From positions 1 through 39,060 of the forward strand of contig DVMF01000022.1 in NCBI GenBank assembly GCA_018715125.1: DNA of 39,060 nt, in the 5' to 3' direction. Numbering within the stretch: the stretch's first letter is position 1; each line of letters begins with the position of its first letter. Shown piece after piece: positions 1 through 39,060 of the stretch. The notes under the pieces are model-generated. The model saw only the letters and a list, made by a program, of their open reading frames with translations. It ran no database searches and was not told where the DNA came from. Source of the DNA: Candidatus Coprousia avicola (GTDB lineage Bacteria > Actinomycetota > Coriobacteriia > Coriobacteriales > Coriobacteriaceae). A program made the translations under genes and the position numbers.

Positions 1-510
<510 letters not shown>

Positions 511-710
511 GGCACCTTGTCGGTCGTTGGGCCTTGAGATTGCCTGCTCGTTTGATGCGCTGTCTCCGTGTGACGGTGGAGAAATGGTGGCACCCCGGTG
601 CGTAAACTGGCCCTTTGGGACCGTCTGCCGCAAGCACGGCGACCCCAGCCGCCGCATGTCCTATGATGGTATGACTAACGCGTTCTTGGCGGTCGAAGGG
701 GAGGGGAGCT

Positions 711-3149
711 ATGGCGTCGCAGCAAGAGGCTGCTCGGGCGTGGCGCACAGGCCGCGCCCGCATCTCTCCCGAGGCGGTCCATGCGCTTGATGCGTATTGG
801 CGCGCCGCAAACTACCTATCGGTTGGGCAGATCTATCTGCAGGCCAACCCGCTGCTCCGCCGGCCCCTGACGTTTGATGACGTCAAGCCGCGCCCGGTGG
901 GCCACTGGGGCACCATCCCCGGGCTCAACTTTATCTACGCGCACCTCAACCGGCTGATGGCGGACCACGCCCAGCGGGCGCTGGTGGTGATTGGCCCCGG
1001 CCACGGTGGTTCGGCAGGCGCGGTGAGCGCGCTGGTCGATGGCACATATGCCGAGCGCTATCCCCGCATCACCGATAACGAGGCGGGTATCACCGAGTTC
1101 ATGCGCGCCTACGCGGCGCCCGGCGGTATGCCCTCCAACTGCACCGCCGCCATTCCGGGGTCCATCCATACGGGCGGCGAGCTCGGTTACACCCTGAGCC
1201 ATGCCTTTGGCGCGGCGTTTGATAATCCCGACCAGCTTATCGTTCCCATTGTGGGCGACGGTGAGGCCGAGGAGGGTGCCATCGCCTCGGCATGGAGCAT
1301 GTCGCGCATCATGAATCCGGCGACGGACGGCATCGTGCTGCCCGTGGTGCACATGAACGGCTACAAGATCACCACGCCCTCGATGCTCGCGGCCGCTTCG
1401 GTTGGCGAGCGCGAGGCATACTTCCGCGGGCTCGGCTACGACCCGGTCACCTTTACCGTTGGTTTTGATGACGAGGATCCGCTCTCGTTCCATGCCCGCA
1501 TGGCGGAGCTCATGGAGGACGTCTACGAGCGCATCTGCGTCATCAAGGACGCCGCACGCGAGGCGGCGGGCGGTCTCATCACCGGCATCCCTGCCACATC
1601 GTACGCGCCTTCCTACCCCCTTATCATCTTCCAGTCGCCCAAGGGTTGGACCATGCCCGTGGCACCCGACGGCGCGCCGTTTGGAGATGCTGCAGCCATT
1701 CACGAGGTGCCCGTCCGCGTGGGCGCCGACCCCGAGCTCCTAGCGTGGCTCGAGGGCTGGCTGCGCTCGTACCATCCGGAGGAGCTGTTTGACGAGCGCG
1801 GTGCGCTGGTAGACGAGGTGCGCTCCGTTATGCCGACGGGCGCGCTGCGCCTCGGCGCCAACCCGATTGCCGATGGCGGGAGCGTGCGCACCGAGCTCGC
1901 ATTGCCCGATCCGACGGATTACGCCTACATCATTACCCCCTCGACGCGCGGCCAGCGCGCGGTGGGCCTCGCCGGCATCTGCGGCGCCTACACGCGCGAG
2001 GTCATGCGCGAGAATCCGGATAACTTCCGGCTGTTCAGCCCCGATGAGCTTTCCTCCAACCGGATGGACGCGTCGCTCGAGGTCACCGGCAAGCAATGGA
2101 ACGCGGGTGGCACCCTAGCCCTCGCCGAGCCGTCCGAGCTCGACCTCGTCCCCTCCGGCAAGGTGGTCGAGGTTCTCTCGGAGCATCAGTGCGAGGGTCT
2201 GCTCGAGGGGTACGTGCTCACCGGCCGCCATGGCATCTGGGCCACGTACGAGGCGTTTGCGCAGGTGGCGGGCTCCATGGTGGGACAGCACCTCAAATGG
2301 CTCTCCGAGTCTGCGGACACCGCGCCGTGGCGCGCGCCGCTCTCGAGCCTCAACATTCTGCTCACGAGCCACGTGTGGCGCCAGGACCACAACGGCTTCA
2401 GCCATCAGGATCCTGGATTTGCCGACCTACTCATCAACAAGGCGGGCCCGCGCGATATCGTGCGCGTCTACTACCCGGCGGACGCCAACATGATGCTCGC
2501 GGTCATGCGCCGCTGCTACGCCTCGACCGACCGTGTCAACGGTATCGTGGCGGGCAAGCACGAGAGCCCGGTCTTCCTGACGCTTGCAGAGGCGGAGGCC
2601 GAGCTCGCGCAAGGCGCCGCGATATGGGAATGGGCCTCCAACGTTGCTGCGGACGAGCGGCCGGACATCGTGGTGGCAAGCGCGGGCGATGTGGTCACCG
2701 TCGAGGCGCTCGCCGCCGCGCGCGCCATGGCGGACGAGGGTCTACGCGTGCGATTCGTCAACGTGGTCGACCTGCTGCGGCTCGCCATGCCGGGGGATGC
2801 GTTCCGGCCGCTTGCCGAGGATGCGTTTGAGGAGCTCTTCCCGCTCGGTGTTCCGGTGCTCTTCTGCTTCCACGGGTACGAGGGTCAGGTTCTGCGTCTC
2901 ATCGCGCGCCGCCCCGGTGCCGACCGATTCTGCGTGCGGGGTTTCCGCAATCAAGGTTCGACCACCACACCCTACGGCCTGCTGTACGCGAACGGCATGG
3001 ATCGCTTTGCTCTTACGGCTTTGGGGCTGCAGCAATGCGGCGCCGAGCGGTTCGCCGGCGTGTGCCAAGCGCTCGTGCAGACGCGTGAGGCGATGTGGGA
3101 TTACACGGTAGAACATGGGGTCGATCACCCGTCGCTCGGTCTCATGTAG
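711..3149 (+). CDS. xfp: Xylulose-5-phosphate/fructose-6-phosphate phosphoketolase
   Basis: This thiamine-diphosphate enzyme cleaves xylulose-5-phosphate or fructose-6-phosphate with phosphate to give acetyl phosphate plus an aldose phosphate; it is the key enzyme of the bifid shunt and phosphoketolase pathways. The 812 residues are full length for the family. Visible family signatures are GPGHGGSAGAV, PGSIHTGGELGYTLSHAFGA, the ThDP/Mg-binding VGDGEAEEGAIASAW followed by HMNGYKI, LTGRHGIWATYEAF and NGFSHQDPGFADLL. The start at 711 follows a GGGGAGGGGAG ribosome site. Whether the enzyme uses one or both substrates cannot be told from sequence. The gene converges on the EIIA gene; a GGACGG/CCGTCC stem at 3149-3173, without a T-run, is the only terminator-like structure seen between them. 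Confidence 0.97.
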   Translation: MASQQEAARAWRTGRARISPEAVHALDAYWRAANYLSVGQIYLQANPLLRRPLTFDDVKPRPVGHWGTIPGLNFIYAHLNRLMADHAQRALVVIGPGHGGSAGAVSALVDGTYAERYPRITDNEAGITEFMRAYAAPGGMPSNCTAAIPGSIHTGGELGYTLSHAFGAAFDNPDQLIVPIVGDGEAEEGAIASAWSMSRIMNPATDGIVLPVVHMNGYKITTPSMLAAASVGEREAYFRGLGYDPVTFTVGFDDEDPLSFHARMAELMEDVYERICVIKDAAREAAGGLITGIPATSYAPSYPLIIFQSPKGWTMPVAPDGAPFGDAAAIHEVPVRVGADPELLAWLEGWLRSYHPEELFDERGALVDEVRSVMPTGALRLGANPIADGGSVRTELALPDPTDYAYIITPSTRGQRAVGLAGICGAYTREVMRENPDNFRLFSPDELSSNRMDASLEVTGKQWNAGGTLALAEPSELDLVPSGKVVEVLSEHQCEGLLEGYVLTGRHGIWATYEAFAQVAGSMVGQHLKWLSESADTAPWRAPLSSLNILLTSHVWRQDHNGFSHQDPGFADLLINKAGPRDIVRVYYPADANMMLAVMRRCYASTDRVNGIVAGKHESPVFLTLAEAEAELAQGAAIWEWASNVAADERPDIVVASAGDVVTVEALAAARAMADEGLRVRFVNVVDLLRLAMPGDAFRPLAEDAFEELFPLGVPVLFCFHGYEGQVLRLIARRPGADRFCVRGFRNQGSTTTPYGLLYANGMDRFALTALGLQQCGAERFAGVCQALVQTREAMWDYTVEHGVDHPSLGLM

Positions 3150-3249
3150 GACGGTCGCGCGCCGGTGCCGTCCGATCTGCCGCATACGGGTGACACCCAA
3201 ATACAGCGCCAAGCCAGTGCTTCGCGAGCGTGCTCGCGGTTGAGAGGCG

Positions 3250-3708
3250 CTATCCGCGCAGAAGGGCGATGAGCTCCGCAGGTGAGGTTGCCGCGCGGAG
3301 GGCGTCGCCGGTGTGCTCGTCGGCAAAGACCTCCATCACGTGCTGAAGCGCGCCGATCTGATCTTCGGCGTGCGTGAAGCCGAGCGCCATCACAAGCTCC
3401 GCGTCGACGACGTCGCCTATGCCGCCCATGGGTTGAAACGGCACGGGCGCCGCCGGCCGCACCAGCGCGATAAAGGGTCTCACGATGTGCTCGGCATCGG
3501 CATGGGGGAGGGCGATGCCGCAGGAGGCGGTAGCTAGTCCCGTCGGGTAGACCTCCTCGCGCGCGGCAACGGCGTCGCGCCAGGTGGGGGCGACGAGCCC
3601 GCGCGCCTCCAGTTCGTCGGCGAGGCGCGAAAACAGCTCGCCGGGCGCAGGACAGGACCATCCCCAGAACGTGAGCGCGGGGTCGAAGAGCGTGGTGTCG
3701 AGCGCCAT
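3250..3708 (-). CDS. PTS EIIA component, galactitol/fructose type
   Basis: The 152-residue protein is a single-domain phosphotransferase EIIA of the fructose/mannitol superfamily. It would take a phosphoryl group from HPr on a histidine and pass it to an EIIB. The likely active site is His69 in GIALPHAD, and the following stretch with VPFQPMG resembles the galactitol EIIA branch. The ATG at 3708 is chosen because GGGAGGTAGT lies just before it; a TTG four codons upstream would place the start inside that ribosome site. No EIIB or EIIC of this class is next to it, so its partner is elsewhere or it is regulatory. Its sugar is unknown. Confidence 0.88.
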   Translation of the reverse strand: MALDTTLFDPALTFWGWSCPAPGELFSRLADELEARGLVAPTWRDAVAAREEVYPTGLATASCGIALPHADAEHIVRPFIALVRPAAPVPFQPMGGIGDVVDAELVMALGFTHAEDQIGALQHVMEVFADEHTGDALRAATSPAELIALLRG

Positions 3709-3934
3709 ACTACCTCCCAAGACAAGGTCGAGCCGGTGCCCGCGCCCGCACCTCGGGCGCTATGTGATGCACCTGTTAGGGGCATGGTAACAAAAGGCCG
3801 GTTATGCGAGAATAGCGCTTATCTGCACCTGTGCGCAGGCAGGGGCGCGAGCGCTTGTCGCAGGAGCCCTCACCTGCCCTCATCTATACCGAGACGCCGC
3901 CTGCACAGGGCGGCGGTCTGAGGGGAATGATCCC

Positions 3935-5416
3935 ATGGCTCTGTTCCACAAACATGACAAGGACGATGCGTCCTCTACGACACCCCAGAAATCCGGCACC
4001 ATGAAGCGCGCCGCCTCGAGCAAGCTCGCGGGCGGCAAGGCATCCGCCCCCGATGCCCGCGGCGCCGGCAAAAAGGATGCTGACAAGACGGCCGGCGCGG
4101 CGGGCCGCAAGACCGCGGGAGAGAAGGCGGACAAGGTCATCGCCCGCGCGGCGCGTCAGGCCAAGGAAGGCGCGCCCAGCAAGGCCGCGCGCCGCCGCGA
4201 GCACAAGGAGAAGCTCGGCAAGGCGGGAAAGTATGTCCTGGTCGCCATCGGCGTTGCGGCGATGCTGCTCTCCGTTACCGCCATGGCGTGCTCGGGCGTG
4301 CTCAACCAGGTGAGCTCCGGTGGTGAGCAGTATCACCTTACCGGTGGCGTAGCCGCCGAGGTCAAGGGCGTTAACATCACCGAGGATACGGTGACCCAGC
4401 AGATCATGAGCACACGCCAGAACGGTGGATACGACACCGATGCCGCATGGGCGACCTATCTCGACGGTCAGGGTCTCACGCCGGAGACGCTGCGCGAGCA
4501 GGTTATCGACAGCCTCGCTCGTCAGTATCTCCTCACGCAAGCGGTGAACGAGTACGAGATCACGGTTTCCGACGAGGAGATCGACGACGAGCTCGCCTCG
4601 CAGGCCGAGGCCTATGGGATGTCGGCCGATGAGTACGTCTCTCAGATGACGTCCATCGGCTACACCGAGGACACACTGCGCCAGTCGGTCGCGTCTTCGC
4701 TGGAACAGCAGAAACTCCGCGAGGAGGTGGCACCGCTCGAGGACCCCACCGACCAGGAGATCATCGACGACGTCAACAGCCGTCTCGACACGTTGAACGA
4801 CGCCCGTCGCTCGTCGCACATCCTCATCAAGGTCGACGCGGATGCCGATGAGGCCACGAAGGAAGAGGCGCGCCAGAAGCTCGAGGACCTGCGCGCCCAG
4901 ATTGAGGCGGGCGACATCTCGTTTGAGGACGCGGCGAAGGAGAACTCCGAGGACTCCTCCGCGTCGGACGGTGGCGATGTTGGCTGGGACAAGCTCACCA
5001 CCTTCGTGACGGCGTATCAGGATGCCCTTTCGGCGCTGCAGCCCGGCGAGATGAGCGGCGTGGTGGAGTCCGATTATGGCTACCACCTCATCCTCTGCAC
5101 GGAGCTCTTCCACGTTGATGGAGAGGTGACGTCGATCGACCAGATCCCCGAGGACCTGCGCACGCAGATTTCTGACAGCCTGGCGAGCTCGGCACAGTCG
5201 ACCGCGTACAGCGAGTGGCTCGACGGCTACGTTGAAGACGCGGGCGTGACCATCAACCCCATGCCCGAGGATGTTCCCTACAACGTGGATATGTCGCTCG
5301 CGGGTACGGAGGACACGAGCTCCGACAGCGGCGATGCGACCGCAGACGCCGCGACGAACGAGGACAGCGATGCCGCGGCAGAAGACGGCGCGGCGACGAG
5401 CGAGGAGACGGAGTAG
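3935..5416 (+). CDS. Membrane-anchored parvulin-type peptidyl-prolyl isomerase (PpiC/PrsA/SurA-like foldase)
   Basis: The 493-residue protein has a very basic Ala/Lys-rich cytoplasmic N-terminus (1-95), one membrane segment (about 100-118), a SurA/PrsA-like chaperone region (about 130-285), a parvulin domain (291-391, with RRSSHILIKV, SDGGDVGWDKL and YGYHLILCTEL), and an acidic Asp/Ala/Ser/Glu-rich tail from about 440. It should face the outside of the membrane and assist folding of secreted proteins. A cysteine at 119 just after the hydrophobic segment has a poor lipobox context, so an uncleaved anchor is more likely than a lipoprotein. The long basic head is unusual for PrsA. GAGGGGA precedes the ATG, and yqeY starts two bases after the stop. 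Confidence 0.9.
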   Translation: MALFHKHDKDDASSTTPQKSGTMKRAASSKLAGGKASAPDARGAGKKDADKTAGAAGRKTAGEKADKVIARAARQAKEGAPSKAARRREHKEKLGKAGKYVLVAIGVAAMLLSVTAMACSGVLNQVSSGGEQYHLTGGVAAEVKGVNITEDTVTQQIMSTRQNGGYDTDAAWATYLDGQGLTPETLREQVIDSLARQYLLTQAVNEYEITVSDEEIDDELASQAEAYGMSADEYVSQMTSIGYTEDTLRQSVASSLEQQKLREEVAPLEDPTDQEIIDDVNSRLDTLNDARRSSHILIKVDADADEATKEEARQKLEDLRAQIEAGDISFEDAAKENSEDSSASDGGDVGWDKLTTFVTAYQDALSALQPGEMSGVVESDYGYHLILCTELFHVDGEVTSIDQIPEDLRTQISDSLASSAQSTAYSEWLDGYVEDAGVTINPMPEDVPYNVDMSLAGTEDTSSDSGDATADAATNEDSDAAAEDGAATSEETE

Positions 5417-5418
5417 CG

Positions 5419-5862
5419 ATGACCAACGAAGAGCTGCACGAGGCCATGGTCGCGGCCATGAAGGCCAAGGACAAGACGCGTCTTTCCATCATCCGTCAGG
5501 TGATGGGCGAGGTGAAGAACGTCGAGGTGAACGAGCGCCGCGATGCTACGGAGGAGGACGTGACCAACATGATCCGTCGCCTCATCAAGCAGACGTCGGA
5601 GACGTTGGAGATGTCGGAGAAGGCGGGCAACAACCAGGAGCGCACCGATACGCTGCGCGAGCAGGTTGAGATTCTGGAGAGCCTGCTGCCGGCGCAGGTC
5701 TCGGGCGAGGAGCTGGTGGCGCTGGTGGAGAAGACCATCGCCGAGCTCGGTGCGACCACCAAGAAGGATATGGGCCGGGTGATGGGCGCCCTCAACCAGG
5801 CGACCGGCGGCAACCTGGACAAAGCTGCCGCAGCCAAGGAGGTTGGTTCGCGCCTGAGCTAG
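5419..5862 (+). CDS. yqeY: GatB/YqeY domain protein
   Basis: This 147-residue protein is a full-length YqeY, a small helical domain also found at the C-terminus of the amidotransferase subunit GatB, where it contacts tRNA. Family features are the N-terminal LHEAMVAAMKAKDKTRLSIIR, the central KQTSETLEMSEKAG, QVEILESLLPAQVS and the end KKDMGRVMGALNQ. Free-standing YqeY proteins have no firmly established function. The gene begins two bases after the parvulin stop codon, so the two are probably co-transcribed and translationally coupled. A strong terminator follows at 5904. Confidence 0.93.
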   Translation: MTNEELHEAMVAAMKAKDKTRLSIIRQVMGEVKNVEVNERRDATEEDVTNMIRRLIKQTSETLEMSEKAGNNQERTDTLREQVEILESLLPAQVSGEELVALVEKTIAELGATTKKDMGRVMGALNQATGGNLDKAAAAKEVGSRLS

Positions 5863-5903
5863 CAGATGGGGCTGCACATTCCCGCTTTGCTTGCGCGTTG
5901 TTG

Positions 5904-5936
5904 GGGCCGCCGCATGTTCGGCGGCCCTTTCTCTTT
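5904..5936 (+). terminator. Rho-independent terminator after yqeY
   Basis: A perfect 8-bp stem GGGCCGCC/GGCGGCCC (5904-5911 and 5920-5927) with an 8-base loop is followed by TTTCTCTTT. It ends the foldase-yqeY unit. Confidence 0.85.
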
Positions 5937-6039
5937 AGCGCGGGCGCATCGCGGTCGCGGCGCGCGCATTTCGCGAGGGGCCTCAGCTTCAGGGCATGGG
6001 GAGTTGGTAGAGCAAGAAGCACTCCATCATACTAAAGTG

Positions 6040-6067
6040 TTTACTTGCCTAATAATTAGGGTATGAT
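6040..6067 (+). promoter_or_regulatory. Sigma-70-type promoter of the amino acid ABC operon
   Basis: TTTACT (6040-6045), a 16-base spacer and TATGAT (6062-6067) lie in the only AT-rich patch of this intergenic region. Initiation near 6074 would give a leader of about 180 bases before the ATPase gene. Confidence 0.65.
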
Positions 6068-6073
6068 TAACGA

Positions 6074-6255
6074 ATCGCTGCGCCCCGTAAGGGGTGCTTT
6101 GATGACGGCTGTGAGTCAGGCGCGTTACCTGTGCGTTGCAGGTAGGGTATCTGGGGTATCGCAGCCGCTTTACTACTCTAGCATGAGTGGTGCGCCGCGC
6201 CACCTCGCGCGCACGCGCGCCTCGCGGCGAGCGCCTCAGATAGAAAGGATTGCAC
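6074..6255 (+). promoter_or_regulatory. Structured 5' leader of the amino acid ABC operon
   Basis: This 180-base untranslated stretch holds several stems. There is a hairpin at 6080-6097 (CCCC/GGGG plus three closing pairs) capped by a GTAA tetraloop. A closing stem CGGCTG/CAGCCG (6106-6111 with 6162-6167) encloses TACCTG/CAGGTA (6126-6131 with 6139-6144). GGGTATC occurs twice (from 6145 and from 6154) in the enclosed strand. GC-rich stems follow at about 6175-6240. I see no T-box motif and no T-run terminator, and I do not recognise a known riboswitch class. A regulatory role is inferred only from length and pairing. Confidence 0.4.
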
Positions 6256-6987
6256 ATGGCCGAGATGATCGAGATTCGTGGCCTTAACAAGTATTTCGGT
6301 GACCTCCACGTGCTGAAGGACATCGATCTTACCGTCAAGCGTGGCGAGAAGGTCGTCATCATCGGGCCGTCCGGCTCGGGCAAGTCGACCCTCATTCGGT
6401 GCGTCGACTTTTTGGAGGAGCCCACCACCGGTGAGGTGTACATCGACGGCAACCTCATGACCAAGAAGAATCACCTCGAGCTCACCCGCAAGTACAGCTC
6501 GATGGTGTTCCAGCAGTTCAACCTCTATCCCAACATGACGGTGCTCGGCAATCTTACGCTCGCCCCCATCAAGCTCCAGAAGAAGAGCAAGGAGGAGGCC
6601 ACCAAGACCGCCATGGCCGCCCTCGAGCGCGTCGGCCTGGCACAAAAGGCCGGCGAGTACCCGCAGAACCTCTCGGGCGGCCAGCAGCAGCGCGTCGCCA
6701 TCGCCCGCGCCATGTGCACCAAGCAGCCCATCATCCTCTTTGACGAGCCCACCTCGGCGCTCGACCCCGAGATGATTCAGGAAGTGCTCGACGTTATGAT
6801 CGAGCTCGCGCAGGACAACATCACCATGATCTGCGTGACGCACGAGATGAACTTCGCTCGCCAGGTGGCCGACCGCGTCATCTTTATGGACGACGGCCAG
6901 ATTCTGGAAGAGGGAACGCCCGAGCACTTCTTTACGAATCCGCAGAACCCGCGCTGCCAGGACTTCCTGAACAAGATCTTGCACTAG
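6256..6987 (+). CDS. Polar amino acid ABC transporter, ATP-binding protein (GlnQ/HisP family)
   Basis: The 243-residue cytoplasmic ATPase powers uptake through the two permeases encoded downstream. It has every expected motif: Walker [10 protein letters not shown] (37-45), Q-loop [10 protein letters not shown], signature LSGGQQQR, Walker [13 protein letters not shown] and the switch histidine in VTHEM. Its length and the [17 protein letters not shown] end are typical of the polar amino acid family. The ATG at 6256 is preferred over a TTG two codons earlier because AGAAAGGA sits at the right distance. It is the first gene of the operon, behind the promoter at 6040 and the structured leader. 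Substrate specificity cannot be read from the ATPase. Confidence 0.96.
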
Positions 6988-7003
6988 CGCGTCGTTTTGA
7001 AAG

Positions 7004-7027
7004 GCCCCGTCGGCACAAAGGCGGGGC
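7004..7027 (+). other. Intercistronic hairpin between ATPase and binding-protein genes
   Basis: GCCCCG (7004-7009) pairs with CGGGGC (7022-7027) across a 12-base loop; no T-run follows. It may stabilise or process the mRNA rather than end it. Confidence 0.4.
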
Positions 7028-7084
7028 GCCGGCGTCCGATTTCCCATCCGCCCCGGGCGCCTGTACCAAAGGGAGGTACCAGTT

Positions 7085-7951
7085 ATGTCTATGTCTCGTC
7101 GTCAGTTTGTGAAGGTCTTCGGTCTCTCGGCCGCCACGCTCGGCGCCCTCGGCGTCGCGGGCTGCTCGGACGGCAGCAGCGGTTCGGGCTCCTCTGCCGG
7201 CTCCGACGGCTCCAAGATCCAGACCATCAAGGACCGCGGTGTGCTCAACTGCGGCGTCAAGGCCGACGTTATCGGCTACGGCTATATGGACACGGCCACG
7301 CAGGAGTACGAGGGCCTCGAGATCGATCTCTGCTATCAGATCGCCGCTGCGGTGTTTGAGGTGAGCTACGAGGAGGCGCGCGAGCAGGATCTGTGCGCGT
7401 TCACCACCGTCACGCCCACCACGCGCGGCACGCTCATCGATTCCGGCCAGCTCGACATCGTCGCCGCAACCTATACCATCACGCCCGAGCGTGAGGAGGA
7501 TTGGGACTTCTCGACGCCGTACCGCACGGACTCCGTGGGCATCATGGTCAAGAAGGCCAACGGCTGGACGAGCATGGAGGATCTTGACGGTCAGACCATC
7601 GGCGTCTCGACCGGCTCCACCACCCAGCAGCTCGTGACCGAGATGATCGCGGACCAGGGCTTCTCCTGCACGCCCAACTTTGTGGAGTACCAGTCCTACC
7701 CCGAGATCAAGGACGCTCTCGACGCCGGCATGGTGCAGGCCTTCGCGATGGACCGCTCGACGCTCAACACCTATATGGACGACACGGTCGAGCTGCTCCA
7801 GCCCGAGGTTGAGTTTGGCACGCAGGACTACGGCGTGGCGACCGAGAAGGGCTGCGACCTCTCCAAGCTCGTCGACGACACGGTGAACGAGCTTCTCGAC
7901 AACGGTTGGATGGAAGAGGATATTCAGACTTGGCTCGGCGAGAGCGCGTAG
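7085..7951 (+). CDS. Amino acid ABC transporter, substrate-binding lipoprotein with Tat-type signal
   Basis: The 288-residue protein is a family 3 extracellular solute-binding protein that should capture a polar amino acid outside the membrane. Residues 4-10 read SRRQFVK, a full match to the twin-arginine SRRxFxK motif. A hydrophobic stretch and the lipobox GVAGC (Cys27) follow, so export by Tat and lipid anchoring are predicted. A Ser/Gly-rich linker leads into the binding domain, with family segments GVLNCGVKADVIGYGY, GLEIDLCYQIAAAVF and DIVAATYTITPEREEDWDFS. GGGAGG precedes the ATG at 7085; a second ATG two codons on is possible. The ligand is not certain. Confidence 0.94.
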   Translation: MSMSRRQFVKVFGLSAATLGALGVAGCSDGSSGSGSSAGSDGSKIQTIKDRGVLNCGVKADVIGYGYMDTATQEYEGLEIDLCYQIAAAVFEVSYEEAREQDLCAFTTVTPTTRGTLIDSGQLDIVAATYTITPEREEDWDFSTPYRTDSVGIMVKKANGWTSMEDLDGQTIGVSTGSTTQQLVTEMIADQGFSCTPNFVEYQSYPEIKDALDAGMVQAFAMDRSTLNTYMDDTVELLQPEVEFGTQDYGVATEKGCDLSKLVDDTVNELLDNGWMEEDIQTWLGESA

Positions 7952-7973
7952 TCTCTCGGCAGGTTATGAGGTT

Positions 7974-8010
7974 GCTGCGGGCGCCCTGGGCGGTGCCCGC
8001 AGCGGTTTTT
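7974..8010 (+). terminator. Terminator or attenuator inside the ABC operon
   Basis: A perfect 9-bp stem GCTGCGGGC/GCCCGCAGC (7974-7982 and 7995-8003) is followed by GG and five Ts. It lies between the binding-protein gene and the permease genes and should lower permease expression relative to the binding protein. Confidence 0.75.
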
Positions 8011-8074
8011 GTGTTGCGCGCGCTGATGGCAGGTGCCAGTGGCGCGCGGTGGGTTTGATAAGGGAAGGAGCGCC

Positions 8075-8821
8075 ATGCTAGAGAGCATCCTCGACCCCGG
8101 GCGCTGGGAAGTGACATTCGCCTCGATGGGGGCGTTTTGGGACGGCTTCTTCGTTACGCTGCAGGTCGTCGTGTGGGGCCTTATTCTGGCGCTGGTGCTC
8201 GGCACGGTGCTCGGCGTTTTCTCGACGACGCGCTCGCGCATCTTGCGCGCCATCAGCCGCGTGTACGTTGAGTTCTACCAGAACACGCCGCTGCCCGTGC
8301 AGGTTGTCTTCATGTACCTCATGGGTCCGCAGCTTCTGCAGCGCGTGCTCGGCACCCCCGCACCGGTGCCCATCCCCTCGGTGGTCCTCGGCTTTGTGGG
8401 CGTGGGTCTCTACCACGCGGCCTACGTGTCCGAGGTTATCCGTACCGGTATCGAGAGCGTGCCGCGCGGCCAGATGGAGGCGGCGCTCTCTCAGGGCTTC
8501 ACCCGTGTGCAGGCCTACATCTACATCATCCTGCCGCAGACGTTCAAGGTGATTCTGCCGCCGCTGTGCAACCAGGCGCTCAACCTCGTTAAGAACAGCT
8601 CGGTGCTCGCGCTGGTGGCGGGCGGCGACATCATGTACCGCTCCAACAGCTTCGTCGGCACCTATGGCTACCTGCAGGGTTACTTCATCGCCTGCGCCAT
8701 GTACTTTGTGATTTGCTTCCCGCTCGCGATGCTCGTCCAGTATCTGGAGAAGCGCTCCAAGCGCGCGCCCAAGCCCAAGAAGCTCAACATCACGCTCCCC
8801 GAGACCGCGAAGGAGGCATAA
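8075..8821 (+). CDS. Amino acid ABC transporter permease (HisM/GlnP family), first
   Basis: The 248-residue integral membrane protein has about five hydrophobic segments and the cytoplasmic coupling (EAA) loop MEAALSQGFTRVQAYIYIILPQ, which docks on the ATPase. The family-typical stretch RVYVEFYQNTPLPVQVVFMY is at about 60. The tail from about 225 is basic (KRSKRAPKPKK). The ATG at 8075 is chosen because AGGGAAGGAG precedes it, although the frame is open for 14 more codons upstream. The second permease starts three bases after the stop, so the two probably form a heterodimeric channel. Confidence 0.95.
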   Translation: MLESILDPGRWEVTFASMGAFWDGFFVTLQVVVWGLILALVLGTVLGVFSTTRSRILRAISRVYVEFYQNTPLPVQVVFMYLMGPQLLQRVLGTPAPVPIPSVVLGFVGVGLYHAAYVSEVIRTGIESVPRGQMEAALSQGFTRVQAYIYIILPQTFKVILPPLCNQALNLVKNSSVLALVAGGDIMYRSNSFVGTYGYLQGYFIACAMYFVICFPLAMLVQYLEKRSKRAPKPKKLNITLPETAKEA

Positions 8822-8824
8822 GGC

Positions 8825-9472
8825 ATGGAGGTCTTCAACGCAACCAACCTCTCGTTCATCCTGAGCGGTTTTTGGCTCACCATCCGCATCTCGGCGCTCG
8901 CCATCGTGTTCTCGGTTATCTTTGGCACGATCCTCGCCATGATCAAGCAGTATTGCCGCGGCAAGCTCTCTATCTTCCGCTGGCTCGCGACTGCCTACAT
9001 CGAGCTCTTCCGCTGCACGCCCAACCTGCTGTGGATCTTGTTCATCTACTTCACCATGCGTGCGACCAACTTTGTGGTCTCCGTCGTGGCGTTTACGATT
9101 TTCACCTCCGCCGTGGTGGCCGAGATCGTGCGCGGCGGCTTCAACTCCATCCCCAAGAGCCAGTTTGAGGCGGCGCAGAGCCAGGGGTTCGGCTTCTTCA
9201 GCACCATGCGCCTCATCATCTTGCCGCAGACGTTCAAGACCATCATCCCCGCGCTCTTCAGCCAGTGCACGACGGTCATCAAGGACTCCTCGTACCTGGC
9301 GAGCATCAGCGTGATGGAGCTCATGTTCAACACGCGTGTCGTGATGGCGCAGATCCCCAGCCTCGACGAGAAGCTCCTCATGTACGGTCTCGTCTTCTTG
9401 CTGTACTTTGCGCTCAACTTTGGTATCTCGCTTATCGTGCGCGCATACCAGCGCCGCGTGGTTGCTGCCTAG
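8825..9472 (+). CDS. Amino acid ABC transporter permease (HisM/GlnP family), second
   Basis: The 215-residue membrane protein has the same architecture as the preceding permease: an N-terminal transmembrane helix, the segment AYIELFRCTPNLLWILFIYF, and the coupling loop FEAAQSQGFGFFSTMRLIILPQ. It starts three bases after the first permease stop, with the ribosome site GGAGGCAT overlapping the end of that gene. It is shorter than its partner, lacking the long basic tail. Together with the ATPase and the lipoprotein it completes an importer. Confidence 0.95.
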   Translation: MEVFNATNLSFILSGFWLTIRISALAIVFSVIFGTILAMIKQYCRGKLSIFRWLATAYIELFRCTPNLLWILFIYFTMRATNFVVSVVAFTIFTSAVVAEIVRGGFNSIPKSQFEAAQSQGFGFFSTMRLIILPQTFKTIIPALFSQCTTVIKDSSYLASISVMELMFNTRVVMAQIPSLDEKLLMYGLVFLLYFALNFGISLIVRAYQRRVVAA

Positions 9473-9503
9473 CCGCAGCTGCCAAGATGTAAGGGAGGCA
9501 GCT

Positions 9504-10259
9504 ATGCCGTTCATTCCGTTCATCACCCGTCAGAAAGCTGTGTTGGAGAAGCGGGCCGCGGCACACGACGTGGACCGCGCCGGGCAGCCGGTGGTGATCA
9601 CCATTGCGCGCGACTTTGGCGCTGAGGGGCACGAGATCGGCAAAATGCTCTCTGCCGAGCTCGGCATTCCGCTGTACGACAAAGAGGTCTTGGTGCGCGC
9701 GAGCCAGCGCGCCGGCGAGTCCGTCGACAAGATCGCGCAGTACGACGAGCAGCTCGCTGCCGAGTTTACGGCGTTTCTGCCGGACCGTGTGGACTCGCGC
9801 ACCCTTGCCGATAAGCTGTTTGAGCAGATGGCCCAGGTCATTTTGGACCTCGGATCAACGGAGAGCTGCATTATCGAGGGCCGTCTTTCCGATTACATCC
9901 TGCGCCACAACCCCAATCACATCGCGGTGCTCGTAACCGCACCGGTTGAGGATCGCATCAAGATCGTGAGCGATAAGCGCGGTCTCACCCGGCAGCAGGG
10001 TGCCCGCCTGGTGAAGCGCATGCAGCGTTTCCGCGAGGACTTTTACAAGCGGTACTCTGCGGGCAAGTGGCGTATGGACAGCGGCAAGGACCTTGTGGTC
10101 AACCGCGCCAAGCTCGGCCGCGAGGGCTGCATGGAGGTCATCGCAGCAGCGTATCGCGCCAAACTGCACGAGCTCGGCATCTGCGAGGAGGCCGCCGCTC
10201 GCGCTGCTGAGGAGGCCGAGGCGGCGCGTCCGCTGCACGTGCCGGCGACGGTGGAGTAG
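9504..10259 (+). CDS. Cytidylate kinase-like family protein
   Basis: The 251-residue protein matches the cytidylate-kinase-like family (Pfam Cytidylate_kin2), P-loop NTPases of uncertain substrate. The N-terminal nucleotide-binding region is VVITIARDFGAEGHEIGKML (30-49), followed by the family-typical IPLYDKEVL. This glycine-rich loop lacks the usual GKS/T of a classical Walker A, as expected for this family. ESCIIEGRLSDYIL and VTAPVEDRIKIV are further landmarks. It begins 31 bases after the second permease with a good GGGAGG site, so it may share the ABC operon transcript, but a link to amino acid uptake is not shown. A very long hairpin terminator follows. Confidence 0.85.
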   Translation: MPFIPFITRQKAVLEKRAAAHDVDRAGQPVVITIARDFGAEGHEIGKMLSAELGIPLYDKEVLVRASQRAGESVDKIAQYDEQLAAEFTAFLPDRVDSRTLADKLFEQMAQVILDLGSTESCIIEGRLSDYILRHNPNHIAVLVTAPVEDRIKIVSDKRGLTRQQGARLVKRMQRFREDFYKRYSAGKWRMDSGKDLVVNRAKLGREGCMEVIAAAYRAKLHELGICEEAAARAAEEAEAARPLHVPATVE

Positions 10260-10342
10260 GCGCACTTCGGCCGAACGTTCCGGTGCCTGCAGGCCCGCCT
10301 TCGAAAACGGCGCACTCACACTCCTCGAGGTTCTAAACCAAC

Positions 10343-10417
10343 GCTCCCGAGTGCTTTTCTTCCGTTCTGAGTCCCGCAATACGGGTTAGATGGAAGAAAA
10401 GCACTCGGGAGCTTTTT
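10343..10417 (+). terminator. Very long perfect hairpin terminator between convergent genes
   Basis: Two 21-base arms, 10343-10363 and 10392-10412, are perfect reverse complements. The 28-base loop contains a small inner stem CCCG/CGGG. Five Ts follow on the plus strand (10413-10417), so it should stop transcription of the 9504 gene. On the minus strand the T content after the stem is weak (GTTGGTTT), so it may act only partly for the opposing bgl operon. Confidence 0.85.
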
Positions 10418-10448
10418 GCTTGGTAGCTCTCTTGGTTGAGGAAAGTTA

Positions 10449-11882
<1,434 letters not shown>

Positions 11883-11985
11883 TCAGTGACCCGTTGCGCA
11901 CGGGGATGCGGGAGCGGGTCCACGGCGGCGCACGGCCTCGGATGAGCCGCGCGCCGCAAGAACGATGTATCGATTCAGGTTCAAA

Positions 11986-13485
<1,500 letters not shown>

Positions 13486-13493
13486 CTACGCGC

Positions 13494-13522
13494 GGGGCAG
13501 AGGATTTGTGGTCATCTGCCCC
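13494..13522 (-). other. Intercistronic hairpin between EIIBC and bglA
   Basis: On the minus strand GGGGCAG and CTGCCCC pair perfectly across a 15-base loop, with no T-run behind them. It may be a processing or stability element within the operon mRNA. Confidence 0.4.
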
Positions 13523-13550
13523 ACGTGCACAGCAAAGGAATGCATGGGGT

Positions 13551-14939
13551 CTACGCTTCGGCGACCTCAGGCTTGTAGAGGATATACGTGGCGATAAAGG
13601 TGACCACGACACCCACGGCGATGCCGGCGACCATCCAGATGAGGTTGGAGATGTCGCCGCCCAAGAATATGGGTAGGCCGCCGATGAGGCCGGCGGAACC
13701 GGTGATGGCGTGCGCCGCTGCCCCACCGAAGCCGGCGACGAGGGCGCCGCAGAAGCTGCCGATCATCGCGCCGTACATAGGGGTCTTGAAGCGCAGGTTG
13801 ATGCCGAACATGCCCGGCTCGGTCACGCCGCCCACCATAGCAGTGATGGCGCACGAGGCGGCAGTCGAGCGAATCTGCTTGTTCTTGGTCTTAAGTGCCA
13901 CCGCGGCGCAGGCGGCGCCCTGGTCGATATTGGAGATGATCATGCCGGGCAGCACGATGAACTCGGCACCGGTAGCCAGCGCGTCAAGCATGTAGGGCAT
14001 GAGCGAGGAGTGCATGCCGGTCATAACTACCCACGGGCAGATGCAGGCGAACACGGCGACGCCAAAGAAGCCGGTGGTGTTGTAGAGCCACAGGATGGCC
14101 TGCGAGAGGTACGTACCGAGGAAGCTGCCGAGCGGCGCCAACACGCACAGCGTCAGCGGCACCATCACCACGAGGGTGAAGAACGGCTCGGTGATGGAGC
14201 GAACGGAATCCGGCGAGGTGCGCGCGAAGAAGCGCTGCACCGGCGCCATAACGGCCACGGCCAAGATCGCCGGGATGACGCTCGAGGAGTACGTGGCGGC
14301 GTAGATGGGCAGCCCGAAGATATTGAGCGCCTGCCCACCGCTTACCGCAGCGACAAAGTTGGGGTGGATGAGCATGGCGCCCAGCAGCATGCCGAGGCCC
14401 TGGCTCGCACCGAACTTCTTGGCGGCCATCGCACCGATAAACACCGGCAGGAAGTAGAAGCCGGCGTCGCCCACAAAGTTGAGCACCACATAGGTGGGCA
14501 TCTCGGGCGTGAGGAGGCCAAACTGCTCGAGCAGAAGCAGAACGATCTTCACAAAGCCGGCGCCGATGAGCACGTCGATAAGCGGCGTGATGGAGCCGGA
14601 GATGGCGTCGAAGATGGTGTTGATGGAGAACTTCTTCTTGGGCGCGTCACCCATGTCCTCGGCCACGGCGTCCTGCTTGGCGAGCCCGGTCTTCTCGGCA
14701 ATGAGGTTGTAGGCATCGCCCACGGCCTGGCCGATGATGATCTGAAGCTGGTCGCCCACCCACTGGCAACCCATGACGCCCTCGATCTTCTCGATCTCCT
14801 TGTCCTGCACGATGCTCTTGTCCTTCACGTTGAAGCGCAGGCGCGTTACGCAGTGGGTGAAGAAGCTGATGTTGTCCTTGCCGCCGAGGTACTCGACCAC
14901 ATGATCGGCCAGCGCGGCATAGCGCTCTTTTTTAGCCAT
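13551..14939 (-). CDS. bglP: PTS beta-glucoside-specific transporter subunit EIIBC
   Basis: The 462-residue protein imports and phosphorylates beta-glucosides. The N-terminal EIIB domain (about 1-90) has the phosphorylation cysteine in FTHCVTRLRF. A linker with KKKFS leads to the EIIC membrane domain (about 105-450), including MTGMHSSLMPYMLDALA and the GGVTEPGMFGINLRFKTPMYGAMIG loop that takes part in sugar binding. There is no C-terminal EIIA domain, unlike BglF of E. coli, so a separate glucose-type EIIA must supply phosphate; the EIIA at 3250 is of a different family. The ATG at 14939 is preferred because GAAAGG lies nine bases before it; a start three codons earlier would abut that site. 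It lies 61 bases after licT. Confidence 0.96.
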   Translation of the reverse strand: MAKKERYAALADHVVEYLGGKDNISFFTHCVTRLRFNVKDKSIVQDKEIEKIEGVMGCQWVGDQLQIIIGQAVGDAYNLIAEKTGLAKQDAVAEDMGDAPKKKFSINTIFDAISGSITPLIDVLIGAGFVKIVLLLLEQFGLLTPEMPTYVVLNFVGDAGFYFLPVFIGAMAAKKFGASQGLGMLLGAMLIHPNFVAAVSGGQALNIFGLPIYAATYSSSVIPAILAVAVMAPVQRFFARTSPDSVRSITEPFFTLVVMVPLTLCVLAPLGSFLGTYLSQAILWLYNTTGFFGVAVFACICPWVVMTGMHSSLMPYMLDALATGAEFIVLPGMIISNIDQGAACAAVALKTKNKQIRSTAASCAITAMVGGVTEPGMFGINLRFKTPMYGAMIGSFCGALVAGFGGAAAHAITGSAGLIGGLPIFLGGDISNLIWMVAGIAVGVVVTFIATYILYKPEVAEA

Positions 14940-15000
14940 GTCAGGCATCCTTTCGTGTTCGCGGTTGGGCGGGCGGCGACGGGATCCGCGGTGGGGCGTC

Positions 15001-15858
15001 CTAATGTCGCCGCTCGGCCCCGCCCGCGCCTTTGATGCAGATTCTGCTCACATGAATCACCAGATAGAGCTTCTCGTCAGGCGAGAGCTCGGCACCCTCC
15101 CATTCATGGGCGATGTGCTGCGCAATCTTCTCGACGCACGCGACGCCCTCGGGGTAGCGCTCCTCGATGCCGCGGAAGCCCTCTACCACCGAGCTGTCGA
15201 GCGCGGTGCCGGCATGCAGACGCTCGAATAGATAGCGCATGTGCGTCGCGTAGCGCGAGAAGGCAAACGAGCTGCGGTCGACTTGAACTCCAAAGAAGTC
15301 CTCGACAAGCTCGGTGACGTCCTCGAGCATGTCCTCATCGGCTCGCTGTCGCGCGCTCTCCTCGGCGCTAGTTGCCTCGGCGCGCGCGTTCACGATATTC
15401 ATAGCGATGCCCGTTGCCTCGTCATTGGGAAGGCCCACGTTGAAGGTACGACGGACACGGCGCAGGATATGCCGTGCAAGCCGATACTCATCGGGATAGG
15501 TCTGCTCGACGTCGTAGACGAGTGGCATGCGCACATGAATGTTTTGCTCAGCGCGCTTGATGGCAAACGCAAGGTGATCCGCCAAGATGAAGGCAAAGTT
15601 GGGGCTGAGCGCGTACGAGATCTCGGAACGGACGTAATCGGCACTGGCGATGGCGAAATCAAGTACCGGCTGCGGTAAGTCGTTGATCGCCGAGAGAAAG
15701 CGTGCGTCTACGTTGTAGAACGTGCGCTCTACGTCGGCGAGTGCCAGATCGCGCGGGAGCTGGCCAAAACCGATGCCCTTGCCCATGGCAAGGAGCTCGT
15801 TGCCGGCGTCGTCCTCGCAAACCGCCACGTTGTTGTTGATACGGCGAATAGCTCTCAT
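15001..15858 (-). CDS. licT: BglG/LicT-family transcriptional antiterminator
   Basis: The 285-residue RNA-binding regulator has an N-terminal CAT domain (1-55, MRAIRRINNNVAVCEDDAGNE and GKGIGFGQ) and two PTS regulation domains, PRD1 with LADHLAFAIKR and PRD2 with YATHMRYLFERL and DEKLYLVIHVSRI. Histidines in the PRDs are the usual phosphorylation sites by which the PTS reports sugar supply. The active dimer binds a RAT hairpin and blocks a terminator. Two RAT-like sites and an overlapping terminator lie in its own leader, so it should autoregulate the operon licT-EIIBC-bgl-bgl. A strong GGAAAGGGGGG site precedes the ATG at 15858. Confidence 0.96.
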   Translation of the reverse strand: MRAIRRINNNVAVCEDDAGNELLAMGKGIGFGQLPRDLALADVERTFYNVDARFLSAINDLPQPVLDFAIASADYVRSEISYALSPNFAFILADHLAFAIKRAEQNIHVRMPLVYDVEQTYPDEYRLARHILRRVRRTFNVGLPNDEATGIAMNIVNARAEATSAEESARQRADEDMLEDVTELVEDFFGVQVDRSSFAFSRYATHMRYLFERLHAGTALDSSVVEGFRGIEERYPEGVACVEKIAQHIAHEWEGAELSPDEKLYLVIHVSRICIKGAGGAERRH

Positions 15859-15925
15859 GCGTCCCCCCTTTCCTCATCCTGGGGCACAGCCCGTCCGCAT
15901 GCGTTTCGTACGATCGATTGAAACG

Positions 15926-15991
15926 AAAAAACTCTCTAAAGCAAACGAACCCGCGCTGTCGTAGCGCTGGTTCGGTCATGCCTCAGAGAGT
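15926..15991 (-). terminator. Leader terminator controlled by LicT
   Basis: On the minus strand ACTCTCTGAGGC (complement of 15980-15991) pairs with GCTTTAGAGAGT (15931-15942), 12 bp with two G-U pairs, and six Ts follow. Inside sits a second hairpin, CGAACC-a-GCGCT paired with AGCGC-g-GGTTCG, itself followed by TTTGCTTT. The 5' arm of the outer stem is part of the proximal RAT, so RAT formation and termination exclude each other. Confidence 0.8.
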
Positions 15992-15999
15992 AACATTCC
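15974..15999 (-). promoter_or_regulatory. RAT antiterminator site, promoter-distal
   Basis: The minus strand reads GGAATGTTAC, a six-base centre and GGCATGACC. This fits the ribonucleic antiterminator pattern bound by LicT/SacT/BglG proteins (GGATTGTTAC...GGCAAAACC). It overlaps the 5' arm of the leader terminator, the arrangement required for antitermination. Confidence 0.8.
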
Positions 16000-16029
16000 G
16001 GATGGGTTATGCGATTGTGAACAGGTACC

Positions 16030-16054
16030 GGTCATGCCCCGTGGGTAACATTCC
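16030..16054 (-). promoter_or_regulatory. RAT-like antiterminator site, promoter-proximal
   Basis: The minus strand reads GGAATGTTAC, CCACG and GGGCATGACC, a second RAT-like element 55 bases upstream of the first and only a few bases from the predicted transcription start. ATGCCCC just upstream can pair with its GGGGCAT, which would compete with RAT folding. Confidence 0.65.
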
Positions 16055-16064
16055 AGCAAGGGGC

Positions 16065-16094
16065 ATCATAGATAACCAACCACCGTAAGTTCAA
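16065..16094 (-). promoter_or_regulatory. Promoter of the licT beta-glucoside operon
   Basis: On the minus strand TTGAAC (16089-16094), an 18-base spacer and TATGAT (16065-16070) form a good sigma-70-type promoter. It points into the RAT sites and licT, with initiation near 16058. Confidence 0.7.
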
Positions 16095-16287
16095 CGCACA
16101 ACCGCACATGATGTCGTGAATGGATGCATATCACCGGTAAGCGGTCGTCCGCTGGAAGCGTTGGTGCGTCGGATCTGTCTGTACGCGAATGGCGCATCTG
16201 CGCGCCCGCCCGGTGCGACAAGCCCTCGAAAAAGCCACGCTTGCGGTCGATTGGAGCGTCCGGCCTGACCGCGAGCGTGACTTTTTC

Positions 16288-16330
16288 AAAAAGTGGGGCG
16301 GCGGGAACCGCGATATGGTTCCCGCCGCCC
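16288..16330 (-). terminator. Rho-independent terminator after nfnB
   Basis: A perfect 14-bp GC-rich stem (GGGCGGCGGGAACC with its complement; plus-strand arms 16296-16309 and 16317-16330) has a 7-base loop. It is followed on the minus strand by CAC and five Ts. It ends the nfnAB transcript. The rest of 16095-16287 shows no gene I can support. Confidence 0.9.
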
Positions 16331-16384
16331 GAGTTGTTTGCAGGTGATGCTCCCTATGGGCCCATCGATGGGGCCTGCTGGCGC

Positions 16385-17818
16385 TTACGCTCCCAAAATC
16401 GTCTTCGCAATCGAGTGGGCAGCCGTCTTGCCGGCGCCCATGGCGAGAATGACGGTCGCGGCGCCGGTGACGATGTCGCCGCCCGCCCAGACGCGCGGGT
16501 TGCTCGTCCGGCCCTCCTCGTCGGTATCGATGTAGCCCCACTTGTTGGCTTCGACGCCGGAGGCGGGGGAGGCGAAGGGGTTCGCCTTGGTGCCGATGGC
16601 GGTGATGGCGACGTCGCAGGGGATCTCGTGCATCACGCCCTCAACGGGAACAGGGCGACGGCGGCCGGAGTCATCGGGTTCGCCGAGCTCCATCTGCTGC
16701 AGGCGAATGCCGTTCACAAAGCCGTCCTCGCCCGCCGTGAACTCGATGGGGCTCACCAGCTCGAGGATCTCGACACCCTCCTCCTTGGCGTGATGGATCT
16801 CGGCGCGGCGCGCGGGCATTTCGGCCTCGGTGCGGCGGTAGGCGAGCGTAACCTTCTCGGCACCCAGGCGCAGAGCGGTACGTGCGGCGTCCATGGCCAC
16901 GTTGCCGCCGCCAAACACCACCACGTTCTTGCCGTGGCGGATGGGCGTATCGTAGGCGGGGAACTCGTAGGCCTTCATAAGGTTCACGCGCGTGAGGTAC
17001 TCGTTGGCGCAGTACACGCCGGGCAGGTTCTCGCCCGGAACGTTGAGGAAGCGCGGCAGGCCGGCGCCCACGGCGAGGTAGAGCGCATCAAAGCCCTCCT
17101 CCTCAAACAGCTCCTCGGCGGTAAAGAGACGCCCGGCAACGGCGTTGTACTCAAAGTGCACGCCGAGCTGCTCGAGGCCGTCGATCTCGCGCTTGACGAT
17201 GTCCTTGGGCAGGCGGAACTCGGGGATGCCGTAGGTGAGCACGCCGCCGCCCGTGAAGAAGGCCTCGAACACGGTGACGTCGAAGCCTTCGCGCGCAAGC
17301 TCGCCGGCACAGGCGATGCCGGAGGGGCCGGAGCCCACGATGGCGACCTTATGACCATTCTTGGGTTTGCAGACGGGCGCGGTGCCCACCTCGTCGGCCA
17401 TATCGCCGAGCATGCGCTCGAGCTGGCCGATGGCGACGGGCTCGCCCTTCTTGCCGAGGATGCACTTGCCCTCGCACTGGTTCTCCTGCGGGCATACGCG
17501 GCCGCAGACGGAGGGGAGCAGGTTGTCGCGCTTGATGGTGTCGAGCGCGCCGGCCCAATCCTCGTCGCGAATCTTGGCGATGAACTCGGGGATGTGCACG
17601 CCTACCGGGCAACCCTCCATGCAGAGAGGCTTTTTGCAGTCGAGGCAGCGGTTGGCCTCGAGCAGGGCGTCGGCCTTGGTGTAGCCGGTGTCGACCGGAC
17701 GGAAATCGCAGGCGCGCTCGGCAGCGGGCTCCTCGTTGGCCGGCGTACGCGGCGCCTTGAGGTTGGGACGGTACTTCTTGGGCTCGGCGGCAGCGCCGGG
17801 AGTGGTTACTTGTGGCAT
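16385..17818 (-). CDS. nfnB: NfnB/GltA-type NADPH-binding flavoprotein subunit
   Basis: The 477-residue protein belongs to the glutamate synthase small-subunit family. It has an N-terminal iron-sulfur domain with CLDCKKPLCMEGCP and CGRVCPQENQCEGKC (two [4Fe-4S] clusters), an FAD-binding glycine motif VAIVGSGPSGIACAGEL, an NADPH-binding motif VVVFGGGNVAMDAARTA, and the terminal flavin segment VWAGGDIVTGAATVILAMGAG. No glutamate synthase large subunit is nearby and an NfnA-type gene lies directly upstream, so the pair is best read as NfnAB, the electron-bifurcating NADH-dependent ferredoxin:NADP oxidoreductase. GGAGG lies before the ATG at 17818. The gene overlaps the end of nfnA by 13 bases, implying translational coupling. 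Confidence 0.93.
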   Translation of the reverse strand: MPQVTTPGAAAEPKKYRPNLKAPRTPANEEPAAERACDFRPVDTGYTKADALLEANRCLDCKKPLCMEGCPVGVHIPEFIAKIRDEDWAGALDTIKRDNLLPSVCGRVCPQENQCEGKCILGKKGEPVAIGQLERMLGDMADEVGTAPVCKPKNGHKVAIVGSGPSGIACAGELAREGFDVTVFEAFFTGGGVLTYGIPEFRLPKDIVKREIDGLEQLGVHFEYNAVAGRLFTAEELFEEEGFDALYLAVGAGLPRFLNVPGENLPGVYCANEYLTRVNLMKAYEFPAYDTPIRHGKNVVVFGGGNVAMDAARTALRLGAEKVTLAYRRTEAEMPARRAEIHHAKEEGVEILELVSPIEFTAGEDGFVNGIRLQQMELGEPDDSGRRRPVPVEGVMHEIPCDVAITAIGTKANPFASPASGVEANKWGYIDTDEEGRTSNPRVWAGGDIVTGAATVILAMGAGKTAAHSIAKTILGA

Positions 17819-18642
17819 GCGCAAGCCTCCTCAAGATGTGCGATAGAAGCGGCCTCTTCAGTTCGGTAGCTCGCCTGACGTGCGGCAAGATCGTTCCAGT
17901 CGACCTGCGTGGCGTCGAAGTCGGGGCCGTCGACGCAGGCGAACATGGTCTTGCCGCCCACCTCGACGCGGCAGCAGCCGCACATGCCCGTGCCGTCCAC
18001 CATGATGGGGTTCAGGCTCGCAACCACGGGGACGTTGTGCTTCTCGCAGGTGAGCGCAGAGAACTTCATCATCGGGACGGGGCCGACGCAGAAGACCTGA
18101 TCGACTTCTCCGGCCTCGCAGATGCGCTCGAGCGGTGCGGTCACCACGCCCTTCTCGCCGGCGCTGCCGTCGTCGGTCGTGATATAGAGGTGCTCAAGCG
18201 GCAGCGCCTCGAACTGCTCGGTGAGAATGAGGAGGTCAGCCGTGCGCGCACCCATGATGACCGAGACCTTCTTGCCCTGCTCGCAGAGCATGCGCGCGAC
18301 CGGGTAGGCGATGGCAAGTCCCACGCCGCCGCCGATGACGGTGACGCGGTCGCCCTGAATTTCGGTCGGGCAGCCGAGCGGACCGGTGACGTCGCGCAGG
18401 TAATCGCCTTCATTCATCTGCGAGAGGCAGCGGGTGGTCTTGCCCACCACCATAAAGATGAACTCGATCCAGCCCTCGTCGGGGTTCCAGTTGGCAAACG
18501 TAAACGGTACGCGCTCGCCGGTTTCGTCGGCGCGCACCATGAGAAACTGGCCGGCATGTGCCTTTTTGGCCATGCGCGGCGCGGCGACGCGGAACTCGAA
18601 GACCTTCTCCGAGAACTGCGTCTTCTTCAAGATTTGGTACAT
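17806..18642 (-). CDS. nfnA: NfnA-type ferredoxin-NADP reductase subunit (FAD and [2Fe-2S])
   Basis: The 278-residue protein has an N-terminal FAD-binding barrel (RVPFTFANW is the flavin motif region), a nucleotide-binding domain with VIGGGVGLAIAYPVARML, and a C-terminal [2Fe-2S] site MVDGTGMCGCCRVEVGG...FACVDGPDFD. This order matches the small subunit of NfnAB and the related dihydroorotate dehydrogenase electron-transfer subunit PyrK. The adjoining NfnB-type gene and absence of pyrD favour Nfn. The complex would exchange electrons between NADH, NADPH and ferredoxin in the cytoplasm, useful in a fermenter. The ATG at 18642 follows GAGAGGGG. A GATAAT -10-like element lies upstream, but no convincing -35. 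Confidence 0.92.
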   Translation of the reverse strand: MYQILKKTQFSEKVFEFRVAAPRMAKKAHAGQFLMVRADETGERVPFTFANWNPDEGWIEFIFMVVGKTTRCLSQMNEGDYLRDVTGPLGCPTEIQGDRVTVIGGGVGLAIAYPVARMLCEQGKKVSVIMGARTADLLILTEQFEALPLEHLYITTDDGSAGEKGVVTAPLERICEAGEVDQVFCVGPVPMMKFSALTCEKHNVPVVASLNPIMVDGTGMCGCCRVEVGGKTMFACVDGPDFDATQVDWNDLAARQASYRTEEAASIAHLEEACACHK

Positions 18643-18785
18643 AGGGCCCCTCTCTGTGCAGGCAATGCATTATCGAGTGTATACCCCGTAGCGGTCCCCG
18701 CATATGCCAATGCGCGGTTGTAACGAATCGGATGGACGTGAGAACGCTTGGGTTATGGCGTAGGGGGCGGGTGGTGTCCCTTGCG

Positions 18786-19415
18786 TTAGTGCTTGCCGTT
18801 TTGCGCGGCCCCGCCGTTCACGTGGTCGCGCGCAAAGACGACCCCGCGCACGAGTGCGAGCGCCGCGGCGTCGGCGGCGCGGGCGCAGGTCTCATCGAAT
18901 TCCTCGAGTTCTTTGGGACGGAACTGCTTGAGTACGAAATCCGCCACGGGCATCCTACCCGGCGGGTTACCTATCCCCACGCGGATGCGGCTGAAGTCGC
19001 GGCTTCCGAGCTTGTCGATGATGGAGCGCAGGCCGTTGTGCCCCGCGTGTCCGCCGCCGACCTTTACGCGCACGTCACCCTCGGGGATGTCGAGCTCGTC
19101 GTGGATGACGAGCACCTCCTCGGGACGTACCTTGTAGGTGGCGCAGAGCTTGGAGAGGGGACCACCGCTCGTGTTCATAAAGCTCTGGGGCTTGGCGAGC
19201 ACGACCTCGCGTTTGCCGCCCTCCTCGTCGGGGTCGTTAACCTTGATAACGGCCACCTCGGCGCCAAGCTGGTTTTTCCAGTACGAGACGCCTGCCTGGC
19301 GTGCAAGCTCGTCGATGGCGCGGAAGCCCGCATTGTGCCGCGTTGCCTCATATTCTTCTCCCGGGTTGCCGAGTCCGGCGACCATGCGTATCTTTCCCGG
19401 TTGCGCTGCTGCCAT
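18786..19415 (-). CDS. pth: Peptidyl-tRNA hydrolase
   Basis: The 209-residue enzyme releases tRNA from peptidyl-tRNAs that drop off ribosomes. Family motifs are MVAGLGNPGEEYEATRHNAGF with the catalytic histidine in TRHNAG, KPQSFMNTSGG, the catalytic aspartate in VIHDELDIPEG, GGGHAGHNGLRSI and RIRVGIGNPPG. The ATG at 19415 is chosen because GGAAGGAACCTC precedes it; the frame stays open for 24 further codons upstream without a better site. It lies 143 bases upstream of nfnA on the same strand, with no clear terminator between. Confidence 0.97.
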   Translation of the reverse strand: MAAAQPGKIRMVAGLGNPGEEYEATRHNAGFRAIDELARQAGVSYWKNQLGAEVAVIKVNDPDEEGGKREVVLAKPQSFMNTSGGPLSKLCATYKVRPEEVLVIHDELDIPEGDVRVKVGGGHAGHNGLRSIIDKLGSRDFSRIRVGIGNPPGRMPVADFVLKQFRPKELEEFDETCARAADAAALALVRGVVFARDHVNGGAAQNGKH

Positions 19416-19488
19416 GAGGTTCCTTCCCTCGTATATCAACTCTCTCAGTGAGACGTAGGCGCGTGGTGCGGGCGCCCTATCGTCCACG

Positions 19489-19565
19489 ATTTAGGACATT
19501 TTTACCTTCAAACGGACATTTTTGGACGTGATTTAGGACATGTCCGCCGAATGTCCTAAATGTCC
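19489..19565. repeat. Array of ATTTAGGACAT / GGACAT boxes
   Basis: ATTTAGGACAT occurs at 19489-19499 and 19531-19541 and, inverted, at 19551-19561. The last two form a perfect 11-bp inverted repeat with a 9-base spacer. Further half-sites are GGACAT at 19514-19519 and ATGTCC at 19560-19565. The direct GGACAT boxes are 20 and 22 bases apart, about two helix turns, as in operators bound by several dimers. The array lies just upstream of a decayed XRE-type gene and about 75 bases upstream of pth, which reads the other way. Confidence 0.6.
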
Positions 19566-19619
19566 CGTATGAGAATGCAGGATTACGGCACAAGGGCGGC
19601 TGGAACTCTTGCATCATAT

Positions 19620-19731
19620 TCAGGCATCATAACTATGCCGCTTGGAAAACGGCAACGGCAATCCGTCTGTTGCCACGCTCGCCAAGATTGCGCGCGGGCT
19701 CGGGAAGAGTCTTCGCATTAGCTTCGTGTAG
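19620..19731 (+). pseudogene. Decayed XRE/HigA-type helix-turn-helix gene remnant
   Basis: The codons up to the TAG at 19729-19731 read RLENGNGNPSVATLAKIARG and then LGKSLRISFV, the characteristic C-terminal end of small XRE-type antitoxins and regulators. Upstream the frame is closed by TAA at 19630-19632. A piece resembling the start of the recognition region (LASYSGI) lies in another frame, so the gene looks frameshifted and truncated. No toxin partner is visible. The rest of the 19416-19889 gap has no other gene I can support. Confidence 0.55.
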
Positions 19732-19825
19732 CCTCGCAAAGACAGACTAGATCGTATGGGGGCTGCCCCTGCGCCTCAATAACGAAGCGCTGGTCTTGTT
19801 CTGGAGGGTATGCGGCTCATATGAG

Positions 19826-19863
19826 AAAAGGGAGGCCGGGCACCACGTGGCACCTGGCCTCCC
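19826..19863 (-). terminator. Rho-independent terminator after prs
   Basis: GGGAGGCC (complement of 19856-19863) pairs with GGCCTCCC (19830-19837), and the intervening bases also pair around CACGTG. TTTTCTC follows on the minus strand. Confidence 0.85.
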
Positions 19864-19889
19864 TTGAATGAGGTTGGAATAAGCGAATC

Positions 19890-20873
19890 CTACAGGGCGA
19901 AGTCGCCGCCCACGAGGACGGACACGCTCTCCTCGCCGTAGACGGCAGCGATGGCGTTAGCAAACTCCTCGGCAACCGAAATCGTCTTGATCTTGCCGCC
20001 GACCTCGACAGGGATGGAGTCGGTGACCACGCACTCGACGATTGGGGCGTCGTTCAGGCGCTCGACCGCGGGGCCCGAGAAGATGCCGTGCGTGGCGCAT
20101 ACGTAGATGTCGCCCGCGCCCATCTTCTTGAGCTCGCGCACGCTTGCGCAGAGGGTGCCGGCGGTGTCGATCATGTCGTCGTTAATGACGCAGGTCTTGC
20201 CCTCGATATCGCCGATGATGCCCATGACCTCGGCGGCGTTGTGGCGCGGGCGACCCTTGTGGGCGATGGCGAGCGAGCAGCCGAGCATGTCGGAGAGCTT
20301 CTTGGCGGCCTTGGCGCGACCCACGTCGGGCGAGACCACCACGAGGTTGTCGGTGTCGAAGTTCTTGGCGTTGTAATACTCGCCAAAGAGGGGGAGGGCA
20401 GAGAGGTGGTTGACCGGGATGTCGAAGAAGCCCTGGATCTGACCCTGGTGCAGGTCGAGCGTGATGACGCGGTCGACGCCGGCGCGCTCGAGGAGGTTCG
20501 CCACGAGGCGGGCGGTGATGGGCTCGCGCGGGGCGGCCTTGCGGTCCTGGCGGGCGTAGCCGTAGTGCGTGATGCAGGCGGTGATGGTACGGGCCGAGGC
20601 GCGCTTGGCGGCGTCGGTTGCAATGAGGAGCTCCATGAGGGCGTCGTTCACGTCGCCGCAGATGGACTGGATGAAGAACACGTCGGCGCCGCGGACGGTC
20701 TCGTCAAAGCGCGCGTAGATCTCGCCATTGGCGAACTTCTCGAGCGCGAGACCCGAAAGCTCGACGCCGAGAATGTTGGCGATCTTCTCGGCGAGCGGGC
20801 GGTTGGCCGTGCCCGAGTAGACGCGCATGGTCTTAAACATCGGCATCAACTTACTGAAATCTGTGGTCGGCAT
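19890..20873 (-). CDS. prs: Ribose-phosphate pyrophosphokinase (PRPP synthase)
   Basis: The 327-residue cytoplasmic enzyme makes PRPP from ribose-5-phosphate and ATP for nucleotide, histidine and tryptophan synthesis. Class I motifs are FANGEIYARFDETVRG, the ATP-site YARQDRK, the metal-binding ITLDLHQGQIQGFF, VVSPDVGRAKAAKKL and the PRPP-binding VINDDMIDTAGTL. The ATG at 20873 follows AAGGGGAGAAC; an in-frame ATG 17 codons upstream has only a weak site and would add a basic head absent from relatives. It follows glmU by 64 bases on the same strand, a common glmU-prs pairing in bacteria, and ends in a terminator. Confidence 0.97.
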   Translation of the reverse strand: MPTTDFSKLMPMFKTMRVYSGTANRPLAEKIANILGVELSGLALEKFANGEIYARFDETVRGADVFFIQSICGDVNDALMELLIATDAAKRASARTITACITHYGYARQDRKAAPREPITARLVANLLERAGVDRVITLDLHQGQIQGFFDIPVNHLSALPLFGEYYNAKNFDTDNLVVVSPDVGRAKAAKKLSDMLGCSLAIAHKGRPRHNAAEVMGIIGDIEGKTCVINDDMIDTAGTLCASVRELKKMGAGDIYVCATHGIFSGPAVERLNDAPIVECVVTDSIPVEVGGKIKTISVAEEFANAIAAVYGEESVSVLVGGDFAL

Positions 20874-20937
20874 GTTCTCCCCTTCGTTTGGTTGAGCGCG
20901 CTCCCGTTTGCGCTCGATTGCCATGACCTGTGGGTGC

Positions 20938-22317
20938 TTACTGGCGCGCTCGCTTGCGCGCGGTATAGCCTTCGATAATGCGCTGATCAGAACGCTCGAG
21001 GGCGAGCGCTCCGTCCGGCACGTCGTGGGTGATGCAGCTCGATGCGCCCGTCACCACGTCGGCGCCGATGTTGACCGGGGCCACCATCATGGTGTCGGAC
21101 CCGATGAACGTGTTGTCGCCGATGGTAGTGGGGCTCTTGTGGACGCCGTCGTAGTTGCAGGTGATGGACCCGGCGCCGATGTTGACGTTCGCGCCCATGG
21201 TGGTATCGCCGATGTAGGAGAGGTGCGGCACCTTGGAGCCCACCCCGATGGTCGACTTCTTGATCTCAACGTGCGTGCCGGCCTTGCTGTGGTCGCACAG
21301 GTGCGTACCGGGGCGCAGATAGGCGCGCGGGCCGCAGTTCACGTAGTCGTCGATCTGCACGTCCTCGGCAACCGTCTCGTCGATGACGGAGAAGTTGCCC
21401 ACGCGCACGTTCATGAGGCGCGTGTTGGGACCGACGGTGCACTCCTCGCCGATCTCGGTCGCCCCCATGATCATGGTTGCGGGGTAGATGACGGTGTCGC
21501 GGCCGACGGTAGCGTCCGGCCCGACCCACGTGCTCGCGGGGTCGATCATGGTGACGCCCTCGGCCATGAGGCGCGCGTTGATGCGGTCGCGGGCGATGGC
21601 GGTGAGCTCGGCGAGCTGGGCGCGGCTGTTGACGCCGAGACCCTCGCGGAAGTCGTTGCAATGGAAGTACGTCACGCCGAGGCCCGCGTTGCGGAGAATC
21701 TCGAGCATATCGGGCAGGTAGTACTCGCCCTGGGCGTTGTCGCAGCCAACCTCGCCGATGTGTGCGGCGAGCGCCGCGCCGTCGAAGGCGTAGCAACCGG
21801 CGTTGCACTCAAGAAGCGTCTTGGCCTGCTCGTCGGTGCAATCCTTCTGCTCGATGATGCGGAGCACCTGGCCCTCGTCGGAGAGCTCGATGCGACCGTA
21901 GCCAAAGGGGTCGGGCGGCGTCATGGTAAGAACGGCCGCCGCGGCGGTGCCGTCGGCGACCGTATCGGCAAACTTGCGGATGGTCTTGGGCTCGATAAGC
22001 GGCAGGTCACCGTTGAGCACGATGACCGGGCCGGCGTTGACGCCGGTGGCCTCGAGCGCGACCTTGACGGCGTGACCGGTGCCCAGGCGCTCGGCCTGCT
22101 CGACGCACTCCACGCCCTCGACCCCCGAGAGCAGCGCGCGCACCTCGTCGCCGTGGCTACCCACGACGGTGATGACGCGCCCGGCGCCCGCGGCGAGCGC
22201 GGCGTCGACAACCCAGCGGATCATTGGTTTGGCGAGGATGCGGTGCGAGACCTTCGCGTGGTTAGACTTCATACGGGTACCCTCGCCGGCGGCGAGGATG
22301 ATGACCGTTGCGTTCAT
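20938..22317 (-). CDS. glmU: Bifunctional UDP-GlcNAc pyrophosphorylase / glucosamine-1-phosphate acetyltransferase
   Basis: The 459-residue enzyme carries out the last two steps to UDP-GlcNAc, the precursor of peptidoglycan. The N-terminal uridylyltransferase domain has LAAGEGTRMKS, the GTGHAV segment and VLNGDLPLI. The C-terminal left-handed beta-helix acetyltransferase domain starts at about 255 and shows hexapeptide repeats, the segment LRPGTHLCDHSKAGTHVEIK and NYDGVHKSPTTIGDNTFIGSD near the acetyl-CoA site. CGGGGAG precedes the ATG at 22317; the frame is open for 36 more codons upstream but without family similarity. A GGCCAG/CTGGCC hairpin lies at 22354-22368 in the presumed leader. Confidence 0.97.
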   Translation of the reverse strand: MNATVIILAAGEGTRMKSNHAKVSHRILAKPMIRWVVDAALAAGAGRVITVVGSHGDEVRALLSGVEGVECVEQAERLGTGHAVKVALEATGVNAGPVIVLNGDLPLIEPKTIRKFADTVADGTAAAAVLTMTPPDPFGYGRIELSDEGQVLRIIEQKDCTDEQAKTLLECNAGCYAFDGAALAAHIGEVGCDNAQGEYYLPDMLEILRNAGLGVTYFHCNDFREGLGVNSRAQLAELTAIARDRINARLMAEGVTMIDPASTWVGPDATVGRDTVIYPATMIMGATEIGEECTVGPNTRLMNVRVGNFSVIDETVAEDVQIDDYVNCGPRAYLRPGTHLCDHSKAGTHVEIKKSTIGVGSKVPHLSYIGDTTMGANVNIGAGSITCNYDGVHKSPTTIGDNTFIGSDTMMVAPVNIGADVVTGASSCITHDVPDGALALERSDQRIIEGYTARKRARQ

Positions 22318-22481
22318 GTAAGCTCCCCGGAGGACTGCGCGTGCAGATAGGCCGGCCAGAGGCTGGCCGCATCTGATGATACCGCAGACGCGGCCGTCCT
22401 GCCGGAAGCGGCGCAGGTTGTCCACGAACGGGCCATGAGACGGGCCGGCGAGCCGCGCCTCCGGGTGCGACCGGCGCCCTC

Positions 22482-23336
22482 CTACAGCTCAATCTCCAGC
22501 GTAACCGGGCAGTGGTCCGAGCCAAAGATGTCGTTGCGGATGCCCGCCGCGCGCACCTGCTCGCGCACGCTGTCGCTCACCAAGAAGTAGTCGATGCGCC
22601 AGCCCGCGTTGTTCTTGCGAGCGTTGAAGCGATAGCTCCACCAGCTGTACGCACCCACCTCATCGGGGTGGAGGTAGCGGAACGTGTCGGTAAACCCGGC
22701 GTCGAGAAGCTCGGTAAACTTACCGCGCTCCTCGTCGGAGAAGCCGGCGTTGCCGCGGTTGGACTTGGGGTTCTTGAGGTCGATCTCCTCGTGCGCCACG
22801 TTAAAGTCGCCGCAGGTGATGACGGGCTTGCCGCTCTCTTGCTCGAGTGCGCGCAAAAAGGCGCGGTAGGCGTCATCCCACACCATGCGCCCGTCGATGC
22901 GCGCGAGGCCGTCTTTGGCGTTGGGGGTGTAGACGTCGACAAACCAGAAGGGCTCGAACTCGAGCGCGCAGACGCGCCCCTCGTCCACGGCCTCGGCAAG
23001 CAGCGCCGCCGCATCGCCTTGCGGGTCGATGCCGGCGGCGTCGAGCACGGCGGGGCGGAGGAGCTCGTCGGCACGGCGCACGTCGCGCGGGGCGCCGAGG
23101 ACGGCATCGCGGGTAAAGACGGCCGTTCCGGAGTATCCCTTGCGCGCAGCGTAGCTCCATGTCTGGGTGTAGCCGGCAAGCTCCAGCGCGACCTGGCCCT
23201 CCTGCAGCTTGGTCTCCTGCAGGGCGAGCACGTCGGCGTCGAGCTCGCGCGCGATGTCGGTAAAGCTGGGCTCTTTTTTAAGGACGGCGCGAAGGCCGTT
23301 GACGTTCCACGAGGCGAGGCGGTAGGTCTTGCTCAT
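22482..23336 (-). CDS. xth: Exodeoxyribonuclease III (AP endonuclease family)
   Basis: The 284-residue enzyme removes 3' blocks and cuts at abasic sites in base excision repair. Family motifs are SWNVNGLRA, LALQETKLQEG with the metal-binding glutamate, KGYSGTAVF, VDVYTPN, CGDFNVAHEEIDLKNPKSN, AYSWWSYR, GWRIDYFLVS and the catalytic GSDHCPV. The protein is somewhat longer than the usual 250-260 residues because of an acidic stretch at about 90-120, between the second and third motifs. GGAG lies before the ATG at 23336. It is divergent from the sirtuin gene; a TACGAT -10 candidate for xth lies at 23378-23383 on the minus strand. Confidence 0.97.
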   Translation of the reverse strand: MSKTYRLASWNVNGLRAVLKKEPSFTDIARELDADVLALQETKLQEGQVALELAGYTQTWSYAARKGYSGTAVFTRDAVLGAPRDVRRADELLRPAVLDAAGIDPQGDAAALLAEAVDEGRVCALEFEPFWFVDVYTPNAKDGLARIDGRMVWDDAYRAFLRALEQESGKPVITCGDFNVAHEEIDLKNPKSNRGNAGFSDEERGKFTELLDAGFTDTFRYLHPDEVGAYSWWSYRFNARKNNAGWRIDYFLVSDSVREQVRAAGIRNDIFGSDHCPVTLEIEL

Positions 23337-23420
23337 CTGATGCTCCGGTTTCGTGCGTGCGGGCGTTGTCGTGCGCTATCGTATCCGATAACGCGTACCA
23401 AAAAGCGGAGGGGATGCGAT

Positions 23421-24173
23421 ATGGGGCAGAACATCACGGATGCGGCCGAGGCGCGCGAGGTGCTCTCTCGCCTGTTTGCCGGGCACCGGCGCGCGGTGTT
23501 CTTTGGCGGCGCGGGCGTCTCGACGGCAAGCGGTATCCCCGACTTTAGAAGCGTGGACGGGCTGTATCACCAAACGTTTGCCTATCCGCCCGAGGTGATG
23601 CTCAGCCATGAGTTTTACGAGACGCACCCGGAGGACTTCTTCGCGTTCTATCGCCAGAAGATGATGGCGCCCGATGCTCGGCCCAATCGCTGCCACCGCA
23701 AGCTCGCATCGCTTGAGGCGGCGGGCTCGCTTTCCGCGGTGGTGACGCAGAATATCGACGGGCTCCATCAGGCCGCGGGCAGCACGTGCGTGTGGGAGCT
23801 CCACGGCTCGGTGCACCGCAACATCTGCCAGCGCTGCGGCGCGGTCTATGACGCGGCGTGGGTGCTGGCAGACGGCGCGGCCGACATCCGCCATGTGCCG
23901 GTGTGCCCTGCCTGCGGCGGCGCCATCAAGCCGGACGTGGTGCTCTACGGCGAGCCGCTCTCGGAGCGCGTGCTTGCCGGCGCCATCGCCGCCATCTCCT
24001 CTGCCGACCTTCTGGTGGTAGGCGGCACGTCGCTGGTGGTGTATCCCGCGGCGGGTCTCACGCAGTACTTTGCCGGAGACACCCTCGTGATGGTCAATCG
24101 CGACGCCACGCCGCAAGACGCGGCGGCAGACGTGCTCATTACCTGCGATATAGACGAGGCCTTTGCGTTCTAG
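23421..24173 (+). CDS. cobB: NAD-dependent protein deacylase, sirtuin family
   Basis: The 250-residue cytoplasmic enzyme removes acyl groups from lysine using NAD. All sirtuin motifs are visible: NAD-binding GAGVSTASGIPDFRS (31-44), TQNIDGLH (109-116), the catalytic histidine in ELHGS (His128), a Cys4 zinc site (C136, C139, C162, C165), VGGTSLVVYPAAGL and VNRD. GGAGGGG lies before the ATG at 23421. The reading frame is open for a long way upstream, but that part is only the complement of xth. Its stop codon overlaps that of the convergent ECF transporter gene in a shared CTAG, leaving no room for a terminator. Confidence 0.96.
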   Translation: MGQNITDAAEAREVLSRLFAGHRRAVFFGGAGVSTASGIPDFRSVDGLYHQTFAYPPEVMLSHEFYETHPEDFFAFYRQKMMAPDARPNRCHRKLASLEAAGSLSAVVTQNIDGLHQAAGSTCVWELHGSVHRNICQRCGAVYDAAWVLADGAADIRHVPVCPACGGAIKPDVVLYGEPLSERVLAGAIAAISSADLLVVGGTSLVVYPAAGLTQYFAGDTLVMVNRDATPQDAAADVLITCDIDEAFAF

Positions 24174-26599
24174 GCATCTTGCGCGCCCATGCGGTACTTG
24201 GTGAGGATGCGGTCGAGCTTGCGCCGCCAGGGCGCGTAGAGGGCGAGCAGAAAGACGACGGTTGCAACGCCGTGGGTGAGGTCGAACGGCAGAGCCGCCG
24301 CGTACACGGCGAGCACCTGAAACGGGGTGTGCGCGTGCATGAAGCCGAGGATCGTCCAGGCGTTGAGGATCCAGCCGAAGGCGACCGACGAGATGAAGCC
24401 GTAGACGAGGATGCCTCCGGTGCCGCCCCGCGTCTCCACGGCGCCGCGCCCCGCCCCGTCTTGGGCGGGCGCCCCGCGCCGGCAGCCCAGAAGGCCGCAT
24501 GATGAAAGGGCCCCCGCGCCCCAGCCCACGAGCCCCCATGCGTACATCTGCCAAGGGGTCCACGGCCCCTGCCCAAAGAAGAAATTGGAGGCGAGAGCCG
24601 CCAGGGCGCCGGTCATAAAGCCGCTGCGGCGGCCGAGGGCCACCCCCGCGATGATGGCGATGGCGCTCACCGGCTTGAAGCTGGGTACCGCCGCAAACAC
24701 CATGCGCCCCGCCGCGGCGAGCGCGGCGAGCACGACGGTGGGCATGAGCTCGCGCAAGCGGGGCGAGCCCGCCTCAAACGAGGCGAAGAAGACGACGAGT
24801 GCCGCCACGACGACGGCAAACGAGAGCAGGGCCGTCTGCGTGACGCCGGCGAGCGTGGCGACGATGAGGACCGCGGGGACGGAGATGAGCGCGACGGCCT
24901 CGGACACGATCCCGCCGCGACGGCGCGGGCGTGCCGCACCGCCGATGTCGGCCTCTGCCGCGGCGGTGGTATCGGGCGCCGTGGTGTTCCGCGCGGCTTG
25001 GGTTGCGGCTGCGGGTTCCGACTTCTCGGTCTTTCCGGCGGCGTGCGGCGACGGCTCCCGGTCTCTTACCGGGAGCCCGTCAGCAGGCCCCCCGTCCGCT
25101 CCCGCGCCAAGTGCGCCAAAGAGGCGCGACTCCTCATGGGGGCGGTATACGAGGTTGTGGGCAAAAAACGCCTGGACGGGCTCCGTGGCGGCGACCTCGC
25201 CGTCAAACAGCATGGTCACGTCATCCGCGGCGGCAAAGGCAACGTCGAGATCGTGCGTCACCATCACCACGGTGCGTCCCTCGGCGGCAAGGGCGCGCAC
25301 GATGCCAACGACCTCGGCAGCGCTTGCGGGGTCGAGGCCCTTGGTGGGCTCGTCGAGCAGCAGCAGCTGCGGGTCGGTAAGGAGCACCTTGGCGAGCGCG
25401 AGCTTTTGCTGCTGGCCGCCGGAGAGGTCGAAGGGGTGGCGACGGGCGAGCTCGGCGAGACCGAAGCGCGCGGCAACCGCCTGCTCGTCGGCCGCGGTGT
25501 AGCCTGCGCGCTCGCGCCATTCGGCCAGCTCGTCGGCGACGGTGTCGCAGACAAACAGGGCCTTGGGGTCTTGGGGGAGGAGCGCCTGCGCGCCCGCCCA
25601 CGGGTTCTCCACGCGGCCGCGCTGCGGTTTGAGGATGCCCGCGAGCGCGCGCAGCAAGGTGGACTTGCCGCACCCGTTGCCACCCACCACCACGTGCACG
25701 GTCCCGCGGGGGATGGTGAGGTCCACGTTGCGAAGCACCCAGGGGGCGTCGCGGTCGTAGCGCACGTGGAGTCCGCGCACGGTAAGGGCGCCCTCGGCGG
25801 AGGGACCGGGAGAGGGGAGGGAGTCTCGCCAGCGCCGGGCGTCGGCGCGAGTGCCGACGGGCGCGGACGAGCCCATCTCGTAGGTCATGGTCGCCCACGG
25901 GGCCGTAAGCTCGGGAGTGTGCGTGGAGAGCACCACGGTCACGTTGAGCTCGCGGTTGATGCGGGCAAGCAGATAGAGGAACTGATGCTGCGCCTCTGGA
26001 TCGAGCTGGGCGCAGGGCTCGTCCAGCACCATGAGGCGCGGGCGCAGCGCGAGCGTCGCGGCGAGATTGACGAGCTGCTGCTGCCCGCCCGAGAGCGCCT
26101 CGCACGGGGTGTGCATGAGGGGCTCGAGCCCCAGAAAGTGCGCGACCTCGGCAATGCGGCGGCGCATCTCGTCCTGGGGAGTGCCGATGCCCTCGAGTCC
26201 AAAGGCGAGCTCGTGCCACACGGTGTCGCACACGATCTGCGCGGCTGGGTCCTGCATGACGAAGCCGATCTCCGTTGCAGACGCCACAGCGCTCATCGCG
26301 TGCGCACCCTCGGCGGGATGTGCGGCCCCGCGCGTCTCGCCGCCCGCTGGGGCGACGGCGCCGATGAGGGTGCGGCCGAGTACCTCGACCGTGCCCTCGG
26401 CTGTGCCCGCCGGTGCGAGCTCGGGTTTGAGGCTGCGCAGCAAGGTCGTCTTACCGCATCCGGTGGGGCCGACGACCACGCAGAACGCACCGGTGGGGAC
26501 GACGAGGTCGACTCCGGCGAGTACGGTGGTGCCGTCTGGGTACGCAAAGCCAAAGCGCTCGACGCGGACGGCCGCGCCAACAGGGGTCAGCGTCGCCAT
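24170..26599 (-). CDS. Fused ECF transporter: two ATPase domains plus S component
   Basis: The 809-residue protein joins three parts normally made separately. ATPase 1 (about 10-240) has Walker A GPTGCGKT (44-51), signature ALSGGQQQ (168-175), Walker B LMVLDEP (189-195) and His227. ATPase 2 (about 270-480) has GGNGCGKS (306-313), LSGGQQQ (392-398), LLLLDEP (412-418) and His449. A low-complexity linker (495-560) leads to a hydrophobic domain (565-800) resembling an ECF S component, with FKPVSAIAIIAGVALG and SNFFFGQGPWTPWQMYAWGL. With EcfT it would form a vitamin or cofactor importer; the ligand is not evident. AAGGGAG precedes the ATG at 26599, which lies 13 bases inside ecfT. Confidence 0.9.
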   Translation of the reverse strand: MATLTPVGAAVRVERFGFAYPDGTTVLAGVDLVVPTGAFCVVVGPTGCGKTTLLRSLKPELAPAGTAEGTVEVLGRTLIGAVAPAGGETRGAAHPAEGAHAMSAVASATEIGFVMQDPAAQIVCDTVWHELAFGLEGIGTPQDEMRRRIAEVAHFLGLEPLMHTPCEALSGGQQQLVNLAATLALRPRLMVLDEPCAQLDPEAQHQFLYLLARINRELNVTVVLSTHTPELTAPWATMTYEMGSSAPVGTRADARRWRDSLPSPGPSAEGALTVRGLHVRYDRDAPWVLRNVDLTIPRGTVHVVVGGNGCGKSTLLRALAGILKPQRGRVENPWAGAQALLPQDPKALFVCDTVADELAEWRERAGYTAADEQAVAARFGLAELARRHPFDLSGGQQQKLALAKVLLTDPQLLLLDEPTKGLDPASAAEVVGIVRALAAEGRTVVMVTHDLDVAFAAADDVTMLFDGEVAATEPVQAFFAHNLVYRPHEESRLFGALGAGADGGPADGLPVRDREPSPHAAGKTEKSEPAAATQAARNTTAPDTTAAAEADIGGAARPRRRGGIVSEAVALISVPAVLIVATLAGVTQTALLSFAVVVAALVVFFASFEAGSPRLRELMPTVVLAALAAAGRMVFAAVPSFKPVSAIAIIAGVALGRRSGFMTGALAALASNFFFGQGPWTPWQMYAWGLVGWGAGALSSCGLLGCRRGAPAQDGAGRGAVETRGGTGGILVYGFISSVAFGWILNAWTILGFMHAHTPFQVLAVYAAALPFDLTHGVATVVFLLALYAPWRRKLDRILTKYRMGAQDA

Positions 26600-27459
26600 A
26601 GCAGCCACTCCCTTACATAGAGTGCGGGTGCGACGGCCAGAAACGCAAGGTAGGGGAGGTAGCCCCACCAGGCGATGAGCGCGGGCATGGTGGGATAGAA
26701 CGAGAACTGCGCGCATGCGATGCCCATAAGCGGCGCGTTGATGCCGGCGAGCAGGACGATGAGCGCGATAAGGGCGATGTCGGTGCGGGTGAGGCGCTGC
26801 CGCCGGTAGACCGTGCGGCGGATGCCGGAGGCGTATCCGCGCGCCCGCATGGCGTCGGCGCGGACGATGCTGTCCTCCAAACCCCATCCCATGAGGACGG
26901 AGACGGTGCGCAGCCGGTCGCGCGTGCGCTCGCGGCGCGTCCGGGGCGCGGCGGCGCTCGTGGCGGCCGCCGTCTGCAGCACGGTGCGCCCGCGGCCCGC
27001 AAATTGCGGGACAAGCCGCATGACCTGCGAGATGGCAAGCGAGCAGGCGGGGGCGAAGCGCCCTATGAGCTCCATGGCGGCGGCGCTGTCGATGCAGGCG
27101 GCGTAGCTTTGAAACCAGAGCAGCACCGCGGCGAGCATAGCGCCCGACGAGAGCCCGTAGGCGAGGGCCTCACAGGTGAGCGGCGTGCCGCCCACGCGCA
27201 CAAGGACGCTTTCTCCCTCGTGCACAAACAGCAGGTTGGCGGCGGTGACGACCGCGACGGCACCCAGAAGCCACGGGAGTTGCCTTGCGGTGGCGCGCCA
27301 ACCGCGCGTGAAGCATGAGCATGCCGTGGCACCGGCGAGCGCGAGCGCGGCGTAGACGGGGTGGGCCGCCGCCATGGCAAAGCCCGCGCCAACAACAAGA
27401 TAGGTGAACGCTACGGCCGGATGCAGCGGGGCAAAGGGGTTGTGTCCGCTACCCCTCAC
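26587..27459 (-). CDS. ecfT: ECF transporter transmembrane component EcfT
   Basis: The 290-residue membrane protein is the scaffold that couples the ATPases to the S component. It has several hydrophobic segments, an internal basic cytoplasmic region (about 165-185) and the coupling motifs GRGRTV and DAMRARGYAS, which fit the EcfT pattern of two Arg-Gly-containing helices that dock on the ATPases. The start is taken as the GTG at 27459; no other start lies upstream in the frame before a stop, and its ribosome site is weak, so a later start is possible. Its end overlaps the fused ATPase/S-component gene by 13 bases. Confidence 0.9.
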   Translation of the reverse strand: MRGSGHNPFAPLHPAVAFTYLVVGAGFAMAAAHPVYAALALAGATACSCFTRGWRATARQLPWLLGAVAVVTAANLLFVHEGESVLVRVGGTPLTCEALAYGLSSGAMLAAVLLWFQSYAACIDSAAAMELIGRFAPACSLAISQVMRLVPQFAGRGRTVLQTAAATSAAAPRTRRERTRDRLRTVSVLMGWGLEDSIVRADAMRARGYASGIRRTVYRRQRLTRTDIALIALIVLLAGINAPLMGIACAQFSFYPTMPALIAWWGYLPYLAFLAVAPALYVREWLLWRR

Positions 27460-27564
27460 GATGGGCGCCCGCCTGCGGCGGCCTGCGCGTGCGTATCAAC
27501 CATGGCACACTCCAAATCCCGGCGCCGCGCGCCTCTCATCTGGCCTTATATAGAAGCAGGGCCG

Positions 27565-27573
27565 ATTGTAGCA
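27565..27573 (-). promoter_or_regulatory. Candidate extended -10 element for ecfT
   Basis: On the minus strand TGCTACAAT fits a TGn-extended -10 box, about 105 bases before the GTG start. No good -35 is seen, so this is tentative. Confidence 0.3.
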
Positions 27574-27602
27574 CGCGCGCCTCAGGTCCCGGTCGGGGCG
27601 GA

Positions 27603-27608
27603 TACAAT
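27603..27608 (+). promoter_or_regulatory. Candidate -10 element for folPK
   Basis: TACAAT lies 35 bases upstream of the folPK start in an otherwise GC-rich leader. A matching -35 is not evident. Confidence 0.3.
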
Positions 27609-27642
27609 AGGAACATCGCATTCGGCGAGAGATAGGATGTAC

Positions 27643-29454
27643 ATGGCTCGTGAAAGCAAGACCTGGCGCTGCGGTAAGCATATGCTGACGTTTGACCGTC
27701 CGCGCATCATGGGCATTTTGAACGTGACTCCCGACTCGTTTAGCGACGGGGGCGAGAACTTCGATCAAGACGCCGCCATCGCCCGCGGCATCGCGATGCT
27801 CGACGAGGGGGCCGACATCATCGATGTGGGCGGCGAGTCCACGCGCCCCGGCTTCACGCCGGTCTCTGCCGATGAGGAGGCCCGGCGCGTGCTGCCCGTG
27901 GTGCGCGCGCTCGTGGCGAAGGGCGCCATTGTCTCCATCGACACGCGCCATGTGGAGGTCGCCAAGGCAGCCGTGCGCATGGGCGCCGCCATCGTGAATG
28001 ACGTCACCGGCTTTACCGACCCCAAGATGGTCGAGTTTGTGGCCAACAACACCTGCGGCGTGGTGGTTATGCACGCCGGCGAGCTCGCCGAGCCCGAGCG
28101 TGCGCCGCACACCGCGGTGACGCTCGACACCTCTGCGGCGGCGTATATGGCCGAGCGCGCGGCCGAGCGGCAGCGCGCCGAGGCGGAGGGGCGCCCCGTT
28201 CCCACGGGCCGTCTGGGCCGGCCGCGCGGCGGCAAGGTGCTCGGCGAACCGCGCCTCAAGGGTGGCGCCATCCAGCAGCGCTTGCCGTTTGGCGACATTC
28301 CCAACGGCTCGGCGGCGGGCGAGGCGGATGCCGAGGCTGCCGGCGCGCACCCGGCGGGCGAGGCCGTTCCCGCCGGAGAGGTGGCGGCGGCGGCGACCTC
28401 AACTGCTGCCGCTGTCTCTACCGAGGCGGCGCCCGGGGCGGAGGAGGCGCCCTCCCGCGCCTCAACCGGCGACGCCGTGCCCTCCAACGACGAGCTCGCC
28501 GCAATCATGCGCCGCGCCGCCGAGCGCCGGGGCGCGACGGCTGCCGACCGGGTGCGCCAGAGCCGCTTCACCCTGCCCGACTCCGCCCCCATCATGCGGC
28601 GGGTCATGGGCTTTCTGTCCGATCAGGCGCGCTCGCTCGTGCAGGCGGGCGTCGCGCGCGACCGCATCTGCATCGACCCCGGCGCGGGTTTTGGCAAATC
28701 TGCCAACGAGGACATCGTCATCCAGCGCGAGACCGCCAAGATGGTCTCGCTCGGGTACCCCCTCATGTGCGCGGTCTCGCGCAAGCGCGTCGTCGGCGCC
28801 GTCTCGGGCGTCAGCGAGGCGTCCGCGCGCGATGCTGCGACGTACGGCATGTGCCTGGGCGCCATCGAGCATGGGGCCAACGTGGTGCGCGTGCACGACG
28901 TGGCGGGCTTCGCGCAGTTCCTCAACGGCTACTGGGCGGTTGCCCACCCGCAGCCGCGCCGCGCGTTTGTGGCGCTCGGCTCCAATATGGGGCGCCGCCT
29001 CGACAACATCCGCGCCGCGCGCGACCTCATCGCCGAGATCCCGCTCACCTGCGTGTTCAGCTGCTCGCGCATCTACGAGAGCGAGCCGGCCTACGTCAAG
29101 AGGCAAGACCCCTTCGCCAACGCGGTGGTGGAGATTCGCACGGAGCTCTCGCCGCTCGTTCTGCTCGACGAGCTCATGGCGATCGAGAACCGGTTGGGTC
29201 GCAACCGCACGCCGAGCGCCCGAGCCAACGGCCCGCGCGTGATCGACTGCGACCTTTTGTGGGTCGAGGGGGAGAGCCACGGCGGCGACAAGCTGCGCCT
29301 GCCGCACCCGCGCCTCGGCGAGCGCGATTTTGTGCTCGTGCCCTTGGAGGATCTGGTGCACGACCCGGCGCGCTTCTTCCGCTACGAGGGCGTGCAGGTG
29401 CTCGAGCCGGAGGAGCGCGTGGGGCACGTGGTGCGCGAGCTCGGCCAGCTGTAG
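27643..29454 (+). CDS. folP-folK: Fused dihydropteroate synthase / HPPK with large insertion
   Basis: The 603-residue protein joins two folate enzymes. The FolP part (1-435) joins 6-hydroxymethyl-dihydropterin diphosphate with para-aminobenzoate; it has GILNVTPDSFSDGG (24-37), DVGGESTRPG (61-70), DPGAGFGK (345-352), SRKR (379-382) and RVHDV (416-420). The FolK part (440-575), which makes the pterin diphosphate, has ALGSNMG, the metal-binding RVIDCDLLW and LPHPRLGERDFVLVPL. Between VVMHAGE (about 141-147) and the helix at about 315 is some 160 residues of extra Ala/Glu/Arg-rich sequence; DHPS is normally about 280 residues in total. No folB lies between or beside. The ATG at 27643 follows AGATAGG; another ATG two codons earlier is possible. 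Confidence 0.94.
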   Translation: MARESKTWRCGKHMLTFDRPRIMGILNVTPDSFSDGGENFDQDAAIARGIAMLDEGADIIDVGGESTRPGFTPVSADEEARRVLPVVRALVAKGAIVSIDTRHVEVAKAAVRMGAAIVNDVTGFTDPKMVEFVANNTCGVVVMHAGELAEPERAPHTAVTLDTSAAAYMAERAAERQRAEAEGRPVPTGRLGRPRGGKVLGEPRLKGGAIQQRLPFGDIPNGSAAGEADAEAAGAHPAGEAVPAGEVAAAATSTAAAVSTEAAPGAEEAPSRASTGDAVPSNDELAAIMRRAAERRGATAADRVRQSRFTLPDSAPIMRRVMGFLSDQARSLVQAGVARDRICIDPGAGFGKSANEDIVIQRETAKMVSLGYPLMCAVSRKRVVGAVSGVSEASARDAATYGMCLGAIEHGANVVRVHDVAGFAQFLNGYWAVAHPQPRRAFVALGSNMGRRLDNIRAARDLIAEIPLTCVFSCSRIYESEPAYVKRQDPFANAVVEIRTELSPLVLLDELMAIENRLGRNRTPSARANGPRVIDCDLLWVEGESHGGDKLRLPHPRLGERDFVLVPLEDLVHDPARFFRYEGVQVLEPEERVGHVVRELGQL

Positions 29455-29560
29455 GGCGCTGCCCCTGCGTTTCGTGATGAAGAGCGCCTCGTTGAGGCGG
29501 ATGGTTCCCGCCGCTGTCCGCGCCGCTCGCATGCCGACGCATCGCGGCCGTTTGCCGATA

Positions 29561-29590
29561 CGACGTCCCCAACATGGGGGCGTCGGCGTT
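29561..29590 (+). terminator. Terminator-like hairpin after folPK
   Basis: CGACGTCCCC (29561-29570) pairs with GGGGGCGTCG (29576-29585), ten pairs including one G-U, with a 5-base loop. GCGTTTCAT follows, a weak T-run. The rest of 29455-29697 holds only the next hairpin and no gene. Confidence 0.45.
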
Positions 29591-29611
29591 TCATAGGTTT
29601 ATGCGTGCTGT

Positions 29612-29640
29612 CGCGCCCGGGTGTCCGGGCGCGTTCCGTT
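29612..29640 (+). terminator. Second hairpin between folPK and birA
   Basis: A perfect 9-bp stem CGCGCCCGG/CCGGGCGCG with loop GTGT (29612-29633) is followed by TTCCGTTT. It is a plausible intrinsic terminator with an imperfect T-run. Confidence 0.5.
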
Positions 29641-29697
29641 TGCCGCCCGGCGCCCGTGGAGGCTGCCGGCGCGGCTTGGGTTATTGCGAGGTGCCTC

Positions 29698-30621
29698 ATG
29701 TTCGACGTTGCCACCACCGATCTTTCCGGAACAGCCCTGATTACGCTCGATACCGTGCCCTCCACCAACGACATCGCCGTCGATGCCGGTCGCGCCGGCG
29801 CCGCGCACGGATGGGCGGTGCGCGCCACAGTTCAAACCGCCGGGCGCGGCCGTCGCGGGCACTCGTGGACGTCGCCCGCCGGCAGCCTCTACCTGTCGCT
29901 GGTCCTGCGCCCCAAGGTTCCCATGCAGATGCTCATGGGCCTTCCCGCCGTGACGAGCCTGGGTGTGCTCGACGCGCTCGAGAGCATCGGGCTTTCGGGG
30001 CGCGTGGGCGTCAAGTGGCCCAACGACATCGTCTCGGTCCCGCGCGAGATCAAGACCCCGCACAGCTCGCAGTTCAACCGCAAGCTCGTGGGCATTCTCG
30101 TCGAGGCGCGCTCGTCTGAGCAGGGCGCGTTTGCCGTCGCGGGCATCGGCATCAACATCATCTCGCCGGTTGACGCGCCACCGGCATCGCCCGAGGTGCA
30201 GGCGGCTATAGACGCCGTCGCGTCGGTACGCCGCCAGCAGGCGGAGGCGACGGGGGCCGTCAACGTGCCGGGTCTCGAGCCCATATCGCTTGCCGAGGTG
30301 CTCCCCGAGGGCACGCCGCTTCCCGAGCGCGAGGCCCTCGCCCGCGCGGTGCGCGACGCCGTGCTCGCGCGCGTGGAGCGCTGGCAGCGCGCCATCAGCG
30401 CCGGCCTGGGTACGGCGGGCCCGCTGGCGCCCGTGCTCTCCTCGTACGTAGAGAATCTGCCCATGCTGGGCAAGCCGGTTAACGTGGTCGCGCAAAACGG
30501 CAACACGCTGGCGGTAGGGTATTTCACCGGCATCGACGCGTGGGGCCGCGCCGAGGTGAAGCTCGGTACGGGTGAGACCAAGACGTTCTCGGCCGAGGTC
30601 GTGAGCTTGCGCGAGGTGTAG
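29698..30621 (+). CDS. birA: Biotin-[acetyl-CoA-carboxylase] ligase (BirA, no DNA-binding domain)
   Basis: The 307-residue enzyme attaches biotin to carboxylase or decarboxylase carrier domains. The catalytic core has GRGRRGHSW (49-57), KWPND (106-110) and KLVGILVE (129-136), and a C-terminal SH3-like domain ends the protein. There is no N-terminal helix-turn-helix, so it is a monofunctional (group I) ligase and not a biotin repressor. Two stretches are longer than usual: VPREIKTPHSSQFNR between the KWPND and KLVGI motifs, and an Ala-rich region at about 160-215. The ATG at 29698 follows GCGAGG; the open frame upstream lacks similarity. It converges on coaX. Confidence 0.94.
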   Translation: MFDVATTDLSGTALITLDTVPSTNDIAVDAGRAGAAHGWAVRATVQTAGRGRRGHSWTSPAGSLYLSLVLRPKVPMQMLMGLPAVTSLGVLDALESIGLSGRVGVKWPNDIVSVPREIKTPHSSQFNRKLVGILVEARSSEQGAFAVAGIGINIISPVDAPPASPEVQAAIDAVASVRRQQAEATGAVNVPGLEPISLAEVLPEGTPLPEREALARAVRDAVLARVERWQRAISAGLGTAGPLAPVLSSYVENLPMLGKPVNVVAQNGNTLAVGYFTGIDAWGRAEVKLGTGETKTFSAEVVSLREV

Positions 30622-30642
30622 CGTCCCGCTCAACCCTGCACA

Positions 30643-30698
30643 GGAACTCGCGTTTAGGCCCCTTTTCCGTCCTCGTAGGGGGCCTAAGCGCGAGTTCC
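30643..30698. terminator. Long hairpin between convergent birA and coaX
   Basis: Arms 30643-30662 and 30679-30698 pair over 20 positions, all Watson-Crick except one G-U, around a 16-base loop. No T-run follows on either strand. Its site between converging genes suggests a bidirectional transcription stop or RNA 3' end. The remaining bases to 30849 show no gene. Confidence 0.6.
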
Positions 30699-30849
30699 TT
30701 GAGGAAAGAATCTCTCCCCGCGGGACCCCGGGCATACAATCTGCCGTTTCTTTCCCCTCGGGACCAGGGCGCGCTACCGGCGCCTTATCTCCTGCACCCC
30801 AAGCCGCGCGGCCCGTCCTGTCTCGCCCGCGCCTTCAGCCCGCGCGTCC

Positions 30850-31614
30850 TCAGTGCATGCGCCGGTAGATCTCGCAGATGCCGCGCAGGGTGAGCTGGCT
30901 GTCCACCGCGTCAAACACATCGGTCGACCCGGCGATAACGGGGGCGAGCCCGCCGGTCGCGATAACCGTCGCGTCTGCGGCGCCCAGCTCGCGCTTGATG
31001 CGCGCGACGAGCCCCTCGGCCATGGCGGCGGTGCCCAGCACGGCGCCCGATTGCACGGCTTCGACGGTGTTGGCGCCAATCGCGTGGGCGGGCGCCTCAA
31101 GCGGCACGCTCGAGAGGCGCGCCGCGCGGCTGACCAGTGCATCCATCGAGATGCGCAGTCCCGGGGCAATGGCGCCGCCAATGTAGTAGCCATCGTCGTC
31201 GACGACGTCGATGTTGGTCGCTGTGCCAAAGTCGACCACGATCGCCGGCGCGCCGTAGTATTTGACGGCGGCGGTCGCGTTGGCGATGCGGTCGGCGCCA
31301 ACCTCGGCGGGGTTCTCTGCGCGCACGCGCGTGACGGCGGCGGTGTCGGGGCCCACCACCACGGCCCGCGCGCTCAGGCGCTCTGCCACGCGCCGCCAGG
31401 CGCGGTTGAGCTCGGGCACCACGCCCGCAAACGCCACGGCATCGACCGCGTCGAGCGTCATGTCGTACATACGGAAGTAGCCGTGCAGGCGAACATGCAG
31501 CTCATCGGCGGTAAAAGAGCGGTCGGTGGGCATGCGCCAGGAGTGGACGAGCTCCTCTCCGTCAAAGAGTCCGAGCGCCGTCTGCGTGTTGCCCATATCG
31601 ATGGCGAGTAGCAT
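30850..31614 (-). CDS. coaX: Type III pantothenate kinase
   Basis: The 254-residue enzyme phosphorylates pantothenate, the first step of coenzyme A synthesis. Family motifs of the ASKHA fold are LLAIDMGNTQTALGLF at the N-terminus, GADRIANATAA, IVVDFGTATNIDVVD and GGAIAPGLRISMDAL. The ATG at 31614 is preceded by GGAGGGG; the frame upstream is open but has no similarity to CoaX. It diverges from ccmE, and the two presumed -10 boxes overlap at 31679-31688. Confidence 0.96.
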   Translation of the reverse strand: MLLAIDMGNTQTALGLFDGEELVHSWRMPTDRSFTADELHVRLHGYFRMYDMTLDAVDAVAFAGVVPELNRAWRRVAERLSARAVVVGPDTAAVTRVRAENPAEVGADRIANATAAVKYYGAPAIVVDFGTATNIDVVDDDGYYIGGAIAPGLRISMDALVSRAARLSSVPLEAPAHAIGANTVEAVQSGAVLGTAAMAEGLVARIKRELGAADATVIATGGLAPVIAGSTDVFDAVDSQLTLRGICEIYRRMH

Positions 31615-31678
31615 TGCCCCTCCGCGTTTCAGGTTCATTTTTGCCAAACGTGCGATTACGTGGCGGTCTTCCGCGCCC

Positions 31679-31688
31679 ATTGTATACT
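31679..31688. promoter_or_regulatory. Overlapping divergent -10 boxes for coaX and ccmE
   Basis: Plus-strand TATACT (31683-31688) would serve ccmE with a leader of about 32 bases. Minus-strand TACAAT (31679-31684) would serve coaX with a leader of about 58 bases. They share two bases. Neither has a convincing -35. Confidence 0.4.
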
Positions 31689-31726
31689 TAACACCTGAAA
31701 AACCGGACGGTATGCATGGAGTGCGC

Positions 31727-32410
31727 ATGAACAAAAAAGCCAAGCGCCGCCTTGTTGTTGCGGGCGGCATCATCGTTATCGCGATGCTTGTGATCGTGGC
31801 TATTGCGGGCGCGGGTGGCGCGGCGTCGTCGCTCACCATCGCCGACGTCCTCTCGGGTGAGTACGAGGGCCAAAAGGTTCAGGTTTCGGGCTCGGTCGTC
31901 GCGGACTCGCTCACAAGCGAGGGCTCGCGCGCCACGTTTGAGATCCAGCCCGAGGAGGGCTCCACCGATGCGGCGTCCGCTCCGCTGACCGTCTCGTATG
32001 ACGGCGCGCTTCCCGCGACGTTTGGCACCGGGGTCGTGGCCATCTGCACGGGCACCATGGAGGACGGGGTGCTGAGCGCAACCGAGCTCGTCACCAAGTG
32101 CCCGTCAAAATATGAGAGCGCCGAGGGGTCGCTGACCGTCAAGGGCCTGCTCGACCAGGCGGACTCGCTTACGGGCGAGGCCGCCAAGGTGTGCGGCTAC
32201 GTGCGCGGCGACGTGCTCGCCGTCAACGCGGCCGAGGGCTATCGCTTCACGCTCGAGAGCCAGGGTGCGACTGTCAACGTGCTGTGGGACGGCGGTCTTG
32301 ACGAGGCGGTGACCGACGGAGTGGCGCTCGTGGTCGCGGGAACGCTCAACGCCGACGGCACGTTTACGGCGTCCGAGCAGCCCGCCATCGACGAGGCGGT
32401 AACCGAGTAG
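31727..32410 (+). CDS. ccmE: Cytochrome c maturation protein CcmE, CxxxY type, with second OB-like domain
   Basis: The 227-residue protein has an N-terminal membrane anchor (about 8-30) and a CcmE OB-fold (about 35-130) with LTVSYDGALPATFGTGVVAICTG. CcmE is the periplasm-side haem chaperone that receives haem from CcmC and passes it to CcmF. The haem-binding site, usually HxxxY, here reads CPSKY (Cys125, Tyr129), the variant known from Desulfovibrio and some archaea. A second segment (about 135-217, VKVCGYVRGDVLA-like start, FTLESQGATVNVLWDGG, VVAGTLNADGTFTASE) repeats the OB pattern but without a CxxxY end. The ATG at 31727 follows GGAG. It is the first gene of the ccm operon. Confidence 0.85.
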   Translation: MNKKAKRRLVVAGGIIVIAMLVIVAIAGAGGAASSLTIADVLSGEYEGQKVQVSGSVVADSLTSEGSRATFEIQPEEGSTDAASAPLTVSYDGALPATFGTGVVAICTGTMEDGVLSATELVTKCPSKYESAEGSLTVKGLLDQADSLTGEAAKVCGYVRGDVLAVNAAEGYRFTLESQGATVNVLWDGGLDEAVTDGVALVVAGTLNADGTFTASEQPAIDEAVTE

Positions 32411-32421
32411 ACGAGCCACGC

Positions 32422-32455
32422 GGGCTGGGGGTGTGACGCCTCCAGCCCTTTGTGT
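32422..32455 (+). terminator. Attenuator-like hairpin between ccmE and ccmF
   Basis: GGGCTGGGGG pairs with CCTCCAGCCC (32422-32431 with 32439-32448, one G-U) and TTTGTGTT follows. It is a weak terminator within the operon and could set a higher level of ccmE. Confidence 0.45.
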
Positions 32456-32486
32456 TGCCGAGGGCATGATGAGGAGATTCCACTAG

Positions 32487-34637
32487 ATGAGTTCTTTGGG
32501 CACGATCATTCAGATTCTGGCACTTATCGCCACCATTCCGGCGATGGTCACCTTGATGGCGAGCGTCGCCGTCGCTCGCCGCGGGCGCGCGCAGCAGGCA
32601 AGCACGCTCGCCAACGTGGGCTTTCTGCTGGTATTTGCCAATACGCTGCTGCTCACGCTCTGCGTCGGCATCATCCTGGTGTGCTTCCTGACCGAAAACA
32701 TGACGCTCTCGTACGTCGCCATGAACTTCCCCGAGACCGACAGCGCGCTCAAGCCGCTCTATCAGGTGGCGGGCGTGTGGGCGGGCCGCCAGGGCTCGCT
32801 TCTCTTCTGGACGTGGCTCATCTCGCTCTTCGCTGCGGCGACCGCATGGCGCCGCATGCGCCAGACCGACGCCCTCACGTGCGCCGCCCTTGCCGTGGTC
32901 GAGCTCGTCATTATGCTCTTCACCTGCGCGATGGTGCTCTCTGACGCCAACAACGCCTTCATCGCCACCCCGGCGCAGTACCTCAATGCAGACGGCGCGC
33001 TGGTGGCGGGCGCCTCTACGGGCATGAACCCGCTTCTGCTCCACTGGGCGATGGTCCTGCATCCGCCGGCGACCTTCATCGGCTACGCCGGCTGCACCGT
33101 CCCCTTCGCCTACGCCATCGCCGCGCTCATCTCGGGCGACCTTTCCGCGCGCTGGGTCGAGCACGCCGACCGCGTGGCGGTCTTCAGCTTCATCTTCCTC
33201 ACCATCGGCATGGTGCTCGGCGCGGTCTGGGCGTACGTGGTGCTCGGCTGGGGCGGCTTCTGGGCGTGGGATGCGGTGGAGAACGCGAGCTTCATGAGCT
33301 GGCTCACCGCCATCGCCATGATTCACAGCTTCACCCTCTACCGCCGTCGCGGCGTCTTTCGCCGCTGGAGCCTCTTTGCGGCGACCATCACCTTCATCTT
33401 TGTGGTGCTCGGTACGTTCATCACCCGCTCCGGCCTCGTGCAGTCCGTGCATGCGTTTGCCGAGGACCCTGTTTCCACCTACTTCTTCCTCGGCATCATG
33501 ATCTCGGCGGGCCTCGCGTTCCTGCTGCTTATGCTCTATCGCTCGGCAGCGCTCACCGAGGAGGACGAGATCGAGTCGCTCGCCTCTAAAAACGGCTCGT
33601 ACTATCTCACGAACCTCGTGTGCATCGTGGGTGCCTGCCTCGTGGCGTACCTCACCGTGTCGAGCGCGCTGCCGAGCTGGCTGCCGCTTGGCGGACAGGT
33701 GGTCTCGGCGGGCGTCTACAACGCGGTCGCCCGCCCCGCGACGGCGCTTTTTGGCCTGCTTATGGCCGTGTGTCCGCTGCTTGGCTGGCGCAAGACCGAC
33801 GGAGCTGCCTTCTGGCGGAACTTCCGCGTGCCGCTCATCGTGGGCGCCGTGGTGTTCGTGGCGCTCGAGGTGTTCTTCTTCGTCGACCTCGTGCCCGCCT
33901 ACGACGCCACCGTGGCGGCGGGGGGCGACGCCGCGGCAACCCTTGCCGAGCAGGGGCCGCGTCTCTACTACCTCGCTGTTGCCGAGGTCTCCCTCGTGGC
34001 GGCGGCGCTCCTGTTCGCATCGTCTGCCTACCTGCTCGGCCGCGGCGTGCGCGCCCGCGCATCCCGTGGAGAGAATCCGGCCCAAGCCGTCGTCAACCTC
34101 TTCCGTCATTCGCCGGCGCAGGCGGGCGGCTACCTCGCCCACCTCGGGTGCGCCATCGCGCTCGTGGGCCTCGTGGGTTCGGGCATGTTTGTGCAGGAGC
34201 AGACGGTCAACCTCGCGGCGGAGGAAGGCGCCCATGCAACCGTGGGCGGCTACGCCCTCACGGTCACGGGTATCGAGGACGCGTTTGACGCCGAGGACGA
34301 CCGCGTGATGACGATCGAGCTCGCGGTGGGCCGTGCAGCGGCTGACGGCGAGCCGGACGAGGCGGCGGGCACCATCGGCACCCTCAGCCCCGCCATCGAG
34401 GTCTCGGCGGCAACGCAGCAGCAGACGCTCCACGCGAGCGTCCTCACGTTCCCCACGGAGGACCTCTTTGTGGCGTTCCAGGGTCTCAATGCCGACGGCT
34501 CGCTTTCGCTGTCCGTCAAAGTGAACCCGCTTATCCTCTGTAACTGGATCGGTGGCGTCCTCTGCATCGCGGGCATCGTGCTCGCCGTGGTGCCGCGCCG
34601 CGCCACGCCGCTTCTGGCGGCTGATGAGCGTGGCTAG
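32487..34637 (+). CDS. ccmF: Cytochrome c maturation haem lyase CcmF
   Basis: The 716-residue polytopic membrane protein is the haem lyase that joins haem to CxxCH motifs of apocytochromes. It has many transmembrane segments and the tryptophan-rich WWD signature region GWGGFWAWDAVENASFMSWL, flanked by conserved stretches (AGVWAGRQGSLLFWTWLIS, HPPATFIGYAG). A large external loop at about 560-690 precedes the last helix. The usual partners CcmH and CcmG are absent from the cluster, as in variant Ccm systems. GAGGAGA precedes the ATG at 32487 by about ten bases. Its last 14 bases overlap ccmA. Confidence 0.95.
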   Translation: MSSLGTIIQILALIATIPAMVTLMASVAVARRGRAQQASTLANVGFLLVFANTLLLTLCVGIILVCFLTENMTLSYVAMNFPETDSALKPLYQVAGVWAGRQGSLLFWTWLISLFAAATAWRRMRQTDALTCAALAVVELVIMLFTCAMVLSDANNAFIATPAQYLNADGALVAGASTGMNPLLLHWAMVLHPPATFIGYAGCTVPFAYAIAALISGDLSARWVEHADRVAVFSFIFLTIGMVLGAVWAYVVLGWGGFWAWDAVENASFMSWLTAIAMIHSFTLYRRRGVFRRWSLFAATITFIFVVLGTFITRSGLVQSVHAFAEDPVSTYFFLGIMISAGLAFLLLMLYRSAALTEEDEIESLASKNGSYYLTNLVCIVGACLVAYLTVSSALPSWLPLGGQVVSAGVYNAVARPATALFGLLMAVCPLLGWRKTDGAAFWRNFRVPLIVGAVVFVALEVFFFVDLVPAYDATVAAGGDAAATLAEQGPRLYYLAVAEVSLVAAALLFASSAYLLGRGVRARASRGENPAQAVVNLFRHSPAQAGGYLAHLGCAIALVGLVGSGMFVQEQTVNLAAEEGAHATVGGYALTVTGIEDAFDAEDDRVMTIELAVGRAAADGEPDEAAGTIGTLSPAIEVSAATQQQTLHASVLTFPTEDLFVAFQGLNADGSLSLSVKVNPLILCNWIGGVLCIAGIVLAVVPRRATPLLAADERG

Positions 34638-35418
34638 CGCAATCCGGGGGCAAGGCTCTTCCGCCGCTACGGCACCCGCCGCGACGGACCCCTCCGCGCC
34701 TCTGGCCGTAAGCGCACGCGGCCTCACCAAGCGCTTTGGTGAGCGGTGCGCGCTCGACGGCGTCGACCTCGCCGTTCCCGCGGGGGCCTTCGTCTCCATC
34801 TTTGGCCCCAACGGCGCCGGTAAGACAACGCTTTTGCGTCAGCTTGCGCTTCTCGCCCGGCCGACGGCGGGCACGCTCGCTATGCTTGGCGTCGACGCGC
34901 TCGAGGAGCCCGACGCCCTGCGCCCGCGCATAGGCCTCATCAGCCACCGCTCGATGCTGTACGGCGACCTCTCCGCCGAGGAGAACCTCGTCTTCTTCTC
35001 CTCCCTCTACCGCGGCGCGCCCGATCGCGCCCGCATCGACGAGCTCCTGCGCTTGGTGGAGCTCGACCATCGCCGCCATGATCCGGTGCGCACGTACTCG
35101 CGCGGCATGCAGCAGCGCCTCTCCATCGCGCGCGCTCTGGTGAACGACCCCGACCTCGTGCTTCTCGACGAGCCCTATTCCGGTCTCGACCCGCATGCGG
35201 CGGAGCTGTTCGACGACCTCATCGCCCGAGCCCGCGCCGAGCGGGCTCACCGCACCTTTATCATGGTGAGTCACGATCTCGATAAGGGCTTCGCGCTCTG
35301 CAGCCACGTCCTCATCCTCGCGCGCGGCCAGGTCATCCTGATGGCGGAGAAAGAGGGCCTCGATCGCGATGCGTTTCGCGAGCTCTACTTGGCGACCGTT
35401 GGCATGGGGGTGGCATAA
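34624..35418 (+). CDS. ccmA: Cytochrome c maturation ABC ATPase CcmA
   Basis: The 264-residue ATPase works with CcmB to release holo-CcmE from CcmC. Motifs are Walker A GPNGAGKTT, Q-loop region ISHRSMLYG, signature YSRGMQQR, Walker B LVLLDEPYSGLD and the switch histidine in VSHDL. The first 30 residues are a non-conserved Ala/Ser-rich head. The ATG at 34624 overlaps the ccmF stop, so translation is probably coupled; the ribosome site (GGCGG) is weak. The ccmB start lies one base after its stop. Confidence 0.94.
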   Translation: MSVASAIRGQGSSAATAPAATDPSAPLAVSARGLTKRFGERCALDGVDLAVPAGAFVSIFGPNGAGKTTLLRQLALLARPTAGTLAMLGVDALEEPDALRPRIGLISHRSMLYGDLSAEENLVFFSSLYRGAPDRARIDELLRLVELDHRRHDPVRTYSRGMQQRLSIARALVNDPDLVLLDEPYSGLDPHAAELFDDLIARARAERAHRTFIMVSHDLDKGFALCSHVLILARGQVILMAEKEGLDRDAFRELYLATVGMGVA

Positions 35419-35419
35419 G

Positions 35420-36151
35420 ATGGCACCGCAACCGCACCGCGCCGCGCCGGCGCGCCCGAGCACCTTCGCGCAGTACCGCGCACTTCTAGCCAAAGACCTG
35501 CGCCAAGAGGTCCGCACCCGCGAGATGCTCACCTCGATGGTGGTGTACGCGCTGCTGGTGCTCACGGTCTACGGCGCCGCGCTCGCACAGGTGGGCGACG
35601 CGATAGAGGTCGTCGCCTTTGCGGGCGGCCTTCTCTGGGCCCTTATTGTGTTCACCAGCCTGTTGGGGCTCAATCGCAGCTTTGCGCACGAGACGGAGTC
35701 GGGCTGCCTCGAGGGCATCCTGCTCGCGCCCGTCGACCGCGCGGTGATCTTTCTTGCCAAGGCGACGGCCAACCTGATATTTCTTGCCGTGGTCGAGTGC
35801 ATCACGGTTCCGCTATTCTTCCTGTTCTTCCTATCCGGCGCCGAGCTCGCCGCCACCACGCCGCTTATTGTCTTGCCGCTTGTGGTGGGGACCGTCGGCG
35901 TCGCCGGCGTCGGCACGCTACTCGCAACGATGACCATCGACACGCGTGGCCGCGACGTGCTGCTGGCCATCCTCCTCATTCCGGTGATCTTCCCGTTGCT
36001 GTACGCGTGCGTCTCGGCCACCTCGGTCGCCTTTATGGGGGTCGCGGGCACCCTCGGTACGTTTTGGACCTCGCTTGCCATGGCGGCTGCCTATGACGTG
36101 GTGATGATCGCGGCCGCGTGGGGCCTGTACGCCTTTGCGGTCGAGGGCTGA
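35420..36151 (+). CDS. ccmB: Cytochrome c maturation permease CcmB
   Basis: The 243-residue protein has about six transmembrane segments and is the membrane partner of CcmA. Typical CcmB stretches are LLAKDLRQEVRTREMLTSM near the N-terminus, LNRSFAHETESGCLEGILLAPVDRAVIFLAK and LLAILLIPVIFPLLYA. It starts one base after the ccmA stop, with GGGGGTGG as ribosome site. A 124-base gap to ccmC follows; a TACTAT element at 36223-36228 could be an internal -10 but has no clear -35. Confidence 0.93.
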   Translation: MAPQPHRAAPARPSTFAQYRALLAKDLRQEVRTREMLTSMVVYALLVLTVYGAALAQVGDAIEVVAFAGGLLWALIVFTSLLGLNRSFAHETESGCLEGILLAPVDRAVIFLAKATANLIFLAVVECITVPLFFLFFLSGAELAATTPLIVLPLVVGTVGVAGVGTLLATMTIDTRGRDVLLAILLIPVIFPLLYACVSATSVAFMGVAGTLGTFWTSLAMAAAYDVVMIAAAWGLYAFAVEG

Positions 36152-36275
36152 TGCAAGCGCGCGGGCGGGATGCAGAAGGTCGCGCGCAAGTCGGGCGTCT
36201 GGCGCCCTCGGCGGCAGATTCCGCTACTATAGAGGCATGTGTTGAACGCGGATAACTTTAGGGAAAGGGGATCCG

Positions 36276-37247
36276 TTGGATAGAGACGATTCGACCCGCG
36301 CCGCCGCGCGCCCGGCGCTTTGGGACCGCTGCGTCCCGTTTGCGCTGGTGGCGGGCACGCTGCTCGTTATCGCCGGCGTGGTCTGGACGTTTACCCTCGC
36401 GCCGTTCGCGCAGGGCGCGACGCTCTCCGAGCCGGCGGTCATCGCGGGCCAGCAGATCACCACCAAGCTGCTCCTCAGTCAGAAGATCTTTTATTTGCAC
36501 GTGCCCGTCGCCGTCGCCTCATTCGCCGTCATGGCGTTCGCCGCGTTTTGGGCCGTGCGCTTTTTGATGACGGGGGAGCGCCGCTACGACATCAAGTCCA
36601 AGACCGCTATGGAAGTCACGCTCGTTTTTGTGGTCGCGACCATGATTTCGGGCGACTTGTGGACGCGTTTCGAGTGGGGTGTCTGGTGGACGTGGGAACC
36701 GCGTCTCACCACCTATTTCATCCTCATGCTGCTCGTCATCGGCTACTTCATCCTGCGTAACGCGATGGAGGACCCCGAGCGCCGCGCGCGCTTTGCCGCC
36801 GTGTTTGGCATCGTGGCCTTTGTAGATGCGCCCATTTCGTTCATGATCACGCGCTTGGTGCCGAGCTCCGTGCACCCGGTGGTGTTCCGTACCGATAGCG
36901 GCCTGCCGCCGATGATGCTCATCCCGTTTCTGCTGGGGCTCTTTGGCATGCTGCTCGTCGCGTTTGCCCTTACGCGCATCGCCCTGCGCGTCAATACCGA
37001 CGCTGCCGAGGTGGAGGAGCTGAAAGAGCGGCTCGAGGAGCAGGATGCTTGGCGCGAGCGCGCTGCGGCCGATGAGGCGCTCGAGCGCCTGAGGGCTGCC
37101 GGCGCCAAGCTCAGCGGCTCGCGTCCCGCCGACGCCCCCGTCCCCGATGCGACACATACCCCGGAGGTCGTAGGTTCAAATCCCGCGGGCATGTCCCCGT
37201 CCCATGATGCCGCCGACCCCTCTACCTCGTCCTCTAAGGAGGCCTAA
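36276..37247 (+). CDS. ccmC: Cytochrome c maturation protein CcmC with extended tail
   Basis: CcmC loads haem on CcmE. The 323-residue protein has six transmembrane segments (to about 240), the WWD motif EWGVWWTWEPRLTTYFIL, and the two haem-ligand histidines in FYLHVPVAVAS and VPSSVHPVVFR that flank it. E. coli CcmC is about 245 residues; here a hydrophilic tail of about 80 follows, first a charged coiled-coil-like stretch (VEELKERLEEQDAW), then low-complexity sequence containing THTPEVVGSNPAGMS, encoded by a tRNA-derived fragment at 37155-37186. The start is the TTG at 36276, behind AAAGGGGATCC. CcmD follows four bases after the stop. Confidence 0.94.
   Translation: MDRDDSTRAAARPALWDRCVPFALVAGTLLVIAGVVWTFTLAPFAQGATLSEPAVIAGQQITTKLLLSQKIFYLHVPVAVASFAVMAFAAFWAVRFLMTGERRYDIKSKTAMEVTLVFVVATMISGDLWTRFEWGVWWTWEPRLTTYFILMLLVIGYFILRNAMEDPERRARFAAVFGIVAFVDAPISFMITRLVPSSVHPVVFRTDSGLPPMMLIPFLLGLFGMLLVAFALTRIALRVNTDAAEVEELKERLEEQDAWRERAAADEALERLRAAGAKLSGSRPADAPVPDATHTPEVVGSNPAGMSPSHDAADPSTSSSKEA
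37155..37186 (+). repeat. tRNA-fMet-derived fragment inside ccmC
   Basis: These 32 bases match 37589-37620 of the initiator tRNA gene at 30 positions: anticodon CAT, 3' side of the anticodon stem, variable loop and most of the T arm. The orientation is the same and the distance is 434 bases. Similarity stops abruptly on both sides. It is translated in frame as part of the CcmC tail. Confidence 0.85.
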
Positions 37248-37250
37248 CCC

Positions 37251-37445
37251 ATGGATGCCATTCTTGCCGAGGTCTATTCGACCGTCTTGCCCGCCGCTCC
37301 GTATGTTATCGGTGCCTACGTTGGAATTTGGATCGTGCTCGCCGTGTACACGCTTATGCTCTCGCGGCGGTCAAAGCAGACCGCCCGCGACCTCGACGCC
37401 CTCAAGCAGGCGCTCGCCGATCGCGAGGAGAAGCTCGAGCGCTAA
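37251..37445 (+). CDS. ccmD: Cytochrome c maturation protein CcmD
   Basis: The 64-residue protein has one membrane segment (about 15-37, with PYVIGAYVGIWIVLAVYTLML) and a charged C-terminal helix (KQTARDLDALKQALADREEKLER). This is the layout of CcmD, a small membrane protein that helps release holo-CcmE from CcmC. The position directly after ccmC and a strong AAGGAGG site support it. Sequence conservation in this family is low, so the call rests partly on context. It is the last gene of the ccm operon; no classical terminator follows. Confidence 0.85.
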   Translation: MDAILAEVYSTVLPAAPYVIGAYVGIWIVLAVYTLMLSRRSKQTARDLDALKQALADREEKLER

Positions 37446-37451
37446 CGTGTT

Positions 37452-37483
37452 TTGACACGAATATGGAGGGCGCTCCATATTCG
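37452..37483. promoter_or_regulatory. Inverted repeat beside a consensus -35 box
   Basis: TTGACA (37452-37457) is immediately followed by a perfect 11-bp inverted repeat, CGAATATGGAG and CTCCATATTCG with a 4-base spacer (37458-37483). A poor -10 (CATATT, 37476-37481) overlaps its right arm. It could be an operator-controlled promoter or an RNA hairpin at the end of the ccm mRNA; there is no T-run. Confidence 0.4.
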
Positions 37484-37495
37484 ATGGTGCACCGC

Positions 37496-37524
37496 TTGCA
37501 TTATGCTGCCCATGCGCGTAATAT
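37496..37524 (+). promoter_or_regulatory. Promoter of tRNA-fMet
   Basis: TTGCAT (37496-37501), a 17-base spacer and TAATAT (37519-37524) lie about 30 bases before the mature tRNA 5' end. Confidence 0.6.
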
Positions 37525-37554
37525 ACTCTCTTGCGCTAAGGCGCAACCAGACAT

Positions 37555-37631
37555 TGCGGGGTGGAGCAGTCTGGTAGCTCGCCGGGCTCATAACCCGGAG
37601 GTCGTAGGTTCAAATCCTGCCCCCGCGACCA
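37555..37631 (+). tRNA. Initiator tRNA-Met (anticodon CAT)
   Basis: The 77-base cloverleaf has the acceptor strands TGCGGGG and CCCCGCG, anticodon loop CTCATAA, variable loop AGGTC and T arm GTAGG-TTCAAAT-CCTGC. The discriminator A and CCA are encoded. Three G-C pairs (GGG/CCC) next to the anticodon loop and a non-Watson-Crick first acceptor pair (T-G) mark it as the initiator. A perfect terminator follows at 37641. Confidence 0.95.
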
Positions 37632-37640
37632 TGAATTTGC

Positions 37641-37677
37641 CCTCCTAGCTGGGAAATCAGCTAGGAGGTTTTCTTTT
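37641..37677 (+). terminator. Rho-independent terminator of tRNA-fMet
   Basis: A perfect 11-bp stem CCTCCTAGCTG/CAGCTAGGAGG with a 6-base loop is followed by TTTTCTTTT. Confidence 0.9.
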
Positions 37678-37699
37678 ATCAGGTGCCCGAGATTGCCAA

Positions 37700-37723
37700 G
37701 GTAATGGGTATGGTAATGAGTAT
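37700..37723. repeat. Tandem 12-base repeat downstream of tRNA-fMet
   Basis: GGTAATGGGTAT (37700-37711) is followed directly by GGTAATGAGTAT (37712-37723), one mismatch. Its meaning is unknown; it could be a local slippage product or a protein-binding site. Confidence 0.5.
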
Positions 37724-37739
37724 CGTCTGGGGACGTGAC

Positions 37740-38075
37740 TTACCCCCTGCGCTTGGCAAGCGAGTCTCTTAGTGCTCGGAGCACCTCAATCGCCACGGGA
37801 AGCTCATCCGCCTCGAACGAGACTAGAATCTCTTGCACCTCCGCCGAGAGCGCGGCCTTGTCGGGGTTCGGCCCATCGGTCAGGAGCGCATCCGTTCCCA
37901 CCGAGAGTTCTTCGGCAATCCTCGCGAGCACGGGCAGGCTCAGCTTGGTGTTTCCGGTTTCGATGTGGCTCATGTGTGTGACGGAGATGCTGACCCTTCC
38001 CGCCAGCGCCTCCTGAGACAACCCGCACGCTTTGCGGTACCGCCTGATACGTTGGCCTATCTCGAAGTACTTCAT
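37740..38075 (-). CDS. XRE-family helix-turn-helix transcriptional regulator
   Basis: The 111-residue protein has a Cro/CI-type DNA-binding domain (about 6-60): IGQRIRRYRKACGLSQEALAGRVSISVTHMSHIETGNTKLSLPVLARIAEELSVG, here spanning all five helices. A C-terminal helical part (75-111) may dimerise. No membrane or enzymatic domain is present. The ATG at 38075 is chosen from the domain start with GGTGA as a modest ribosome site; an ATG five codons upstream behind AAGGTGA is an alternative. It is divergent from the gene at 38251 and probably controls the shared intergenic region and itself. Confidence 0.88.
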   Translation of the reverse strand: MKYFEIGQRIRRYRKACGLSQEALAGRVSISVTHMSHIETGNTKLSLPVLARIAEELSVGTDALLTDGPNPDKAALSAEVQEILVSFEADELPVAIEVLRALRDSLAKRRG

Positions 38076-38133
38076 GCAATCACCGCCCATCGGAATCAAG
38101 TCACCTTGAATCCTATGAGCGTTTTTTCTTGTC

Positions 38134-38166
38134 TATAATAGCTGCGATAGGCTGTTTTATGCCTAT
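38134..38166. promoter_or_regulatory. Candidate -10 and XRE operator in divergent region
   Basis: TATAAT (38134-38139, plus strand) is a consensus -10; the overlapping CTATAATAG also gives TATTAT on the other strand. An inverted repeat ATAGGC (38147-38152) and GCCTAT (38161-38166) with an 8-base spacer lies just downstream, a layout typical of XRE operators. No good -35 is seen. Confidence 0.4.
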
Positions 38167-38250
38167 ATAGTTAAAGTTCAGCGCATGCGCATCGAGGATG
38201 CGCCGGGTGGCCGCCGGGCAGGGCCGTATTTGAGAAGAAAGGTTAGACGA

Positions 38251-39042
38251 ATGAACGAGCAGACAGCCGACTTGCTGCCACGCGTCGCAACTGCGCACGA
38301 GTTGATGCACCGCGTGGTCGACCTCCAGAACCGCATCAACCAGCTCACCACGCAGTTCGCTGCCAAGACGGAGAAGAAGTCGAAGCGCCACCCCGTGCTC
38401 TACGCAATCGCGGGCTTCCTCATCGCGTTCGCGCTCATCACGAGCACCCCGCTGAAGGCGGTTACCTACCCGCTCACCATCCCCTTCTTCGCAACGGGCG
38501 GCATGGAGCTTCAGGTGACCGTGTGGAACGTCATCAACCTTGCTGTCTCCGCCGTCATCGGCGCGGTCCTCTACAAGGTCATCGCGAAGTCCGCCGACAA
38601 GAGCCGCGCCCAGAAGAACGCCGCCATCGACCGAAACAACGCCCAGGTCGAGGCGAACAACCAAGCCCTCGCGCAAAGCATCGAGCAGACGAAGCGGGAA
38701 ATCTTCGCCACGCAGCAGCGCTGGGCCGCGGAGGTCGCGCCATGGTACCCGATGGACTACGACAGCATCGACGCCGTGGACTTCTTCCTTACGGCCGTAC
38801 GCAACCACCGCGCGAGCACCGTGCAGGAGATGGTCAATCTCTACGAGACCGAGCGTCACCAGCGGCGCATGGAACAGGGTCAGCAGCAGATTCTCCAGCA
38901 GCAGCGCATAGGCAACATGCTCCAGCTCGGCAACCTCTTCATGCAGGGTCAAATTCTCAATCAGGCACAACAGATTAACGCTAACACCGCCAGCGCGAGC
39001 AGCAGCCTCGACTGGATAAGCAACGCCATGGGAAGGCGATAA
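38251..39042 (+). CDS. Two-membrane-segment coiled-coil protein of unknown function
   Basis: The 263-residue protein is not one I recognise as a named family. It has a helical N-terminus (LMHRVVDLQNRINQL), a basic patch (KTEKKSKRH), hydrophobic segments at about 48-66 and 90-110, then a long cytoplasmic-looking helical region (112-165), the block WYPMDYDSIDAVDFFLTAVRN with RASTVQEMVNLYETERHQRRM, a Gln-rich stretch (207-245) and a Ser/Ala-rich end. The block recalls, from memory, a segment (RADTLKEALNLYEEE-like) of small membrane proteins in Firmicutes and Actinobacteria of unknown role. AGAAAGG precedes the ATG. Its base composition looks a little less GC-rich than the core genes. It sits next to an XRE regulator after a tRNA gene. 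Confidence 0.75.
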   Translation: MNEQTADLLPRVATAHELMHRVVDLQNRINQLTTQFAAKTEKKSKRHPVLYAIAGFLIAFALITSTPLKAVTYPLTIPFFATGGMELQVTVWNVINLAVSAVIGAVLYKVIAKSADKSRAQKNAAIDRNNAQVEANNQALAQSIEQTKREIFATQQRWAAEVAPWYPMDYDSIDAVDFFLTAVRNHRASTVQEMVNLYETERHQRRMEQGQQQILQQQRIGNMLQLGNLFMQGQILNQAQQINANTASASSSLDWISNAMGRR

Positions 39043-39060
39043 GAGACGTACACAGAGGGG

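Follow-up and report, generated by a model that had tools for sequence, protein, structure and literature searches.

A System I* cytochrome c maturation operon of Coriobacteriia appears to encode a class-specific, two-domain CcmE

Introduction

The closest described relatives of the locus studied here are the cytochrome c maturation (Ccm) systems termed System I*, which do without CcmH and CcmG, carry a CxxxY motif in the haem chaperone CcmE and were described from Desulfovibrio and archaea (PMC3601427). According to that 2011 review, most variant CcmEs have the motif CPSKY, approximately one-third of the bacteria with a variant CcmE keep CcmH, and the Desulfovibrio system, built on a CcmABCDEF core with a cysteine in CcmE and no CcmG or CcmH, is functional. 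The CcmABCEF system of Methanosarcina acetivorans likewise has a CxxxY CcmE and no CcmH or CcmI, requires the CcmE cysteine and works without CcmG and CcmH (PMC9084895). A naturally rearranged chaperone bears on how System I attaches haem without CcmG and CcmH, and allows the function of CcmE after loading to be probed directly.

Here we analyse a ccm locus in a 39,060-nucleotide stretch of Candidatus Coprousia avicola DNA (the window), together with its 2.42-Mb source genome (96.6% complete) and genome samples of the class Coriobacteriia and the phylum Actinomycetota. The locus shares with the Desulfovibrio and Methanosarcina systems the cysteine-type CcmE and the lack of CcmH; it has a CcmD and a single-chain CcmF, whereas archaea are without CcmD and CcmF of Methanosarcina is split. 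The structurally solved Desulfovibrio CcmE construct 2KCT (94 residues) matches the first domain of the window's CcmE only, which has two OB domains. The two-domain CcmE appears to be a class-specific variant of a system that is itself already known, and neither this CcmE nor a Ccm system in Collinsella was described in the open-access literature searched.

Results and discussion

A six-gene ccm operon with conserved key residues

The genes ccmE, ccmF, ccmA, ccmB, ccmC and ccmD lie next to each other on the plus strand at 31727-37445 (Table 1), the start of ccmA overlapping the end of ccmF. This is the arrangement that the original prediction had read, and Pfam names CcmA, CcmB, CcmC, CcmE and CcmF in it; CcmD falls below the Pfam cut-off and is called because its position after ccmC is conserved, a CcmD relative being found by BLAST behind ccmC in most named loci. 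The closest named relatives are Collinsella-type Coriobacteriaceae (CcmE 83% identical to that of Collinsella sp. An307). The divergent neighbour coaX marks the operon site in the window's family and is outside the Ccm system; of the 80 named loci, three were too short upstream to judge, and among the 77 usable ones coaX adjoins ccmE in 14 by a rule-based count.

Table 1 Features of the ccm locus and its neighbours (window coordinates)
Feature	Position	Strand	Evidence and remarks
coaX, type III pantothenate kinase (divergent neighbour)	30850..31644	-	Pfam Pan_kinase 4.5e-62
ccmE	31727..32410	+	Pfam CcmE E 2.7e-26, two stretches; membrane helix at residues 3-28, OB domain 1 ending in CPSKY, OB domain 2
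CPSKY motif in VTKCPSKY with Cys125, predicted covalent haem site	32099..32113	+	sequence
Second CcmE-type OB domain, 98 aa, no haem motif	32114..32407	+	Pfam CcmE E 1.7e-8
ccmF, haem lyase, 716 aa	32487..34637	+	Pfam Cytochrom_C_asm 1.5e-30 and CcmF_C 2.2e-19
ccmA, ABC ATPase	34624..35418	+	Pfam ABC_tran 8.2e-30; ATG at 34624
ccmB	35420..36151	+	Pfam CcmB 1.7e-26
ccmC	36276..37247	+	Pfam Cytochrom_C_asm 6.2e-23; TTG start assumed
ccmD, 64 aa	37251..37445	+	Pfam CcmD E 0.0047, below cut-off; position after ccmC conserved
tRNA-Met (right-hand neighbour, outside the system)	37555..37631	+	ARAGORN

Alignments across Coriobacteriia show that the tryptophans of the CcmF WWD motif and His192, His280, His322 and His552 are kept in all 69 CcmFs, and His75 and His200 of CcmC in all 63 CcmCs. 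On the basis of the E. coli proteins, we take these residues to be the functional ligands. Their class-wide retention, together with the presence of all six core genes, supports a working System I*. The apparent loss of ccmF in Collinsella vaginalis (L053) was not counted as real, the contig having undetermined bases at that place. A His-Trp pair at CcmF residues 186-187 (33042-33047; LLHWAMVLHPP), just before the conserved histidine of HPP, is invariant in the same 69 sequences, all from Coriobacteriia.

The cysteine motif and the absence of CcmH and CcmG

Cys125 stands in CPSKY in place of the usual histidine, as had been claimed and as can be read directly from the sequence. The CPSKY motif is invariant in 31 of 31 aligned CcmEs, and CPS[KR]Y, followed by the second domain, occurs in these proteins and in all 99 further loci examined, comprising 80 named loci found in part through the motif itself and 19 found independently of it. 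By analogy with Desulfovibrio and Methanosarcina, haem would be bound covalently at Cys125.

The motif alone is ordinary, since in other Actinomycetota the haem position is Cys in 17 and His in 13 of 30 sampled CcmE loci, and a plasmid of Metabacillus sp. B2-18 (Bacillus-type) carries an operon that likewise has the order E-F-(..)-A-B-C-D and a CPSKY CcmE. Unlike the window's operon, this one has CcmH and a single-domain CcmE of 153 aa. Because Metabacillus combines CPSKY with CcmH, and the 2011 review puts the share of CcmH keepers at about one-third, the CxxxY motif and the loss of CcmH are separate traits.

Genome-wide searches found no CcmH in the source genome and no CcmG above cut-off (PF08534), so that the absence of both genes, first noted for the locus, extends to the genome, and neither turned up elsewhere in it. 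The best PF08534 match, a sub-threshold thioredoxin ORF, looks cytoplasmic and was rejected as CcmG. Matches to PF01578 are limited to CcmF and CcmC, which leaves no CcsA and makes System II unlikely. Across the class, 219 of 396 genomes contain CcmE, and in none of the 396 does CcmH exceed its cut-off (12 have sub-cut-off matches at E <= 0.01); the loss of CcmH is thus a class trait and not an assembly gap. The oddness for the lineage that the first reading had implied does not hold, given that operon, motif and CcmH absence are all class-wide. By gene content and motif the operon is a System I*, in agreement with the proposed kinship to the CcmG- and CcmH-less cysteine systems of Desulfovibrio and archaea, and what is new in it is the predicted CcmE architecture.

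As a side observation, two genomes from a single order-mate genus have weak PF03918 matches inside giant ORFs of about 75 kb (24,922 and 24,860 codons), at loci L036 (G036:C1 near 912897) and L042 (G254:C112 near 1050536).

A pentahaem cytochrome as candidate customer

The source genome has one match to PF14537, a 226-aa protein (G000:C8:17483-18163). It has a membrane helix at its N-terminus and carries five haem motifs, in the order CX3CH, CX2CH, CX4CH, CX2CH and CX2CH. A membrane-anchored multihaem c-type cytochrome is thus encoded, and the c-type cytochromes that the original prediction expected are borne out, although not its view that they would be unusual for the group. The customer it had suggested, NrfA, is absent: PF02335 gave a single, spurious match (E 0.378) in the recF region, and a search for the NapC/NrfH family (PF03264) likewise found nothing in this genome. 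CxxCH motifs show no genome-wide excess (117 against 138 in the control), and close same-frame clusters, among the 100 of these 117 places that were listed, are limited to the pentahaem cytochrome itself and to a pair on contig C54; none of the ORFs listed for the latter contains CxxCH. The genome could hold single-haem cytochromes besides the pentahaem protein.

Directly upstream of the pentahaem gene lies a 751-aa aldehyde oxidoreductase (AFOR_N 1.2e-62, AFOR_C 2.4e-31) and, also upstream, a ferredoxin-like subunit with TRRGFV near its N-terminus, the three genes spanning L128:6467-10163 (G000:C8:14467-18163). We take TRRGFV to be a twin-arginine (Tat) signal. In their subunit content, a large subunit (WorL) with a Tat-signal ferredoxin subunit (WorS), the two upstream genes resemble the Class V tungsten oxidoreductases (WOR, clade WOR41), which have been described from Collinsella and other Coriobacteria (PMC13328260). 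The available text of that report mentions no haem subunit for Coriobacteria, whereas here the pentahaem gene adjoins.

A pentahaem-type cytochrome occurs in 30 of 65 genomes of the window's family, and the oxidoreductase adjoins it in all 30 loci. Among the 61 family genomes sampled for both genes, the cytochrome accompanies CcmE in 27 of 27 cases and is found in 1 of 34 genomes without CcmE, a pairing that gives a Fisher p of 1.8e-16 with relatedness ignored, the genomes not being phylogenetically independent. The lone exception, G348, has the cytochrome without CcmE in a genome that is 81% complete; the 61 exclude G398 and G399 (cytochrome present) and G396 and G397 (cytochrome absent). A second, more distant cytochrome was found in G021, G066 and G256. 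Class-wide, 214 genomes have both CcmE and PF14537, 5 have CcmE only, 15 the cytochrome only and 162 neither.

From the computed co-occurrence and gene adjacency we infer a link between the operon and the oxidoreductase cytochrome, which stands as a prediction. The membrane-anchored pentahaem cytochrome would be the main, perhaps the only, customer of the operon in the source species, and would relay electrons between the membrane and the Tat-exported tungsten-type aldehyde oxidoreductase. In a family usually called fermentative, this near-perfect pairing suggests that Collinsella-type gut bacteria have an electron chain based on a tungsten enzyme. One might instead suppose that in the source species the operon works in exporting or trafficking haem and not in cytochrome maturation, given that just one multihaem cytochrome was found there and that pleiotropic ccm roles are reported in proteobacteria (PMC3884852). 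We regard this as highly improbable, as the lyase CcmF keeps all four key histidines and the distribution of CcmE coincides almost completely with that of the cytochrome.

Elsewhere in the class, too, haem proteins are encoded beside ccm genes. In 28 of the 77 usable named loci, an ORF with at least three CxxCH motifs has its end no more than 1.2 kb upstream of ccmE, and six haem proteins near ccm genes were identified by Pfam as four NrfA (two directly upstream of ccmE and two one gene further) and two PF14537 proteins. At the named Eggerthellales-type loci (L063-L116), ccmEFABCD is often preceded by nrfA together with a gene for an nrfH-like cytochrome; the window's family differs in having coaX as the neighbour of ccmE. 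The Cgr1 cytochrome of Eggerthella was not matured in foreign hosts, for which incompatible maturation factors were suggested (PMC5953540), and the present finding may bear on that failure.

A second, haem-free domain in CcmE

The gene and motif first assigned to CcmE stand, with one correction: Pfam and profile comparisons find two CcmE domains instead of one. The second alone scores 35.1 bits against a cut-off of 24.6 and matches Pfam CcmE in 31 of 31 relatives, and a profile comparison of the two domains gives a probability of 99.1% (E 1.8e-18, 85 columns). Canonical CcmE has one OB domain with the motif near the C-terminus; here the 98-aa domain starts right after the motif, where CcmEs of other classes and Metabacillus with a readable motif have a tail of 3-31 residues. 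AlphaFold2 models the protein as a membrane helix followed by two confident beta domains (mean pLDDT 89.5), and domain 2 alone as an OB-like fold (pLDDT 81.2). In structure searches CcmE structures rank first for the whole protein; for domain 2 alone general OB proteins come first and CcmE (8ce8_E) is at rank 8, so the case for its origin rests on the sequence profiles rather than the fold search. On these profiles, CcmE is the product of an internal tandem duplication and its second OB domain is CcmE-derived.

The arrangement is nearly universal among CcmE-bearing Coriobacteriia. Two or more CcmE matches were found in 214 of the 219 genomes and a single match in five (G091, G131, G133, G149 and G309). 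In the phylum sample, CcmE is present in 171 of 396 Actinomycetota genomes, of which 25 are Coriobacteriia, all with two matches each, and 146 are others, with one match in 134 and two in 12. Ten of these 12 have their two matches on separate contigs or in ORFs that differ in length, and the ORF listed for G687, at 177 aa, could not accommodate both domains as well as a membrane helix; leaving G472 aside, the 146 genomes hold no resolvable two-domain case. Furthermore, a domain-1 tree of 66 rows, which has few columns and was used for the grouping of Coriobacteriia only, places their 31 proteins in one group with support of 98/100. The second domain thus seems to mark one clade and to have been kept since its origin.

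Possible roles of the second domain

The analysis shows gene content, motif, duplication, selection, co-occurrence and gene adjacency directly, and on this basis we consider it probable that the locus is a working cysteine-type System I* operon, with a pentahaem cytochrome as its putative customer and a putative docking role for the second domain of CcmE. On the outer side of the membrane, CcmABCD would load CcmE with haem at Cys125; CcmF would take the haem from CcmE and attach it to apocytochromes without CcmG or CcmH. Domain 2, replacing the flexible tail, would be a module at which CcmF, the apocytochrome or both are docked or positioned. A tentative proposal for Coriobacteriia at large is that CcmE pairs a haem-bearing OB domain with a haem-free copy that docks CcmF or the apocytochrome, and that this may let a six-protein system without CcmG, CcmH and CcmI fill cytochromes with unusual CX3CH and CX4CH sites, the pentahaem partner of a periplasmic tungsten oxidoreductase being one example. 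Such a rearranged CcmE is informative for the role of the chaperone after loading because its second domain can be removed cleanly.

The main rival to a docking role is that domain 2 is a passive remnant of the duplication, serving as a spacer or stabiliser but not taking part in the transfer of haem. This is a possible, if not a favoured, explanation: the haem motif has been lost, [CH]xxx[YF] occurring within domain 2 in 0 of 81 proteins, and the domain is less conserved than domain 1, with only R44 and G76 (domain numbering) invariant. The domain is nevertheless present in all 31 aligned proteins and the 99 further loci, with no truncated copy seen among them, and its long retention in the clade is likewise at odds with a passive part. 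Furthermore, dN is lower than dS in nine of nine comparisons with close relatives, which indicates that domain 2 is maintained by purifying selection, similar to that on domain 1.

Domain 2 could also partly replace the missing CcmH and CcmI, holding the apocytochrome or reducing its cysteines. It does occur in a class without CcmH, and in Rhodobacter CcmE is reported to bind apocytochrome and CcmI (PMC3884852). We think this rather unlikely, as no conserved cysteine pair was found in domain 2 of the 31 aligned CcmEs and the domain therefore cannot copy the redox chemistry of CcmH. Desulfovibrio and archaea, moreover, do without CcmH, and their CcmE is not known to have more than a single domain. 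A docking role for domain 2 is the reading we prefer.

Tandem ccmE genes in other Actinomycetota

At three loci from other Actinomycetota families (L183, L184 and L190, in G661, G741 and G652), two separate, adjacent ccmE genes lie upstream of ccmF; each of the two ORFs has a CPxxY motif, and the more upstream one is the divergent copy. Since they are separate ORFs, both with motifs and in this order, they were rejected as the source of the duplication in Coriobacteriia, and they resemble a parallel case in which the duplicated genes did not fuse.

Follow-up and report, generated by a model that had tools for sequence, protein, structure and literature searches.

What is a piece of the initiator tRNA gene doing inside the coding sequence of ccmC, and what has kept it recognisable there? 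The question arises from 39,060 nucleotides of contig DVMF01000022.1 of Candidatus Coprousia avicola (hereafter the window, meaning this whole stretch of DNA), in which a sequence-only reading had pointed to a short match between ccmC and the tRNA-fMet gene downstream of it. We reproduced the match: CATACCCCGGAGGTCGTAGGTTCAAATCCCGC (37155-37186) and CATAACCCGGAGGTCGTAGGTTCAAATCCTGC (37589-37620) are identical at 30 of 32 positions, share the same orientation and lie 434 bp apart. The second site falls inside the tRNA-fMet gene at 37555-37631, for which ARAGORN gave the anticodon CAT.

A tRNA-fMet segment in the tail of ccmC

The features of the locus, all on the forward strand, are as follows.

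36276-37247, +: ccmC-like gene (Cytochrom_C_asm, PF01578, E=6e-23; TIGR01191, 99.6 bits) with a variable, family-specific C-terminal extension in which the fragment lies
37050-37244, +: C-terminal extension of CcmC beyond the EEQDA motif, evolving fast; in its second half the lineages cannot be aligned with one another, the fragment excepted
37155-37186, +: tRNA-fMet fragment (tRNA positions 35-66), translated in the ccmC frame as HTPEVVGSNP(A) within the tail; 30/32 identity, with orthologous copies in four relatives
37251-37445, +: small ccmD-like gene lying after the fragment and before the tRNA (TIGR04391, CcmD_alt_fam, 26.5 bits, exceeding the cut-off of 24)
37555-37631, +: tRNA-fMet (CAT), donor of the fragment and the sole copy found in the draft assembly (ARAGORN; Rfam RF00005, 63 bits; pattern searches)

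The match goes far beyond what chance would give and is peculiar to tRNA-fMet, because the next best tRNA agrees with the fragment at only 23 of 32 positions and the 29-mer core, with up to two mismatches allowed, occurs at just two places in the 2.4 Mb genome, both already known (ccmC and tRNA-fMet). The tRNA comparison covered 44 distinct sequences, extracted from the 46 genes that Rfam found in the draft assembly. The earlier reading had named two findings that would overturn it. A different tRNA as the source was ruled out, none of the 44 sequences matching better. An assembly error, or a ccmC stop codon ahead of the fragment in relatives, was likewise rejected: the fragment is present in five separate assemblies, and the relatives retain it in frame.

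CcmC functions in heme handling during cytochrome c maturation. Although the TIGR01191 score lies under the ccmC cut-off of 186, CcmC is still the best fit for ORF 36276-37247, which carries the Cytochrom_C_asm domain and a WWxWEPRL motif and is flanked by ccmB-like (PF03379) and ccmD-like (CcmD_alt_fam) genes. After the FEWGVWW motif, CcmC extends for 157-219 aa in the Coriobacteriaceae examined, compared with ~123-128 aa in most other Coriobacteriia. The earlier statement that other CcmC proteins lack such a tail therefore holds outside Coriobacteriaceae and fails within the family, where the extension is general; the tail is family-wide and older than the fragment, and the tRNA-derived stretch alone is restricted to the genus. 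A comparison of the tails with every ARAGORN hit, dominated by one false tRNA-Glu call inside ccmC of locus L057, was used for tail lengths and for the match in Collinsella sp. An307 (below) only.

The fragment is read as HTPEVVGSNPA within the ccmC ORF, in agreement with the proposal that tRNA sequence was captured as coding sequence. Read forward, the tRNA segment is free of stop codons in a single frame of three, the one that ccmC uses. All copies described below share this frame because the reading frame must stay open, and the shared frame is thus not independent evidence for a function of the peptide. Several of the codons are uncommon in the long ORFs of the window (TCA, 5% of Ser; GTA, 14% of Val; GGT, 19% of Gly; AAT, 21% of Asn).

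Distribution and conservation within the genus

We compared six genomes of the same genus with a complete ccmC, the window included. Five of these gut bacteria have the fragment, always in the same frame, namely the window, Collinsella sp. An268 (G006), Collinsella sp. An307 (G003) and two MAG species (G004 and G001); the peptide follows the pattern H[TN]PE[VG]VGSN, and the fragment starts 81-93 nt ahead of the end of the stop codon. The extents of the copies differ by lineage, covering tRNA positions 35-66, 32-63 or 25-72. In all six genomes the order is kept, with only the end of ccmC, ccmD and the tRNA leader between the fragment, or the place where it would lie, and tRNA-fMet. The sixth genome, An7 (G005), has an intact ccmC without a recognisable copy; at best its tail holds a decayed remnant (13/16, codon-shuffle p=0.07), which is suggestive only. 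An7 is also the only one of the genomes compared here whose tRNA is a variant (CCCAG stem). In the other genera of Coriobacteriaceae, 12 ccmC tails were scored and none held a fragment beyond chance, and across 67 genomes of the family the CATACCCC version is confined to ccmC of this genus. A match at G000:C51 was discarded, as it lies in coiled-coil codons of ccmD, outside the fragment.

A further genome, G008, was not scorable, with ccmC cut at a contig end and tRNA-fMet in a different context, on a separate contig without ccmC or ccmD just upstream (L145, L017; G008:C148, G008:C85). Either the ccmC-ccmD-tRNA order is broken in this genome or the bin is mixed.

Across the five carriers, only 1 of 9 third positions and 4 of 29 columns of the fragment vary. 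In the ccmC core, all 216 nine-codon windows lie above 1/9 (minimum 2/9, mean 5.6), and the minimum in ccmD is 4/9. Fourfold sites of the ccmC core differ at ~40% between genomes, close pairs apart, and the tail ends are unalignable outside the fragment. Even in a close pair, the window and An268, the two copies of the fragment do not differ at all, against 12 differences in the other 163 nt of the tail. These frozen synonymous sites are poorly explained by peptide selection alone. Four of the carriers have C at tRNA position 39, where the tRNA has A; An307 has A.

The copy in An307 also matches the tRNA over a wider stretch, with 47 of 48 bases identical across tRNA positions 25-72. The bases flanking the core (10 on the left and 9 on the right) agree with the tRNA at 19 of 19 sites in An307, against 5-7 of 19 in the other four genomes; such a patch, identical to the local donor past the shared repeat, is as expected of a gene-conversion copy. 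Neutral decay since the genus ancestor would predict ~11 mismatches in these 48 bases, compared with the 1 seen (P about 5e-5, a rough value, as are all such neutral estimates here, the segments having been picked for their match). The left junction adjoins CCCGATG, which is common to ccmC of the window, so the An307 tract sits inside orthologous sequence. When 3 kb of upstream sequence was combined with the ccmC core, the tree joined An307 to the window and An268 as their sister (support 0.98) and left the remaining genomes with C outside this group; a tree of ccmC only places An307 differently, with weak support. The An307 copy is most simply accounted for by gene conversion, or by templated re-copying with the tRNA gene as donor. 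In the other four genomes the inner 25 bp may plausibly have been converted too, but all of them keep the C.

Origin and persistence of the fragment

We consider it probable that a local duplication long ago placed the fragment in a dispensable tail and that gene conversion has since kept it tRNA-like; it would have no function of its own. A single ancestral capture, conversion as the mechanism and the lack of function are all three what we infer. On this account, a piece of the tRNA-fMet gene ~430 bp downstream would have been copied into ccmC of the genus ancestor, at its unconstrained 3′ end, by template switching during replication or by a short recombination patch, in a frame that reads HNPEVVGSN without a stop. 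Because the two copies stay close direct repeats, the ccmC copy could then be overwritten repeatedly, if occasionally, by the tRNA sequence through non-reciprocal gene conversion. Transfer in the reverse direction would harm the initiator tRNA gene, apparently present once, and would be purged by selection. The ccmC copy would meanwhile be translated within a dispensable, probably disordered tail, where it need have no function. The suggestion of an origin by local duplication or gene conversion, already made from the window itself, gains support from the 47/48 match in An307 and from the frozen synonymous sites. Counting against conversion is the persistence of C for A at position 39 in four genomes, which means that conversion must repeatedly halt before that edge. 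Repeats of 25-30 bp are, moreover, near the lower limit for homologous recombination. The at best decayed remnant in An7, the small number of copies (five) and the discordant, weakly supported placement of An307 by ccmC alone weigh on the same side.

The main rival, which we regard as unlikely, is that the DNA of the fragment is itself selected within ccmC, as a protein-binding site, a regulatory RNA element or a secondary attachment site, and is kept without conversion. Frozen synonymous sites are what such selection would leave, and the C variant common to both deep lineages fits vertical descent under constraint. However, An7 has an intact ccmC without a recognisable copy, and the broader tRNA match of An307, beyond the stretch kept elsewhere, is unexpected from constraint on the core. 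The anticodon and T stems, furthermore, are broken in 4 of 5 copies: four copies retain only 2-3 of the 5 anticodon stem pairs, and every copy (5/5) has at least one broken T stem pair. A conserved RNA structure in the fragment was ruled out on this evidence, which also makes it unlikely that the ccmC mRNA offers a tRNA-like decoy, contrary to the earlier suggestion of a decoy for tRNA-processing enzymes. It is decidedly improbable that the ccmC copy is kept for a role at the DNA level, for example as an attachment site, in reserve or as a decoy, that would divert elements from the sole initiator tRNA gene, or as a standing repair template for part of that gene. Selection on the peptide PEVVGSN(P) as part of the CcmC tail is very improbable. 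The peptide is near-constant in five species amid an otherwise unalignable tail end, but its third positions are more frozen than any window of the protein core, the tails of other genera lack it, and it has undergone substitutions (V to G in G004, P to A in An307). Least credible would be a series of independent recent captures at the same spot in several lineages; the lineage-specific extents and the fresh appearance of the An307 copy would suit such a history, yet the C variant is common to four genomes of two deep lineages and all copies occupy one place in the tail.

A scar or displaced piece of a mobile element that integrates in tRNA-fMet is also quite unlikely as the source. The idea has a real basis in the family, where tRNA-fMet is an integration hot spot, with displaced 3′ fragments kilobases downstream in many genomes and a Phage_integrase gene adjoining such a fragment in An7 and at IMG/VR locus L139; the copies in G001 and G004, moreover, begin at the anticodon loop, like many att cores. 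However, displaced fragments and att cores reach tRNA position 77 in 18 of 18 cases, whereas the ccmC copies end at 63, 66 or 72. Displaced fragments that share contig and strand with the tRNA, moreover, all lie downstream of it, whereas the ccmC copies lie upstream. The An307 copy includes positions 25-29, absent from most cores. No element was found in ccmC of the six same-genus genomes, and none of the IMG/VR contigs searched for the ccmC version of the fragment carries it. As an attL or attR the ccmC copy would be anomalous, having no tRNA 3′ end and no integrase-bearing element between it and the tRNA. The proposal of an integration scar or integrase decoy is therefore disfavoured, with no displaced att fragment found upstream in the orientation of the tRNA.

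The survey of tRNA-fMet loci yielded further observations on integration. Three IMG/VR loci from two contigs hold tRNA-fMet cores of 38-47 bp; on one viral contig, IMGVR_UViG_2788500330_000003 (L140, L143), two cores of 38 and 46 bp lie ~9.5 kb apart, which suggests tandem elements at the same site. In An7, a 27-kb stretch runs from tRNA-fMet to a displaced fragment of 48 bp, next to which lies an integrase gene (L147, L148; G005:C15:105000-111000, 128000-136000), and a second, decayed fragment (80%) lies 3 kb past tRNA-fMet; nested or successive islands are suggested. The sole displaced fragment lying upstream is in G088 (L193, G088:C1:1891500-1895000), where a 52-bp exact copy of tRNA-fMet 26-77 is inverted ~105 bp upstream of the intact gene. 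In the window itself, the sequence just past tRNA-fMet (37632-39060, where the contig ends) is unlike all relatives compared and holds an RstR/Cro-like HTH gene (37740-38099, - strand) and an unmatched 285-aa ORF (38185-39042); an island or prophage that has integrated at tRNA-fMet probably begins here.

Meaning and comparison with known systems

The finding is somewhat wider than what the window had first indicated, the fragment being present across a genus, unusually conserved at the DNA level and re-copied in at least one lineage. It provides a clear case of a structural-RNA gene that has donated, and probably re-donated, coding sequence to a neighbouring protein gene across a genus. If conversion is the mechanism, repeats of only 30-48 bp would be open to homogenisation in nature, and an essential tRNA gene would be able to impose its own sequence on protein-coding DNA. 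The locus also calls for caution, since synonymous conservation may stem from conversion and not from function.

We found no report in the open-access literature of bacteria in which conversion keeps a tRNA fragment in frame. Peptides such as VVGSNPA arise from ORFs that overlap tRNA genes; the peptide and the tRNA frame are the same here, but ccmC is a conserved, real gene and not an ORF drawn across a tRNA. Rickettsia palindromic elements (RPEs) belong to dispersed palindromic families inserted in frame in protein genes. The ccmC fragment is likewise repeated non-coding DNA captured in frame, but it is a single tRNA-gene fragment at one site.

In gene-conversion or template-switch patches between short direct repeats, one copy is overwritten by a nearby paralogous sequence, as we propose for ccmC; the present case differs in its essential tRNA donor, its protein-tail recipient and a repeat of ~30-48 bp. 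Prokaryotic tRNA fragments have been explained mainly by mobile-element integration (PMC9897764, PMC4383910). The attR-type displaced fragments (Islander, PMC4383910; van der Gulik et al., PMC9897764) resemble the ccmC fragment in being a 3′-side piece from or near the anticodon arm, on the same replicon as the intact gene. Unlike them, the ccmC piece is translated, sits upstream of the tRNA without flanking an element and does not include the gene's 3′ end, and we regard it as an unusual recombination relic.
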